Shown one piece after another: positions 1-64,000 of a stretch of 64,000 nucleotides of DNA. The stretch covers positions 168,589 to 232,588 of the forward strand of contig NZ_KB894800.1 in NCBI RefSeq assembly GCF_000374645.1. The letters are read 5' to 3'. How positions within the stretch are numbered: position 1 is the stretch's first letter; each line of letters starts with the position of its first letter. Made by a program: the position numbers and the translations under genes. This DNA is from Arhodomonas aquaeolei DSM 8974 (GTDB lineage Bacteria; Pseudomonadota; Gammaproteobacteria; Nitrococcales; Nitrococcaceae). The notes below the pieces were generated by a model that was not told the origin of the DNA, ran no database searches, and worked only from the letters and a program-made list of their open reading frames with translations.

Positions 1-223
1 GCCGCTGACCAGCCAGTATCTCAACCTGACGAAGAACTCCTCGCTGGCCACCGCCATCGGCTACCCCGACCTGGTGGCGGTGTTCATGGGGACCACCCTC
101 AACCAGACCGGTCAGGCAGTGGAGATAGTGGCCATGACCATGGCGGTGTATCTCGTCATCAGCCTGTCCATCTCGTCGCTGATGAACGTCTACAATCGGG
201 CGGTGGCCCTGAAGGAGCGCTAA
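1..223 (+). CDS. aapQ: General L-amino-acid ABC transporter permease, C-terminal fragment
   Basis: The window opens inside this gene; codons run from base 2 to a TAA at 221-223. The 73 visible residues include a PDLVAVFMGT stretch and a hydrophobic segment ending in SISSLMNVYNRAVALKER, as in the last membrane helices of AapQ/BztB-type permeases. The family forms one half of the membrane channel of a periplasmic-binding-protein-dependent amino-acid importer. The stop is followed one base later by the GTG of the partner permease, which supports the assignment. The start and any upstream aapJ gene are outside the window. Confidence 0.8.
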   Translation, partial: PLTSQYLNLTKNSSLATAIGYPDLVAVFMGTTLNQTGQAVEIVAMTMAVYLVISLSISSLMNVYNRAVALKER

Positions 224-224
224 C

Positions 225-1328
225 GTGTCGGCCGCCTCGGAACACCACCCGGACCTGCCGCCGCCGCGCCGCCAGCTCGGCGTCCTCGGCTGGCTGCGCC
301 GGAACCTCTTCTCCACCTGGTACAACAGCCTGCTCACCCTCCTCGCCGGCTATCTGCTGGTGCGCTACGCGATTCCGGTGATCAACTGGGCGCTGGTGGA
401 GGCGCGGTTCGCCGGTGCCGACGCGAGTGCCTGTGACACCGAGGGCGCCTGCTGGCTGTTCGTGCGCGAGCGCCTCGGCTTCTTCATCTATGGCTTCTAT
501 CCGGAGGCGCTGCGCTGGCGGGTGAATATCGTATTCGTGCTGCTCGCCGCTGCCTTCGCACCCCAGCTCATCGAGCGTTTCCCCGGCCGGCGCTGGCTCG
601 GGCTCTTCGGGCTCACCGCCTTTCCGGTGATCGCGCTGGTGCTCATCCGCGGCGGCGTACTCGGCCTCGAGGCCGTGCCCACCGCGGACTGGGGCGGGCT
701 GATGCTGACCCTGGTGCTCGCCTACGGCGGCATCTTCGCAGCGCTGCCGGTGGGCACCGTGCTCGCACTGGGGCGGCGCTCCGACATGCCGGTGATCCGC
801 GGGCTCTCGGTGGTGTTCATCGAGGTCTGGCGCGCGGTGCCGCTGATTACCGTGCTGTTCATGGCCTCGGTGATGCTCCCGCTGTTCCTCCCCGAGGGGG
901 TGAACTTCGACAAGCTCCTGCGCGCGCTCATCGGCATCATCATGTTCCAGTCCGCGTACATGGCGGAGGTGGTGCGCGGCGGGCTGCAGGCCATTCCCCG
1001 GGGCCAGTACGAGGCGGCGGACGCACTCGGACTCGGCTACTGGCGGAAGATGGGGCTGGTGATCCTGCCCCAGGCGCTCAAGCTCGTGATCCCGGGGATC
1101 GTCAACACCTTCATCTCGCTTTTCAAGGACACCTCGCTGGTGCTCATCATCGGCCTGTTCGATCTGCTCGGCACGGTGCAGGCGACCATCATCGACCCGG
1201 CGTGGAGCGACGTGGCCACCGAGGGCTACGTATTCGTCGCCGCCGTGTTCTGGGTCTTCTGCTTCGGGCTGTCGCGCTACAGCCAGGATCTGGAACGCAA
1301 GCTCGACACGGGCCACCGCGAACGCTGA
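225..1328 (+). CDS. aapM: General L-amino-acid ABC transporter permease AapM
   Basis: A 367-residue integral membrane protein, close to the usual AapM/BztC length. The N-terminal ~190 residues carry several hydrophobic helices; the C-terminal ~180 residues are the binding-protein-dependent transport domain. The EAA-loop region reads QYEAADALGLGYWRKMGLVI, where the ATPase docks. The GTG start lies one base after the preceding permease stop, so the two are translationally coupled. With the upstream fragment and the downstream ATPase it should form the inner-membrane part of a broad-specificity amino-acid importer. The substrate cannot be read from the sequence. Confidence 0.9.
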   Translation: MSAASEHHPDLPPPRRQLGVLGWLRRNLFSTWYNSLLTLLAGYLLVRYAIPVINWALVEARFAGADASACDTEGACWLFVRERLGFFIYGFYPEALRWRVNIVFVLLAAAFAPQLIERFPGRRWLGLFGLTAFPVIALVLIRGGVLGLEAVPTADWGGLMLTLVLAYGGIFAALPVGTVLALGRRSDMPVIRGLSVVFIEVWRAVPLITVLFMASVMLPLFLPEGVNFDKLLRALIGIIMFQSAYMAEVVRGGLQAIPRGQYEAADALGLGYWRKMGLVILPQALKLVIPGIVNTFISLFKDTSLVLIIGLFDLLGTVQATIIDPAWSDVATEGYVFVAAVFWVFCFGLSRYSQDLERKLDTGHRER

Positions 1329-1334
1329 GGACAC

Positions 1335-2129
1335 ATGATGATCGATACCGCCACCACCGACCGTGGGCCTGTCGCCTCCTCCGCCGCCGGCGGCGACGCC
1401 ATCATCCGTGTGCACGACATGCACAAGTGGTTCGGCGCCTTCCATGTGCTCAAGGCCATCGACCTTACCGTGAGCCGCGGCGAGCGTATCGTGATCTGCG
1501 GCCCCTCCGGTTCGGGCAAATCCACCTTCATCCGCTGCATCAACCGCCTCGAGGAGCACCAGCGTGGCCTCATCGAGGTGGACGGCGTCGAGCTCACCGA
1601 GGATGTCAAGCACGTGGAGACGGTGCGCCGGGAGGTCGGCATGGTCTTCCAGCACTTCAACCTCTTCCCTCATCTCACCGTCCTGGAGAACTGCTGCCTC
1701 GCGCCCCTATGGGTGCGCAAGACCCCGCGCCGCGACGCCGAGGCCACCGCGATGCAGTACCTGGAGCGGGTGCGCATCCCCGAGCAGGCGAGGAAGTACC
1801 CGGGCCAGCTCTCCGGCGGCCAGCAGCAGCGTGTCGCCATCGCGCGGGCGCTGTGCATGCAGCCGAAGATCATGCTCTTCGACGAGCCCACCTCTGCGCT
1901 CGACCCGGAGATGATCAAGGAGGTGCTCGATGTGATGATCGAGCTCGCGCGCTCCGGCATGACCATGCTCTGCGTGACCCATGAAATGGGCTTCGCCAAG
2001 ACGGTCGCCGACCGCGTGATCTTCATGGACGGCGGCGAGATCGTGGAGCAGGCGCCGCCGTCCACATTCTTCAACGACCCGCAGGAACCGCGCACCCAGC
2101 GCTTCCTCCAGCAGATCCTGGCACACTGA
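1335..2129 (+). CDS. aapP: General L-amino-acid ABC transporter ATP-binding protein AapP
   Basis: A 264-residue ABC ATPase. Visible motifs are Walker [11 protein letters not shown]-loop in [10 protein letters not shown], signature [15 protein letters not shown], Walker [13 protein letters not shown] and the switch histidine in CVTHEMGF. This is the polar amino-acid uptake subfamily. It begins six bases after the aapM stop; two adjacent ATG codons are possible starts, with little effect on the product. It supplies energy to the aapQM permeases and closes the operon. Confidence 0.93.
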
Positions 2130-2244
2130 TGGAAAGGTACGGCTTCGAGCCCGCTCGTGCTCGGCCAGGGCTTTCCGTTCGGCCGGCCGAGCCGGCGACG
2201 CCGGCATAACGTTCCCGCACCCGACCACGGAGACAACCGAGACG

Positions 2245-3489
2245 ATGACCCCCTCCATCGACCAAGTCCGCGAGGCCGCCGCACATATCGCCAACAGCAT
2301 CGTGCGCACGCCGTGTGCGTTGTCGCGGACCCTCTCCGAGCTCACCGGCTGCGAGCTCTACATCAAGTTCGAGAACCATCAGTTCACGGCGGCCTTCAAG
2401 GAGCGCGGTGCCCTCAACCGCCTGCTCGCGCTCACCCCCGCCGAGCGCGAACGCGGCGTGATCGCGATGTCCGCCGGCAACCACGCCCAGGCGGTGGCCT
2501 ACCACGCCCAGCGCCTGGGCATCCACGCCACCATCGTGATGCCGAAACACACGCCCAACGTGAAGGTCCGCAACACCCGGGCCTTCGGCGCAGACGTGCG
2601 CCTGCGCGGCGACGGCGTGGCCGAGGCGGGGGAATACGCGCGCAGCCTCGCCGAGGAACACGGCTACGTGTTCATCCACCCCTACGACGACGAGCGGGTG
2701 ATCGCCGGACAGGGCACCATCGCGCTGGAGATGCTCGAGGAGTTCCCGGCCCTGGAGAGCCTGGTGATCCCCGTCGGCGGCGGCGGCCTGATCGCCGGCA
2801 ACGCCGTGGCGGCGAAGGCCATCAACCCGGACATCGAGATCGTGGGCGTGCAGACCGAGCGCTTCCCGGCGGTCAGGCAGGCCCTCGCCGGCGAGCCCAT
2901 CCACTGCGGTGCGGCGACCATCGCCGAGGGCATCGCCGTCAAGCAGCCGGGCACGCTGACCCTGCCGATCATCCGCGAGCTCGTCGACGACATCCTGCTG
3001 GTGGACGAGCCGGGGATCGAGCGCGCCATCCTGATGCTGCTCGAGATCGAGAAGACCGTCGCGGAGGGGGCGGGTGCCGCCGGCCTCGCCGCGGTGCTGG
3101 CCGAGCCGGAACGCTTCCGCGGCCGGCGCGTGGGCCTGATCCTGTGCGGCGGCAACATCGACCTGCTGCCGCTGTCCTCGGTCATCCAGCGCGGGCTGGT
3201 GCGCTCCGGGCGCATCATCCGGGTCCGCGTGGGCGTGCCCGACGTCCCCGGGGCGCTCGCCGACTTCACCCGGCTGCTCGCCGACCACCGCGCGAACGTC
3301 ATTCAGATCGCCCATCAGCGCACCTTCACGGACCTGTCGCTGCGCGCCACCGAGGTCGAGGCGACCCTGGAGACCCTGGGCAGCGAGCACTCCACCGAGG
3401 TCCTCGCGGCACTGCGCTCGGCGGGCTACGACCCGGTGGTACCGGACAGCGAACCCCACCCGCATGAGCGCACCGAGCCCGCCTCGTGA
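2245..3489 (+). CDS. Threonine ammonia-lyase, catabolic type with ACT domain
   Basis: A 414-residue fold-type II PLP enzyme. The PLP lysine sits in FTAAFKERGALNRLL (about residue 52), a PLP-phosphate loop of the GGGGL type is seen in [10 protein letters not shown], and the last ~80 residues look like an ACT domain. This layout matches the short, TdcB-like threonine ammonia-lyases, which deaminate threonine (and often serine) to the 2-oxoacid. It sits between two amino-acid importers, so a role in amino-acid breakdown is likely (inference). A second, biosynthetic-type enzyme is encoded at 13179-14690. Confidence 0.85.
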   Translation: MTPSIDQVREAAAHIANSIVRTPCALSRTLSELTGCELYIKFENHQFTAAFKERGALNRLLALTPAERERGVIAMSAGNHAQAVAYHAQRLGIHATIVMPKHTPNVKVRNTRAFGADVRLRGDGVAEAGEYARSLAEEHGYVFIHPYDDERVIAGQGTIALEMLEEFPALESLVIPVGGGGLIAGNAVAAKAINPDIEIVGVQTERFPAVRQALAGEPIHCGAATIAEGIAVKQPGTLTLPIIRELVDDILLVDEPGIERAILMLLEIEKTVAEGAGAAGLAAVLAEPERFRGRRVGLILCGGNIDLLPLSSVIQRGLVRSGRIIRVRVGVPDVPGALADFTRLLADHRANVIQIAHQRTFTDLSLRATEVEATLETLGSEHSTEVLAALRSAGYDPVVPDSEPHPHERTEPAS

Positions 3490-3601
3490 GCCCACTGCCC
3501 CCGCGGCACGTGGCTTGACGGCCGCGCGAGCCCGGCCCATCGTTACCGGTCAGGAGAGTGGTCAGGCCACTCCCCACAAGGCAAGCCAAAAGGAGCCGAT
3601 A

Positions 3602-4390
3602 ATGTACAAACAATTACTTCGCGGCATCTCCATCGCCACCTGCATGGCGCTGACGCTGGGGCTCGCCGGCACGGCGGCCGCCCAGGACGACAAGCCCACG
3701 CTGCAGGCGGTCACCGACCCGAGCTTCGTGCCCTTCGAGATGATGGACAAGGACAGCGGCAAGATGGTCGGCTTCGACATGGACATCCTCGCCGAGGTCG
3801 CCAAGCGCGCGGGCTTCGACTACGACCTGCGAACGATGAACTTCAACGGCATCATCCCCGCACTGCAGACTGGTAACGCCGACGTCGCCATCGCCGGCAT
3901 CACCATCACCAAGGAGCGCGGGCAGATCGTCGACTTCACCATCCCGTATTACAACTCCGGGCTGCGCATCCTCAAGCGCAGCGGTGACGAGTCCATCCAG
4001 ACCGTCGAGGACCTCGAGGGCAAGAAGATCGGCACCAAGATCGGCTCGACGAGTTACAACTTCCTGAAAAAGACCCTGGAGGACGACGGCGGCATCACCC
4101 CCTACCCGGGCAGCTCCGACATGTACATGGCGCTGATGGGCGGCAACGTGGATGCCGTGCTCTACGATGCCCCGAACGTCGCCTACTTCGCGCGCACCAA
4201 GGGAGGCGAGCGCGTCACCACCGTCGGCCCGCTCTATGAAGGGCAGCAGTATGGCATCGCCTTCGAGCAGGGCAGCGAATGGGTGGACGACGCCAATGCC
4301 GCGCTCAAGTCCATGCAGGCGGACGGCACCTACACCGAGATCTACCGGAAGTGGTTCGGCGAGGCGCCGCCGGCCGCCTACCAGAAGTAG
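3602..4390 (+). CDS. glnH: Amino-acid ABC transporter periplasmic binding protein, GlnH-like
   Basis: A 262-residue secreted protein starting with a signal peptide (MYKQLLRGIS followed by a hydrophobic core and AAAQ). The mature part closely follows GlnH: PSFVPFEM, VGFDMDI, GIIPALQTGNADVAIAGIT, YGIAFEQGS and YTEIYRKWFG. The chosen ATG has an AGGAG ribosome site at 3591-3595; an in-frame upstream reading has no signal peptide. It should capture glutamine or a related polar amino acid in the periplasm and deliver it to the following permease. The exact ligand is inferred from similarity only. Confidence 0.88.
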   Translation: MYKQLLRGISIATCMALTLGLAGTAAAQDDKPTLQAVTDPSFVPFEMMDKDSGKMVGFDMDILAEVAKRAGFDYDLRTMNFNGIIPALQTGNADVAIAGITITKERGQIVDFTIPYYNSGLRILKRSGDESIQTVEDLEGKKIGTKIGSTSYNFLKKTLEDDGGITPYPGSSDMYMALMGGNVDAVLYDAPNVAYFARTKGGERVTTVGPLYEGQQYGIAFEQGSEWVDDANAALKSMQADGTYTEIYRKWFGEAPPAAYQK

Positions 4391-4466
4391 CGCCGCCGGC
4401 GGCAGCCGGTGAACGGGGGTCGCCCCTGGGGCGCCCCCGGCCCCACCCTGCACAGGAGCGACATCG

Positions 4467-5141
4467 GTGGAATTGACGTTTCAGTTCGACTGGCAGGCGG
4501 CGATCGAATCGATCCCCTACCTGCTGGCCGGCATCCCTTGGACGCTGCTCATCTCCTTCGGCGGCCTGGCCATCGGCTTCGTCATCGGCATCGTCTTCGG
4601 CCTGCTCAGCATCAACCCGCTGAGGCCACTGCGCTGGTTCGCCACCGCCTACATCGAGGTCTTCCGCGGCACGCCCGTGCTGGTGCAGGTGCTGTTCATC
4701 TTCTACGGGCTGCCCCAGGTGCTCGGTGGCCCCATCGACGCCGTGACCGCCGGCATCGCAGCGATCGCGCTGAACGCCGGGGCCTATATTTCCGAGATCG
4801 TCAGGGGCGCGGTGCAGTCCATCGACCGTGGCCAGCGCGAGGCGGGGCTGTCGCTGGGCCTCTCCGGGAGTCAGACCTTTTGGTTCGTGATCTGGCCACA
4901 GGCATTGCGGCGCATGATTCCGCCGTTGGGTAACCAGGCCATCGTCAGCATCAAGGACACCTCGTTGTTTTCGGTGATCGGTGTCGGCGAGCTCGTGCGT
5001 CAGGGCCAGATCTACATCGCCACGACCTTCACCGCCCTGGAGGTCTACCTGATGGTGGCACTGCTCTATCTCGTGATCACGCTGAGCCTGTCCTTTCTCC
5101 TGCGACTGTACGAACGCCGCGGCGCCGCCTCCGGCGTCTGA
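4467..5141 (+). CDS. glnP: Amino-acid ABC transporter permease, GlnP-like
   Basis: A 224-residue polytopic permease of the HisMQ/GlnP type. Motifs include FRGTPVLVQVLFIFYGLP, NAGAYISEIVRGAVQSI and the EAA loop QREAGLSLGLSGSQTF, followed by MIPPLGNQAIVSIKDTS. The start is GTG behind an AGGAG-like site (4454-4458). It lies 76 bases after the binding-protein gene and 18 before the ATPase gene, forming a three-gene uptake operon. It would work as a homodimeric channel in the inner membrane. Confidence 0.9.
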   Translation: MELTFQFDWQAAIESIPYLLAGIPWTLLISFGGLAIGFVIGIVFGLLSINPLRPLRWFATAYIEVFRGTPVLVQVLFIFYGLPQVLGGPIDAVTAGIAAIALNAGAYISEIVRGAVQSIDRGQREAGLSLGLSGSQTFWFVIWPQALRRMIPPLGNQAIVSIKDTSLFSVIGVGELVRQGQIYIATTFTALEVYLMVALLYLVITLSLSFLLRLYERRGAASGV

Positions 5142-5159
5142 CCAGGGAGCCGACCACCA

Positions 5160-5921
5160 GTGAGCGACGATACCAGCAACCCCATCGTGGTCATGGAAAG
5201 GGTGAACAAGTACTTCGGCAGCCTGCACGTCCTCCAGGACGTGGATCTGTCCGTCGATCCCGGCGAGGTGATTGTGATCATCGGCGCGAGCGGCTCCGGC
5301 AAGTCCACGCTCATCCGTTGCATCAACGGCTTGGAGCCCTTTCAGGGCGGCGCCATTGAGGTGGACGACCACCGACTCGTACCCGATGGCGGCGGCCGTA
5401 GCGCCCTGCAGGCCATTCGCACCGAGGTCGGCATGGTCTTCCAGCAGTTCAACCTGTTTCCGCACCGCAAGGTGCTGGACAACATCACTCTGGCTCCGGT
5501 GAAGGTCCGCGGCTGGTCCTGGGAGCGGGCCACCGAGAATGCCCAGCGCCTGCTCGAGCGCGTGGGCATTGCCGATCAGGCGGACAAATACCCCAGCCAG
5601 CTCTCCGGCGGCCAGCAGCAGCGGGTGGCCATTGCCCGCTCGCTGGCCATGGAACCGCGGGTGATGCTCTTCGACGAGCCCACCTCGGCGCTGGACCCGG
5701 AGATGATCGGCGAGGTCCTGGACGTCATGCGCGAGCTCGCCCGCGAGGGCATGACCATGCTGGTGGTCACCCACGAAATGGGCTTCGCCCGCGAGGTCGC
5801 CCACCGGGCGATCTACATCCACGGCGGCCGGATCGTCGAGCAGGGCAGGCCCGAAGCGGTGTTCGACAACCCGCAGAACGAACGCACCCAGGCTTTTCTC
5901 TCCCGGGTGCTCAAGCACTGA
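5160..5921 (+). CDS. glnQ: Amino-acid ABC transporter ATP-binding protein, GlnQ-like
   Basis: A 253-residue ATPase with Walker [10 protein letters not shown], signature [15 protein letters not shown], Walker [13 protein letters not shown] and switch region VVTHEMGFA. It is very similar in layout to the aapP product encoded 3 kb upstream, so these may be paralogues serving separate permeases. The GTG start follows the permease gene by 18 bases. It completes the glnHPQ-type operon. Confidence 0.9.
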
Positions 5922-5932
5922 GGCGGCGGACT

Positions 5933-6898
5933 ATGGCGCGCACCGCCGCGTTACCAAGGTCGGATACCCCGGCCGCCGGGAGCGGCGTCGCCGCGGGGGC
6001 GCCGGCGGCGTTGGCGCAGGGGCTGGTCAAGCGCTACGACGGCGTCACCGTCGTCGACGGTGTCGACCTCACCGTGGAGCGCGGCGAGTGCCTGGCGCTG
6101 CTCGGCCCCAACGGCGCCGGTAAGACCACCACCCTGCGGATGCTCCTGGGCCTGACCCCGCCGAGCGCCGGCGAGATCCGTGTGCTCGGCCACAGGGTGC
6201 CGGAGGATGCCCGCGCCATGCGCGCCGACACCGGCATCGTACCGCAGTTCGACAGCCTCGACCCGGACTTCACCGTCCGCGAGAACCTGCTCACCTACGG
6301 CAGCTACTTCGGCCTGTCCCGCCGCCAGGTGGCTGCGCGCATCGACGACCTGCTCGCCTTCGCGGAGTTGCGCGAACGTGCCGACGCCCCCATCAACGCC
6401 CTCTCCGGGGGGATGAAGCGCCGTCTCACCCTGGCCCGCGCGCTGGTCAACGACCCGGCGCTGCTGGTGCTCGACGAGCCCACCACCGGCCTCGACCCCC
6501 AGGCCCGCCAGCACATCTGGGAGCGGCTGCAGCGGCTCAGACACGACGGCCGGACACTGTTGCTGACCACGCATTACATGGAGGAGGCCGAACGCCTCGC
6601 CGACCGGGCGGCGGTGATCGACGGCGGGCGCCTCATCGCCTGCGACCGCCCGCGCGCGCTGATCGCCGCACACATCGAGCCTCACGTGGTCGAGCTGCGC
6701 GGCGATGCCGCCGCAGGCTGGCGCGATACGGACGCGATCACCACGGAACGGGTGGGCGCGACGGTGCTCCTCTACAGCGGCGAGCGCGACGGCCTGCTCG
6801 CCGCGGTCGAGCGCCACTGCGGCAACGACTACCTCTACCGGCCGGCGAACCTGGAGGACGTCTTCCTCCGGCTCACCGGCCGCCAGGTGCGGGAGTGA
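5933..6898 (+). CDS. ABC-2 type exporter ATPase, NodI family
   Basis: A 321-residue ABC ATPase of the DrrA/NodI group. It has Walker A GPNGAGKTT, the PSAGEIRVLG element, signature LSGGMKRRLTLARAL, Walker B LLVLDEPTTGLD and TTHYMEEAERLADR. The ~25 N-terminal residues are Ala/Gly-rich and probably disordered. It is followed after four bases by an ABC-2 permease of the NodJ group. NodIJ exports lipochitooligosaccharide in rhizobia, but homologues are widespread in free-living proteobacteria with unknown substrates. It begins 11 bases after glnQ, so it may be read with that operon although it is functionally unrelated. Confidence 0.87.
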   Translation: MARTAALPRSDTPAAGSGVAAGAPAALAQGLVKRYDGVTVVDGVDLTVERGECLALLGPNGAGKTTTLRMLLGLTPPSAGEIRVLGHRVPEDARAMRADTGIVPQFDSLDPDFTVRENLLTYGSYFGLSRRQVAARIDDLLAFAELRERADAPINALSGGMKRRLTLARALVNDPALLVLDEPTTGLDPQARQHIWERLQRLRHDGRTLLLTTHYMEEAERLADRAAVIDGGRLIACDRPRALIAAHIEPHVVELRGDAAAGWRDTDAITTERVGATVLLYSGERDGLLAAVERHCGNDYLYRPANLEDVFLRLTGRQVRE

Positions 6899-6902
6899 TC
6901 GC

Positions 6903-7709
6903 GTGAGCGGGTATGCCGGCACCCTGGGCGCCCACCTGCGCCGGGCCCCGCGGCCGAGCCTGCGGTTCATACCGGTGTGGCGGCGCAACTTCCTGGTCTG
7001 GCGCAAGCTCATCGTGCCCTCGCTGCTCGGCAACTTCGCCGACCCGCTGCTCTACCTGCTCGTGCTCGGCTACGGCCTCGGCCGGCTGGTGGGCGAGGTG
7101 GAGGGGCTCGGCTACATGGCCTTCCTCGCCACCGGTATCGTCTGCTCGAGCGCGATGATGGGCGCCACCTTCGAGGCCCTGTACTCCGCCTATACCCGGC
7201 TGACCATGCAGCAGACCTGGGCGGCGATGCTCAACGCCCCGCTGTCGGTGGACGACGTGGTGATCGGCGAGATCGCCTGGGCGGCCACCAAGGCGCTGAT
7301 CAACGCCGCCGCGATCCTGGTGGTGACCCTGATCCTCGGCCTCGCCGGCGGCTGGGGCGCGGTGCTCGTGCTCCCCGTGGTGCTGCTCGCCGGCCTGTGT
7401 TTCGCCGGCCTGGCGATGATCGTCACCACCGTGTCGCGCAGCTATGACTTCTTCCTCTACTACTTCACCCTCGTGATCACCCCAATGATGCTGGTCTCCG
7501 GCGTGTTCTTCCCCCTCTCGGAGCTGCCGGACGCGGTCGCCCGAGGGGCGATGGCCCTGCCCCTGGCCCATGTGGTGGCGCTGGTGCGGCCGCTGATGAC
7601 CGGCGCCTGGCCGTCGCTGATCCCGCTACACTTGGGGGTGATCGCGGCCTACGCCGCCGCCGCGATCTGGCTCGCCTGCGCGCTGGCACGCCGGCGACTG
7701 CAAACCTAG
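6903..7709 (+). CDS. ABC-2 type exporter permease, NodJ family
   Basis: A 268-residue membrane protein starting at GTG, four bases after the NodI-like stop. It has about six hydrophobic segments, and TFEALYSAYTRL and LVSGVFFPLSELP are typical of the NodJ/ABC-2 permease family. A longer reading upstream in the same frame overlaps the ATPase gene and is not credible. With its ATPase it would export a lipophilic or glycolipid molecule (inference from family). Confidence 0.87.
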   Translation: MSGYAGTLGAHLRRAPRPSLRFIPVWRRNFLVWRKLIVPSLLGNFADPLLYLLVLGYGLGRLVGEVEGLGYMAFLATGIVCSSAMMGATFEALYSAYTRLTMQQTWAAMLNAPLSVDDVVIGEIAWAATKALINAAAILVVTLILGLAGGWGAVLVLPVVLLAGLCFAGLAMIVTTVSRSYDFFLYYFTLVITPMMLVSGVFFPLSELPDAVARGAMALPLAHVVALVRPLMTGAWPSLIPLHLGVIAAYAAAAIWLACALARRRLQT

Positions 7710-7885
7710 AGCGCCATATCCGGCCACGACCCTCACGGCCGGCCTCACCACGGGTAACTGCCGCCCTGAGGGTGTGCGGGTACTCCGGCACCGGGCCCCG
7801 TGTGGGCGTCGCCGCACGACGACAGCGTCCCCGCCGAGCCCGGCCGGGGCCTGCGGACAGCCGGAGTGGCCGCCGCTGACGGGCG

Positions 7886-7921
7886 CTGGGTCTGCCGGGG
7901 TATACTCCCCGGCAGACCCAG
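7886..7921. promoter_or_regulatory. Perfect 15-bp inverted repeat with TATACT in the loop
   Basis: The arms CTGGGTCTGCCGGGG (7886-7900) and its exact reverse complement (7907-7921) enclose the six bases TATACT, which resemble a -10 element. No T-tract follows, so it is not a standard terminator. It lies 40 bases before the DUF4126 gene. It could be an operator over the promoter, or a structured 5' leader if transcription starts further upstream. The rest of 7710-7960 shows no gene. Confidence 0.6.
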
Positions 7922-7960
7922 ACGCACGGCGGCCGCCACCGCCACGAGGAGCACCGAGCA

Positions 7961-8641
7961 ATGACCGGCCTGGAGCAGCTCACCGCCACCATCGCCCTGA
8001 CCCTGGGCGTCGGCTGGGCGAGCGGCATCAACCTCTACGCGGCGATCCTCGGGCTCGGTGTTATGAGCCAGCTCGGCCACGTGAGCCTGCCGCCGTCGCT
8101 GGAGATCGTCGCCGACCCGCTGGTGCTCACCGCCGCCGCGTTCATGTACATGGTGGAGTTCGTCGCCGACAAGACACCGGGCGTGGACACCGGCTGGGAC
8201 GCGCTGCACACCTTCATCCGCCTGCCCGCCGGCGCGGTGCTTGCCGCCGCGGCGGTAGGGGAGGTCTCCCCCGCCGCGCAGATCGCCGCCGGCCTGGTGG
8301 GCGGCAGCATGGCAGCGGGCAGCCATGCGGTGAAATCCGGCGGTCGTGCCGTGATCAACCTCTCCCCGGAGCCGGTAAGCAACTGGACCGCGTCGGTGAC
8401 CGAGGACGTCGCCGTCTTCGGCGGCCTGTGGCTCGCGCTCTATCACCCGGTGATCTTCCTGGTCCTGCTCGCCGGATTCGCCGCCCTGGCGATCTGGCTG
8501 CTGCCGCGCATCTGGCGCGGGCTGCGCCGGGTCCTGCGCGCGATCTCCGGCCGCGGCGCGCCGGAGCCGCCGCCGGAGCCCCCGACACCGGGGGGACCCT
8601 CGCCGCTGCCACCGCAGCTCGGGCGGGGCGAGGGATCGTGA
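7961..8641 (+). CDS. DUF4126 family membrane protein
   Basis: A 226-residue protein with several hydrophobic segments. It has the DUF4126 hallmarks GWASGINLYAAILGLG, EFVADKTPGVDTGWD and SHAVKSGGRAVINLSPEPVSN. The last ~40 residues are a Pro/Arg-rich tail that is probably cytoplasmic. The family is of unknown function. Its stop codon overlaps the GTG of the NUDIX gene (GTGA), so the pair is likely translationally coupled. Confidence 0.85.
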   Translation: MTGLEQLTATIALTLGVGWASGINLYAAILGLGVMSQLGHVSLPPSLEIVADPLVLTAAAFMYMVEFVADKTPGVDTGWDALHTFIRLPAGAVLAAAAVGEVSPAAQIAAGLVGGSMAAGSHAVKSGGRAVINLSPEPVSNWTASVTEDVAVFGGLWLALYHPVIFLVLLAGFAALAIWLLPRIWRGLRRVLRAISGRGAPEPPPEPPTPGGPSPLPPQLGRGEGS

Positions 8642-9102
8642 ACGCCCCGGGCCGATTCCTCGGCGGCGTCGCCGCGCTGATCGAGGACGGTGCCGGCCGC
8701 GTGCTGCTGATGCGCCGGGCCGCCGGCCGCGACTACGCGCCGGGCGTGTGGGAGTGCGTCACCGGCCGGCTGGAGCAGGGCGAGGGCTTCGAGACCGCGC
8801 TGCACCGGGAGGTCCATGAGGAGACCGGCCTTACCGTAACGGCCACCGCGCTGATCGGCACCAGCCACTTCCACAGGGGACGACCCTCCGCGGACACGGA
8901 GCTAATCGGGGTGGTCTACCGCTGCCGCGCCGCTGCCCCGGAGGCGCTACGGCTGAGCGCCGAGCACGACACGGCGCGCTGGATCGGCGCAGAGGCGGGG
9001 ATGGCCCTTGCCGGCGGTAACCATCCAGCCGAGGCGTGGCTGCGCCGGCTACTGCTGCGCCGTCTCCACGACCCGGACGAAGGGGGCTTCGAGCTCGGCT
9101 GA
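8638..9102 (+). CDS. NUDIX hydrolase
   Basis: A 154-residue protein with a complete NUDIX box: G(x5)E(x7)REVHEETGL, visible as GRLEQGE then REVHEETGL (about residues 44-66). NUDIX enzymes cleave nucleoside diphosphates linked to another moiety and often clean up damaged or signalling nucleotides; the substrate cannot be read here. The start is the GTG overlapping the stop of the preceding gene. Confidence 0.85.
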   Translation: MNAPGRFLGGVAALIEDGAGRVLLMRRAAGRDYAPGVWECVTGRLEQGEGFETALHREVHEETGLTVTATALIGTSHFHRGRPSADTELIGVVYRCRAAAPEALRLSAEHDTARWIGAEAGMALAGGNHPAEAWLRRLLLRRLHDPDEGGFELG

Positions 9103-9231
9103 TCGCCCTACCGATACCGCGATGCCGGGTGCGCGCAACGGCCGGACCTCCACAATGGCTTCATGATCTGGCTTTACGGATATGGTTCAATCCTAGACTC
9201 ACCCAACCCAGCGATCCGAGGAGTTACCGAT

Positions 9232-9597
9232 ATGTCAATCAGCACGAGGCTCGCGATTGGTGCCTTTACCCTCCTGCTAGCCGGCGGGGTTCAGGCCGCA
9301 ATCGATAGTAGCCAACCTTCTTTCGACGACGACGCCGCAATGGACCTGAGCGACAGTAACGCAACTGCAGGGGATGCAGCTGGCGAGGCCGACGCGACGA
9401 ACGAGAATAATGATGACACCGCTGATGACCGCGGAGATGACCGCGGAGATGACCGCGGAGATGACCGCGGAGATGACCGCGGAGATGACCGCGGCGATGA
9501 CCGCGGAGATGATCGCGGCGATGACCGCGGCGATGACGGTGGTGACGACCATGGCGGCGGCGACGGCGGCGATGATGGCGGCGATTCGGACGATTGA
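9232..9597 (+). CDS. Secreted Asp-rich repeat protein of unknown function
   Basis: A 121-residue protein. Residues 1-23 form a clear signal peptide ending GGVQA-A. Residues ~24-64 are acidic, and the rest is nine consecutive DDRG tetrapeptides followed by DDGG, DDHG and Gly/Asp. The start is chosen for the GAGGAG ribosome site at 9218-9223; an in-frame ATG upstream lacks both signal peptide and ribosome site. The mature protein should be disordered, strongly acidic and able to bind cations. I do not recognise the family. It lies upstream of, and convergent with, the magnesium transporter gene corA. Confidence 0.7.
   Translation: MSISTRLAIGAFTLLLAGGVQAAIDSSQPSFDDDAAMDLSDSNATAGDAAGEADATNENNDDTADDRGDDRGDDRGDDRGDDRGDDRGDDRGDDRGDDRGDDGGDDHGGGDGGDDGGDSDD
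9424..9531 (+). repeat. Nine tandem 12-bp units encoding DDRG
   Basis: Nine back-to-back copies of GATGACCGCGGA or one-base variants (GCGGCG, GATCGC), starting every 12 bases from 9424. The unit is a multiple of three, so copy-number change would keep the frame. A tenth, diverged unit follows at 9532. Such arrays are prone to slippage. Confidence 0.9.
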
Positions 9598-9623
9598 GGT
9601 CGCCTGATCACTCGCCTTTCATA

Positions 9624-9748
9624 GCCCGTGCACGGCCGCAGGCCGTGCACGGGCCTACCGCACAACTACCCGTCGGACGGTTTCCCGGCCGTAGCGCCTA
9701 TCCTCAGCGGAAACGGCTCGGCAGTCGCACGCCTGCGGCGCACGACCT
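9624..9748. repeat. Pair of REP-like palindromes
   Basis: Element one is a perfect hairpin with arms GCCCGTGCACGGCC (9624-9637) and GGCCGTGCACGGGC (9641-9654) around GCA. Element two (9724-9748) has arms GTCGCACGCC and GGCGCACGAC around TGC. Element two recurs exactly, inverted, at 59376-59400 over 25 bases. The region lies between two convergent genes and could also stop transcription, but no T-tract is present. Nothing else is seen in 9598-9795. Confidence 0.7.
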
Positions 9749-9795
9749 GTCGCTCCACCCGGGCGGGGGCGCCATCATTGGGATTGCCGAGAGAC

Positions 9796-10749
9796 TCAGA
9801 GCCAGCCCTTGCGCTTGAAGTAGAGGTAGGGCGCGACACCGGCGAGCACCATGAGCATGAGCGCGAACGGGTAGCCGAACGTCCAGTCGAGCTCCGGCAT
9901 GACCCGAAAGTTCATGCCGTAGATGCTCGCCACCATGGTCGGCGGCAGGAAGACCACGGCGGCGATCGAGAAGATCTTGATGATCTGGTTCTGCTCGATA
10001 TTGATGAAGCTGATCGCCGCATCCATCAGGAAGTTGACCTTCTCGAACAGGAACTGGTTGTGCGGCAGCAGCGAGTCCACGTCGCGCAGGAGTTCACGCA
10101 CCCATTCGCGGTTCTCGGTATTGAGCCGGCCACGCCGCAGCAGGAAGGTCAGCGCCCGCTGACTGTCCATCAGACACAGCCGGATCTTGCCGTTGATATC
10201 CTCCTGGCGGGTGAGCTCGTCGATCGCCCCCTCCAGGTCGACGTTATCCTCGTCGGCAAGGACCTGCGCGCTCACCCGCTCGAGCTCGGTGTGTACCCGC
10301 TCCAGGCGATCCGCGAGGTTCTCGACCTTGGTCTCGAAGAGCCCGAGCAGCAGCGAGGTCTCGTCCTCGGCGAGGTCCGGCTCGCGACGGGCGCGCAGGC
10401 GCAGCAACCGGAACACCGAGAGGCTGTGCTCATGCAGGGTGAACAGGCGGTGGCCGCTGAGGATGAACGCCACCGTGGTGCTGGTGGGGCGCCCGTCGAT
10501 GTCCTGGAGGAACAGCGAGTGCACATGCAGGCCATCCTGGTCCTCATAGTAGCGGGCGCTGGCCTCGATCTCCTCGACGTCCTCGACGTCGGGGAGATCC
10601 TGGCGGTAGAGCCGCTCGACCTGGGCGCGCTCGCCCTCATCGGGATCGATGAGATCGATCCACATCGCGCGGGAGAGCTCGACGCGGCCCTCGTCGTCCT
10701 CGGGGATGGCACTGAGGATGCCTTCCTGCAGCTCGAATGCATACAGCAT
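9796..10749 (-). CDS. corA: CorA family divalent-cation (Mg2+/Co2+) transporter
   Basis: A 317-residue protein, the normal CorA length. It has a large acidic N-terminal cytoplasmic domain, a long helical region (~130-230), and two C-terminal membrane helices with the diagnostic YGMNF motif between them. The periplasmic loop reads MPELDW, close to the family MPEL, and a basic end KRKGWL follows. It forms a pentameric Mg2+ channel in the inner membrane. It is followed in the same direction by no close partner; a GntR gene lies upstream. Confidence 0.93.
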   Translation of the reverse strand: MLYAFELQEGILSAIPEDDEGRVELSRAMWIDLIDPDEGERAQVERLYRQDLPDVEDVEEIEASARYYEDQDGLHVHSLFLQDIDGRPTSTTVAFILSGHRLFTLHEHSLSVFRLLRLRARREPDLAEDETSLLLGLFETKVENLADRLERVHTELERVSAQVLADEDNVDLEGAIDELTRQEDINGKIRLCLMDSQRALTFLLRRGRLNTENREWVRELLRDVDSLLPHNQFLFEKVNFLMDAAISFINIEQNQIIKIFSIAAVVFLPPTMVASIYGMNFRVMPELDWTFGYPFALMLMVLAGVAPYLYFKRKGWL

Positions 10750-10817
10750 GAAACCTCCGGGAATTCGGCGCCTGGAGCGCGATTGTCCGGCACAGTATAA
10801 GGGCTACGCCGCACGCC

Positions 10818-11570
10818 TCAGCGATCCGCGGCGTAGATCCCCTCGCGCACGAAACGCAGGTGGTTCTCAACGGCGCGAACCGCGGCATCCGGGTCGCGGG
10901 CACGGATCGCCTCGACCAGCGCGCGGTGCTGCTCGCGCAGGTTGACCTCCGCGTCGTGACGAGTGAACAGCGCCTCACGCGCCCGGCGGACGTGCTCGCG
11001 CATCACCGAGAACATGCCCCGCATGACATGCGCCAGCGCCAGATTGTGCGCGCCCTCGGCGACAGCCAGATGAAGGCGGGCGTCCCACTCCGCCGCCAGC
11101 GCGGCATCACCACACTGGTGGGCACGCTCCATGGTCTCGGCGGCCTCCGCCATGCGCTCGATGTCGGCGGGACTGGCGCGCATCGCCGCCAGTCCCGCCG
11201 CCATGGTCTCCAGCCCCTGGCGGAGCTCGAGCACGTCCGCGAGTGCCTTACCGTGACCCTCCATGAGGTGCAGCAGCGGGTCGGTGAGGCTGGGCGCGGT
11301 CACCTCCGCGACTGTGTACCCGGCATTGCGCCGCAACGCCAGTATCTTGCGCGCCTCCAGCTTGAGCAGCGCCTCGCGCAGCGAAGGCCGTGAAACACTC
11401 AGCTGCCGGGCGAGCTCGCGCTCCGCCGGCAGCGCATCGCCGGGGCGCAGCTCGCCTTCGACGATGGAGCGCTCGATCTGCTCGGCGATCGCGTCCGAAA
11501 GCCGGGCGCCGGTGGGCGCCTCGATACTCGAAAAAATGGAAGCCAAACCACCCTCCATTGCACCGGTCAT
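10818..11570 (-). CDS. GntR-family regulator with FCD domain
   Basis: A 250-residue regulator. The N-terminal ~85 residues are a winged helix (LRPGDALPAERELARQLSVS) and the C-terminal ~150 residues are an FCD ligand domain with the DARLH motif seen in metal-containing members. This is the FadR/LldR/PdhR group, which senses small organic acids. No metabolic operon is adjacent, so its target is unknown; corA lies 68 bases downstream in the same direction. A more distal start would shorten the disordered leader only. Confidence 0.87.
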   Translation of the reverse strand: MTGAMEGGLASIFSSIEAPTGARLSDAIAEQIERSIVEGELRPGDALPAERELARQLSVSRPSLREALLKLEARKILALRRNAGYTVAEVTAPSLTDPLLHLMEGHGKALADVLELRQGLETMAAGLAAMRASPADIERMAEAAETMERAHQCGDAALAAEWDARLHLAVAEGAHNLALAHVMRGMFSVMREHVRRAREALFTRHDAEVNLREQHRALVEAIRARDPDAAVRAVENHLRFVREGIYAADR

Positions 11571-11690
11571 CCGGCGGTCATCATAGCGTTAAAGCGTGAA
11601 TGGCGGACAGGGGACCGTTCGCAGGGACGTCGTGCGGCTGTCGTGGCTGTTACACTGGGTACACCGGAACGAGGGACCCAAGCACCACGA

Positions 11691-11990
11691 ATGAGCACGG
11701 CAGAAACGCCTTATGAAAAGGCCGCCGCCCAGGCGGTGGACCTCGGCAACCAGCTCGCCGACGCGGACCAGGAGGCGGATCTCTGGGATCTCGCCGACGG
11801 CCTGCTCGCCGGCGCGATTCAGTACTGGTTTTACGCCCGCCAGCCCTGCGGCGACCCCCAGTGCGAGGAATGCAGCCCGCTGTGTACGGCGGACCTGCGC
11901 CTGCAGGAGCTGCTCCGGATAGTTGAGGAGATGGCCCGCAGCAGCGAGTACTTCCACGCCCCCACCGACTTCGATGCCGGCCGCGCCTGA
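11691..11990 (+). CDS. Small cysteine-cluster protein of unknown function
   Basis: A 99-residue soluble protein with two predicted helical parts flanking CGDPQCEECSPLC, four cysteines in 13 residues, which suggests a metal site or redox function. The ATG at 11691 is preferred over an upstream GTG/ATG reading because it follows GAGGGA. It lies between a GntR gene and the EEP hydrolase gene, which begins 34 bases later on the same strand. I do not recognise the family. Confidence 0.6.
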   Translation: MSTAETPYEKAAAQAVDLGNQLADADQEADLWDLADGLLAGAIQYWFYARQPCGDPQCEECSPLCTADLRLQELLRIVEEMARSSEYFHAPTDFDAGRA

Positions 11991-12023
11991 CCGGGCCGCG
12001 GTGGCCGTGGGGCCGCCGAACGA

Positions 12024-13103
12024 ATGCGGCTGCGCATCGTCACCTTCAACGCCGCGCTGAGCCGGCGGACACCCGGGGGCCTCGACGCGGATCTGGCCGC
12101 GGGCGACGCCCAGGCACTGGCCGTCGCCCGCATCCTGCGCCGCCTCCAGCCCGACGTGCTGCTCCTCAACGAGCTCGACTACACGCCCTGTGGCACCGCC
12201 CTGGTGCGCTTGCGCCGGGACTACCTAGCCGGCTCCGGCGTACCGGAACCGCCGCTGGTGTTACCCCACGCCTTCACGGCAGCGGTGAACACCGGCATCC
12301 CCTCCGGTCTGGACCTGGACCGCGACGGACGCCGCGACGGCCCGGCGGACGCACTAGGCTTCGGCGCATTCCCCGGCCAGTACGGGATGGCGCTGCTCTC
12401 CCGCCACCCGATCGCGACCGGCGCACGCACGCTGCGACGCCTGCTCTGGCGCGACGTACCGGGGGCATACCTCCCGCGGGATCCGGATTCCGGCCGGTCC
12501 TGGTACACGCCCGCCGCACTCGCGCGGCTGCCGCTGTCCTCCAAGAGCCACTGGGACATACCCGTCGACGTCGGCGGCCACCGGTTGCGCCTGCTCGCGA
12601 GCCACCCGACGCCCCCGGCCTTCGACGGTCCGGAGCGCCGCAACCACTGCCGTAACCACGACGAGCTGCGCCTGTGGCGGGACTACCTCGACGGTGCCGA
12701 CTACATCGTCGACGACCGGGGCGACCCCGGTGGCCGGCCCGACCACGCGCCGGTTGTGCTGCTCGGGGACCTCAATGCGGATCCGCATGACGGCAACGGC
12801 GACGCGGCGATGATCGATGCCCTGCGCCACCACCCGACCCTGCAGGATCCGGCGCCCCGCAGCACCGGCGGCGCGGCTCGCACTGCACAGGCTAAGGGCG
12901 ATCCAGCGCTGCACACCCTCGCCTCCGGCGGCTTCGGGCTGCGCGTGGACTACTGCCTGCCGGACCGGCGGCTGACGGTGCGGGACACCGGCGTGCACTG
13001 GCCGGCGCCAGGGGCGCCCGGCCACGAGCTGGTGGGCGATGGCCGCCGGGTGGTGAGCTCGGACCACCGCGCGGTGTGGCTGGACGTGGACTGGCCGCCG
13101 TGA
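12024..13103 (+). CDS. Endonuclease/exonuclease/phosphatase family protein
   Basis: A 359-residue protein of the EEP fold. Landmarks are RIVTFNAA at the N-terminus, LLNELDY (metal-binding Glu), VVLLGDLNADP and the C-terminal SSDHRAVWLDV with the catalytic Asp-His pair. No signal peptide is evident. Such proteins cleave phosphodiester bonds in nucleic acids or lipids; the substrate is not predictable. It converges with ilvA across a hairpin at 13126-13144. Confidence 0.83.
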   Translation: MRLRIVTFNAALSRRTPGGLDADLAAGDAQALAVARILRRLQPDVLLLNELDYTPCGTALVRLRRDYLAGSGVPEPPLVLPHAFTAAVNTGIPSGLDLDRDGRRDGPADALGFGAFPGQYGMALLSRHPIATGARTLRRLLWRDVPGAYLPRDPDSGRSWYTPAALARLPLSSKSHWDIPVDVGGHRLRLLASHPTPPAFDGPERRNHCRNHDELRLWRDYLDGADYIVDDRGDPGGRPDHAPVVLLGDLNADPHDGNGDAAMIDALRHHPTLQDPAPRSTGGAARTAQAKGDPALHTLASGGFGLRVDYCLPDRRLTVRDTGVHWPAPGAPGHELVGDGRRVVSSDHRAVWLDVDWPP

Positions 13104-13125
13104 GTGGGGCCGGCGCGCGGGACGA

Positions 13126-13144
13126 CCGGCGGGCACCCCGCCGG
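13126..13144. terminator. Hairpin between convergent EEP and ilvA genes
   Basis: CCGGCGGG and CCCGCCGG form an 8-bp stem around CAC. There is no T-tract in either direction, so efficiency as an intrinsic terminator is uncertain. Confidence 0.4.
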
Positions 13145-13178
13145 CGTCACGAGCGGGACCGCACCCCATTCCGGGACT

Positions 13179-14690
13179 TCAGCTGAGGAACAGCCGGTAG
13201 CCCGGATTCCCGCTCTCGTCCCGGTAGGGATAGCCGAGCTTGTCCAGGCTCTCGCGGAAGCGCTCGCGCTGGGCCTCCGGCACCTGGATGCCCACCAGCA
13301 CGCGGCCGTAATCGGCACCGTGGTTGCGGTAGTGGAACATGGAGATGTTCCAGCGCTTGCCGAGCCGGCGCAGGAACTTCAGCAGTGCTCCCGGGCGCTC
13401 CGGAAACTCGAAGTGGTAGAGGATCTCGTCGGTGACGTTCTTGCCGCGACCGCCGACCATGTGGCGCAGGTGGACCTTGGCCATCTCGTCGTCGGTGAGG
13501 TCGAGGACGTCGTAGCCCTGCTCGCGCAGGTCCCCGAGGACCGCGTCGCGCTCGGCCTGGCCGTCATTGAGGCCGATCCCCGCGAACACGTGGGCGTTGT
13601 CCGCATCGGCATAGCGGTAGCTGAACTCCGTGACCGCGCGGTTGCCGATGGTCTCGCAGAACTCGCGGAAGCTGCCCGGCCGCTCCGGGATGGTCACCGC
13701 GAAGACCGCCTCGCGGTGCTCGCCCACCTCGGCGCGCTCGGCGACGTGAGAGAGGCGGCTGAAGTTCATGTTGGCACCGGAGTTCACCGCCACCAGGGTC
13801 TGGTCCTCGATGCCATGCTCGGCGACGTACTTCTTGAGCCCCGCGACGCCCAGGGCCCCGGCGGGCTCCATCACCGAGCGGGTGTCGTCGAAGATGTCCT
13901 TGATCGCGGCGCAGACCTCGTCGGTGGAGACCAGCACGCAGTCGTCGACGAACTCCTTCGCGACCTCGAACGGGTGCTCGCCGATCTGGCGCACCGCCAC
14001 GCCGTCGACGAAGATCCCGACCTCCTCCAGGGTGACGCGCTGGCCGGCACGCATGGCGTGATGCAGCGTGGGCGCGTCTTCCGGCTCGACGGCGATCACC
14101 TTGACGTCCGGGCGGAGCTGCTTGACGTAGGCGGCGATCCCGGCGATCAGCCCGCCGCCGCCCACCGGCACGAAGATCGCGTCCAGGGGCCGGGGGTGCT
14201 GGGAGAGGATCTCCATACCGCAGGTCCCCTGGCCGGCGATCACCTGCGGATCGTCGAAGGGCGGGATGTAGGTCATGCCGCGCTCGGCCACGAGCTTGTC
14301 CGCGTGGGCCTTGGCCTCGTCGAAGCCGTCGCCGTGGAGGACCACGCGGCCGCCGAGATTGCGCACCGCGTTGACCTTGATACCCGGCGTGGTGCGCGGC
14401 ATCACGATGGTGGCCTTGATGCCCAGGCGCTGCGCCGACAGCGCCACGCCCTGGGCATGATTGCCCGCAGAGGCGCAGATCACACCACGTTCGAGATCCT
14501 CCGCCGAGAGCTGGGCGATCTTGTTGTAGGCGCCACGAATCTTGAACGAGAAGACGGGCTGGAGATCCTCGCGCTTGAGGAAGACCCGGTTACCAAGCCG
14601 TTTGGAGAGGTTCGCCGCCTCGTCGAGCGGCGTCTGGCGGGCGACGTCGTAGACGCTCGCGGTGAGGATCTGCTGCAGGTATGCCTTCAT
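13179..14690 (-). CDS. ilvA: Threonine ammonia-lyase, biosynthetic
   Basis: A 503-residue enzyme with the IlvA layout: a PLP catalytic domain (~1-320) with lysine in [15 protein letters not shown] and [10 protein letters not shown], then two ACT-like regulatory domains (~325-500) with [13 protein letters not shown] and [13 protein letters not shown]. It deaminates threonine to 2-oxobutyrate, the first step to isoleucine, and isoleucine inhibits the family. The ATG at 14690 is chosen; a TTG ten codons earlier overlaps an AAGGAG sequence, which lies 15 bases before the ATG. It is divergent from rpiA, a common gammaproteobacterial pairing. Confidence 0.93.
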
Positions 14691-14825
14691 TCCGGGCCCG
14701 TGACGCTCCTTGAAAGTCAAGTGCTACAGTCTACAGCGCGCCCGTGGGACGAGGCCAGACGAAGGCTTTGCCACCGCCGGAGCGGGGGCTATCATGCCGG
14801 GACAACGCAATCACCGGAGACGGCC

Positions 14826-15485
14826 ATGGACCCGGACGAGCTCAAGGCACAGGCGGCCCGCGCCGCGATTTCCTATGTCCCCGAGGGCAGTATCGTCGGT
14901 GTCGGCACCGGCTCGACGGTCAACCACTTCATCGACGGGCTCGCCGGGATCGGCGGACGTATCAGGGGCGCGGTATCGAGCTCGGATGCCAGCACCGAGC
15001 GGCTGCGCGCGGCGGGTATCGACGTCCGGGAGCTCAACGACGTCGATGACCTGCCGGTCTACGTCGACGGCGCCGACGAGATCAACCGCCACCTGCAGAT
15101 GATCAAGGGCGGCGGCGGCGCCCTCACCCGTGAAAAGATCGTCGCCGCGGTGGCGAAGCAGTTCGTGTGCATCGCCGACGCCTCCAAGCGCGTGGACATG
15201 CTCGGCGGATTCCCCGTGCCGGTGGAGGTCATCCCCATGGCGCGCAGCTATGTCGCCCGGGAGCTCGTGGGCCTCGGCGGCCAGCCGGAGCTTCGGCGCG
15301 GCTTCACCACCGACAACGGCAACGTCATCCTCGACGTGCACAACCTCACCATCACCAAGCCGATCGAGATGGAGCGCACCATCAACAACATCGCCGGGGT
15401 GGTAACCGTGGGGATCTTTGCCCAGCGCCGGGCCGATGTGCTGCTGCTCGCCACCGATAACGGCGTCGAGACCATTACCGCCTGA
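14826..15485 (+). CDS. rpiA: Ribose-5-phosphate isomerase A
   Basis: A 219-residue enzyme, the same length as the E. coli protein. Motifs are [33 protein letters not shown] and [11 protein letters not shown]. It interconverts ribose-5-phosphate and ribulose-5-phosphate in the pentose phosphate pathway. It is divergent from ilvA and followed after 10 bases by a DUF2905 gene. Confidence 0.96.
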
Positions 15486-15495
15486 ACGCGGAGGG

Positions 15496-15702
15496 ATGAC
15501 GGTGCAGCGCCTGCTGATCGGACTCGGGATCGCGCTGCTGGTGCTCGGGCTGGTCTGGCCGTGGCTTAGCCGCCTGGGGCTGGGGCGGCTGCCCGGCGAT
15601 ATCCTCGTGCGCCGGGAGGGATTCACGTTCTACTTCCCCGTCACCACGTCGATCCTGGTGAGCGTGGTGGTCAGCATCCTCGTCTGGCTGTTCCGGCGCT
15701 AG
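15496..15702 (+). CDS. DUF2905 family small membrane protein
   Basis: A 68-residue protein with two membrane helices separated by LGRLPGDILVRREGFTFYFP, the DUF2905 signature. The ATG follows a GGAGGG ribosome site. Function is unknown. It is probably cotranscribed with rpiA and ends 22 bases before the convergent moeA. Confidence 0.85.
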   Translation: MTVQRLLIGLGIALLVLGLVWPWLSRLGLGRLPGDILVRREGFTFYFPVTTSILVSVVVSILVWLFRR

Positions 15703-15723
15703 CAGCGCGGTGTCAGCGGGCCG

Positions 15724-16950
15724 CTACGCACCGCCGTCGATGGGCAGCCACTGGACGATCCGCCCCGCAGGCACCGCGGTCTCCCCCGCGGGCACGTGCA
15801 CTATCGCGTCCGCCACGCAGAGGTTGCTCAGCATGTGCGAGGCCTGGTGGGTCGCGGGCGTGACCGTGACCCGGGCCGCCTCGTCCATGCCCCGGCTGAC
15901 GCGCACCCAGCAGGCCCGGGCGCTGTCCCCGGGGAGCTCGGCGGCGGTGACCGCCGGGCGCCAGCGCGGACCGGGATCGCTCATGCCCTGGGCGACGTCC
16001 AGCATCCGGCGCAGGTAGACCGCGGCGCCGACCAGGGTCGCGGCCGGATTACCCGGCAGGCCGAGCAGCGGCACGCCGGCGGCATTCACGCCCAGGAACA
16101 AAGGCTTGCCGGGCTTCTGCCGGACCCGCCAGAAGACCTCCTCGACACCGAGCCCCCGCGCCGTCGGGATGACCAGGTCGTGCTCACCGACCGACACCCC
16201 CCCGGTGCTCACCACGATGTCACCGGTCTCCAGGGCCTCGGCCATCGCCTCGCGCACGGCCCCGGCATCATCGTGGACGTAGCGCACGACGACATCCACC
16301 ACCCCGCGCTCGGCGAGCCAGCCGGCGAGCATCGGGCCGTTGGCGTCGGGGACCGCGCCGGCAGGCAGGTCCGCCCCGGCGGGCACCACCTCGTCGCCGG
16401 TGACGAGCACGCGCACCCGCGGTGCCCGGCGCACCGCCACGCGGTCGATGCCAGCGGCGGCCAGGGCGGCGACGCGGGCGGCGCTGAGGCGTTCGCCGGC
16501 GGCGAGCAGCGGCGTGCCGCGGGGCAGCTCCTCACCGCGGGCGCGGACGTTATTGCCCGCGGCCACCGGCCCGGTGAATACCGCCTCGCCGCCGGCGGCC
16601 TCGACGATCTCCTGGCGGACGATGGCATCCGCCCCCTCCGGCACGAGCCCACCGGTGAAGATGCGCATGCACTGACCCGGCGACAGCCGCGGTGTCCCGG
16701 CCTGCACCGCGGCAGCGACCTCTCCGGCCAGGGGCAGCCGCACCGGATCCCGCTCCGTGGCCGCCGCCAGGTCGGCGGCCCGCACGGCGTAACCGTCCAT
16801 CGCGCTCTGGGTGAACGGCGGGAGCATCAACGCGCTGGCGACGTCCTCCGCGAGCACCGTGCCGCGGGCATCGGACACCGCCACGGTCTCCACCGGCATC
16901 GCCGGCATGGTCCGCGTGCAGGCGGCGAGGGCCTCCTCGATCGGGATCAC
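15724..16950 (-). CDS. moeA: Molybdopterin molybdenumtransferase
   Basis: A 408-residue MoeA. Visible motifs are QSAMDGYAVRAADL, RIFTGGLVPEGADAIVRQE and VSTGGVSVGEHD in the MPT-binding domain, and GLPGNPAA near the C-terminal domain. It inserts molybdenum into adenylylated molybdopterin. Its ATG overlaps the moaE stop by four bases (ATGA). It is the last gene of a moaA-moaD-moaE-moeA operon. Confidence 0.95.
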   Translation of the reverse strand: MIPIEEALAACTRTMPAMPVETVAVSDARGTVLAEDVASALMLPPFTQSAMDGYAVRAADLAAATERDPVRLPLAGEVAAAVQAGTPRLSPGQCMRIFTGGLVPEGADAIVRQEIVEAAGGEAVFTGPVAAGNNVRARGEELPRGTPLLAAGERLSAARVAALAAAGIDRVAVRRAPRVRVLVTGDEVVPAGADLPAGAVPDANGPMLAGWLAERGVVDVVVRYVHDDAGAVREAMAEALETGDIVVSTGGVSVGEHDLVIPTARGLGVEEVFWRVRQKPGKPLFLGVNAAGVPLLGLPGNPAATLVGAAVYLRRMLDVAQGMSDPGPRWRPAVTAAELPGDSARACWVRVSRGMDEAARVTVTPATHQASHMLSNLCVADAIVHVPAGETAVPAGRIVQWLPIDGGA

Positions 16951-17396
16951 TGCGAACCTCCCTTGTCCTCCGCGCGCCCGCCGAGGCTGGTGCCGTCCTG
17001 CCAGGCGGCACCGCCGTCGTCGAAGAAGTCGTGCTTCCAGATCGGCACGCGTTGCTTGAGGGTGTCTATGGCGTAGCGCGCGGCGTCGAAGGCGTCGCCG
17101 CGATGCGGGGCGCGCACGACGACGATCACGCTCGCCTCACCGATCTCCAGCCGGCCGGTGCGGTGGACGATCCGGCAGACCGGCACGCCGAAGCGTTCCC
17201 GGGTCTCGGCCTCGAGGTCGGCCAGCTCCCGGCGCGCCAGCGGGGCGTAGGCGGTGTATTCCATCGCGCTCACGCCACGGCCGTCGTGATGGTCGCGCAC
17301 CACGCCCTCGAAGACCACGAGGGCGCCGCAGCGCGGGTCGTCGGTCTCGGCGAGTACGTCGGCGAGGGACAGGGGCTCCTCGGTCAGATGGGTCAT
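16947..17396 (-). CDS. moaE: Molybdopterin synthase catalytic subunit
   Basis: A 149-residue MoaE with GALVVFEGVVRDHHDG, MEYTAYAPLARREL, RIVHRTGRLEIGEASVIV and the catalytic-lysine region PIWKHDF. It combines with MoaD to put the dithiolene sulfurs into precursor Z. The gene begins four bases after moaD and overlaps moeA. Confidence 0.95.
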   Translation of the reverse strand: MTHLTEEPLSLADVLAETDDPRCGALVVFEGVVRDHHDGRGVSAMEYTAYAPLARRELADLEAETRERFGVPVCRIVHRTGRLEIGEASVIVVVRAPHRGDAFDAARYAIDTLKQRVPIWKHDFFDDGGAAWQDGTSLGGRAEDKGGSQ

Positions 17397-17400
17397 CGCC

Positions 17401-17640
17401 TCAGCCCCCGCTCACCGGTGGCAGCAGCGCCAGCCGCTCGTTGCCCTCCAGCACCGTCGCCCGCGGCACCAGCGTGTCTCCGACGGCGCAGGCAACCCGG
17501 GCCAGGTGGGGGGCCAGCTCGGGGACCTCCGCCCCGAGACGCTCCAGCACGTCCGCCACCCGTTCGCCGGGTGCCACGCCCAGCTCCATCCGCTCCCGGC
17601 CGGCGGCCTCCGAGAGGACGCCGTGCAGCTCCAGCTCCAT
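17401..17640 (-). CDS. moaD: Molybdopterin synthase sulfur-carrier subunit
   Basis: A 79-residue ubiquitin-like protein ending in the obligatory Gly-Gly (PPVSGG), which is thiocarboxylated to donate sulfur. It lies six bases after moaA and four before moaE. Confidence 0.94.
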   Translation of the reverse strand: MELELHGVLSEAAGRERMELGVAPGERVADVLERLGAEVPELAPHLARVACAVGDTLVPRATVLEGNERLALLPPVSGG

Positions 17641-17646
17641 GCCGCA

Positions 17647-18666
17647 CTATCCTCCCAGGCCGTGCATCGTGATCGCACGCTGGACGTAGCCCGCGCTCTC
17701 GGCGAAGCCCTTGCCCTTGCGCCAGACCGCACCGCGGATGACATGCTCGAGGTCATCGTCACTGGCACCGTCGCGCAGCGGGGTCTTGAGGTCGGTGTTC
17801 ATCGGCGAGAACAGGCAGGGGTAGATCTCGCCGGTCGCGGTCACGCGGACCCGGTCACACGTGGCGCAGAACGGGTTGGAGACCGTGGAGATCACGCCCA
17901 GGCTGTACGCCCCGTCCACGCGGTAGTAGGTCGCCGGCTCGCGGGTGCGTGGCGTCGCCTCCACCGAGTGGCGCTCGGCGAGCCGGTCGATGATCTCGCG
18001 CTCCGGCACCACGCGCTGGGGCTGCCAGCCGCCCCGGGCGTCCAGCGGCATGAACTCGATGAACCGCAGCGGCACGCCCTCGCCCATCGCCCACTCGGTG
18101 AGCGGCACGATGTCGTCCTCGTTGTCGCCGCGGATCACCACCGCGTTGAGCTTCATGCCCAGGCCGGCGTTCCGCGCGGCACGGATACCCGCCAGCACCG
18201 TGTCCAGCTCGCCGCCGCCGGTCATGCGCCGGAAGCGCTCCGGGTCGATGGAGTCGATGCTGATATTGATGTCGTCCAGCCCGGCGGCCGCCAGGTCCGC
18301 GGCATGGCGGCGCAGCGGCACGCCGTTGCTCGTCATCGAGATGCGCTCCAGGCCGAGCTCGCGCAACCCGTTGAGCTGTCCGACAAAGCCGGAGACGCCG
18401 CGGCGCATCAGCGGCTCGCCACCGGTGAGGCGGATGCGGTCGATGCCCAGCCGGGTGATGAACACCCGCGACACCCGCTCGAACTCCTCGAACGACAGCA
18501 GCTGCTCCCGCGGCAGCCACTCCGGGTCCTCCGGCATGCAGTAGTGGCAGCGGAAATTGCAGCGATCGGTGAGCGAGAGACGCAGCTTGTGCTTGCTCCG
18601 CTCGAAACGGTCCACCAGCGGGCCGGTCGCCGGCGGAAAGCCCTGTGGGGTGACCAGCTCGGACAT
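17647..18666 (-). CDS. moaA: GTP 3',8-cyclase (radical SAM)
   Basis: A 339-residue radical-SAM enzyme making the first molybdopterin intermediate from GTP. The N-terminal cluster motif is CNFRCHYC, the second cluster is in FCATCDRVRVTATGEIYPC, and the protein ends in Gly-Gly as required. The ATG at 18666 follows GGGGAAAG; an ATG 11 codons upstream lacks a ribosome site. It is first in the moa/moe operon. moaC is not in this window; a moaB homologue is at 34409-34945. Confidence 0.94.
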   Translation of the reverse strand: MSELVTPQGFPPATGPLVDRFERSKHKLRLSLTDRCNFRCHYCMPEDPEWLPREQLLSFEEFERVSRVFITRLGIDRIRLTGGEPLMRRGVSGFVGQLNGLRELGLERISMTSNGVPLRRHAADLAAAGLDDINISIDSIDPERFRRMTGGGELDTVLAGIRAARNAGLGMKLNAVVIRGDNEDDIVPLTEWAMGEGVPLRFIEFMPLDARGGWQPQRVVPEREIIDRLAERHSVEATPRTREPATYYRVDGAYSLGVISTVSNPFCATCDRVRVTATGEIYPCLFSPMNTDLKTPLRDGASDDDLEHVIRGAVWRKGKGFAESAGYVQRAITMHGLGG

Positions 18667-18867
18667 CTCTTTCCCCGTCCCCGTCCCGGCCCCTGTCATG
18701 ACAGGATGACGCGCCCGGAACGAAAGTTACCCTTTCGGTACAGGTTAACACCGGCGGGGACGGGTGCGTGAACCGTCTGTGTCAACGAATCAACAACGCG
18801 GCGAAGGCGCGCAGCTGAGTGAATGGGAGCGATCCCCGCCGGTGGGCGAAATCAGCTGGCCGGACCA

Positions 18868-18905
18868 CAAAGAAAAAGGGCCTGCAGCGACGCTGCAGAC
18901 CCTTT
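18868..18905 (-). terminator. Intrinsic terminator after tRNA-Gln
   Basis: On the minus strand, AAGGGTCTGCAGCG pairs with CGCTGCAGGCCCTT (one G-U pair) and is followed by TTTTTCTTT. It ends the rplM-rpsI-tRNA-Gln unit or the tRNA alone. Between it and moaA (18667-18867) no gene is seen. Confidence 0.88.
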
Positions 18906-18909
18906 CTGT

Positions 18910-18983
18910 TGGCTGGGGGACTAGGATTCGAACCTAGGTTGACGGAGTCAGAGTCCGCTGTCCTACCACTAGACGATCCCCCA
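18910..18983 (-). tRNA. tRNA-Gln(CTG)
   Basis: A complete 74-base cloverleaf with encoded CCA. The acceptor stem is TGGGGGA/TCCCCCA with discriminator G. The anticodon loop CTCTGAC gives anticodon CTG (codon CAG), and the T-arm is CTAGG-TTCGAAT-CCTAG. It starts 12 bases after the rpsI stop and may be processed from the ribosomal-protein transcript. Confidence 0.96.
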
Positions 18984-18995
18984 ATAAAACCGTCT

Positions 18996-19388
18996 TTAAC
19001 GCTTCGAGAACTGAGTCGCCCGACGCGCCTTGTGCAGGCCGATCTTCTTGCGCTCGACCATGCGGTCGTCACGGGTGACGTAGCCGGCACGACGAAGGGT
19101 CGGCTTGAGCTCCTCGTCGTAACGGGTCAGCGCATGAGTAATGCCGTGGCGGATCGCGCCCGCCTGACCCGTGGAACCGCCGCCGTTGACCGTAACATAG
19201 ATGTCGAACTGGCCGGAAGTCTCGGTGAGCTCCAGCGGCTGGCGCACGATCATACGCGCCGTCTCGCGGCCGAAGTACTCGTCCAGATCGCGGCCATTGA
19301 CGGTGATCTGGCCATTACCCGGGCGCAGGAACACCCGCGCGCTGGAGGTCTTGCGTCGACCGGTACCGTAAAACTGCTGTGCTGCCAT
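18996..19388 (-). CDS. rpsI: 30S ribosomal protein S9 (uS9)
   Basis: A 130-residue protein, identical in length to E. coli S9. It has [33 protein letters not shown] and the conserved C-terminal [11 protein letters not shown], whose last arginine contacts P-site tRNA. It follows rplM in the classic two-gene operon. Confidence 0.98.
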
Positions 19389-19427
19389 GATTCTCTAACT
19401 TCCGTCCTTCAGCGCGACTCGCCGAAA

Positions 19428-19856
19428 TCAGACCTCGAGGGCCTGGGGCTGCTGCGCGTGGTGTTGATGCTCGGCACCGGCGTAGACCTTGAGCTTCTTG
19501 AGCATCTGCCGGCCGAGGGGGCCCTTCGGCATCATGCCCTTGACGGCGAGCTCGATGATCTGCTCGGGGGAACGATTCTGGAGTTCCTCGAACGTAAAGG
19601 TCTTGCCGTTGCCGACGTAGCCGGTGAAGCGGAAATAGGTCTTGTCACGGCGCTTGCGCCCGGTGACCGCCACCTTGTCCGCATTGATCACGACGATGTA
19701 ATCGCCGGTGTCGACGTGGGGCGTGAACTCGGGCTTGTGCTTGCCACGCAGACGATACGCGACTTCCGAGGCAAGGCGTCCCAGGGTCTTGCCCGCGGCG
19801 TCCACCACGTACCAGTCACGCTTGACGTCAGCGGGTTTGGCGCTGAAGGTCTTCAT
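19428..19856 (-). CDS. rplM: 50S ribosomal protein L13 (uL13)
   Basis: A 142-residue protein with the family start [20 protein letters not shown] and [13 protein letters not shown]. First gene of the rplM-rpsI operon. The 241-base gap to coq7 (19857-20097) holds the divergent promoters; no other gene is seen there. Confidence 0.98.
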
Positions 19857-20097
19857 CGAAGCTGATCTCCGAAGCAGTCGCGTCCATCAAAAGACCGGCG
19901 ATTCTAACCGACGCCGGAGCCGACCACAACCACTCGTTGGGAAACGAATACAATACACGGCCCCGTTGCCCGGGACGCCGCGTTCGATGGCGCGAGATTT
20001 TCGGCCCCGACGGCGCGCGTGTCAACCGCCCGCTGAAAGCGGCGCGTGCCGGGCGTAGAATAACGGCCACCGCACGCTGCAGACAGGGAGCGCCGCC

Positions 20098-20742
20098 ATG
20101 CACGCACGCCACTACACGCCCGCCGACCGGCTCGTCGCCCACCTCGACCAGGCGCTGCGCACGGTGTTCGGCAATCCGCCCACGACGGGCCGCCCCTACC
20201 CCGCGAAAGGCGTTGAGGAAGGGGAGCTCTCCGACGCCGAGCGCCGACACGCCGCCGGGCTGATGCGGGTCAATCACTGCGGCGAGGTCTGCGCCCAGGC
20301 CCTGTACCAGGGCCAGGCACTCACGGCGCGCGACGCCACGGTCCGTCAGAAGATGGAGCGTGCGGCGGACGAGGAGAACGACCACCTGGTGTGGTGCCGC
20401 ACCCGGCTCACGGAGCTGGACAGCCGCACCAGCCTGCTGGACCCGGCCTTCTACCTCGGTTCGCTGGCACTGGGCGTCACTGCCGGCGCCGCCGGCGACC
20501 GCTGGAGCCTCGGCTTCCTCGCGGAGACCGAGCGCCAGGTCGTCACCCACCTGAGCGGCCACCTCGGGCGCCTGCCGGAGGCGGACGCCCGCAGCCGCGC
20601 GGTCGTCGAGCAGATGCGCACCGACGAGGGCGAGCACGCAGGGATGGCGGTGGAGGCCGGCGCCCGCGAGCTGCCCCGCCCGATAAAGGCAATGATGCGG
20701 CTGACCTCGCGGGTGATGACGGCGACCACTTACCGCCTCTGA
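20098..20742 (+). CDS. coq7: Ubiquinone-biosynthesis monooxygenase Coq7
   Basis: A 214-residue di-iron protein. The iron-binding helices are visible as MRVNHCGEVCAQALYQGQ, ADEENDHLVWC and TDEGEHAGMAVEAG. It hydroxylates 2-polyprenyl-3-methyl-6-methoxy-1,4-benzoquinone, the penultimate step of ubiquinone synthesis. It neighbours speD, OsmC and crp, as in Pseudomonas. Confidence 0.95.
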   Translation: MHARHYTPADRLVAHLDQALRTVFGNPPTTGRPYPAKGVEEGELSDAERRHAAGLMRVNHCGEVCAQALYQGQALTARDATVRQKMERAADEENDHLVWCRTRLTELDSRTSLLDPAFYLGSLALGVTAGAAGDRWSLGFLAETERQVVTHLSGHLGRLPEADARSRAVVEQMRTDEGEHAGMAVEAGARELPRPIKAMMRLTSRVMTATTYRL

Positions 20743-20764
20743 GCCGGACCGGCCTCCCGCCATT

Positions 20765-20797
20765 GCTGACCGCGCCCGCGCTTCGCGCGCGGTCAGC
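20765..20797. terminator. Strong hairpin between convergent coq7 and speD
   Basis: GCTGACCGCGC (20765-20775) and GCGCGGTCAGC (20787-20797) form an 11-bp perfect stem; the 11-base loop can pair further. It lacks T-tracts but its position suits a bidirectional stop. Confidence 0.55.
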
Positions 20798-20815
20798 CGG
20801 GACGACGCGCCGGCG

Positions 20816-21640
20816 TCACACCTCCTGATCCGGCGAGAGGTTCCGCCCGGAGAAGATCTCGCTCATCTCCCGGCGGAGCTGACGGCGGATCTCGTCCCGG
20901 CGCTCCGGAGTGAGGTCGGCGGAGCGCTGGCCGAAGAGGTAGTCGTCGATGTCCCAGTCCTTGAGGAGCATCTTGGTGTGGAACATGTTCTCCTGGAAGA
21001 CGTTCACGTCGATGGTGTGATAGCGCCTCAGGGTATCCTCGGCCAGGTAGTTCTGGATCGAGTTGATCTCGTGGTCGATGAAGTGCTTGCGCCCCTCCAC
21101 GTCGCGGGTGAACCCGCGCACGCGGTAATCCATCGTCACGATGTCCGAGTCGAACGAATGGATCAGGTAGTTCAGCGCCTTCAGCGGTGAAATCAGCCCG
21201 CAGGTGGATACGTCGATATCCGCCCGGAAGGTGCTCACCCCGCGATGGGGATGGCTCTCCGGGTACGTGTGCACGGTGATGTGGCTCTTGTCCAGGTGGC
21301 CGAGCACGGTCTCCGGCAACGGCCCGGGCGACGCCGGCGCGGTGACGTAGGTACCGTCGTCGCTGTCACCGTCCTCCTCGGAGATGAGCAGGGTCACGCT
21401 CGCGCCCTGGGGCTCGTAGTCCTCGCGCGCGATGTTGAGGATGTTGGCACCGATAATGTCGGACACACCGGTGAGGATCTGGGTCAGGCGCTCGGCGTTA
21501 TAGACCTCGTCGATGTACTCGATATAGGCCTGGCGCTGGCCCGGCGAGTCCGCGTAGCAGACATCATAGATGTTGAAGCTCAGCGACTTGGTCAGGTTAT
21601 TGAACCCGTAGAGCTTCACGCGCTGCTTCGACTCCGCCAA
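20816..21640 (-). CDS. speD: S-adenosylmethionine decarboxylase proenzyme
   Basis: A 274-residue enzyme of the E. coli type: [38 protein letters not shown] and the self-cleavage site in [15 protein letters not shown], where Lys-Ser cleavage makes the pyruvoyl group. It supplies aminopropyl groups for spermidine. The start chosen is TTG at 21640, because a perfect AGGAGG lies eight bases upstream. An ATG 11 codons earlier would place that ribosome site inside the gene and add residues absent from homologues. Confidence 0.94.
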
Positions 21641-21733
21641 ATTTGCGCCCTCCTGAGACGACGGTTCACACATGATGATATGGCTATATCGCCCGGCAAC
21701 CCGCGGGACCGGCCCCGAGCGGGGACACTGGCT

Positions 21734-22156
21734 CTAGGGCTGCGCCACCTCGAAATCATGGGTGATTTCGGCGGCCTGGCTGAGCATCAGCGATGCCGAG
21801 CAGTATTTCTCCGCGGATAACGACACCGCGCGCGCCACCACCGATTCACGCAGGTCTCGCCCGACCACGCGGTAGTGCAGATGGATACGGGTGAACACCT
21901 TCGGCGGCTCCTCGGCACGCTCGCCGTTCACCTCGACCACGCAGTCGACGACGTCATGGCGCCCCTTTCGGAGGATATGGACGACATCCACCGCAGAACA
22001 ACTCCCGAGGCTGAGTAGCATCAGCTCCATCGGGCGGGCACCGCGCTCCTCGCCGCCCAGGTCCGGCGGACCATCCACCAGGACCTCGTGGCCACTACCG
22101 GTCTCGCCGCGAAAGGCCATCTTGCCGAGCCAGCTCACCGTCGCGTGCATGCCCAT
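21734..22156 (-). CDS. OsmC family protein, YhfA-like
   Basis: A 140-residue OsmC-fold protein. Two redox cysteines are in [10 protein letters not shown] and [10 protein letters not shown]. The sequence follows E. coli YhfA closely ([34 protein letters not shown]). Proteins of the fold reduce organic hydroperoxides, but the YhfA group lacks an assigned substrate. It is divergent from the crp/vfr gene, the same pairing as yhfA-crp in E. coli. Confidence 0.9.
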
Positions 22157-22355
22157 CGTGCGCTCCTGCCTCGCCGCCCAGATTAGGGGCGCCCAGAAAA
22201 CGTGGTTTTCGGCGGGTAATCTTTTAGTTTATCACCCGGAAACCGAACCGAATAGGGTGACGCACTCGGTCACGCTCAGGACTTGCGAACTTATTCACAA
22301 TGATCTACATATCGCTTATGGTGATCCCGCCATTCAACGGCTAGGTTGCACCAGC

Positions 22356-22988
22356 ATGGTACGAGCGGTTACGGACAGCGAGCTCCCGATTCGGAATCTG
22401 CTCCCGCACTGCCACCGGCGACGCTATCCACCCAAGACGGTGGTGATCTACGCCGGTGACCAGGCGGACGCGCTGTACTACATCATCGAGGGATCGGTGA
22501 GCGTGCTCATGGATGACGACAGCGGCCACGAGCTGGTGCTCTCCTACCTCAACGCCGGGGACTTTTTCGGCGAGATGGGCCTGTTCGGCGGCACGAGCAC
22601 GCGTAGCGCCTGGGTGCGAACACGCACGCACTGCGAGCTCGCCGAGATCAGCTACCCCCGATTCCGCCAGGCCGCCGAGGAGGACCCGCAGCTGCTGTCC
22701 CTGCTCGCCGGGCAGATGGCGGATCGGCTGCGCCGCACCAGCGCCAAGGTCCACGACCTCGCCTTCCTCGACGTGACCGGTCGTATCGCACGCACGCTCC
22801 TCGAACTGGCCCGGGAGCCGGATGCGCTGACCCACCCGGACGGCATGCAGATCCGCATCACCCGACAGGAGCTCGGCCGGATCGTGGGCTGCTCCCGGGA
22901 GATGGTCGGCCGCGTGCTCAAGGACCTCGAGGAGCGCGGCCTGATCGCGGTCAGCGGCAAGACCATGGTGATCCACAACACCCGCTGA
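22356..22988 (+). CDS. vfr: cAMP-receptor-type regulator, Vfr/Crp
   Basis: A 210-residue CRP-family regulator. The cyclic-nucleotide domain (~1-125) carries [13 protein letters not shown]...RSAWVRT and the C-terminal helix-turn-helix reads [20 protein letters not shown]. It matches Vfr almost through its length ([28 protein letters not shown]). It should activate or repress genes in response to cAMP, but direct targets cannot be read here. An imperfect GTGAC-N7-GTCAC repeat lies at 22257-22273 upstream, with spacing unlike a CRP site. Confidence 0.93.
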
Positions 22989-23109
22989 AGGGTCCACGTC
23001 ACGTGGCTTACCGGCCCCCGCTCGATTACGCATGTTCCGCACCCGTGCCGGCCCGAAACCGATCCGGCAAGGCGGAGCCCCCTGCCGGTCACGCCCGGTA
23101 CGCCCCCAA

Positions 23110-23922
23110 TCATCCGCCCCGGAACAGCTCCGCGAGCTTCTCACCGGGCTCAGGCACGCGCATGAACGCCTCGCCCACCAGGAACCCGTGTACGCCGTGA
23201 CGGCGCATGTAGACCACCTCCTCGCGGGTATGGATACCGCTCTCGGTCACCCGGACCACCTCCGGCGGAATGGCGTTGCACAGATCGACGGTGGTGCGGA
23301 TGTCGGTTTCGAAGGTGTGCAGGTCCCGGTTGTTGATGCCAATCAGCGCCGGGCGCAGGCGTAGCGCCCGCTCCAGCTCCGCGGCGGTGTGCACCTCCAC
23401 GAGGCAGTCCATACCGAGCTCGCCGGCGAGGCCATGGAGCTCGGCCAGCCGCGTGTCACCGAGCGCGGCGACGATCAGCAGGATGCAGTCCGCGCCCAGC
23501 GCCCGGGCCTCGTAGACCTGGTACGGATCGATGATGAAGTCCTTGCGCAGCACCGGCAGTCCCGCCGCTTCCCGGGCCTGCTCCAGGTGGCGGTCGCAGC
23601 CCTGGAAGAAGTCCTCGTCGGTGAGCACGGACAGGCACGTCGCGCCGCCGCGTTCGTAGCTGCGGGCGATCGCCACCGGATCGAAGGGGTCACGGATAAC
23701 GCCCTTGCTCGGCGAGGCGCGCTTGATCTCGGCGATCACACCGCAACGCCCGGCGGTGATCCCGCCGGCGAGGGCCGCGGCGAACCCCCGCGGCGCCGGT
23801 GCGTGCTCCAGGCGGTTGCGGAAGGCCTGCATGCCCACCTGTTCGCCGCGCTCGGCGACCACCTCCGCCTTGCGCTCGAGGATGCGCTTGAGGATGTCGG
23901 GGATGTCTCGCTGCTCCGCCAT
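23110..23922 (-). CDS. trpC: Indole-3-glycerol-phosphate synthase
   Basis: A 270-residue TIM-barrel enzyme. Motifs are VIAEIKRASPSKGVI, LSVLTDEDFFQG, PVLRKDFIIDPYQVYEAR and VRVTESGIHT. It closes the indole ring in tryptophan synthesis. The ATG at 23922 follows GGAGGG; the much longer open frame upstream overlaps trpD and is spurious. It is not fused to trpF. Confidence 0.96.
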   Translation of the reverse strand: MAEQRDIPDILKRILERKAEVVAERGEQVGMQAFRNRLEHAPAPRGFAAALAGGITAGRCGVIAEIKRASPSKGVIRDPFDPVAIARSYERGGATCLSVLTDEDFFQGCDRHLEQAREAAGLPVLRKDFIIDPYQVYEARALGADCILLIVAALGDTRLAELHGLAGELGMDCLVEVHTAAELERALRLRPALIGINNRDLHTFETDIRTTVDLCNAIPPEVVRVTESGIHTREEVVYMRRHGVHGFLVGEAFMRVPEPGEKLAELFRGG

Positions 23923-23933
23923 CGCGCCCTCCG

Positions 23934-24962
<1,029 letters not shown>

Positions 24963-24968
24963 CTCGAT

Positions 24969-25562
24969 TCAAGCCGCCCGGGCGGGGCGCTCCAGGAAAT
25001 TGCGCAACAGGTCGTGGCCGGCCGCCGTGAGGATGGACTCGGGGTGGAACTGCACCCCCTCAACGTCCAGGCTCACGTGGCGCACGCCCATGATCTCCTC
25101 GATACTGCCGTCCTCGTTCTCGCTCCACGCCGTAACCTCGAAGCACGGCGGCAGGCCCGAGCGCTCCAGCACGAGGGAATGATAGCGGGTCGCCTCCATG
25201 GGGTTGGGCAGACCGACGAACACCCCCCGGCCGCGATGATGCACCGCCGAGGTCTTGCCGTGCATCACCCGCCCGGCGCGCACCACCCGCGCCCCGAACG
25301 CCTGGCCGATGGCCTGGTGGCCGAGGCAGACGCCGAGCAGCGGCACACGCCCGGCGAAGCGGCGGACCACGTCCAGCGAGATGCCGGCCTCGTCCGGCGT
25401 GCACGGGCCGGGGGAGATCACGATGCGCTCCGGCGCCATCCGCTCGATGTCCGCCACCGATATGGCGTCGTTGCGATGGACCACCACCTCCGCACCGAGC
25501 TCGCCGAGGTACTGCACCAGGTTCCAGGTGAACGAGTCGTAGTTGTCGATCATCAGCAGCAT
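24969..25562 (-). CDS. trpG: Anthranilate synthase glutamine amidotransferase subunit
   Basis: A 197-residue class I amidotransferase. The nucleophile is in [17 protein letters not shown] and the His-Glu pair in [10 protein letters not shown]. It supplies ammonia to TrpE and may also serve p-aminobenzoate synthesis, as in relatives. trpE ends 10 bases upstream of its ATG. Confidence 0.95.
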
Positions 25563-25572
25563 GACGGCGCCC

Positions 25573-27060
25573 TCAGCTGTCCAGACCGGCTTCGGCCATG
25601 GCCACGGCGCGGAACAGCGCGCGGCCCTTGTTCAGGGTCTCCTCCCACTCCAGGCGCGGGACGGAGTCGTGGACCACGCCGGCGCCGGCCTGGACGTGGA
25701 CCTCGCCATCCTTGACCACCGCGGTGCGGATGGCGATGGCGGTATCCATGTTGCCGGACCAGGAGAGATAGCCGACGGCGCCGGAGTAGACCCCGCGCTT
25801 GACCGTCTCCACCTCGTCGATGATCTCCATGGCACGGATCTTCGGCGCCCCGGAGAGGGTGCCCGCCGGGAAGGTCGCGCGCAGCACGTCCATGGGCGAG
25901 AGCCCCGGGCGCAGCCGGCCGCTGACGTTGGAGACGATGTGCATCACGTGGGAATAGCGCTCGATGGCCATCTGGTCGGTAACCCGCACGCTCCCCGTCT
26001 CGCAGACCCGGCCGATGTCGTTGCGGCCGAGGTCAATGAGCATGAGGTGCTCGGCACGCTCCTTGGGATCGGCGAGCAGCTCGGTCTCCAGCTCGCGGTC
26101 CTCCGCCTCGTTGCGCCCGCGCCGGCGGGTGCCCGCCAGGGGACGCACCGTGACCTCGCCGTCCTCCACCCGGGCGAGGATCTCCGGCGAGGAGCCCACC
26201 ACCTGGAAGTCGCCGAGATCGAGGAAGTACATGTACGGCGATGGGTTCATGCACCGCAGCGCCCGGTAGAGGTCCAGCGGGCGGCCGTGGTACCCGGCGG
26301 TCATGCGCTGGGAGGGGACCACCTGCATGCAGTCGCCGGCGGCGATGTACTCGCGGATGCGCTCCACGCCATCCTCGAAGTCCGCCTGGCCGGGATTGGA
26401 GGTGAAATCCTCCTCCTCGACCTCCCGCGGCGCCCGCCCGGTGCGGTAGGCAAGCTCGGTGGCGCGCAGGCGCTCCGCGATCCCGTCGAGCCGGGCCTGC
26501 GCCCGCTCCCAGGCATCCGGCCCGGCCGGGTCGGCATTGACCACCACGTACAGCTTGCCGGCGAGGTTGTCGAAGACCAGAACCTCCTCGGCGACCATCA
26601 GCGCGATATCCGGCGCGCCGAGGGGGTCCGGGTTCGGACACTCGCCGAGGCGCGGCTCGATGTAACGCACGGTGTCGTACCCGAAGTACCCCACCAGCCC
26701 CCCGAGGAAGCGCGGCATGTGCGGGAATTCCGGCGGCGGGGCGGCCGTCACCCGGGCGTGCTCGGCCTCCACCCACGCGAGGGGGTCGTCCAGCGTCTGC
26801 GTGGACCGGACCTCGCCGTCCACCCGGGTCTCGAGGCGGTACCCGGTGATGCGGTACTGCACCCGCGCGGGCAGCCCGATGATCGAATAGCGCCCCCACT
26901 TCTCCCCGCCCTGCACGGACTCGAAGAGAAAGCTCCCGGGGCCCTCGGCGAGCTTGAGATAGGTCGACAGTGGCGTGTCGAGGTCAGCGAGGACCTCGCG
27001 CACGAGGGGGATTCGGTTACAGCCCGATCGGGCCAGCTCCTGAAACTGGATCTGCTCCAT
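25573..27060 (-). CDS. trpE: Anthranilate synthase component I
   Basis: A 495-residue chorismate-using enzyme. N-terminal [18 protein letters not shown] and [18 protein letters not shown] form the tryptophan feedback site. The catalytic part has [19 protein letters not shown] and [13 protein letters not shown]. The ATG at 27060 aligns with Pseudomonas TrpE better than one five codons upstream. Order rpe-gph-trpE-trpG-trpD-trpC on one strand. The 170-base gap upstream may hold its own promoter. Confidence 0.95.
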
Positions 27061-27230
27061 GGTCACCACCGGCATTGGGAAACTCGGACAATGGCGTCTG
27101 GGTTGCGATGTACCAGCCTCGCCATCGATGCCGGGGGTCGAGCGCCGTGGTGATCGCCATGCAGCGCGGACGCGCCGTCACTACGAAGGGGCGGCGGACC
27201 GTGCCCACGAGGACATCTCCGGCGACGGCC

Positions 27231-27968
27231 TCAGCCATGCCGGTGCGCCTGTGCCTTGTCAGTGACGGTCGATCCTGCTGTCTCATGCGCCTGTGCGATA
27301 CCGATCAGGGACGGCAGGTCGGCCAGCGTGTCGACCACCGCCTCGGGACGAGCCTCAAAGATAGCATCCCCTTCCCGATAGCCATAGGGCACACAGGCGA
27401 CCGGGATCCCCGCATTACGGGCCGCGGAGACGTCGGTGAGCGAATCGCCCACCATCAGGCAGTCCGCCAGCGCCACCCCCAGGAGCCCGGCGGCATGGGC
27501 CAGCGGCGCGGGGGCCGGCTTCTTCTCGGCCAGGGTATCGCCGCCGACCACGGCACCGAAACGCGCCGCCAGCCCCAGGGTTTCCAGCAGCGGCCGTGCC
27601 AGCCCCTCGGGCTTGTTGGTCACCACCGCCACCGGGATACCCGCTGCGGCCAGGGCGTCGAGGAGCTCGATCACCCCCGGATAGATCGTGGTCCGCTCGA
27701 CCAGCCGCTCGCGGTAGAGGACCAGGAACCGCGCCAGGGCCGCCTCCGTGCCCGCCGGCTCCCCGTCGATCCCGCGCCGGCCGGCGAGCGCCCGCGCAAC
27801 CAGGCGCCGGGCGCCGTTGCCCACCCAGTGACGGACCAGCGCCTCGCCCACGGGCTCGCGACCGAGCTCAGCGAGCAGGCGGTCCACGGCGGTGGCGATA
27901 TCCGGCGCGCTGTCCACGAGCGTGCCGTCCAGATCGAAGAGCACGGCCCGCGGCCGGGACAGGCTCAT
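27231..27968 (-). CDS. gph: Phosphoglycolate phosphatase
   Basis: A 245-residue HAD phosphatase. It has the catalytic [13 protein letters not shown], the [13 protein letters not shown] motif II region and [16 protein letters not shown]. It removes phosphoglycolate formed during DNA repair or by Rubisco oxygenation. Its ATG overlaps the rpe stop (ATGA), a widespread rpe-gph coupling. Confidence 0.93.
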
Positions 27969-28639
27969 GCGCCCCCCTCGGCGAGCCGGCGGCGCATCTC
28001 GCCGATCGCCCCGGCGTAGTCCGGCGCACCGAAGATCGCCGAGCCGGCGACGAAGGTGTCCGCACCGGCCGCCGCCGCGTCGGCGATGTTCGCCGCCTTG
28101 ATCCCGCCATCGACCTCGAGGCGGATATCGCGGCCGCTCTCGTCGATGATCCGCCGCGCCGCACGGAGCTTGTCCAGCGAACGCGGGATGAAGGCCTGGC
28201 CGCCGAAGCCGGGGTTCACGGACATGATCAGCACCATGTCCACCTTGTCGATGACCCAGGGCAGGCAGTCCAGCGGCGTCGCGGGGTTGAACACCAGCCC
28301 CGCACGGCAGCCCTCGTCGCGGATGAGCTGGAGCGTGCGATCGACGTGTTCGCTCGCCTCGGGGTGAAAGGTGATCCAGCTCGCCCCCGCCGCGGCGAAG
28401 TCCGGGACGATACGGTCCACGGGCCTGATCATGAGATGGACGTCGATGGGCGCGGTGACGCCATGGCGGCGCAGCGCCTGGCAGACCACTGGGCCGAAGG
28501 TGAGGTTCGGCACGTAATGGTTGTCCATGACGTCGAAGTGGACCATGTCCGCGCCGGCGGCGAGGACGTCGTCCACCTCCTCGCCGAGGCGCGCGAAGTC
28601 CGCTGAGAGGATGGACGGGGCAATACGGAAATCGGTCAT
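27965..28639 (-). CDS. rpe: Ribulose-phosphate 3-epimerase
   Basis: A 224-residue TIM-barrel enzyme: [48 protein letters not shown] and LEVDGGI contain the metal ligands and catalytic aspartates. It interconverts ribulose- and xylulose-5-phosphate. First gene of the rpe-gph-trpE unit; the open frame further upstream is not part of it. Confidence 0.96.
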
Positions 28640-28776
28640 CGTCCGGGGCCTTGAGGCTGGTCGCGAAGCTGAGCACTTTACAATAGATGCCAGGGACGTA
28701 ATAGGTAACGCCGTGCGGACGATGCCGGCAGGCAGCGATCCGTGACGGGCACCCGCGGCAACGGAGAGAGACGACG

Positions 28777-29247
28777 ATGTTCTGGGAGATCCCGGTACTG
28801 ATGGCACTGCACCTGATCGCAGCGGTGGTCTGGATCGGAGGTATGTTCCTCGCCTACACCTGCCTGCGCCCGGCGGCCGGCGCCCTCGAGCCATCCGTGC
28901 GCGGCCCGCTCTGGCACGGGGTACTGCGGCGCTTCCTGGCCGCGGTCTGGGTCGCCGTGGTGGTGCTGCCGGCGAGCGGATACCGCATGAGCGCGCTGCG
29001 CTTCGGCGGGCTCGCGGACGCACCGGCCTACGTGCACGCCATGCAGGCGATCGGCTGGGTGATGATCGCGCTGTTCGTCTACCTCTACTTCGGCCCGTAC
29101 CGGCGGCTCGGCCGTGCGGTCGCCGACGGCAGCACCGGCGCCGCCGGCGCGGCGCTGGGGCGTATCCGCCGCGTGGTCCAGATCAACCTGGGGCTGGGCA
29201 TGGCCCTGCTCGTGGTGGTCGCGGCCGGGCGTTTCTTCGCCTTCTGA
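28777..29247 (+). CDS. CopD-like four-helix membrane protein
   Basis: A 156-residue protein with four hydrophobic helices. It has [16 protein letters not shown] and histidines in helices one and three ([15 protein letters not shown]), as in the CopD domain family. The CopD family is linked to copper, but single-domain members are poorly understood. A GGAGAGAG-like ribosome site precedes the ATG. It is divergent from rpe. Confidence 0.75.
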
Positions 29248-29256
29248 GACCGCGGT

Positions 29257-30054
29257 TCAGGACGCGGCCCGGCGGCGGAGATAGTCGTAGGCGGCCTTGA
29301 CCTCGCGGGTCCGCGCCCCCGCCTCGCGCAGGGTCGCCTCGTCCGCCCCCCGCGCCACCAGGCGGTCGGGGTGATGGCGGCTCAGCAGCCGCCGGTAGGC
29401 GATGCGCACGGTCTCCGCCGTCGCGCCCTCCTCCAGCCCGAGCACGGCATACGCCCAGGCCACGTCCATGCGGTCGCCCGAGCCCTGGGCCCGTCGGCGC
29501 ACCGAGGCGTAGAGCCGGCGGTAATCCTCGTCATCGATGCGGAGCAGGCGCACGGCGTCACGCAGCCGGCGGAATACCGGCCCGGTGGGCTCGCCGTCCG
29601 CCAGCGCCACCCCGAGAAGCAGACGCAGCCAGCGCTGGGCGGGACGTCCGCCGCGGACCCGGCGCAGGCGTATGAGATAACGCCGCCACGGATAGCCGGG
29701 CTGCTTGGCCGCGGAGAACTGGCTGATGGCGACCCGGCGGGCGGCGCTGTCGAGGCCGAACTCGTTCATCAGGGCGCGGGTGGCGGCGATCTCGGCCTCG
29801 CTCACCCGGCCGTCACGCTTGGCGATATGCCCCGCCCAGCCGAACAGCGCCGCGAGGAAAACGCGCTCGCGCGGGTCCTCGCTCCATTGCCGCCAGCGCC
29901 CCGGGCGTAGCGGCGCGAAGTAGCGCCGGTCGTCACGCCACCATCCCAGCGCGGCGCCCAGCGCCACCCCGGCCGCCCCGGCCAGCCACAGGCCGATGAG
30001 CGCTCCTGCCAACCGGCCGGCATAGCGGCCTGAAAGACCCAGCCACGACGTCAT
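29257..30054 (-). CDS. djlA: DnaJ-like co-chaperone DjlA
   Basis: A 265-residue protein. An N-terminal membrane helix (~12-36) is followed by a TerB-like helical domain (~60-180, with FAALFGWAGHIAKRDGRVSEAEI-like text split by FLAALFGWAGHIAKRDGRVS) and a C-terminal J-domain (~195-265) with YRRLLSRHHPDRL containing the essential HPD. It stimulates DnaK ATPase at the membrane. The gene converges with the CopD-like gene 10 bases away. Confidence 0.88.
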   Translation of the reverse strand: MTSWLGLSGRYAGRLAGALIGLWLAGAAGVALGAALGWWRDDRRYFAPLRPGRWRQWSEDPRERVFLAALFGWAGHIAKRDGRVSEAEIAATRALMNEFGLDSAARRVAISQFSAAKQPGYPWRRYLIRLRRVRGGRPAQRWLRLLLGVALADGEPTGPVFRRLRDAVRLLRIDDEDYRRLYASVRRRAQGSGDRMDVAWAYAVLGLEEGATAETVRIAYRRLLSRHHPDRLVARGADEATLREAGARTREVKAAYDYLRRRAAS

Positions 30055-30273
30055 TTATCGCTTCGATATCCGCTCTTGGACCCACGATGCCGCCCACGGC
30101 ACCGCCCGGCACGAGAGTATACCGAAGCCCGCGGCACCGACTAATCCATGGCGGGACAAACAGGCTTCAGGCAACACGGCCGCACGCCGAGCCGCCCGGA
30201 GATGGAGAGGCATCGCGGACCGGGACCTGCCTCCGGGGGGAACCGTTCGCGCACCACCCCGTGCGCAACCCGC

Positions 30274-31920
30274 TCACTGCGCCCCGGCCGTGCGCAGGGC
30301 ACCGCCGTCGCCCGCCAGCAGACGCGCCAGTGGCATGGGGGCGCCATAGAGATAGCCCTGGGCGAGCAGCTCCGGCCAGCGCGCCAGGAACCGCGCCTCC
30401 TCCTCACGCTCGACCCCCTCCACCACGACCTGCAGCCCCAGGTCTGTCGCCATGGACACGATGGCCTGCATGATCACCTGCCCCGCCGGGCTCTTCCAGA
30501 GCCCCTGGACAAAGGAACGGTCCACCTTGAGCACCTGCACCGGCAGCTCCAGCAGATAGGCCAGCGACGAATAGCCCGTGCCGAAGTCGTCCACGGCAAG
30601 GCGCACCCCGAGGGCGCGCAGCTCGCGCAGCGTGTCGATGATCGTGGAGTTGTCGCCGATCAGCCGGTGCTCCGTGATCTCCAGCGTCAGACGCCGCGGA
30701 TCAAGCCCGGTGTCGCGCAGCACCGCGGCCACCTCGTCGACGAAGCCGCTCTCGTGCAGCTGCTCGACGGACACGTTCACCGCCACCTCCGGGACCCGTC
30801 CGCCGGGCGTGGTGGTAGCGACCAGCTCTTCGCAGGCACGCCGCAGCACCCATGCCCCCACCGGGCGGATCAGTCCGGTGTCCTCCAGCACGGGCACGAA
30901 CTGGTCCGGCGGCACCGGCTGACCGTCCTCCCAGTGCCAGCGCAGCAGCGTCTCGACCCCGCACACCTCGCCGCTGCCGAGGGACACGATGGGCTGGTAG
31001 GCCAGCGAGAACTCATCCTCCTCCAGCGCCCGGTGCAGGGCGACCTCCAGCGCCACCGCCCGGGCCGAGTGGTGGTCCGGTGCCTGGGGCGGTTCGTCGT
31101 CGAACAGCACCCAGCAGCGCCCGAGACGGCGGGCCCGCTGAAGCGCGGCCTCCGCGGCCACCAGCGGCCCCTCGGCCTGGCCCGTCGCCGCCTTGCTCGC
31201 GGCGAACCCCGCGGAGACGGTCACCAGCAGCTCCCGCCCGTGGCAGAAGATCGGCCGGCGCATGGACTGGTCCAGGGCCTCGGCCATCTCCCGGGCGCGC
31301 GCCGGCGCGCCGGGACCGGTCATGACCACGCCGAACTCGTCGCCGCCGAGGTTCGCCACCCGTGCGCCGGTACCGGCGAGGCGCTGCAGCCGCCGCCCCA
31401 CCTCGGCGAGCACGGTGTCGCCGCAGGCGTGACCGTAGCCGAGGTTGATCTGGCGCAGGCGGTCGATGTCGATGCACCCGACCGCCACCGGCGCGCCATT
31501 GCCCGCCGCGGTCTCGAGAACGGAGAGGAACTCGGCGCGCCCCAGCAGCGGTGACGGCTTCGAGCTCCGCGCGCTGTCCGCCTCGGCCTCCGCCTCCAGC
31601 TCAAGGGCGACGGCACCGGTGGGGTACGGCACCAGCCGCCCGGCAAAACGGGCGCCCGGGTCGCACACACCGCGCAGGCTCAGGTAGATGCCGGCACAGC
31701 CGGCGCGCAGCGCGGCCAGGCACAGCGACAGCGAGCGCGCCGGGTAGACCGCGTCGGTCAGCCAGCCGTCGACGCTGTCTCCCCGGGCCAGCCCGGCCAG
31801 TGCCTCCGGCAGCGCGGTCGCCACGGAGGTGACGCGCCCCTCGCCGTCGAGCATCAGGCGGTAGACCGGTGCCGCCGGCGGCGCCTGAACGGCCGCTAGG
31901 CTGGATTGATAGTTCGGCAT
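30274..31920 (-). CDS. GGDEF-EAL cyclic-di-GMP protein
   Basis: A 548-residue cytoplasmic protein without membrane helices. Residues ~18-105 look PAS-like, ~125-275 form a GGDEF domain (NLGGDEFG at 191-197), and ~288-540 form an EAL domain. No RxxD inhibitory site stands before GGDEF. The EAL motif is ETL (residues 323-325) but NVS, LEITE, DDFGTGYSS, KVDRSF and EGVE are kept. So both synthesis and hydrolysis of c-di-GMP are possible. It overlaps the preceding small gene by 25 bases and is the last gene of the luxI unit. Start chosen at the first ATG whose product aligns; a longer open frame upstream is shared with the overlapping gene. Confidence 0.9.
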   Translation of the reverse strand: MPNYQSSLAAVQAPPAAPVYRLMLDGEGRVTSVATALPEALAGLARGDSVDGWLTDAVYPARSLSLCLAALRAGCAGIYLSLRGVCDPGARFAGRLVPYPTGAVALELEAEAEADSARSSKPSPLLGRAEFLSVLETAAGNGAPVAVGCIDIDRLRQINLGYGHACGDTVLAEVGRRLQRLAGTGARVANLGGDEFGVVMTGPGAPARAREMAEALDQSMRRPIFCHGRELLVTVSAGFAASKAATGQAEGPLVAAEAALQRARRLGRCWVLFDDEPPQAPDHHSARAVALEVALHRALEEDEFSLAYQPIVSLGSGEVCGVETLLRWHWEDGQPVPPDQFVPVLEDTGLIRPVGAWVLRRACEELVATTTPGGRVPEVAVNVSVEQLHESGFVDEVAAVLRDTGLDPRRLTLEITEHRLIGDNSTIIDTLRELRALGVRLAVDDFGTGYSSLAYLLELPVQVLKVDRSFVQGLWKSPAGQVIMQAIVSMATDLGLQVVVEGVEREEEARFLARWPELLAQGYLYGAPMPLARLLAGDGGALRTAGAQ

Positions 31921-32273
31921 GGCGCGTGGTACTCGAAGATCCAGCCACCGTCCTCCCGTCCATAGGCGGGCCGGGCACCTCGGCAACCATAGCGGGCCCG
32001 GCCGTCGTCGACCGGGAACTCGGCGTTGTGGACGGGCATCCCCAGAATGCGCTCCCGGGCCTGTCCGCCGGCGGCGCACACACGGTCGCTGACAGCCTCC
32101 AGGCTCAGGGCCTCGCCCGGGTCCACCAGGACGTAGTCGAACCACTCACTGGCGGCCAGCTCTTCCGCCTCGGCCAGTCCGCCGCACTCGCACACCTGCC
32201 ACAGCGGCGACGCGAGCACCGCCTCGGCCAGCGGGTGGGTGCTGCGGCGCAGGTTCACGAACAGTAACCTCAT
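31896..32273 (-). CDS. Small protein with a receiver-like N-terminus, unknown function
   Basis: A 125-residue soluble protein. Residues 1-55 read like the first half of a response-regulator receiver: a beta strand MRLLFVNL, a helix, and a strand DYVLVDPG where the phospho-acceptor aspartate would be. The acidic pair after strand one is missing. The rest has six cysteines in all and no recognised domain. Its ATG overlaps the luxI stop (ATGA) and its end overlaps the GGDEF-EAL gene, so translation of all three is probably coupled. Receiver resemblance is my inference. Confidence 0.65.
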   Translation of the reverse strand: MRLLFVNLRRSTHPLAEAVLASPLWQVCECGGLAEAEELAASEWFDYVLVDPGEALSLEAVSDRVCAAGGQARERILGMPVHNAEFPVDDGRARYGCRGARPAYGREDGGWIFEYHAPCRTINPA

Positions 32274-32911
32274 GCCACGGCCCTCCCCGCTGGCGCGGCG
32301 GCAGCATCGGTGGCGGGCAAGGCGCCGAGGGCGCGTCCCAGGGCCTCGTCGATGCGCAGCCGGCAGGCCACCGAGAGCACGCGGCCGATACGCACCGCGG
32401 AGCCGTCGCCGAAGCGCGTCAGCTCCAGGCCCATCCCCCGGAGCATGCGCTCCACGGCGACGCTGGTCGCCATCACGTACTCGCGGATGCCGTTGCTGGC
32501 GCCGTAGCGGTAGCACGCGCGCATCAGCGACAGCGTCGTCTCGGTGCAGCTCGCCTGTACCCGCTCGCTGGCGTCCGAGGGCTCCACGGCGAAGCGCGAG
32601 AGCTCCCAGACATCGCTGGCACAGGGCACGGACTCGCCGCGCAGCAGCTCCGGGAACACGTCGCGGAGCATGTACGGGCCGGTGGTCGGCAGCAGCCGGA
32701 AGGTGCCGATCACCGTCTCACGGTGCTTATGGCAGGCAATGTAGACCGGGTCGAGATCGTCGTAGTCGTCACGCTCGCGGCCACGCACGCTCGTGACCTC
32801 CCAGCCCAGACGCTGGCGGAAGACACGGTGGCGGAAGCGGTAAATGCCATCGACCACCGACGGCGGGAGCGTCGCTTCGGACGGACGTCCGACAAGGATC
32901 TGAGCTTGCAT
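32270..32911 (-). CDS. luxI: Acyl-homoserine-lactone synthase, LuxI family
   Basis: A 213-residue autoinducer synthase. The LuxI invariant positions are present: RFRHRVFRQRLGWEV (Arg, Phe, Trp), RDDYDDLDPVYI (two Asp), GTFRLLPTTGPYML (Arg and the LasI-like loop), F-PELL and VWELSRFAV (Glu, Arg). It should make an N-acyl-homoserine lactone from SAM and acyl-ACP or acyl-CoA; chain length is not predictable. ATG 32911 is used; an in-frame ATG 13 codons upstream lacks a ribosome site. A LuxR gene lies 106 bases upstream with a las-type box between. Confidence 0.92.
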   Translation of the reverse strand: MQAQILVGRPSEATLPPSVVDGIYRFRHRVFRQRLGWEVTSVRGRERDDYDDLDPVYIACHKHRETVIGTFRLLPTTGPYMLRDVFPELLRGESVPCASDVWELSRFAVEPSDASERVQASCTETTLSLMRACYRYGASNGIREYVMATSVAVERMLRGMGLELTRFGDGSAVRIGRVLSVACRLRIDEALGRALGALPATDAAAAPAGRAVA

Positions 32912-32975
32912 GGGCCGGGCCTCTCGCAGTTGTTTGGGTCCGGCTCCCATTCAACGGCGCGCGCGGCCGCGAGGT

Positions 32976-32996
32976 AACTGTCAGTTCTTACAGGTT
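32976..32996 (-). promoter_or_regulatory. lux/las-type box upstream of luxI
   Basis: On the minus strand the site begins AACCTGTAAG and ends ACTGACAGTT. It holds CT-N12-AG, the core of LasR/LuxR-family boxes, in an imperfect 21-base dyad. It sits 65 bases before the luxI ATG, just after the luxR stop. Expected to bind the neighbouring LuxR product with signal and drive luxI and the two genes behind it. Confidence 0.75.
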
Positions 32997-33017
32997 GTCA
33001 GCAGTGAATGAACGGCT

Positions 33018-33764
33018 TCACGCAAGCTGGGGGGCGATCAGGCCCTGAGCGATGGCGCGGGCGACCGCCTGCTGGCGCGAGGTGACATCCAGCTTGCGCG
33101 CCGCATTGTTGAGGTGGAATACCACCGTGCGCTCGCTCACCCCGAGGATCGCGCCGGTCTCCCAGGCGGTCTTCCCCTCCGCCGCCCAGAGCAGGCATTC
33201 GCGCTCGCGCGCGGTCAGGCTGGCGGGACGGTAAGGCAGCGCGCCGTGGTCGAGCAGCCCGCATACCGCCTCGTGGACGTAGCTGGAGAACATGAACAGG
33301 GCCGGCTGGGAGGCACGGATATCCCGCTCGACCGGGGTGCCCCGCCGCCCGGAGGAGAAGCTCAGCAGCCCGACCTCGCCGCGGCTGCCGCGCACGGGCA
33401 GGCATGTCCCGGTAACCAGGCCGAAGGCGGCGGCCTCGTGGAGCACCGCCAGATCCTCCGGACCGTACTCGGGACTGTCGAACAGCTCGCTCCAGCGCGC
33501 CGGGCGCACGTGGTTCACGCTGTGACGCACCGCCGGGTCGAGCTGGATGTAGTCCTCGGCCTGGTAGCGCTCGCGCCACTCGTCCGGATGGCCGCTGATG
33601 ACGAGCATGAAGGGCCGGGTCAGCGAGCTGGGAAAGCGCGCGCCGTAGATGAAATGGTCGTAGCCGTAGAGCGCGGCCGCGCGGCTGCACACCGAGTGAA
33701 GGGCCTCGATGCTGTCCGCGGCGAGTGCCGCCTCGATGAGTTCGCTAAGACGTGGCTCCGGCAT
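33018..33764 (-). CDS. LuxR-family quorum-sensing regulator
   Basis: A 248-residue regulator. The autoinducer domain (~15-165) keeps the signal-pocket residues in WRERYQAEDYIQLDP and the following Trp in ARWSELF, and a Gly in TGTCLPV. The C-terminal LuxR helix-turn-helix is LTARERECLLWAAEGKTAWE...SERTVVFHL. Paired with luxI on the same strand, so it is the likely cognate receptor rather than an orphan. Confidence 0.92.
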   Translation of the reverse strand: MPEPRLSELIEAALAADSIEALHSVCSRAAALYGYDHFIYGARFPSSLTRPFMLVISGHPDEWRERYQAEDYIQLDPAVRHSVNHVRPARWSELFDSPEYGPEDLAVLHEAAAFGLVTGTCLPVRGSRGEVGLLSFSSGRRGTPVERDIRASQPALFMFSSYVHEAVCGLLDHGALPYRPASLTARERECLLWAAEGKTAWETGAILGVSERTVVFHLNNAARKLDVTSRQQAVARAIAQGLIAPQLA

Positions 33765-33803
33765 AGTCGCCCCACCCCCATTCGACGGCGCGTCCGTGCT
33801 GCC

Positions 33804-34412
33804 TCAGCCCACCAGGCGTTCGAGTCCCTCGCCCCGTTTCATGCCCAGCCCCTGACGCAGGGCCCGGAGGACCCCCTCGTAAGCCTCCGGCCCGCGCAGG
33901 CGCGCAAGCTGCAGCGCCCCCTGGGTCGCGGCCAGGATCTGGTGCGCCGTGTCCGCCACGTCGTCAACGTGGGGAATGCTGCCATCGGCGAGCCCGGCCT
34001 CGAGCGTCTCGATGAAGAAACCGAGGACGTCCTGCAGCAGCGCATCCGCCTCGCGGCACATTGCCGGCGGCAGGCCGGTACGCTCCACGCCGACGACCCC
34101 CAGGGGACAGACGCGGTCGGCGGCGACGTAGCGCCCGTCCAGCTCGAAGAACGCCTCCAGCCGTGCCGACGCGTCCGCGCCTCGCGAGCGCTGGCGCTCA
34201 CACCACCAGCCGAAGTCCTCGCGCACACGGGCGAGCACGGCGAGGCCGAGATCCGCCTTTGCCGGGAAATGGTAGTGCACCGCGGCGGTGCGCACCCCCA
34301 GCGCCTCGGCGATGTGGTGATAGCTGAAACCGTTGAAGCCGCGCGCCTGCATCAGCCGCTGCGCGGTGGCCAGGATCGCCCGCCGGGTCTCGCCACGTGG
34401 TCGCCGGCTCAC
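33804..34412 (-). CDS. TetR/AcrR-family regulator
   Basis: A 202-residue regulator. The N-terminal helix-turn-helix (~10-55) reads GFNGFSYHHIAEALGVRTAAVHYHF split across FSYHHIAEALGVRTAAVHYH; the C-terminal domain has no recognisable ligand motif but resembles the AefR/LfrR-like TetR_C group. Its ATG overlaps the moaB stop (ATGA), so it is cotranscribed with moaB. Target unknown. Confidence 0.85.
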   Translation of the reverse strand: MSRRPRGETRRAILATAQRLMQARGFNGFSYHHIAEALGVRTAAVHYHFPAKADLGLAVLARVREDFGWWCERQRSRGADASARLEAFFELDGRYVAADRVCPLGVVGVERTGLPPAMCREADALLQDVLGFFIETLEAGLADGSIPHVDDVADTAHQILAATQGALQLARLRGPEAYEGVLRALRQGLGMKRGEGLERLVG

Positions 34413-34945
34413 GCCCCGCCTCCGCCGTGATTGGCGAACAGCACCAGCTCCGCCAGGTTGCAGGGACGGTGACGCACGTCGAGCTGATCGGCCAGGATGG
34501 CGTCCCAGGCGGTACGGCAGGCCCCGGTCGAACCCGGCAGGCAGGCGATGAACGTATGGTTCGCGAAGCCCGCGAGGGCCCGCGACTGGATCGTGGAGCT
34601 GCCGATCTCGGCATGGGAGAGCTGGCGGAAGAGCTCGCCGAAGCCCTCGACCTCCGCATCGAGCAACGGGCGCACGGCCTCGGGGGTATCGTCCCGGCCC
34701 GTGAAGCCGGTCCCCCCCGTGGTAAGCACGGCCTGCACGGCCGGATCCGCAATCCAGCGGGAGAGCACGGCACGGATCCGGTAGCGATCGTCCGGCAGGA
34801 TCTCACGCTCGGCAAGATGATGCCCCGCCGCCTGCAGGCGCTCGCACAGCAACGCACCCGAGCGGTCCTCGTCCACACCCCGTGTATCCGACAGCGTTAG
34901 CACCGCCATCGACAGCGGACGGAATTCCGGACTTGCCTCGTGCAC
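34409..34945 (-). CDS. moaB: Molybdenum-cofactor biosynthesis protein MoaB
   Basis: A 178-residue MoaB/Mog-type protein with LTLSDTRG, TTGGTGFTGRDDTPEAVRPL, SRALAGF and the LPGSTGACRTAWD motif. MoaB/MogA adenylylate molybdopterin before metal insertion. It stands apart from the moaA-moeA operon at 15.7-18.7 kb. Upstream (34946-35200) no gene is seen. Confidence 0.92.
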   Translation of the reverse strand: MHEASPEFRPLSMAVLTLSDTRGVDEDRSGALLCERLQAAGHHLAEREILPDDRYRIRAVLSRWIADPAVQAVLTTGGTGFTGRDDTPEAVRPLLDAEVEGFGELFRQLSHAEIGSSTIQSRALAGFANHTFIACLPGSTGACRTAWDAILADQLDVRHRPCNLAELVLFANHGGGGA

Positions 34946-35201
34946 GCTACCCCCTGCGTTGAACCGTCATACGTTACCGACTCCAATCCCGTCGGGCATT
35001 TTGTCCGGTGTCGGGGCACCTGCATGGGCTCAGGGCGCTCGATCCGCTCGGTCGCACCGGAGACACCCGCATCGCCCACTGCAGCGCAGACCGGTGACTC
35101 CGGTGATTATCGGCGTCCGGCACGGCCACGCCCCCATGCCTCTGACACGGCTAGTATTAGCATGATACCCGTCGCGGCGGCGACATCGAAGCCATATAAA
35201 T

Positions 35202-35244
35202 GATAATGAGAATGCTTGCTATTTGTGATCGATTCCCCTAGACT
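35202..35244 (+). promoter_or_regulatory. Fur-like box overlapping a promoter
   Basis: GATAATGAGAATGCTTGCT (35202-35220) matches 13 of 19 positions of the Fur consensus, with the first eight exact. It overlaps a -35 TTGCTA (35216-35221), followed by a 17-base spacer and -10 TAGACT (35239-35244). Transcription should start near 35251, so bound Fur would block it. Confidence 0.6.
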
Positions 35245-35250
35245 CTCCCC

Positions 35251-35325
35251 TGTCGCGACGGCTTTCGCGACTTGCGGGTAGTTCAAGCCTTTCGGGGACG
35301 TCATCGCGACGTCCCCGTTTTCTTT
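35251..35325 (+). ncRNA. Candidate Fur-controlled small RNA, about 75 nt
   Basis: From the predicted start the RNA would fold as hairpin one, GTCGCGA (35252-35258) and TCGCGAC (35265-35271) with loop CGGCTT. A single-stranded stretch (35272-35293) contains TTGCGGGTAGTTCAAGCC. A terminator follows: GGGGACGTC (35294-35302), loop ATCGC, GACGTCCCC (35308-35316) and GTTTTCTTT. There is no start codon with a ribosome site in the unit. The layout is that of an iron-responsive regulatory RNA acting like RyhB or PrrF; sequence homology to those was not tested. It precedes the oxidoreductase gene by about 105 bases but is separated from it by the terminator. Confidence 0.6.
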
Positions 35326-35390
35326 CCGGCCCCTTCACCCCCTGATCACCCGTGCCACGGCGGGTTTAGCGTTTGCGTGACGCCACGTAG

Positions 35391-35411
35391 TTGTACAATA
35401 CTTGTATTGTA
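35391..35411. promoter_or_regulatory. Palindromic operator upstream of the photoprotection operon
   Basis: TACAATA (35394-35400) and TATTGTA (35405-35411) form a perfect dyad around CTTG, preceded by TTG so that the left half-site is TTGTACAATA. The same ten bases are both arms of the operator at 41308-41328. TACAAT also serves as a credible -10 hexamer, so a bound regulator would block RNA polymerase. The oxidoreductase ATG is 21 bases downstream. Confidence 0.7.
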
Positions 35412-35431
35412 TATTTACGGGGCGATAGGTT

Positions 35432-36736
35432 ATGGCACACAGACGCATCGCAGTGGTCGGGAGCGGCATCGCCGGGCTGGGAGCGGCCTGGCTGTTATCC
35501 CGCCGCCACGAGGTGGTGCTCTTCGAGGCGGACTCGCGTCTCGGTGGACACACACACACGGTGGACTGCGACCTCGCCGGCGGCCGGATCAGCGTGGACA
35601 CCGGCTTCATCGTCTACAACGAGGCCAACTACCCGCACCTTACCGCCCTGTTCGCGACCCTCGGCGTACCGACCCGGCCATCGGACATGTCCTTCGCCTT
35701 CTCCGCCAGCGATATCGACCTGGAATACGCGGGCGACAACCTCAACACCCTGTTCGCACAGCGGCGCAATCTGCTGCGGCCCGCGTTCTGGCGCATGGCC
35801 GGCGATATCCTGCGCTTCAACCGCGAGGGCGCCCGCGCCCTCGCCACGGACGCGCTGGACCACGACGAGCCGCTGTCGGCATTCCTCGACCGTATCGGCC
35901 TCGGCGAGGCCTTCCGGCGCTACTATCTGCTGCCCATGAGCGCGGCAATCTGGTCCTGTCCGCCGGAGCGGATGCTGGCCTTCCCGGCGGCAAGCCTGCT
36001 GCGCTTCTTCGCCAATCACGGACTCATCCGCCTGTCGGGCCGGCCGCAGTGGCGCACGGTCACCGGCGGTGCAAGGCGCTACATCGAGGCGATGCGCCCG
36101 GACCTCGGCGAAGTGCGGACCGGCTCCCCGGTCACCCGGATCCGCCGCGACGGCACGGGCGTTCACCTGCACGGCCCGTCCGGCGGGCTCGGACGGTTCG
36201 ACGACGTGGTCATCGCCGCACATGCCGACCAGGCCCTGGCGATGCTGGAGCAGCCGAGCCGCGGCGAACGCACGGTGCTCGGGCGTTTCCATTACCAGGC
36301 CAACGAGGCGTGGCTCCACCAGGACCCGGCACTGATGCCCCGACGCCGCACGGTGTGGTCATCCTGGAACCACCTCACCACGCACGCCGCCGATGGTTCC
36401 CGGCCGGTATCGGTGACCTACTGGATGAACCGGCTCCAGCGACCCGACACCGACGAGCCGCTGTTCGTGAGCCTCAACCCGGTACGCCCGCCGGCGCCGG
36501 ACCGGGTGATCCGCCGCCTGAGCTACGATCACCCGGTATTCGACGGCGCCGCGATGCGCGCACAGGCGGCGCTTCCACGGCTGCAGGGTGATGGCGGCGT
36601 GTGGTTCTGCGGCAGCTACTGCGGCTACGGCTTCCACGAGGACGCCCTGGCCTCGGCGGTCGCGGTCGCCGGGCGCCTGGGATGCGCGCCGCCGTGGACG
36701 CACGCCGTGCAGCGGGACGGCGGAAACACGGGATGA
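35432..36736 (+). CDS. FAD-dependent oxidoreductase (amine-oxidase-like, COG2907)
   Basis: A 434-residue flavoprotein. The N-terminal dinucleotide site is VVGSGIAGLGAAWLL, followed by FEADSRLGGHTHTVD, typical of the amine oxidase/phytoene desaturase fold. The C-terminal FAD part includes WFCGSYCGYGFHEDALASAV. In several proteobacteria a homologue stands with DUF1365 and CFA-synthase genes in light- or singlet-oxygen-induced clusters. The substrate is probably a modified lipid (inference). Its stop overlaps the ATG of the next gene (ATGA). Confidence 0.87.
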   Translation: MAHRRIAVVGSGIAGLGAAWLLSRRHEVVLFEADSRLGGHTHTVDCDLAGGRISVDTGFIVYNEANYPHLTALFATLGVPTRPSDMSFAFSASDIDLEYAGDNLNTLFAQRRNLLRPAFWRMAGDILRFNREGARALATDALDHDEPLSAFLDRIGLGEAFRRYYLLPMSAAIWSCPPERMLAFPAASLLRFFANHGLIRLSGRPQWRTVTGGARRYIEAMRPDLGEVRTGSPVTRIRRDGTGVHLHGPSGGLGRFDDVVIAAHADQALAMLEQPSRGERTVLGRFHYQANEAWLHQDPALMPRRRTVWSSWNHLTTHAADGSRPVSVTYWMNRLQRPDTDEPLFVSLNPVRPPAPDRVIRRLSYDHPVFDGAAMRAQAALPRLQGDGGVWFCGSYCGYGFHEDALASAVAVAGRLGCAPPWTHAVQRDGGNTG

Positions 36737-37503
36737 GCGATCTGGCGCTGTATACCGGCACGGTGATGCACCGGCGGCTCGCCGAGCCCGGGTACCGGTT
36801 TCGGTACCGGACGTTCTCGCTGCTCGCCGACATCGACCGACTCGACGAGGCCGCCGCATCACGGCGATGGTTCTCCCACAACCGGCGCAATCTCGTGGCC
36901 CTGTTCGACCGCGACCACGGGCCCGGCGACGGCAGCCCGCTGCGCCCGTGGGCGGAGCGGGTGCTCGCCGGCAGCGGCATCGACCTCGCCGGCGGCGGCA
37001 TCCACCTGCTCTGTCACCCACGGGTACTCGGCTACACGTTCAACCCGCTGTCGCTGTGGTTCTGCCGGCATCGCGACGGCACGCTGCTCGCCGTGATCGC
37101 CGAGGTGCACAACACCTTCGGCGACCGCCACGTCTATCTGCTGCACGAGCACGGCCGCGCCCTGCAGACGCCGGTCAGGGCCCGTCACGGCAAGGTCTTC
37201 CACGTCTCGCCCTTTCTGCCGGTGAGTGGCGAATACCGCTTCCGGATCAGCCCGCCGGAAGCGGCGCTGAGGATCGCCATCACCTACCACCGGGAGCCCG
37301 GCGGTGCGGTCACGCTGGCCGCCGTGCAGACCGGCGAGCACCGCGACGCCGGCGACCGCGCGCTGCTGCGCCAGGTACTCGCGATGCCGCTGATGACCTT
37401 CAAGGTCATCGCCGCCATCCACTGGCGGGCACTCGGAATCTGGCTGCGCGGCGGCCGCTATCACCGGCGACCGCCGCCGCCCAGCGAGGAGGTTTCACGA
37501 TGA
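36733..37503 (+). CDS. DUF1365 family protein
   Basis: A 256-residue protein with the DUF1365 features YTGTVMHRRLAEP, FRYRTFSLLADID, LLCHPRVLGYTFNPLSLWFC, VIAEVHNTFGDRH and FHVSPFLPVSGEYRF. No membrane helix is clear. Function is unknown, but the family almost always accompanies the COG2907 oxidoreductase and a CFA-synthase-like enzyme, as here. It overlaps both neighbours by four bases. Confidence 0.9.
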   Translation: MSDLALYTGTVMHRRLAEPGYRFRYRTFSLLADIDRLDEAAASRRWFSHNRRNLVALFDRDHGPGDGSPLRPWAERVLAGSGIDLAGGGIHLLCHPRVLGYTFNPLSLWFCRHRDGTLLAVIAEVHNTFGDRHVYLLHEHGRALQTPVRARHGKVFHVSPFLPVSGEYRFRISPPEAALRIAITYHREPGGAVTLAAVQTGEHRDAGDRALLRQVLAMPLMTFKVIAAIHWRALGIWLRGGRYHRRPPPPSEEVSR

Positions 37504-38717
37504 GCACCCCCACGGAATCGGCCCTCGAACTCCCCCGCCCGCTGCCCGCCGGCGCGGCGCTGCTGATGGGGCGGCTGCGGCGCCTCGCCCGCGGCGAGCT
37601 GCGGGGGCGCCTGCCCGGCGGCCAGCCCTACCGGATCCGTGCCGCCGGAGCCGGGCCCGCGGGGGTGCTCGACGTGCACGCCCCGTGGCGGCTGCTCGGG
37701 CGCTGCGCGCTGCACGGGGCGGTAGGCTTCGCCGAGGCCTACATCGCCGGCGACTGGGACAGCCCCGACCCGGCGGCACTGCTGGAGGTCATGGCCGTCA
37801 ACGAGCCCGCCTTCTCCGCCCGCGAGCCACGGCTGCTGACCGCGCTGCAGCGTGCCGGCCATCTCGGCTGGCGGCGCAACACCCGGCGGGGCAGCCGCCG
37901 CAACATCGCCGCCCACTATGACCTCGGCAACGACTTCTACCGGCTGTGGCTCGACGAGACCATGACCTACTCGGCGGCGGTGTTCGAACGCCCGGAGCAG
38001 CCCCTCGCCGAGGCCCAGCGGGCCAAGTACGACGCCCTGCTCGACGCCCTGGACGCACGGCCCGGCGAGCGGGTGCTCGAGATCGGCTGCGGCTGGGGCG
38101 GTTTCGCGCTGCGCGCCGCCGGGCGCGGCCTGCATGTCACCGGCATCACCCTCTCCGGCGAACAGCTCGCCTGGGCCCGGCAGGCCGCCGCCCGGGCCGG
38201 CCTGGGCGAGCGTGTCGATCTGCGCCTGCAGGACTACCGCGACGTCACCGGCACCTTCGACCACGTCGTCTCCATCGAGATGCTGGAGGCGGTGGGCGAG
38301 GCCTACTGGGAGCGCTACTTCGACACCCTCGCCGCCCGCGTACGGCCGGGTGGCGGCATCGCGCTGCACGGCATCACCATCGACGCCGACAGCTTCGAGC
38401 ACTACCGGCGCGAGCCGGACTTCATACAGCGCTACATCTTCCCGGGCGGCATGCTTCCCACCCGCGACCACCTGCTCGCCCTTGCCACGGAGCGCGGGCT
38501 CGGGGTAAGCGGCGACGAGCGCCTGGGCCGCCACTACGCGGAGACCCTGGCCCGCTGGAGCGCACGCTTCAACGCAGCGGAGGGAACCATGTCCGCCCAG
38601 GGCTTCGACGAGCGCTTCCGGCGCATGTGGCGGTACTACCTCGCCTACTGCGAAGCGGGCTTCCGCAGCGGCCGGATCGATCTGCAGCGCCTGGTGCTGC
38701 GGCGGCCGCCGGCGTGA
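37500..38717 (+). CDS. CFA-synthase-like SAM-dependent methyltransferase
   Basis: A 405-residue enzyme. A helical N-terminal domain (~20-125) with FAEAYIAGDWDSPDP precedes a SAM domain: NIAAHYDLGNDFYRLWLDETMTYS (split as AHYDLGNDFYRLWLDETMTY), LEIGCGWGGFALRAA, SIEMLEAVGEAYWERYF and FIFPGG-like YIFPGGMLPT. The cyclopropane-fatty-acid synthase family methylates or cyclopropanates lipid double bonds; members of this kind make methylated precursors of furan fatty acids in Rhodobacter. Start ATG overlaps the DUF1365 stop. Confidence 0.88.
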   Translation: MSTPTESALELPRPLPAGAALLMGRLRRLARGELRGRLPGGQPYRIRAAGAGPAGVLDVHAPWRLLGRCALHGAVGFAEAYIAGDWDSPDPAALLEVMAVNEPAFSAREPRLLTALQRAGHLGWRRNTRRGSRRNIAAHYDLGNDFYRLWLDETMTYSAAVFERPEQPLAEAQRAKYDALLDALDARPGERVLEIGCGWGGFALRAAGRGLHVTGITLSGEQLAWARQAAARAGLGERVDLRLQDYRDVTGTFDHVVSIEMLEAVGEAYWERYFDTLAARVRPGGGIALHGITIDADSFEHYRREPDFIQRYIFPGGMLPTRDHLLALATERGLGVSGDERLGRHYAETLARWSARFNAAEGTMSAQGFDERFRRMWRYYLAYCEAGFRSGRIDLQRLVLRRPPA

Positions 38718-40021
38718 TCGCCGGCCGCCGGGTTCTCCTCGCCTATGGCGCGCCGGCACTGCCGCTGGCGGTGCTGGGCATCCCGATGTACGTCTTCCTC
38801 CCCGGGTTCTACGGCGAGCGCCTCGGCCTCGCCGGCGTCGGCACCGCCCTGCTGCTGGCGCGGCTGTGGGATGTGGTCACGGACCCGGCCATCGGTGCGC
38901 TCGGCGACCGGCTGCACACCCGCTGGGGCCGCCGGCGTCCGTTGATGGTGGTGGGTTCCCCGCTGCTTCTGGTAAGCGCCTGGCAGCTATTCCACCCGCC
39001 CCCGGACGTGACCATCGCCTGGCTGCTGGCCTGGGGGCTGGCCGCATACCTGGGCTGGACCCTGGTGGCGCTGCCCTACACCGCCTGGGGCGCCGAGCTG
39101 TCCCGGGACTACGACGAACGCGCCTCGATCACGGCGAGCCGCGAGGGGTTCATGATCCTGGGCACACTGGTCGCCGTCGCCTGGCCCGGCGTGGTGGGCG
39201 GTGGACGCACCGACGCGACCACCCTCGCCGGTCTGGCGTGGCTGCTGGTCGTGCTGCTGCCGCTGACCCTGGCAGTGACCCTGGCGCTGGTCCCGGAACC
39301 GCCGGCGGGCGCCGCCGCGGCCCCGGGGTGGCGGCGCGGCTGGCGGCTGCTGCGCGGCAACGCGCCGTTTCGCCGGCTGCTCGCCGCGTACGTGCTCAAC
39401 GGGCTCGCCAACGGCCTGCCGGCCTCGCTGTTCACCCTCTATGCCGCTCACGTACTCAGCGCCCGCGGGGCCACCGGGGCGCTGCTGCTGATCTACTTCG
39501 CCGCCGGCATCGCCGCCCTGCCGGGCTGGCTTTGGCTGTCCCGGCGTGTGGGCAAGCACCGGGCCTGGGCCCTGTCCATGCTCTGGGCCTCGCTGGTGTT
39601 CGCGTGGGTGCCGCTGCTCGGTACGGGTGATGTGGCGGCGTTCGCCGTGATATGCGCCCTCTCGGGGGCGAGCGTGGCCGTGGACATGGCCCTGCCCGCG
39701 GCCATCCAGGCGGACCTCGTGGACCTGGACACCCACCGCGGCGGCGGTGGCCGGGCGGGCCTGTTCTTCGGCCTGTGGAACATGGCCACCAAGCTCGCCC
39801 TCGCCCTCGCGGTGGGGATCGCCTTCCCGCTGCTGGCGGCGCTGGGATTCGATCCGGCGGCGCCCGCCTCCGGGGACGGCCTCGCGCTGGCGCTGTTCTA
39901 CGGCGCCGCGCCGATACCGTTCAAGCTCGCCGCTACCGCGCTGGTCTGGCGCTTCCCGCTGGACCGGGCCGCCCACGAGGCACTACGTGCTGGTACGGCG
40001 CCCGCCGCGCGGGGGACATGA
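38714..40021 (+). CDS. MFS transporter, GPH (MelB-like) group
   Basis: A 435-residue protein with about 12 membrane helices. The family motif DVVTDPAIGALGDR, RWGRRRPLMVVG and ALPYTAWGAELSRDYDERA are as in sodium-sugar symporters of the GPH group. GTG start overlaps the methyltransferase stop (GTGA). In the lipid-modification context it may move a lipid-related molecule rather than a sugar (inference). Last gene of the four-gene unit from 35432. Confidence 0.87.
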   Translation: MIAGRRVLLAYGAPALPLAVLGIPMYVFLPGFYGERLGLAGVGTALLLARLWDVVTDPAIGALGDRLHTRWGRRRPLMVVGSPLLLVSAWQLFHPPPDVTIAWLLAWGLAAYLGWTLVALPYTAWGAELSRDYDERASITASREGFMILGTLVAVAWPGVVGGGRTDATTLAGLAWLLVVLLPLTLAVTLALVPEPPAGAAAAPGWRRGWRLLRGNAPFRRLLAAYVLNGLANGLPASLFTLYAAHVLSARGATGALLLIYFAAGIAALPGWLWLSRRVGKHRAWALSMLWASLVFAWVPLLGTGDVAAFAVICALSGASVAVDMALPAAIQADLVDLDTHRGGGGRAGLFFGLWNMATKLALALAVGIAFPLLAALGFDPAAPASGDGLALALFYGAAPIPFKLAATALVWRFPLDRAAHEALRAGTAPAARGT

Positions 40022-40030
40022 GCGCCGGGT

Positions 40031-40462
40031 TCAGGGGGGCGTGACGGGCGCACTCAGGCGCCGGCGCAGCCAGCGCATGAGTGCCCCGAGCACCGGCAGG
40101 CGGGCGTAGAGCTGGCCGGCGGCGTCCCAGTAGTCCACGTGCTCGGCCACCCGGCCGTCGGCGGCGAAACGCACCCGCGAGACGCCGTCGATGGGCGGTA
40201 GCGCCCGGCCCCCGTTGAGCACGAGGTGGCCGCGCCAGCGCAGGTAGGCCACGTCGGCATCGCCGACGATCTCGGTGATCTCGAAGCGCACCCCCTCGCA
40301 GACCCGGAACATGTGCTCGAATACCCCGCGGACCGCGGCGACCCCGCGGACGTCGTTGAACGGATCGACGAAACGGGCGTCGTCGGTGAATACGGACTCG
40401 AAACGTGTCAGGTCCGCCGGCGTGAGCGCGGCGAAGAACGCCGCGTACTCCGGGGCGTTCAC
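40031..40462 (-). CDS. SnoaL-like/NTF2-fold protein
   Basis: A 143-residue protein with the SnoaL-like signature TRFESVFTDDARFVDPFNDV, FEITEIVGDADVAYLRWRGH and GVSRVRFAADGRVAEHVDYW. The GTG start at 40462 overlaps the SDR stop (GTGA); an upstream in-frame start would overlap the SDR gene by 22 codons. NTF2-like members are isomerases, hydrolases or binding proteins. It is cotranscribed with the SDR and convergent with the MFS gene. Confidence 0.82.
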   Translation of the reverse strand: MNAPEYAAFFAALTPADLTRFESVFTDDARFVDPFNDVRGVAAVRGVFEHMFRVCEGVRFEITEIVGDADVAYLRWRGHLVLNGGRALPPIDGVSRVRFAADGRVAEHVDYWDAAGQLYARLPVLGALMRWLRRRLSAPVTPP

Positions 40463-41232
40463 GCCAGCCTCCGCATCAGCGCGAAGTACAGCCGGTAGGG
40501 CAGCAGCCTCAGGAGCTTGAGCGTCCACCCGAGCCGCCTCGGGAAGAACACCTCGAAGCCGTTACCGTCGATACCGGCATGGATCGCCGCCGCGGCATCG
40601 GCGGGGTCCATGAGCTGGGGCATGCGGAAGTCATTGCGCTCCGTGAGCCGGCTCTTCACGAAGCCGGGACTGACCACGCGCAGTGCGATCCCGGCACGCT
40701 CCGCCTCGGGCCGCAGCGACTCGGCGAGGCTCAGCACCGCCGCCTTGGTGGAGCCGTAGGCGGCGGCCCGGGGCAGACCGCGGTAGGCCGAGAGACTGCC
40801 CATCACCAGCACCTGACCGCGCCCCCGGCGGCGCATCGCCGGCAGACAGGCGGCGAGACCGTTGACCGTGCCCAGGTAGTTGACCCGGATCAGGCGCTCG
40901 AATACCGCCGCATCGAGCTCGTCCAGACGCACGGGCTCGTAGTCGCCGGCGTTGAGGATCACTGTGTCGATCTCGCCATGATCGGCCTCCACGGTGGTCA
41001 CCAGCGCGGCGAAGGCATCGGCGTCGGTGACGTCCAGGACCTGGGGGATGATCCGCCCCGGACCGGACGCCCGTTCCGCAAGGGCCTCCAGCGCGGCCCG
41101 GCGCCGGGCCGCGGCCACCACCCGCCAGCCGTGGGCGGCCAGGCGCACGGCCAGGGCCTCGCCGATACCGCTGCTGGCACCGGTGATCAGGGCCAGGCGG
41201 CCGTCTCCGGGCCGGTCTGTCTGGTTCGGCAT
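40459..41232 (-). CDS. SDR family oxidoreductase
   Basis: A 257-residue short-chain dehydrogenase. The cofactor site is LITGASSGIGEALA, the catalytic Ser-Tyr-Lys are in MGSLSAYRG and AAYGSTKAAV, and NAGDYEP follows the NAG motif. The hydrophobic C-terminus (LRLLPYRLYFALMRRLA) suggests membrane association, as in members acting on lipids. It is divergent from the MerR regulator across the 41308-41328 operator. Confidence 0.88.
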   Translation of the reverse strand: MPNQTDRPGDGRLALITGASSGIGEALAVRLAAHGWRVVAAARRRAALEALAERASGPGRIIPQVLDVTDADAFAALVTTVEADHGEIDTVILNAGDYEPVRLDELDAAVFERLIRVNYLGTVNGLAACLPAMRRRGRGQVLVMGSLSAYRGLPRAAAYGSTKAAVLSLAESLRPEAERAGIALRVVSPGFVKSRLTERNDFRMPQLMDPADAAAAIHAGIDGNGFEVFFPRRLGWTLKLLRLLPYRLYFALMRRLA

Positions 41233-41307
41233 GGCAACCTCGTGTTCGCTCGGCGCGGACAGTGGCCGGCGATGCCGGTCGCGGTCCGGCATGGCACCGG
41301 GATGATG

Positions 41308-41328
41308 TTGTACAATATTATTGTACAA
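41308..41328. promoter_or_regulatory. Perfect 21-bp palindromic operator between SDR and merR genes
   Basis: TTGTACAATA and its exact complement TATTGTACAA flank one central T. Each arm has a TACAAT hexamer that could be a -10 element for one of the divergent genes. The half-site recurs at 35391-35400. TGTACA-centred sites are typical of CarH/LitR/MlrA-type MerR regulators, one of which is encoded 33 bases away. Confidence 0.8.
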
Positions 41329-41360
41329 TCGGGTGCGTCATCCAGGGGGCACGAGTACGC

Positions 41361-42296
41361 ATGTCACAAACGGAGCCGCAACAATCCGCCGTCGAACGTA
41401 CCGGCGAGGGTCTGTACCCGATCCGTACGGTCTCCGCGCTCACCGGGGTCAATCCCGTGACGCTGCGCGCCTGGGAACGCCGCTACGGACTGATCCGGCC
41501 ACAGCGCACACCCAAGGGCCACCGGCTCTACGCCGAGGCGGACATCGAGCGGATCCAGCACATCCTCCAGCTCCTGGACCAGGGCATCCCCATCGGCCAG
41601 ACCCGCCGACTGCTCGACAGTGATGAGGCGCCCGTACCCATGCAGGCCGAGACCGGCGCAGCCGGCCCGTGGGAGGACTATCGTGAGCGCATGCGGCGCT
41701 CGATCGCCCGTTTCGACGCCGCTGCCCTGGAGGGGACGTACAACGAGGCACTCTCGCTGTACCCGGTCAACCTGGTCACCCGCGAGCTGCTCCAGCCCCT
41801 GCTCGCTGAGCTCGGCCTGCACCGGGACGGGCGCGAGGCGGTGACCGTGGCGGAGGAACGCTTCTTCCGGGCGTTCATCCGTAACAAACTCGGCGCCCGG
41901 CTCCATCATCAGGCCGGCCAGGCACGCGGCGCCCGCGTGATCGTCGCCGGTCTGCCCGGGGAGTGCGCCGAGACATCGCTGATGCTGTTCGCGCTCTCGG
42001 CCCTGGCCAGCGGCTACCGCGTGGTGCTGCTCGGCGCGGACACGCCGGTGGCACCACTCGTCGAAGTGGTGCGGCGCACGGACGCGCGGGCGGTGCTGCT
42101 GGTGGGCGAACACGCACCGGCGGATGACGTGGTACAGGCGGTTGCCGCGCTTGCGGAAACGCTGCCCTGCCCGGTTGCCGTCGGCGGCGACGCCGCCGAG
42201 CGCGTCTCGGATGCGCTGTCCGATGGCGGCGCCCACCCCCTCGGCAACCGTCCCGAGGAGGGCCTGGCCCACCTGCGCGAGCTGATGCATCCGTGA
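41361..42296 (+). CDS. MerR-family regulator with degenerate B12-binding domain (CarH/LitR/MlrA-like)
   Basis: A 311-residue regulator. Residues ~17-85 are a MerR winged helix (YPIRTVSALTGVNPVTLRAW, GHRLYAEADIERI). Residues ~105-311 resemble the cobalamin-binding domain of CarH/LitR light sensors. The lower-ligand motif E-x-H-x-x-G is replaced: GECAETS at 200-206, so the cobalt-binding histidine is Ala and the glycine is Ser. The upstream E-H pair is EER (165-167). Cobalamin-based light sensing is therefore unlikely; a partner sensor or another cue is expected. Its gene overlaps phrB (GTGA) and lies beside its probable operator. Confidence 0.85.
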   Translation: MSQTEPQQSAVERTGEGLYPIRTVSALTGVNPVTLRAWERRYGLIRPQRTPKGHRLYAEADIERIQHILQLLDQGIPIGQTRRLLDSDEAPVPMQAETGAAGPWEDYRERMRRSIARFDAAALEGTYNEALSLYPVNLVTRELLQPLLAELGLHRDGREAVTVAEERFFRAFIRNKLGARLHHQAGQARGARVIVAGLPGECAETSLMLFALSALASGYRVVLLGADTPVAPLVEVVRRTDARAVLLVGEHAPADDVVQAVAALAETLPCPVAVGGDAAERVSDALSDGGAHPLGNRPEEGLAHLRELMHP

Positions 42297-43720
42297 CCCC
42301 GGTGATCGTCTGGTTCCGACGCGATCTGCGCCTGGCGGACAACCCGGCGCTGTCCGCCGCCGCGGAGGCCGGGCCGGTCTGCCCCGTCTACATCCACGAC
42401 CCGGACGCCGACGGCGACTGGCGCCCCGGGGCGGCCAGCCGCTGGTGGCGGCACCACGCCCTGGCGTCGCTCGACGAGTCGCTGCGCGGACACGGCCTGC
42501 GGCTGGTGATCCGCCGGGGACCGGCCCTGGAGACGCTGCGCGCCCTCGTCCGCGAGACCGGGGCATCGGCGGTGCACTGGAACCGCCTCTACGACCCGGC
42601 GCCGGTGGCCCGTGACCGCAACGTCAAGCAGGCACTGCAGGCGGACGGGGTCGCCGTTCACAGCCACAAGGCCGCACTGCTCCACGAGCCCTGGACCGTG
42701 AAGACCGGCCAGGGCACGGACTACCGGGCGTTCACCCCGTTCTGGCGCGCCGCCCGCCGTGGCGGCGAGCCCGACTCGCCCCTGCCGGTCCCGGAACTCG
42801 CGGCCCCGGCGACGCTTCCGGCCGGCGAGCCTCTGGCGGCACTGGGGCTGCTGCCGCGGGTACGCTGGGACGCCGGCCTCGCCGGGCGCTGGCGACCCGG
42901 CGAGGCCGGTGCCCGGGAACGGCTGACGGCGTTCACACGGCACACGCTCGGGGATTACGGACGCGCCCGGGACTACCCGGGCGAGCCGGGCACGTCCGGG
43001 CTCTCGCCCCACCTCCACCACGGCGGCGTCAGCCCAAGACAGATCTGGTCGGCGGTCCGCAACGCGGATGACGGCGGCGGCGAGGCGGCAGAGGCGTTCC
43101 TCGCCGAGATCGGCTGGCGGGAGTTCGCGCACCACGTCCTCTTCCACCACCCGGAGCTGCCCGACGCGCCGCTCAACCCGCGCTTCGCGGCATTCCCCTG
43201 GCGGGAGGATCCCGGCGACCGGCTGCTCGGGGCCTGGCAGACGGGCCGCACCGGTTTCCCCATCGTCGACGCGGGCATGCGCGAGCTCTGGGTGACCGGC
43301 TGGATGCACAATCGCGTGCGCATGATCGCCGGCTCGCTGCTGGTCAAGAACCTGCGGCTGCCCTGGCAGGCCGGCGAGCGCTGGTTCTGGGACACCCTCG
43401 TGGACGCCGACCTGGCCAGCAACAGCCTCGGCTGGCAGTGGGTGGCGGGCAGCGGCGCTGACGCCGCCCCCTACTTCCGCATCTTCAACCCGGTCCGCCA
43501 GGGCGAGCGCTTCGACCCCGAGGGGGACTATGTCGCACGGTGGCTGCCGGCACTGGCGGCGCTGCCGCCACGCCATCGCCATGCCCCGTGGGCCGCGCCG
43601 GAGGGCGTGCTCCGTGACGCCGGCGTGCGCCTCGGCCGTGACTACCCCAGGCCGGTGGTCGACCTGAAGGCCAGCCGCGAGGAGGCCCTGGCGGCGTTCG
43701 AGCGGATCAAGCGCGGCTGA
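42293..43720 (+). CDS. phrB: Deoxyribodipyrimidine photolyase
   Basis: A 475-residue photolyase, normal for class I CPD enzymes. Motifs are [14 protein letters not shown] (antenna domain), and in the FAD domain [20 protein letters not shown] (split), [35 protein letters not shown] and [14 protein letters not shown]. It splits UV-made pyrimidine dimers using blue light. GTG start overlaps the regulator stop, so it is made with the regulator. Confidence 0.95.
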
Positions 43721-43778
43721 GCTGGTAGACTGGCGGCCCGCAAATCGGCACACGGGGCAGCGGCCCGGAGCGAGGACC

Positions 43779-44672
43779 ATGGACACCCCCCACGCGCTAT
43801 TCGAGAGCGATCTCCCCAGCCTGGAGCGGCTCGCCCGGGGCAAGGTGCGCGACATCTACGCCATCGACGACGAGCACCTGCTGATCGTCACCACCGACCG
43901 TATCTCCGCCTTCGACGTGGTGCTGCCGGACCCGATCCCGGGCAAGGGCGCCGTGCTCACCGCGCTGTCGCGGTTCTGGTTCGAGCGGCTGCGCCACATC
44001 GTCCCCAACCACCTCGCCGACAGACCCCTCACCGACGTGCTGCCGGACCCGGCGGAACGTGCCCAGGTCGAGGGCCGGGCGCTGGTGGTGCGACGCCTGG
44101 CGCCGCTGCCGGTGGAGGCCATCGCGCGGGGCTACATCATCGGCTCGGGCTGGAAGGACTACCAGGCGAACGGCTCGATCTGCGGCATCCCGCTGCCCGC
44201 CGGCCTGCGCCAGGCCGACCGCCTGCCGGAGCCCATCTTCACCCCCTCGACCAAGGCCGCGGTGGGCGAGCACGACGAGAACGTCGCCTTCGAGACCGTT
44301 GCCGGGCAGCTCGGTGCCGAGCGTGCGGCGACGGTCCGCGAAACGACGCTGCGCCTCTACACCGAGGCCGCGGACTATGCCCGCGAGCACGGCATCATCA
44401 TTGCCGACACGAAGTTCGAGTTCGGGCTCGACCACGACGGTACGCTGGTGTGGATCGACGAGGCCCTGACCCCGGACTCCAGCCGCTTCTGGCCGGCGGA
44501 TGCCTACCAGCCCGGCGGCTCGCCGCCAAGCTTCGACAAGCAGTTCGTTCGCGACTACCTCGAGACCCTGGACTGGGACAAGACCGCGCCGGCCCCGCAC
44601 CTGCCGGCGGAGATCATCGAGCGCACTGCGGAGAAGTACCGCGAGGCCCAGCGCCGCCTCGGCGCCGGCTGA
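43779..44672 (+). CDS. purC: SAICAR synthase
   Basis: A 297-residue enzyme of the longer PurC form. It has [20 protein letters not shown] (split), [29 protein letters not shown] and [12 protein letters not shown], with [17 protein letters not shown] near the end. It joins aspartate to CAIR in purine synthesis. It begins 58 bases after phrB and may be separately transcribed. A weak hairpin (CCCGTCCCG / CGGGACGGG, 44691-44718) follows without a close T-tract. Confidence 0.95.
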
Positions 44673-44843
44673 AACCGCGCCCCGCGCCACCCCGTCCCGA
44701 CGCTGCGGCCGGGACGGGACCTCCGCCTCTTTTGCGCCGCGGCCGCCCTCACCACCCCCGGGCCGTCCCGTGCCCACCGGTATACGTCCGCATCACCACG
44801 CACTGCCCGCCGTCCCGGGGCATGCCGGTAGATTGCTAACGAC

Positions 44844-44886
44844 TTGACCGGCGTCAACTGACACCCACGCGCATTCCGCCTATCGT
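44844..44886 (+). promoter_or_regulatory. FNR/ANR-type box and promoter of the arc operon
   Basis: TTGACCGGCGTCAA (44844-44857) is a perfect dyad of TTGAC half-sites with the four-base spacer of FNR-family sites. A -10-like TATCGT lies at 44881-44886. The box centre would then be at about -41.5 from a start near 44892, the class II activation position. Low oxygen should therefore switch on the arginine deiminase operon. Nothing else is seen in 44719-44967. Confidence 0.7.
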
Positions 44887-44967
44887 TGACCTGGGTACAC
44901 GAACACCCGGCCTCGCCGGAACAAGCCCCGTGGCGCAGCATTGCGCGTCAAAACAAGGAGAAGTGCC

Positions 44968-46416
44968 GTGTCTGCTGACCCCAACGCCCCGTCGCAGAAG
45001 GACCCGGAACTCACCTCTCGTTTCCCGACCGCCTATACCGTTCTCTTTCTTCTCATCGTCCTCGTGGCCGCGCTCACCTGGGTCATCCCCACGGGCAAGT
45101 ACGAACGCACGATGAACGAGGCCGTGGGCCGCGAGGTCGCCGTTCCCGGCACCTACCAGGCCGTGGAGCCGAACCCGCAGGGCTTCGTCGACGTCATGCT
45201 CGCCCCCGTTGCCGGCTTCTACGACCCGGACAGCTATGCAGCGAACGCCATCGACGTGGCGCTGTTCGTGCTGTTCCTGGGGGGATTCCTCGGGGTCGTC
45301 AACGGCACCGGGGCCATCGACACCGGCATACGCGAGGCCATGCGCAAGCTTCAGGGTCACGAGATATGGATGATCCCCATACTCATGATCCTGTTCGCCA
45401 TTGGCGGCACAACATACGGCATGGCCGAGGAGACGCTCGCCTTCTACGGCATCCTGGTCCCCGTCATGCTCGCCGCGGGCTACGACACCATCACTGCCGT
45501 CGCGGTCATCATGATCGGCGCCGGCATCGGTGTACTCGGCTCGACGATCAACCCGTTCGCCACCGTCATCGCCGCCAACGCGGCCTCGATCCCGTTCACC
45601 ACGGGTATCGTGCTGCGCTTCGTCATACTCCTGGGCGGGCTGGCGCTGTGCATCGGCTACGTCATGGCCTATGCACGGCGCGTCAAGGCGGATCCGTCGC
45701 GCTCGGTCGTCGCCAAACAGCACGCCGCGCACAAGGCCTACTTCCTCAGGGGCGACGACGAGCAGAGCCATTCCTCGACGCTCACCACCACCCAGTCGAT
45801 CGTCCTGGTGCTGTTCGGTCTCACCTTCGCGGTGATGATCTGGGGCGTGTCCTCCCAGGGCTGGTGGATGGCGCGGATGGGCGCGCTGTTCTTCGGCTCG
45901 GCGATCGTCATCGGCATCGTCGCGCGGATGGGCGAGAAGGAGCTCACCGGCCGCTTCGTCGACGGCGCCCGCGACCTGCTGGGCGTCGCCCTGGTGGTGG
46001 GCCTCGCCCGCGGCATCGTCGTGATCATGGACAAGGGCCTGATCGCCGACACGATCCTGCACAGCGCCGCCGAGACCCTCGGCGGACTCGGGCAGCTCGC
46101 CTTCATCAACCTGATGTTCTGGATCGAGGCGGCGATGAGCTTCTTCGTGCCCTCCTCCTCCGGGCTGGCGGTACTGTCCATGCCGATCCTGGCCCCGCTC
46201 TCGGATTTCGCCGGGGTCGGCCGGGAGCTCGTGGTCACCGCCTACCAGTCCGCGAACGGACTGGTGAACCTGATCAACCCGACCTTCGCCGTGGTGATCG
46301 GCGGCCTCGCCATCGGGCGCGTGCCCTACGACCGCTGGATCGCCTTCATCTGGCCACTGCTGCTGATGCTCACGATCTTCATCTCGGTCGTACTGAGTAT
46401 CGGCACCTTGGTCTAG
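44968..46416 (+). CDS. arcD: YfcC-family arginine/ornithine antiporter candidate
   Basis: A 482-residue protein with about 12 membrane helices, of the YfcC/DcuC-like superfamily: [50 protein letters not shown] and [12 protein letters not shown]. The GTG start is chosen for an AAGGAG site seven bases upstream. It heads the arc operon, so exchange of arginine for ornithine is likely, although it is not the APC-type ArcD of Pseudomonas. Confidence 0.85.
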
Positions 46417-46428
46417 AGGGAAATCGAC

Positions 46429-47658
46429 ATGACCGCAACAACACTAGGCGTTCACTCGGAAACCGGCACGCTCCGGCAGGTCATCGTCTGCCGTCCGGGC
46501 CTCGCCCACCGCCGCCTGACGCCTTCGAACTGCGACGAGCTGCTCTTCGACGACGTCTTCTGGGTCAAGCAGGCGCAGAAGGACCACGACGTCTTCTCCG
46601 CCACCATGCGCGAGCAGGGTATCGAGGTCCTCGACGTCAACGAGCTGCTCGCGGAGACCCTCGACATCCCCGAGGCAAGGGCGTGGGTGCTCGATCACCG
46701 CGTCACCGCCGACCACATCGGCGTCGGCGCGCTCTCCGAGCTGCGCGCGTGGTTCGACGAACTGCCGGGCACCCGGCTCGCCGAGCACCTCCTCGGCGGG
46801 CTCACCGTCGACGAGGTGCCGTTCGAGCTCACCGGGCTGTTCGGCAGCTACCTGGGCCATCACGGGTTCCTTCTGCCTCCCCTGCCCAATGCCCTGTTCA
46901 CACGGGACAACAGCGCCTGGATCTACGATGGCGTGACGGTGAACCCGATGTACTGGGCCGCCCGACGGCCGGAGACGCTGATCAACACCGCGATCTACCG
47001 GTATCACCCCACCTTCGCCGGCCGGGTGAACGTCCACTGGGGCGATCCGACACGCGAGCACGGGCTGGCGACCCTGGAGGGCGGCGATGTCATGCCGGTG
47101 GGCGACGCCACCGTGCTCGTGGGCATGGGCGAGCGTTCCTCGCCGCAGGCGGTGGGCCAGCTCGCGGTATCGCTGTTCGCCTCCGGCGCCGCGGAACGCG
47201 TGCTGGCCTTCAAGATCCCGCGCTCGCGGGCGTCGATGCACCTGGACACGATCTTCACCCTGTGCGGCGGCGATGTGGTCACCACGTTCAAGGAGGTCGC
47301 CGACGAGCTCGTGTGCTACGACATCCGCCCGGGCGCGGGGGACAAGCCGCTCGACTTCCGCCACGACCCGCGGCCGATCTTCGAGATCGTCGCCGAAGTG
47401 CTCGGCTACAAGCGCCTCCGGATCGTGCCGACCGGCGGCGAGTCCGAGGAGGAGCGCGCCCGCGAGCAGTGGAACGACGGCAACAACGTCCTCGCGCTGC
47501 GCCCGGGCGTGGTGATCGGCTACGACCGCAACGACGACACCAACGCCGCACTGAAGGCGGCCGGTGTCGAGGTCCTGGCGATCCCCGGCGCCGAACTCGG
47601 CCGCGGGCGCGGCGGCGGCCACTGCATGAGCTGCCCCACCGCCCGCGACCCGGCCTGA
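46429..47658 (+). CDS. arcA: Arginine deiminase
   Basis: A 409-residue guanidino-modifying enzyme. It has [18 protein letters not shown], the catalytic HLDTIFTLC (His), and [14 protein letters not shown] at the C-terminus with the nucleophilic cysteine. It converts arginine to citrulline and ammonia, first step of fermentative arginine breakdown. It begins 12 bases after the transporter. Confidence 0.96.
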
Positions 47659-47675
47659 ACAGCGAGGACCGAACC

Positions 47676-48677
47676 ATGGCATTCAACCTCAAGAACCGGC
47701 ATTTCCTGACCCTGCGCGACTATTCGCAAAAGGAGATCGCCTTCCTCCTGAAGCTGGCCGCCGACCTCAAGACGGCGAAGTACGCCGGCACCGAGGTGGC
47801 CAACCTGCAGGGCAAGGACATCGCCCTGATCTTCGAGAAGAATTCCACCCGAACCCGGGTGGGATTCGAGGTCGCGGCCTACGACCAGGGCGCACGCGTC
47901 ACCTACCTCGGGCCGACAGGCACGCACCTCGGCAGCAAGGAGTCGGTGAAGGACACCGCGCGGGTGCTCGGCCGCGTCTACGACGCGATCGAGTACCGCG
48001 GCTTCGGTCAGAAGGTCGTGGAGACGCTGGCCGCCCACGCCGGGGTCCCCGTCTACAACGGACTGACCGACGAGTTCCACCCGACCCAGATCCTCGCCGA
48101 CTTCCTGACCATGCAGGAGCACGCCGAGAAGCCGCTGCACGAGGTGAGCTACGCCTTCCTGGGCGACGCCGGCAACAACATGGGCGACAGCCTGCTCATC
48201 GGCGGTGCCAAGATGGGCATGGATGTACGGCTGTGCGCACCGAAGGCATGCTGGCCAGACGACGACATCCAGGCGGAGGCGAAGACCCTCGCCGCCGAGA
48301 GCGGCGCGCGGGTCACGGTCACCGAGAGCGTGGACGAGGCGGTCGAGGGCGTGGACTTCATCTACACGGACGTATGGCTGTCCATGGGCGAGCCGAAGGA
48401 GAAATGGGCCGAGCGGATCCGGCAGCTCTCGCCCTACCAGGTGACCACCGAGGTCCTGCGCCGCAGCGGCAACCCGCGGGTGCGCTTCATGCACTGCCTG
48501 CCGGCCTTCCACAACGCCGAGACCACCGTCGGCGCCGATATCGAGAAGGAGTTCGGCATGAGCGCGCTGGAGGTGACCGAGGAGGTGTTCGAGGGCCCGG
48601 CGTCGATCGTCTTCGACCAGGCCGAGAACCGCATGCACACCATCAAGGCGGTCCTGGTGGCCACACTGGGGGGCTGA
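47676..48677 (+). CDS. arcB: Ornithine carbamoyltransferase, catabolic
   Basis: A 333-residue enzyme with the carbamoyl-phosphate site [40 protein letters not shown] and [11 protein letters not shown]. In the arc operon it runs citrulline phosphorolysis, giving ornithine and carbamoyl phosphate. A much longer upstream frame is spurious. 17 bases separate it from arcA. Confidence 0.95.
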
Positions 48678-48679
48678 GC

Positions 48680-49591
48680 ATGCTGGTGGTGACCGCTCTG
48701 GGCGGCAACGCCCTGCTCGAACGCGGCGAGCCGCTAACCGCGGAGACCCAGCGCGCCAACGTCCGCCACGCCGCCGAGGCACTGGCCGGTATCGTCCGCG
48801 CCGGTCACGACCTCGTCATCACCCACGGCAACGGGCCCCAGGTGGGCCTGCTCGCCCTGCAGGGCGCGGCCTACAAGCCCGACGAGGCGTACCCTCTCGA
48901 TGTCCTCGGGGCCGAGACCGAGGGCATGATCGGCTACATGATCGAGCAGGAACTGGAGAACATCCTGGATCACGACCGGCCGGTCGCGACGCTGCTGACA
49001 CAGGTCGTCGTCGACGGCCATGACCCCGCCTTCGCCAGGCCGACCAAGTTCGTCGGGCCGGTCTACGACCGGGACGAGGCCGAGACCCGCGCGCAGGCTG
49101 CCGGCTGGTCGATCGCCCCGGACGGCGATAAGTGGCGGCGGGTCGTGCCCTCGCCCCGGCCGGTGGAGATCCCCGACCTCCGGGTGCTGCAGCTGCTCCT
49201 GGACCAGGGGGTGATCGTGATCTGCACGGGCGGCGGCGGCATTCCCGTCGTCCGCCGGGCGGACGGCGGGCTGGTCGGTATCGAGGCCGTGATCGACAAG
49301 GACGCGGCCAGCGCCCTGCTGGCACGGCAGCTCGGCGCCGACGCGCTGCTGATGCTGACCGACGTCGACGGGGTCTACCGGGGATTCGGCACCGACGGCG
49401 CGGAAAGGCTGGAACGGCTCACCGCCGCCGAGGCCCGCGCACTGGAACTGCCGGAGGGCTCGATGGCCCCCAAGGTCCGGGCAGCGTGCGAATTCGCCGA
49501 ATCCGGCGGCCTCGCCGGCATCGGCCGCCTCCAGGACGCCGTCGCCATCCTCGAGGGCCGGGGCGGCACACAGATCCGCCCGGACACGTAG
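48680..49591 (+). CDS. arcC: Carbamate kinase
   Basis: A 303-residue amino-acid-kinase-fold enzyme: [38 protein letters not shown] and [13 protein letters not shown]. It transfers phosphate from carbamoyl phosphate to ADP, giving ATP. Last gene of arcDABC, two bases after arcB. It converges with pgk. Confidence 0.95.
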
Positions 49592-49659
49592 TCACCGCCC
49601 GTACCGGGGCGTCAGCCGGGTGGAGGCACCGGCCGGACCCAACGCCGTACCCGGCGTGG

Positions 49660-50838
49660 TCAGCCGGCCCGGGCCTCCAGCGCGGCGACGGCGGGCAGGG
49701 TCCGGCCCTCCAGGAATTCGAGGAAGGCACCGCCGCCGGTGGAGATGTAGGAGAGTTCATCACCGACGCCATAACGGGCGATGGCGGCCAGGGTGTCGCC
49801 GCCGCCGGCGATGGAGAACGCCGGGCTCGCCGCGATCGCCCGGGCCAGGGCCTCGGTGCCGTGGCCGAACTGCTCGTACTCGAACACGCCCACCGGCCCG
49901 TTCCAGACGATGGTGCCCGCGTCGCCCAGGTAGCCGGCGTAGCGCTTCGCCGTCTCCGGGCCGATGTCCAGGATCATCTCGCCCTCGGCCACCTCGGCCA
50001 CCGGCTTCACGGTGGCGGCGGCACCCTCGGAGAGCTCGCCGGCCACGACCACATCCGTGGGCACGGGGATCTCACTGCCGCGCGCCCGCGCCGTCTCCAT
50101 CAGCCGCCGGGCCTCGTCCACCAGGTCGGCCTCGTAGAGCGAGTCGCCCACCGGATGACCCGCCGCGGCGATAAAGGTGTTGGCGATGCCGCCGCCGACG
50201 ATGAGCTGGTCCACCCGGGGCGCCAGTCGCTCCAGGACGGTGAGCTTGGTGGAGACCTTGGAGCCGCCGACGATCGCGACCATCGGCCGTGCCGGATGCT
50301 CCAGTGCCTTGCCGAGGGCGTCCAGCTCGGCGGCCAGCAGCGGTCCGGCGCAGGCCTCGGGGGCGAAGCGGGCGACGCCGTGGGTCGAGGCCTGGGCGCG
50401 GTGGGCGGTGCCGAAGGCATCCATGACGTAGACGTCGCACAACGCGGCCATGCGCCGGGCCAGGTCCTCGTCGTCCGCCTTCTCGCCGGCGAGAAAGCGG
50501 ACGTTCTCGCAGAGCACGAGCTCGCCGGGGTCGACCTCGACACCGTCGATCCAGTCCCGCTCCACGCGCACCGGCCGGCCCAGCAGCTCACCGAGCCGCG
50601 CGGCCACCGGGGCCATGGAATCCGCCTCGCTGAACACGCCCTCCGTGGGACGGCCGCGATGGCTGACCACCATCACCCGCGCCCCGGCGGCCAGCGCCCC
50701 CTCCATGGTGGGCAGCGAGGCACGGATACGGGTGTCGTCGGTGACCACGCCGTCCCGTACGGGGACGTTGAGGTCCTCGCGAATGAGCACGCGCCGGCCG
50801 GCGAGCTCGAGATCCTCCATTCGCTTGACCGCGGCCAT
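49660..50838 (-). CDS. pgk: Phosphoglycerate kinase
   Basis: A 392-residue enzyme. It shows [44 protein letters not shown] and WNGPVGVFE with GGGDTLAA. The ATG follows AGGGAG. It works in glycolysis, gluconeogenesis and, where present, the Calvin cycle. It ends a tkt-gap-pgk block; a longer open frame upstream overlaps gap and is spurious. Confidence 0.95.
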
Positions 50839-50900
50839 GCTTGCTACTCCCTGTCCGGATTCATGTCGGCATCCGCGCCTCGCCCGGCGCGGGTCGTAAG

Positions 50901-51911
50901 CTAGCGCCCCGCCATCAGCTCCGCGACGTCGAGCATCCGGTTGGCGAAGCCCCATTCGTTGTCGTACCAGGCACAGACCTTGACCAGCCGCCCGCCCGTG
51001 ACCCGCGTGAGCGCCGTGTCCACGATGGCCGAACGGGGGTCGTGCATGAAGTCGGAGGACACCAGCGGCTCGTCGCTCACGCCCAGCACGCCCGCGAGCG
51101 CCCCCTCGGCGGCGTCGCGGAGCACCCGGTTGACGGCATCCACGTCCGTTTCCTGCGCGGCGAAGAAGGTGAAATCCACCATCGAGACGTTGATCGTCGG
51201 CACGCGCACGGCGTAACCGTCCAGCCGGCCGGCGAGCGCCGGCAGCACCCGCTCCACCGCCCGGGTCGCCCCGGTGCTCGTGGGTATCTGGTTCACCGCG
51301 GCCGCGCGGGCGCGCCGCGGGTCCTTGTGATAGACGTCGCTCAGGACCTGGTCGTTGGTATAGGCGTGGATCGTGCACATCTGCCCGCTCTCCACGCCGA
51401 AGGCCTCGTGCAGGGGCAGGACCAGGGGCGCCAGGCAGTTGGTCGTGCACGAGGCGTTGGAGACGATGCGTTCGTCGCCGCGGAGGCTGTCGTGGTTGAC
51501 GCCGTAGACCACGGTCGCATCCACGTCATCCCCACCCGGCGCGGAGATCAGCACCCGCGACGCACCGGCATCGAGGTGGGCCGAGGCCTTCTCGCGGCCG
51601 GCGAAACGGCCGGTGCACTCCATCACCAGGTCCACCCCGAGGTCGCCCCAGGGCAGCCGGGCCGGGTCCCGTTCGCCGAGCATGCGCACGGCCTCGCCGT
51701 TGACCGTCAGCGCGTCCCCGGCGAGCGTCACGGCCCCCGGAAAGGGCCCGTGGGCGGTGTCGTGGCGCATCAGGTGCGCGTTGACGGAGGGCTCGCCCAG
51801 GTCGTTGACGGCCACCACGCGCAGCCGGTCGCTGCGTCCGGACTCGTAGAGCGCGCGCAGTACCGCGCGCCCGATGCGGCCGAAGCCGTTGATACCGATG
51901 GTGACCGCCAT
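50901..51911 (-). CDS. gap: Glyceraldehyde-3-phosphate dehydrogenase, type I
   Basis: A 336-residue enzyme. The coenzyme site is [15 protein letters not shown], the catalytic cysteine is in [13 protein letters not shown], and [20 protein letters not shown] and [12 protein letters not shown] are the usual GAPDH text. The IPTSTGA motif distinguishes it from erythrose-4-phosphate dehydrogenase. It lies 62 bases before pgk and 25 after tkt. Confidence 0.94.
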
Positions 51912-51936
51912 GGCCTCCCCTCCCTGACGGAGCGCC

Positions 51937-53931
51937 TCACAGCTGGGCGCGCGTGGCCTCCAAGACCGCGTCCGCGGTGATCCCGAAGTGCTCGTAGACG
52001 GCGCCGCCGGGGGCGGACTCGCCGAAGTTATCGACGCCGATCACCCGCCCGGTGGCCCCGACGAGACGCCACCAGGGATCCGGCAGCCCGGCCTCCACGG
52101 CAACCCGGGCGGTCACCGCCGGCGGCAGGACCGTCTCGCGGTAGTCCGCCGGCTGGGCCAGGAAGAGGTCCATGCAGGGCATGGAGACCACCCGCACACG
52201 GCGGCCCTCCTCGGCCAGGCGCGCCGCGGCGGCCGTCGCCAGCTCGACCTCGGAGCCGCTGGCGACGAGGATCGCCTCCGGCGTGCCGGCGCAGTCGCGC
52301 AGGACATAGCCGCCGCGCCGGATATCGGCGAGCTGGCCGGCATCCCGGGGCTGGTGCGCGGTCTTCTGGCGCGAGAGCGCCAGCGCGGAAGGCCCGTCGG
52401 TGCGCTCCAGCGCCGCCTGCCACGCGGCCATGGTCTCGGGCACGTCGCAGGGGCGCCACACCGCCAGGTTCGGGATCAGACGCAGGCTCGCCAGGTGCTC
52501 GACGGGCTGATGGGTCGGGCCGTCCTCACCCAGGCCGATGGAGTCGTGGGTGAAAACGAACACGTTGCGCTGCTTCATCAGCGCGGCCATGCGCACGGCA
52601 TTGCGGGCGTAATCGGAGAACACCAGGAAGGTGCCACCATAGGGCACGAACCCGCCGTGCAGGGCGATGCCGTTCATCGCCGCCGCCATGCCGAACTCGC
52701 GCACGCCGTAGAAGACGTAGTTGCCGTCGCCGTCGGCGGCGGTCACCGGCGTGCAGTCCGCCCACCAGGTGTTGTTGGAGCCCGTGAGATCGGCGGAGCC
52801 GCCGAGGAGCTCCGGCATGTACGGCCCGACGGCATTGAGCGCGGCCTGCGAGGCCTTGCGCGTGGCCATCGAGTCGCCGGCCTCCTGGGCCTGGGCGATG
52901 GCCGCCTCCAGGTGCCCGGCCAGGCGCTCGGGCAGCTCGCCGGCCATGCGCCGGCGGAAGTCCCGGGCGAGCTCGGGATGAGCGGCCTCGTACGCGGCGA
53001 AGGTCTCGCGCCACTGCGCCTCGGCGCGCTCGCCCTCACTCCGGGCGTCCCAGCCGGCGTAGACGGTGTCCGGCACCTCGAACGGGCCGTACTCCCAGCC
53101 GAGGAACTCCCGGGTCGCCTGGATCTCGTCGTCGCCGAGCGGTGCGCCGTGCACCCCGTGGGTGCCGCAGACGTTGGGCGCACCGAAGCCGATGACGGTC
53201 TTGGCGCAGATCAGCGAGGGCCGGTCGGTGACCGAGCGCGCCTCCTCGAAGGCCCGCCGCACGGCCTCGGCGTCGTGGCCGTCGACATCGCGCACGACGT
53301 GCCAGCCGTAGGCCTCGAAACGCGTGGGGGTGTCGTCGGTGAACCAGCCCTCGACCTTGCCGTCGATGGAGATGCCGTTGTCGTCGTACACCCCGATGAG
53401 CTTGCCGAGCCCGAGGGTGCCCGCGAGCGAGCAGGACTCGTGGGAGACGCCCTCCATCAGGCAGCCGTCACCGAGGAACACGTAGGTGTGGTGGTCGACG
53501 ATGGTATGGCCCGGGCGATTGAACTGCGCCGCCAGGACCTTCTCCGCCAGCGCCATGCCCACCGCGTTGGCGAGCCCCTGTCCCAGCGGACCGGTGGTGG
53601 TCTCGACACCGGGGGTGTAGCCCACCTCCGGGTGCCCCGGGGTGCGTGAGTTCAGCTGGCGGAACGACTTGAGGTCCTCCAGCGACAGATCGTAGCCCGA
53701 CAGGTGCAGCAGCGCGTACTGGAGCATCGAGCCGTGCCCGTTGGAGAGCACGAAGCGGTCGCGGTTGACCCAGTGCGGATTGCCCGGATTGTGGCGGAGG
53801 AAGTCGTTCCAGAGCACCTCCGCGATATCGGCCATGCCCATGGGCGCCCCCGGATGCCCGGAGTTGGCGCGCTGCACGGCGTCCATGGCCAGGGCACGGA
53901 TGGCGTTCGCGAGTTCGCGGCGAGAAGGCAT
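51937..53931 (-). CDS. tkt: Transketolase
   Basis: A 664-residue TPP enzyme of normal length. It has [17 protein letters not shown], the TPP/Mg site [38 protein letters not shown] and [16 protein letters not shown]. It moves two-carbon units in the pentose phosphate pathway. First gene of tkt-gap-pgk, the order also seen in autotrophic proteobacteria; no Rubisco gene is in the window. Confidence 0.96.
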
Positions 53932-54507
53932 GCGGTGAGGTCTCCCGGATCAGCTGGTGGCGCAGGGCCGGCGCCCGCCAGGCTCCGCGCCGGCGCACGC
54001 CGCAGGGCGGTAATTCTCGCCAAGTTCCCGCAATGTGGCAAGCCAACGCCGGGTGCCGACAAGCGGCGCAGGGACCGGCGGCAAAAGGCCCGGCGCGGGG
54101 CGCGCCGGGCCCGGGTAACCACATCGTCACGAAATCACCTTTGAAATTCATGACGTCCTGAACCACCATGTAGTGAATTCATAACGAACATGTCCCCGCT
54201 TCAGGCTGCAGGGCGGCTCGATGAACGCCGCTTATGGGTCTACACGTCGGCGGGGGCTTTAGGCGATAAGCCGTCTCTTCCGGCCACCGGCCGGCCAGCG
54301 AAAGAGCCAGCAGCGACAGGGACGACGTGGCGCGTGAACGTGCCGCGGTGAGGCAGCACAACGGGCGCTCCCCCCGTAGCGGGGACGGGCATGCCCGGCT
54401 GCCAAGCGCAACGACGAACACGTGGAGACCGAGTCCCCGGACCGGGGGCGGCCGGCGCCGCCCCGCGCGGACCGGGATTTCAACCGTCCACAGGAAGGGC
54501 CACGACC
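53932..54507. other. Long gene-free region upstream of the betaine genes
   Basis: 576 bases between divergent tkt and the glycine methyltransferase gene, with no credible coding frame. An AT-richer part (54120-54190) has two near-direct repeats, AAATTCATGACG and GAATTCATAACG (about 54144-54186). Small hairpins, e.g. CCCCGG-AC-CGGGG near 54440, lie closer to the gene. Promoters controlled by salt are expected here, but I could not fix a -10/-35 pair. The gene's AGGAAGG ribosome site is at 54492-54498. Confidence 0.5.
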
Positions 54508-55316
<809 letters not shown>

Positions 55317-55317
<1 letters not shown>

Positions 55318-56156
55318 TGGCTGCGACCTACACGGCAGCGGTTGAGACCGCGCGCGAGTACTACAACAGCGACGACGCCGATAACTTCTACTACACGGTC
55401 TGGGGTGGCGAGGACATCCACATCGGGCTGTACAACAGCTCCGAGGAGCCGGTCTACGACGCCAGCCGGCGCACCGTCGCACGCATGGCCGAGAAGCTGC
55501 CGAAGATCGACGCGGAGACCCGCGTGCTCGATGTCGGCGCCGGCTACAGCGGCTCCGCGCGCTACCTCGCCAGGACCTACGGCTGCCACGTGACCGCGCT
55601 CAACCTCTCCGAGAAGGAGAACGAGCGGGCCCGGCAGAAGAATCGCGAGCAGGGCGTGGACCACCTCGTGGAGGTCATCGACGGCAGCTTCGAGGACCTG
55701 CCCTTCGACGACGCGAGCTTTGACGTGATCTGGTCCCAGGACGCGATCCTCCACAGCGGCGACCGTCCCAAGGTCCTGCGCGAGGTCGCGCGGGTGCTGC
55801 GCCCGGGCGGGCACTTCGTGTTCACCGACCCGATGCAGACGGACGACTGCCCGGAGGGCGTGCTCGATCCGATCTACGCGCGCATCCACCTCGAGACCCT
55901 CGGCTCCCCCGGCTTCTACCGCCGCGAGCTCAAGGGCCTCGGCTTCGAGGAGGTGGACTTCGAGGATCACACCGAGATGGTCGCGACCCATTACGGGCGC
56001 ATCCTCAAGGCGCTCACCGAGCACGAGGCCGATGTGGGCAAGCGGGTCAGCAAGGACTACATCAAGCGGATGAAGACCGGCCTGCAGCACTGGGTCGACG
56101 GCGGCCACAAGGGCTACCTGGCCTGGGGTATCTTCGTCTTCCGCAAGGCGGACTGA
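55317..56156 (+). CDS. sdmt: Sarcosine/dimethylglycine N-methyltransferase
   Basis: A 279-residue SAM methyltransferase, same length as the halophile enzyme. Motifs are YYNSDDADNFYYTVWGGEDI, LDVGAGYSGSARYLA, IWSQDAILHSGDRPKVLREV and FTDPMQTDDCPEG. It finishes the pathway by making dimethylglycine and glycine betaine, an osmolyte. Translationally coupled to the preceding gene. Confidence 0.95.
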
Positions 56157-56167
56157 GAATAGATCGC

Positions 56168-56198
56168 CGCGGGGCCCGGACGGCCCCGCGTTCGTTTC
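56168..56198 (+). terminator. Hairpin after the methyltransferase genes
   Basis: CGCGGGGCC (56168-56176) pairs with GGCCCCGCG (56182-56190), followed by TTCGTTTC. It is a likely intrinsic terminator or attenuator between the methyltransferase pair and metK, which starts 53 bases later. Confidence 0.65.
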
Positions 56199-56250
56199 AA
56201 CGGGCAAGGACCGTTAGAATGCCCGGTTCACCCATGACAGAGAGTGATTC

Positions 56251-57414
56251 ATGAGCAAGAAGTATCTCTTTACCTCGGAATCCGTTTCTGAAGGCCACCC
56301 GGACAAGATGTGCGACCAGATCTCCGATGCGATTCTGGACGCCTACCTCGCCCAGGACCCGAAGGCGCGCGTCGCCGCCGAGTCCGTCGCCCAGACGGGC
56401 ATGGTGCTGATCGCCGGCGAGACCAAGTCCTCGGCCACCGTGGACATCGAGAAGATCGTGCGCGACACGGTCGCCGAGATCGGCTACGACAGCTCCGAGA
56501 AGGGCTTCGACTACGCCACCTGCGCGGTGCTCAACGCGCTCGGCGCACAGTCCGAGGACATCAACCAGGGCGTCGACCGCAGCCGCCCGGAGGATCAGGG
56601 CGCCGGCGACCAGGGCCTGATGTTCGGCTACGCGTGCAACGAGACCGACACCCTCATGCCCGCGCCGATCGACTTCGCCCACCGCCTGGTGCGCAAGCAC
56701 TCGGAGCTGCGCAAGAACGGCACGCTCCCCTGGCTGCGTCCCGACGCCAAGAGCCAGGTCACCTTTGCCTACGACGACGCCGGCCGGGTCACGGGCTGTG
56801 ACGCCGTGGTGCTGTCCACCCAGCACGACGACGACATCACCCAGGAGCAGATCCACGAGGCGGTGATGGAGCACATCGTCAAGCCGGTGCTGCCGTCCGA
56901 GTGGCTGCACGGCGACACGAAGTTCCACATCAACCCGACCGGGCGGTTCGTCACCGGCGGCCCCCTCGGCGACTGCGGCCTGACCGGGCGCAAGATCATC
57001 GTCGACACCTACGGCGGCATGGCCCGTCACGGTGGTGGCGCGTTCTCCGGCAAGGACCCGTCCAAGGTCGACCGTTCCGCCGCCTATGCGGCACGCTACG
57101 TGGCCAAGAACGTCGTCGCCGCCGGTCTCGCCGACAAGTGCGAGGTCCAGCTCTCCTACGCCATCGGCGTGGCCGAGCCGACCTCCGTGATGCTCGAGAC
57201 CTTCGGCACCGGCAAGATCGACAACAGCCAGCTCACCGACATCGTCCGTGAGATCTTCGACCTGCGCCCGTTCGGCATCCTCAAGATGCTCGACCTGGAG
57301 CGTCCGATCTACGCCGGCACCGCCGCCTACGGGCACTTCGGCCGCGTGGACATCGACCTCCCCTGGGAGAAGACCGACAAGGCCGACGCGCTTCGTCAGG
57401 CCGGCGGCAAGTAA
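56251..57414 (+). CDS. metK: S-adenosylmethionine synthetase
   Basis: A 387-residue enzyme with [49 protein letters not shown] and [20 protein letters not shown] (split by position). It makes SAM from methionine and ATP, here next to two enzymes that use three SAM per betaine. It is followed by the SAH riboswitch and ahcY. Confidence 0.97.
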
Positions 57415-57444
57415 GCACGACAACGCCCATGCCCTTTAAGGGCA

Positions 57445-57530
57445 CGTCCGTTGCCGAGGAGCGCTGCAACCCCCGAAGCATCGTGGGGGCCAGGCTCGGC
57501 GGACGGACGCGACATTCGACAACGGCGCTC
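57445..57530 (+). promoter_or_regulatory. SAH riboswitch upstream of ahcY
   Basis: The conserved SAH-element core is present: CCGAGGAGCGCTGCAAC (57454-57470), a CCCCC/GGGGG hairpin (57470-57489), GGCCAGGCTCGG (57488-57499) and AACGGCGCTC (57521-57530). P1 pairs CGTCCG plus CCGAG with CTCGGCGGACG. The pseudoknot pairs GAGCGC (57459-57464) with GCGCTC (57525-57530). The ahcY ribosome site GGAG is at 57541. In known cases S-adenosylhomocysteine binding raises ahcY expression. Confidence 0.93.
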
Positions 57531-57550
57531 GGTGACCAACGGAGTGAACC

Positions 57551-58966
57551 ATGAACGCAGTCGTGGACAACACCCGCACCGACCACCACGTTGCCGATCT
57601 CGCCCTTGCCGACTGGGGTCGCAAGGAGATCGCTATCGCCGAGACCGAGATGCCCGGTCTCATGGCGCTGCAGGAGAAGTACGGCAAGGAAAAGCCCCTC
57701 AAGGGCGCGAAGATCGCCGGCTCGCTGCACATGACCATCCAGACCGCCGTGCTCATCGAGACATTGGTCGAGCTGGGTGCCGAGGTCCGCTGGGCCTCCT
57801 GCAACATCTACTCCACCCAGGACCATGCCGCCGCGGCCATCGCCGACCAGGGCATCCCGGTGTTCGCCTACAAGGGCGAGAGCATGGAAGAGTACTGGGA
57901 GTTCACCCACCGAATCCTCGACTGGCCGAACGAGGACGGTCCGAACCTGATCCTCGACGACGGTGGCGACGCGACCGGCGTGGTCATGGTCGGCGCCAAG
58001 GCCGAGCAGGACCCCTCCATCCTCGACAACCCGAGCAACGAGGAGGAGCGCGCCCTCTTCCCCGCGATCAAGAAGCGGCTCGAGGAGCGCCCGGGCTTCT
58101 ACACCCGCATCAAGGAGCAGATCCGCGGGGTCAGTGAGGAGACCACCACCGGCGTCAACCGCCTCTACCAGATCGCCCGCGACGAGGGCCTGCCCTTCCC
58201 GGCGATCAACGTGAACGACTCGGTGACCAAGTCCAAGTTCGACAACCTCTACGGTTGCCGCGAGTCGCTGGCCGACGGCATCAAGCGCGCCACCGACGTG
58301 ATGGTCGCCGGCAAGACCGCCGTGGTCGCCGGCTACGGCGACGTCGGCAAGGGCTCCGCGCAGAGCCTCAAGGGCCTCGGCGCCCAGGTCTGGGTCACCG
58401 AGATCGACCCCATCTGCGCGCTGCAGGCCGCGATGGAGGGCTTCCGCGTGGTGACCATGGACTACGCCGCGGACAAGGCGGACATCTTCGTCACCGCCAC
58501 CGGCAACTACCAGGTCATCACCCACGAGCACATGAAGGCCATGAAGAACGAGGCCATCGTGTGCAACATCGGGCACTTCGACAACGAGATCGACGTGGCC
58601 TCCCTCCAGCAGTACGAGTGGGACGAGATCAAGCCGCAGGTCGACCATATCGTCTTCCCCGACGGCAAGAAGATCATCCTGCTCGCCCAGGGCCGGCTGG
58701 TGAACCTGGGCTGCGGCACCGGCCACCCGAGCTTCGTGATGTCCAACAGCTTCTCCAACCAGGTGCTCGCGCAGATGGCGCTGCATGCCAACAAGGGCGA
58801 GTACGAGAAGGAGGTGTACATCCTGCCGAAGCACCTCGACGAGGAGGTCGCCCGGCTGCACCTGGAGAAGATCGGAGCCGATCTCACCGAGCTCAGCAAC
58901 GAGCAGGCGGCCTACATCGGCGTCTCCAAGGAGGGGCCGTACAAGCCGGAGCACTACCGCTACTGA
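57551..58966 (+). CDS. ahcY: Adenosylhomocysteinase
   Basis: A 471-residue enzyme. It has [20 protein letters not shown], the NAD-binding [28 protein letters not shown] and the conserved C-terminal PYKPEHYRY. It hydrolyses SAH to homocysteine and adenosine, relieving product inhibition of the methyltransferases. Controlled by the SAH riboswitch just upstream. Confidence 0.97.
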
Positions 58967-58995
58967 TCCCGTAGCGGCTGCTCACGAGCCAGAGA

Positions 58996-59025
58996 GGGCG
59001 CGGCATCTGCCGCGCCCTTTTTCTT
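58996..59025 (+). terminator. Intrinsic terminator after ahcY
   Basis: GGGCGCGGC and GCCGCGCCC form a 9-bp stem around ATCT, followed directly by TTTTTCTTT. A textbook terminator ending the betaine/methyl-cycle genes. Confidence 0.92.
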
Positions 59026-59130
59026 TGGTGCATCGCGAAGCAGCGACAAACACCGCCCGCCCCCACGGCCGTCATTCCTCCCCGACGACTGCCGGTTGCC
59101 GTCAAGCAACCGGGCTGCGGCGGCAACGGC

Positions 59131-59455
59131 GCCGTGCACGGCCGTGGGCCGTGGGCGACGTCCCCCAGCGAAACCATCGAGACGTCGCACACCTGCGGTG
59201 CACGACCCACGCGCCCCATCAGCCGTGACCCCGAGTAGCCCGGGTAGGTCGGTTGCTCCTGGCAACCGACAGCCATGACCATGGTTCTCGGTAGCCGACG
59301 ACCGCCGCCCACCACCCGGCATACCCGACGATATCGCCGGCCGACGTGCACCACGACGGCGCCAGGTGCCCACGTAGGTCGTGCGCCGCAGGCGTGCGAC
59401 ATGCAGGCTCGGGCCAGCGAAGGCGTCGCACACGGCCCACGGCCGTGCACGACCT
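59131..59455. repeat. Cluster of REP-like palindromes in a gene-free region
   Basis: Four related elements are seen. 59131-59158 (inverted) and 59425-59455 share 20 exact bases in opposite orientation (59134-59153 and 59431-59450). 59184-59207 has arms GTCGCACACC and GGTGCACGAC. 59376-59400 is the exact inverse of the element at 9724-9748. The ends GTCGCAC and GCACGACC are common. A further hairpin, GTCGGTTGC/GCAACCGAC, is at 59248-59270. No gene is seen in 59026-59591. Confidence 0.72.
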
Positions 59456-59591
59456 GCCGTTCCGGAGCGCGGGCAGGTCAACAGAACCCGGCGTGCCGAC
59501 GTGGCACTCGTGTCCACGGTGCCTGTCGCCAGCTCAGGGATCCCGCACGCCTGCCCCCTGACACCCCCCGGACGCGCGTCAAGCGCCGGAA

Positions 59592-60488
59592 TCACGCCTG
59601 TCCGGCGGAACGAACGAAACGCCTGGCCGCCGGCGACAGATCGCGGCCCGCCAATACGAGGTCGAAACCGGGGGCCGACCCCGGCAATGGCCGGTAGCTG
59701 ATCCGATCCCCGCGAAAGCTGCTCATGCTCTCGGGAACGACGGAGACACCGGCGCCGACCGCCACCAGCGATAGCACCGCGTGCATCCCGTACGCCTCCT
59801 GGGCCACCTCCGGCACGAAACCGGCATCCGCGCAGAGCCGGATCACCTGCAGATGGAAGCCCCGACCTTCGACCAGCGGCCAGAGGATGAACGGCTCGTC
59901 GGCCATATCGGCGAGCGTCACGTCGGGCCGCCCGCTCAGGGGGTGGTCGTTCGGGATGGCCATGCACAGGCGATCGCTGTCGAACGGCGTCCGCCCGATG
60001 TCTTCGGCATTCGCCAGCGGCGGTATCAGGACCCCGACGTCCTGTGTCCCCTCGCGTAACGCGGCGACCTGAGCGGCGGTGGTCGCCTCACGCAACTCCA
60101 GGCGCACCTTCGGGTGCGTCGCCCGGAATTCGCGGACCACGTCCGGCAGCCGTCCATAGAGCGCGCTGCCGACATAGCCCAGGCGCACCACGCCGGTCCG
60201 ACCCGCTGCCATGTCCCGCGCCGCGGTGACGGCGCGCCCCGCCTGGCGAAGGGTCTCCCGCGCCTCATCGAGGAATACCGCACCCGCCGCCGTCAGCCCG
60301 AGCACGCGATTGCCCCGTTGAATCAGTGTGGCGCCGAGCGCTTCCTCCAGCTTGCGGATCGCATTGGTGAGCGGGGGCTGCGACATGTTCAGCCGTTCGG
60401 CGGCACGATGGAAATGCCGTTCCTCCGCCACGGCGACGAACTGCTCCATCGTGCGCAGGCTGACGGGAAGGCGCTCATCTGCTGGCAT
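59592..60488 (-). CDS. LysR-family transcriptional regulator
   Basis: A 298-residue LTTR. The winged helix (~8-70) reads AEERHFHRAAERLNMSQPPL with ALGATLIQRGNR, and a periplasmic-binding-like effector domain follows. The ATG at 60488 follows CGGAG; a TTG five codons earlier is an alternative. It is divergent from an SDR gene, so that gene is its probable target. The shared 139-base gap is AT-rich with TATAACCGGTATTA near its centre, a possible operator. Confidence 0.88.
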   Translation of the reverse strand: MPADERLPVSLRTMEQFVAVAEERHFHRAAERLNMSQPPLTNAIRKLEEALGATLIQRGNRVLGLTAAGAVFLDEARETLRQAGRAVTAARDMAAGRTGVVRLGYVGSALYGRLPDVVREFRATHPKVRLELREATTAAQVAALREGTQDVGVLIPPLANAEDIGRTPFDSDRLCMAIPNDHPLSGRPDVTLADMADEPFILWPLVEGRGFHLQVIRLCADAGFVPEVAQEAYGMHAVLSLVAVGAGVSVVPESMSSFRGDRISYRPLPGSAPGFDLVLAGRDLSPAARRFVRSAGQA

Positions 60489-60627
60489 GCATCCACTCCG
60501 CAATGTCTCCGGGCTTCACCACAGACGATACATAAAAAATATTGTGGACGCTTATAACCGGTATTAGATATATCGCGCAGCGGCGCGCACACTCCCCGCC
60601 CATGTCTTCACGAACAGGGCCTGAAGA

Positions 60628-61494
60628 ATGGTGGACTTCGACGACCAAGTGGTACTCATCACCGGTGCGGGCCGCGGACTCGGTTTCGCGTACACCCGAT
60701 ACATCGGACAGCTGGGGGCAACGGTGCTGATTCAGGACAACGGAGCGGACACCGACGGCAGCGGTGAAGCCCCGCAGGTCGCGGAACGCGCGGCGGCGGA
60801 ACTTCGCGCGCAGGGGCTGAACGTTCGGGCGGTCCCCGGGGACATCGGCTCGCGCGAGGGCTGCCACGCGCTCGTCGGGCGGGCCCTGGGCGCTGGCGGA
60901 CGACTGGACGCCGTGATCCACAATGCCGGATGGGTGGGCTACGAGACCATCGAGGCCATAACGCAGCCGTCCTTCGATCACATGATGGCAGTCGCCGCCA
61001 AGGCGCCTCTGTGGCTGGCGCAGGCGGCCTGGCCCGCGATGAAGGCGGCCGGCTACGGCCGCATCGTCCTGACGACCTCCTGCCGGGCGCTCTATCCCCA
61101 GTACGTTCACCACGGGCTTGCCGCCTACGCCGCCGCGAAGATGGCCGCGGTGGGCATCGCCAACGTCCTAGCCGCCGAGGGCGAACAGCACGGCATCGTG
61201 GTCAACGCGGTCTCTCCGGTCGCCAAGACGCGCATGTGGGGGGTCGGGGGCGAGCCGGACGAGCTGCGCCCCGGTGAGGTCGCGCCGGGTGTGGCCTATC
61301 TGGCGTCCCGGGCATGCGCCGACGGCGGCTGGATACTCCGCGCCGCGAACGGCCAGTTCCACGCCACCCGGGCCGTGGAAGCGGAAAGCGTGGACTACCC
61401 CCGTGACCTGCGTGCGGTTCGAGCCGCAACGGCCGACGAGGTCGCAGCGAACTGGCCGCGGATCGCCGTCGCCGACGCAGAACCCCGCTCGTGA
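60628..61494 (+). CDS. SDR family oxidoreductase
   Basis: A 288-residue short-chain dehydrogenase. The cofactor site is LITGAGRGLGFAYTRYI, the NAG motif is IHNAGWVG, and the catalytic residues are in LTTSCRALYP and AAYAAAKMA. It resembles the 3-hydroxyacyl-CoA dehydrogenase unit of multifunctional enzyme type 2, so an acyl-CoA substrate is possible. Controlled probably by the divergent LysR protein. Confidence 0.82.
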   Translation: MVDFDDQVVLITGAGRGLGFAYTRYIGQLGATVLIQDNGADTDGSGEAPQVAERAAAELRAQGLNVRAVPGDIGSREGCHALVGRALGAGGRLDAVIHNAGWVGYETIEAITQPSFDHMMAVAAKAPLWLAQAAWPAMKAAGYGRIVLTTSCRALYPQYVHHGLAAYAAAKMAAVGIANVLAAEGEQHGIVVNAVSPVAKTRMWGVGGEPDELRPGEVAPGVAYLASRACADGGWILRAANGQFHATRAVEAESVDYPRDLRAVRAATADEVAANWPRIAVADAEPRS

Positions 61495-61626
61495 GCGCCG
61501 CACCGATTTTGTGCCCCGGCCATGCACCGGCTGGCGGGTCGTCATTCTCGCCGGTGGACACTTGCCTGACGGACCGGTGAGCAACCGGAAAAGCCCCGGC
61601 CCGGAACCACCGCCTGACCGCCCGGC

Positions 61627-62907
61627 TCAGACCCCGTCCGCGCCGACGCCGGGGCCGCGCAGGCACGCGGCCGGGTCGTTCGGGTCGAAATGCGCCCCGT
61701 CGAAGAAGCGGTCCGCGCCCATGGGGATCGGTGCCGTCGCCGTCTCCAGCTGCCACCCGCCGGCGTGGACGCCCTCCTCTTTCCAGTCCGCCTGCGGGGC
61801 GGGCAGGCCAAGGTCCGCGGCGGCCTCGCGGTAGAGGTCCGGGCGGTACGTCCGTGCCACCGCCTCGTCGACGGCGGCATCCATGTCGAGCTGTCCCCAG
61901 CGTTCCATCTGCATGGCGAACCACAGCCCGTGGGAGCGCCACGGGAAGTTCGCCGCGTAACGCGAGAACACGGTGAAGTCCGGGATCCTACGCGGCCGCG
62001 CGGCGATGCCGTCGCGGAACTCGCCGCCGAGGGTCGCGGCGAGGACGTCCTCGTCGACGCCCACGTACTCCGGACGTGCGAGCAGCCGGGCGGCGCTGCG
62101 GCGGTTGGCGCCGTCGGCGTCCAGCCAGCGGCAGGCGTGGAGCAGCGCCCGCAGCACCGCACGGTGAGTGGCGGGGTGGCGCTGCGCCCAGTCCTCGGTC
62201 ACGGCGAAGACCTTCTCGGGGCCGTTGTTCCAGATCTCGTAGCTCGAGATCAGGCTGCAGCCCGCGCCGCGGGCGACGGCGAAGCCGTTCCACGGCTCAC
62301 CGGCGCAGAAGCCGTCGATGCGGCCCTCCTCCAGGTTGGCGGCCACGAACTGCGGCGGGATCACGATCAGGCGCACGTCCCGGTCCGGGTCGATCCCCGC
62401 CGAGGCCAGCCAGTAGCGGAGCTGGTAGGTGTGACCGGAGACCGGGAACACCGTGGCGAAGGTCAGCGGCCCCGCCCCCTGCCGCCGGTCCGCCTCGATC
62501 ACCCGGCGCAGGGCGTGGGCGGTGATCGGCCGCCGCGCCATCGCCTCCGGGTCGGTGCGGCAGAGGCGCTCGTAGAGGCGGCGGGAGACGGTCACCGCGT
62601 TGCCGTTGAGGTTCAGGGTCAGGGCCGTGACCATGGGCTTGCGCGGGCTCACCACACCGAGCGTGCCCGCCAGGGGCATGGGGCCGAGCATCTGTGCGCC
62701 GTCCAGGGCGCCGAGCTGGACCTTGTCCCGTACGTTCGCCCACGAGGCCTCCCGGGTGATGCTCACGTCCAGCCCCTGCTCGGCGAAGAAGCCCATCTCC
62801 CGCGCCACGACCAGCGGCGCGCAGTCGCTCAGCGGAATGATCCCGAGGCGCAGCTCCCGCTTCTCCGGCGGGGCGCCGGCCCCCGTTTGCCCTGATCCTG
62901 ACGACAT
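61627..62907 (-). CDS. nasS: Nitrate/nitrite sensor NasS-like protein
   Basis: A 426-residue protein of the NrtA/CmpA binding-protein fold: LRLGIIPLSDCAPLVVAREM, LDGAQMLGPMPLA, NLEEGRIDGFCAGEPWN and NFPWRSHGLWF. It lacks a signal peptide, so it is cytosolic, as expected for NasS rather than a transporter subunit. It lies 23 bases after an ANTAR regulator gene. In known pairs NasS holds NasT inactive until nitrate or nitrite binds. The longer open frame upstream overlaps nasT. Confidence 0.88.
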   Translation of the reverse strand: MSSGSGQTGAGAPPEKRELRLGIIPLSDCAPLVVAREMGFFAEQGLDVSITREASWANVRDKVQLGALDGAQMLGPMPLAGTLGVVSPRKPMVTALTLNLNGNAVTVSRRLYERLCRTDPEAMARRPITAHALRRVIEADRRQGAGPLTFATVFPVSGHTYQLRYWLASAGIDPDRDVRLIVIPPQFVAANLEEGRIDGFCAGEPWNGFAVARGAGCSLISSYEIWNNGPEKVFAVTEDWAQRHPATHRAVLRALLHACRWLDADGANRRSAARLLARPEYVGVDEDVLAATLGGEFRDGIAARPRRIPDFTVFSRYAANFPWRSHGLWFAMQMERWGQLDMDAAVDEAVARTYRPDLYREAAADLGLPAPQADWKEEGVHAGGWQLETATAPIPMGADRFFDGAHFDPNDPAACLRGPGVGADGV

Positions 62908-62930
62908 CGTGATCCTCCCTTCGCCGTCGC

Positions 62931-63491
62931 TTAGTCGAGCAGCTCGCGGGCCAGCTCGTAGAGACTGAGGCGCCGGTCCATGGCCATCTTGCGCAGGCGC
63001 TGGTAAGCGGCCTCCTCGCCGATGCCCTGGCGCTCCATGAGCAGGCATTTGGCGCGGTCCACCGCCTTGCGCTGCTCCAGGCTCTGCTGCACCCGCCCGA
63101 GCTCCGAGCGCAGCGCATCGTGGGCCTGGAAGTGCGCGATGGCGACGTTCACCAGCGAGCGTACGGTCGCCGGGGCCAGGCCGTCGACCACGTAGGCGCT
63201 GACCCCGGCCCGCGCCGCCTCCAGGCTGACCTGCGGGTCGTCCTCGTCGGCGAGCATGACGATGGGGCGCGGGAAGCGCCGGCCGAGCTGGGCGAGGTGC
63301 TCCAGGGTGTCCCGGCTGGGCAGCTCGGCGTCGACGATCACGGCATCCGGGGCGAGCTCGGTCATGCGCGCATAGAGGTCGTCGCGCTCATCGACGCTCG
63401 CCACGACCTCGAAGCCCGCGTCGGTGAGCGCCTGTTCCAGCGCCCGCGAGCGTCTGTCCTTGGCCTCTATGAGCAGGATGCGTGCGGCCAT
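62931..63491 (-). CDS. nasT: ANTAR-domain antiterminator NasT
   Basis: A 186-residue protein. A receiver-like domain (~1-120) with ILLIEAKDRR and DAVIVDAELPSRD is followed by an ANTAR domain (~125-183) with AVDRAKCLLMERQGIGEEAA and LRKMAMDRRLSLYE. ANTAR proteins bind paired hairpins in leader RNA to prevent termination. Divergent from a nitrate transporter. Start is the ATG at 63491; an earlier in-frame start adds 15 residues without domain match. Confidence 0.9.
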   Translation of the reverse strand: MAARILLIEAKDRRSRALEQALTDAGFEVVASVDERDDLYARMTELAPDAVIVDAELPSRDTLEHLAQLGRRFPRPIVMLADEDDPQVSLEAARAGVSAYVVDGLAPATVRSLVNVAIAHFQAHDALRSELGRVQQSLEQRKAVDRAKCLLMERQGIGEEAAYQRLRKMAMDRRLSLYELARELLD

Positions 63492-63641
63492 TGCCTGCCC
63501 CGTGACAGCGGATAGTCCATGCCCTGAAACCAGCAACTGTCATGCCACATTGCCCGGTGAACCCGCACCCCGCGGTGTGGCGCCGGCCAGGGCCCGCCGG
63601 CACTGCGCGACATGCCCCGGCAGCACCCGGATCTGCCCCGC

Positions 63642-63751
63642 TGCAGTGCAGCATTGCACCACGACGAAGCGTCACCCCGGTACGTCAGACGGGGCAATTC
63701 CTAACAAAAACTAAAAAAACAATTACTTATATAACTGGCACGGCCGTTGCA
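63642..63751 (+). promoter_or_regulatory. Sigma-54 promoter with candidate NtrC and IHF sites
   Basis: CTGGCACGGCCGTTGCA (63735-63751) is a perfect -24/-12 sigma-54 promoter. TGCAGTGCAGCATTGCA (63642-63658) matches eight of ten fixed positions of the NtrC site TGCAC-N7-GTGCA, about 105 bases before the start. Between them an AT-rich tract has AAACAATTACTTA (63717-63729), one mismatch from the IHF consensus. This is the usual enhancer-bend-promoter order. The leader (about 63763-63870) has no obvious terminator. Confidence 0.8.
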
Positions 63752-63870
63752 GCGTTCAGGGCGACGTGGACCAGGCCTGCCTGACGGTGGGTACGAGTGC
63801 GTCGATCAACGCCCTTCAACGGCGAGGGGCCGATCGTCCGTCATTCGTATCGAACAACCGGGGTAGCGTC

Positions 63871-64000
63871 ATGGAGCTGCGTAACAAGGCAACGAAGATC
63901 AATCTCTTCGACCTCCGGTCCGTGCAGACACGGACCTTTCACCTCACCTGGCTGGCCTTCCACCTGTGTTTCTTCGGGTGGTTCGGCATCGCACCGCTGA
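63871..64000 (+). CDS. Nitrate/nitrite transporter (NarK/NasA-like MFS), N-terminal part
   Basis: The visible 43 residues run MELRNKATKINLFDL, then TFHLTWLAFHLCFFGWFGIAPL, typical of the first helix of nitrate/nitrite porters. The gene continues past the window edge. Its sigma-54 promoter and the divergent nasT-nasS genes point to assimilatory nitrate uptake. Ribosome site GGGGTAG is weak. Confidence 0.85.
   Translation, partial: MELRNKATKINLFDLRSVQTRTFHLTWLAFHLCFFGWFGIAPL

Follow-up and report, generated by a model that had tools for sequence, protein, structure and literature searches.

A predicted Fur-repressed, iron-sparing small RNA in Arhodomonas aquaeolei

Introduction

Does a 486-bp spacer of the Arhodomonas aquaeolei DSM 8974 genome encode an iron-responsive regulatory RNA? 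The window analysed here, a stretch of 64,000 nucleotides, contains within this spacer a unit at 35198-35325 (+) with a Fur-like box, a promoter, a hairpin and a terminator, which a preliminary description made from the letters had read as such an RNA. Few lineages are known to carry iron-sparing RNAs, for which a repeated origin is proposed, IsrR of Staphylococcus being one of independent origin (PMC9410917). The Fur-regulated sRNAs NrrF (Neisseria), HrrF (Pasteurellaceae) and BrrF (Burkholderia) are each restricted to their lineage and do not resemble one another in sequence (PMC4144887, PMC7377471). A literature search returned no iron-sparing RNA described for this gammaproteobacterial group. 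On the basis of sequence and computation, we predict that the locus very probably encodes a Fur-repressed, trans-acting iron-sparing sRNA.

Results

Anatomy of the locus

The unit lies between a MoaB-like gene and an operon headed by an FAD oxidoreductase (Table 1), and is single-copy in the 3.96-Mb genome, which also encodes Fur, Hfq and Fe-superoxide dismutase (Fe-SOD). The promoter region had been described as a 13/19 Fur-like box overlapping a -35, followed by 17 nt and a -10, and each of these elements is present in the sequence. An operator overlapping the promoter characterizes Fur-repressed iron-sparing sRNAs, and the predicted operator, to which Fur would bind, overlaps the -35 in this manner.

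Table 1 Features of the locus and of the nasT region (window coordinates)
Feature	Position	Strand	Details and basis
MoaB-like gene	34409-34945	-	divergent, left neighbour
Fur-type operator, extended, AAATGATAATGAGAATGCTTGCTATTT	35198-35224	+	pattern, matrix, same layout at other iron promoters
Core operator 19-mer GATAATGAGAATGCTTGCT	35202-35220	+	13/19 identical to GATAATGATAATCATTATC
Promoter	35216-35244	+	-35 TTGCTA 35216-35221, 17-nt spacer, -10 TAGACT 35239-35244
Predicted small RNA, ~71-73 nt	35251-35321	+	start inferred from -10, end at T-tract
5' hairpin	35252-35271	+	perfect 7-bp stem GTCGCGA/TCGCGAC (35252-35258 with 35265-35271), loop CGGCTT
Open pairing stretch TTGCGGGTAGTTCAAGCCTTT	35272-35292	+	21 nt, sRNA nt 22-42; target scans and controls
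Intrinsic terminator	35293-35325	+	CGGGGACGTC-ATCGC-GACGTCCCCG then TTTTCTTT
FAD oxidoreductase	35432-36736	+	heads operon with DUF1365-like protein, cyclopropane-fatty-acid synthase, transporter
nasT, ANTAR response regulator	62931-63491	-	Pfam ANTAR and Response_reg; adjoins nitrate-assimilation genes
Predicted nasT pairing site, 17-34 nt 5' of the gene	63508-63525	-	rank 2 of 1,578 starts

The perfect 7-bp hairpin of the preliminary description was found as stated, while its other dimensions required small corrections: the open stretch is 21 rather than 22 nt, the terminator stem 10 rather than 9 bp (35293-35302 with 35308-35317, loop of 5), and the RNA ~71-73 nt rather than about 75. The T-tract after the terminator is short and interrupted (TTTTCTTT). 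The predicted RNA folds with -34.1 kcal/mol (z -3.3, single strand, against 200 shuffles). Its sole start codon is a TTG without a ribosome site, in agreement with the earlier statement that no coding frame fits. Rfam searches, with E values of up to 5 admitted, returned no family for the site, RyhB (RF00057), PrrF and NrrF included; by sequence, the predicted RNA is outside all RyhB/PrrF families.

Just 5' of the FAD-oxidoreductase/cfa operon, window 35391-35415 reads TTGTACAATACTTGTATTGTATATT. Relatives (L019-L034) keep the TGTACAAT element in the corresponding position, and it may be a promoter belonging to the operon itself, possibly light- or MerR-type-controlled.

Operator and terminator compared with chance

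A 13/19 Fur count is common, with four such 19-mers within the window. With a Fur matrix, no other site in the window scored as high: it reached 19.4 and the next unrelated site 10.9, and overlapping matches occurred at shifts of 6 bp. The pattern RATAATGANAATNNTTNNC with at most two mismatches gave 14 matches in the genome and 1 in the reversed control; three of the 14, the window site among them, have a single mismatch. The other genomic matches that were read precede ExbB-like, periplasmic iron-binding-like, TonB-receptor-like and haem-related genes, as named from their translations. A stricter matrix, from which one palindromic site had been left out, ranked the window site only about 15th in 2 Mb, and the Fur box alone is therefore of mid strength.

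The same operator-to-"-10" layout was found by covariance search at iron-uptake genes of other gammaproteobacteria. Of three operator matches there, one precedes a cupredoxin/FTR1 iron permease, another is flanked by FeoAB and a porin, and the third by a TonB-type receptor and a haem-type binding protein. When the iron promoters L129 and L131 are aligned, their -10 lies as far from the operator as it does in the window; the spacing is equal, since one iron promoter has TTTGTGATTAATACCGTTAGAATATCC in place of the window's TTTGTGATCGATTCCCCTAGACTCTCC.

Perfect stems of 9-12 bp that are rich in G+C and run into TTTT have a frequency of 9.2e-6 per strand-base, which corresponds to a chance of 7e-4 within 80 bp. 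Among the 14 Fur-pattern sites of the genome, the window site is the one with a terminator within 220 bp, and none of the Fur-pattern sites of four relatives has a comparable terminator at sRNA distance.

Predicted targets of the open stretch

Genes were called with our own simple caller, in 1.26 Mb and then in a disjoint 0.8 Mb, covering about half of the genome. The scan took account of the accessibility of the RNA and of the start regions, and recorded ungapped pairings, 7 bp or longer, in the region from -45 to +25, where 0 is the first start-codon base. It supersedes an initial duplex-only scan that ignored accessibility, in which sodB (encoding Fe-SOD) ranked 185th of 352 and nirD had a high rank that later vanished.

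In the first sample (1,020 starts), nasT ranked 1st, encapsulated ferritin 2nd, aconitase A 4th and Fe-SOD 6th. The ferritin pairing, UUGCGGGUAGU with ACUACCCGCAA at -40 to -30, consists of 11/11 Watson-Crick pairs; the aconitase A site is predicted at -29 to -19, and that of sodB at +9 to +18, inside the coding start. For the second, disjoint sample (618 starts), the expectation was written down before scanning. Here sdhC ranked 2nd, with 10/10 Watson-Crick pairs (GGGUAGUUCA with UGAACUACCC, -35 to -26), a 2Fe-2S oxidoreductase subunit ranked 3rd, and SufC and a second 2Fe-2S subunit were in the top 20.

The combined list comprises 1,578 gene starts, with Pfam-confirmed iron proteins at ranks 3 (encapsulated ferritin), 5 (aconitase), 6 (sdhC), 7 (2Fe-2S protein), 9 (Fe-SOD), 20 (cbb3 oxidase), 24 (ilvD), 34, 41 (class I fumarase) and 50. 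The earlier proposal of iron-protein targets is thus supported by aconitase, sdhC, Fe-SOD and encapsulated ferritin, all near the top. The scan also supports its proposed seed, TTGCGGGTAGTTCAAGCC, of which most pairings employ the 5' two thirds (UUGCGGGUAGUUC). Most predicted sites miss the ribosome site and lie 20-40 nt 5' of the start codon. Several classic iron operons, namely nuo, isc, sdhA/B and nirB, were not among the predicted targets of the scan. Because the open stretch matches the starts of several iron-using enzyme genes, the RNA probably spares iron in the manner of RyhB.

The strongest single pairing, rank 1 of the combined scan, was to a GGDEF-EAL gene (L242:7883-9628, -). Its start region (L242:9610-9640, -) is complementary to sRNA nt 23-41 almost throughout, with a duplex energy of -28.7 kcal/mol, and the pairing covers the TTG start. 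This pairing is only a lead, because 21 of 249 natural stretches have an equally strong partner.

The nitrate-assimilation group to which nasT belongs extends over window 61627-63491 (-) and L188:459-7941. It comprises nasT and a nitrate-binding-like gene, divergent from genes for a nitrate transporter, nirB, nirD, assimilatory nitrate reductase and a siroheme methyltransferase.

Controls on target enrichment

Iron-cofactor or iron-storage proteins made up 10 of the 50 top-ranked genes and 1 of 50 random genes (Fisher p 0.004), and five of the top ten were iron-cofactor proteins (p 0.0003). When 24 genes were marked as homologues of E. coli iron genes, blind to rank, 3 of them stood among the first 10 and 6 among the first 50 (~0.8 expected). 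For acnA, sdhC, sodB and fumA, classic RyhB-type targets in the literature but fixed as a quartet after the first ranking had been seen, the log-rank sum was -20.1, against -4.1 +/- 1.9 for 233 shuffled stretches (best -10.5) and -3.8 +/- 1.4 for 249 genomic 21-mers of like composition (best -8.7), and 0 of 482 control stretches reached the four-gene score. Among these genes, sodB had been picked as a test gene before any scan. By computation, the open stretch is an accessible seed complementary to the 5' regions of iron-protein mRNAs, as is characteristic of iron-sparing sRNAs.

Conservation

BLASTN of the unit against 59 relatives and the whole order returned only short matches, rejected as chance; one of them, of 24 nt, lies inside a ureidoglycolate-lyase gene. 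A covariance model built from the single sequence was searched against 273 genomes of the class. Its matches were weak, and the six best that were examined cover essentially the operator and -10 only. Neither the 54 genomes of the order nor 273 of the class, among which there is no other genome of the same genus, yielded a homologue, and a search of named genomes carrying the downstream gene returned no close relative. Relatives that keep the MoaB / FAD-oxidoreductase arrangement have a short spacer without the unit. The absence of homologues in order and class, together with this syntenic spacer, indicates that the RNA is lineage-restricted, as known iron-sparing sRNAs usually are.

With no homologues in the order or class, covariation cannot be demonstrated, and the homologues with compensatory changes that define a conserved family were not found among the relatives searched, none of which is of the same genus. 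The preliminary description had named a lack of conservation in close relatives as evidence against an sRNA. This was found in part, as searches of the family and order, in a set with no same-genus genome, returned no homologue.

Three of the covariance matches examined (L128, L130 and L132, near position 1500, in gammaproteobacterial genomes) were discarded as ends of a palindromic repeat element. The repeat, GGGGTCGGTGACAAAT...ATTTGTCACCGACCCC, has a Fur-box-like A+T-rich centre, resembles the ends of small mobile elements, and mimics Fur boxes in searches.

Alternative explanations

The Fur promoter might instead serve the downstream operon (FAD oxidoreductase, DUF1365, cyclopropane-fatty-acid synthase, transporter), with the hairpins forming a leader with an attenuator. 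The operon is indeed on the same strand, beginning 115 bp 3' of the terminator, but relatives without the Fur unit keep the operon's own promoter-like TGTACAAT just before the start, and a leader would leave the specific complementarity of the open stretch to unlinked iron genes unexplained; we regard this arrangement as very unlikely. That pairing enrichment would be equally unexplained if the Fur site drove a leftward transcript to the MoaB-like gene, the rightward RNA being incidental. Divergent genes are often served by Fur boxes, and a weak minus-strand promoter-like match overlaps the box. Such a transcript would, however, need a leader of ~250 nt, MoaB-like genes are not classic Fur targets, and on the rightward side there are a strong terminator and a -10 whose distance is conserved, which together make this the least probable of the alternatives.

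The unit could also be a chance juxtaposition of a Fur-like box and a hairpin-terminator, never transcribed as a regulator and with coincidental complementarity. The commonness of a bare 13/19 match and the lack of conservation beyond this genome in the order and class searches are compatible with this. The probability of ~7e-4 for a terminator at such a distance is not, and neither is the target statistic, which no control stretch attained and which held in the second, disjoint gene sample. Coincidence is thus highly improbable, and a trans-acting sRNA accounts best for the unit. Counting against the sRNA reading are the lack of homologues in the order and class searches, the mid strength of the box, the interrupted T-tract, the position of most predicted sites away from the ribosome site, and the classic iron operons missing from the predicted targets.

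Discussion

The features of the locus are consistent with an iron-sparing mechanism analogous to that of RyhB. In the presence of iron, Fur-Fe(II) would occupy 35198-35224 and block the overlapping promoter. Under iron starvation, Fur would leave, and an RNA of ~73 nt would be made, its end set by the terminator (35317). The open stretch of this RNA (nt 22-42, core UUGCGGGUAGUUC) would pair, probably with Hfq, with the mRNA 5' regions of aconitase, SdhC, Fe-SOD, encapsulated ferritin, a 2Fe-2S oxidoreductase subunit, IlvD, cbb3 oxidase and class I fumarase, and perhaps of NasT as another target. We infer that pairing represses rather than activates, such that expression of dispensable iron proteins would fall and iron would be freed.

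RyhB of Enterobacteria is likewise a short Fur-repressed RNA, and the predicted sodB, sdhC, aconitase, fumarase and iron-storage targets correspond to the classic RyhB-type set; however, the predicted RNA has no sequence or Rfam match to RyhB, other neighbours, its own seed UUGCGGGUAGUUC, and predicted sites that for the most part precede the ribosome site. PrrF1/PrrF2 of Pseudomonas and ArrF of Azotobacter are also gammaproteobacterial sRNAs under Fur repression, with targets of the sodB, aconitase and succinate dehydrogenase type, whereas the predicted RNA is single-copy, shorter and without sequence match to them. It shares lineage restriction and, by prediction, Fur regulation with NrrF, HrrF and BrrF, again without a sequence match, and while HrrF is family-wide, the window RNA was not found beyond one genome. 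IsrR has aconitase and nitrate-metabolism targets in common with those predicted here (PMC9410917), but is 174 nt long, with C-rich regions and a Gram-positive host. The predicted targets, with nasT beside nitrate-assimilation genes, agree with the published picture of iron-sparing RNAs.

We lean, by a modest degree, towards a young iron-sparing sRNA of one genus or species, independent of RyhB, PrrF, NrrF, HrrF and IsrR, that would have acquired the same targets by convergence and may add encapsulated ferritin, NasT and possibly a c-di-GMP phosphodiesterase. If so, the locus would be a natural example of how an iron regulator is born: the same target logic would have come from an unrelated, lineage-restricted RNA, with a concrete seed and a target list that includes encapsulated ferritin. 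It would also mean that reading a sequence without tools is able to find a real regulator.

Additional observations

A 43-bp near-perfect inverted repeat with a Fur-like core, ATTCCGGTACATGACAATGAGAATCATTGTCATGTACCGGAAT, is present at L006:1488-1530 (G000 contig C22, about 12410-12450). It lies directly 3' of a ribonucleotide-reductase beta-like gene; after it come a -10-like TATACT and a G+C-rich stretch that may be structured.

An SAH riboswitch (Rfam RF01057, 59.8 bits) was detected at window 57450-57537 (+), directly 5' of an adenosylhomocysteinase-like gene (57551-58966). The methyltransferase and SAM-synthetase-like genes that precede it (54508-57414) resemble a cluster for glycine-betaine synthesis.
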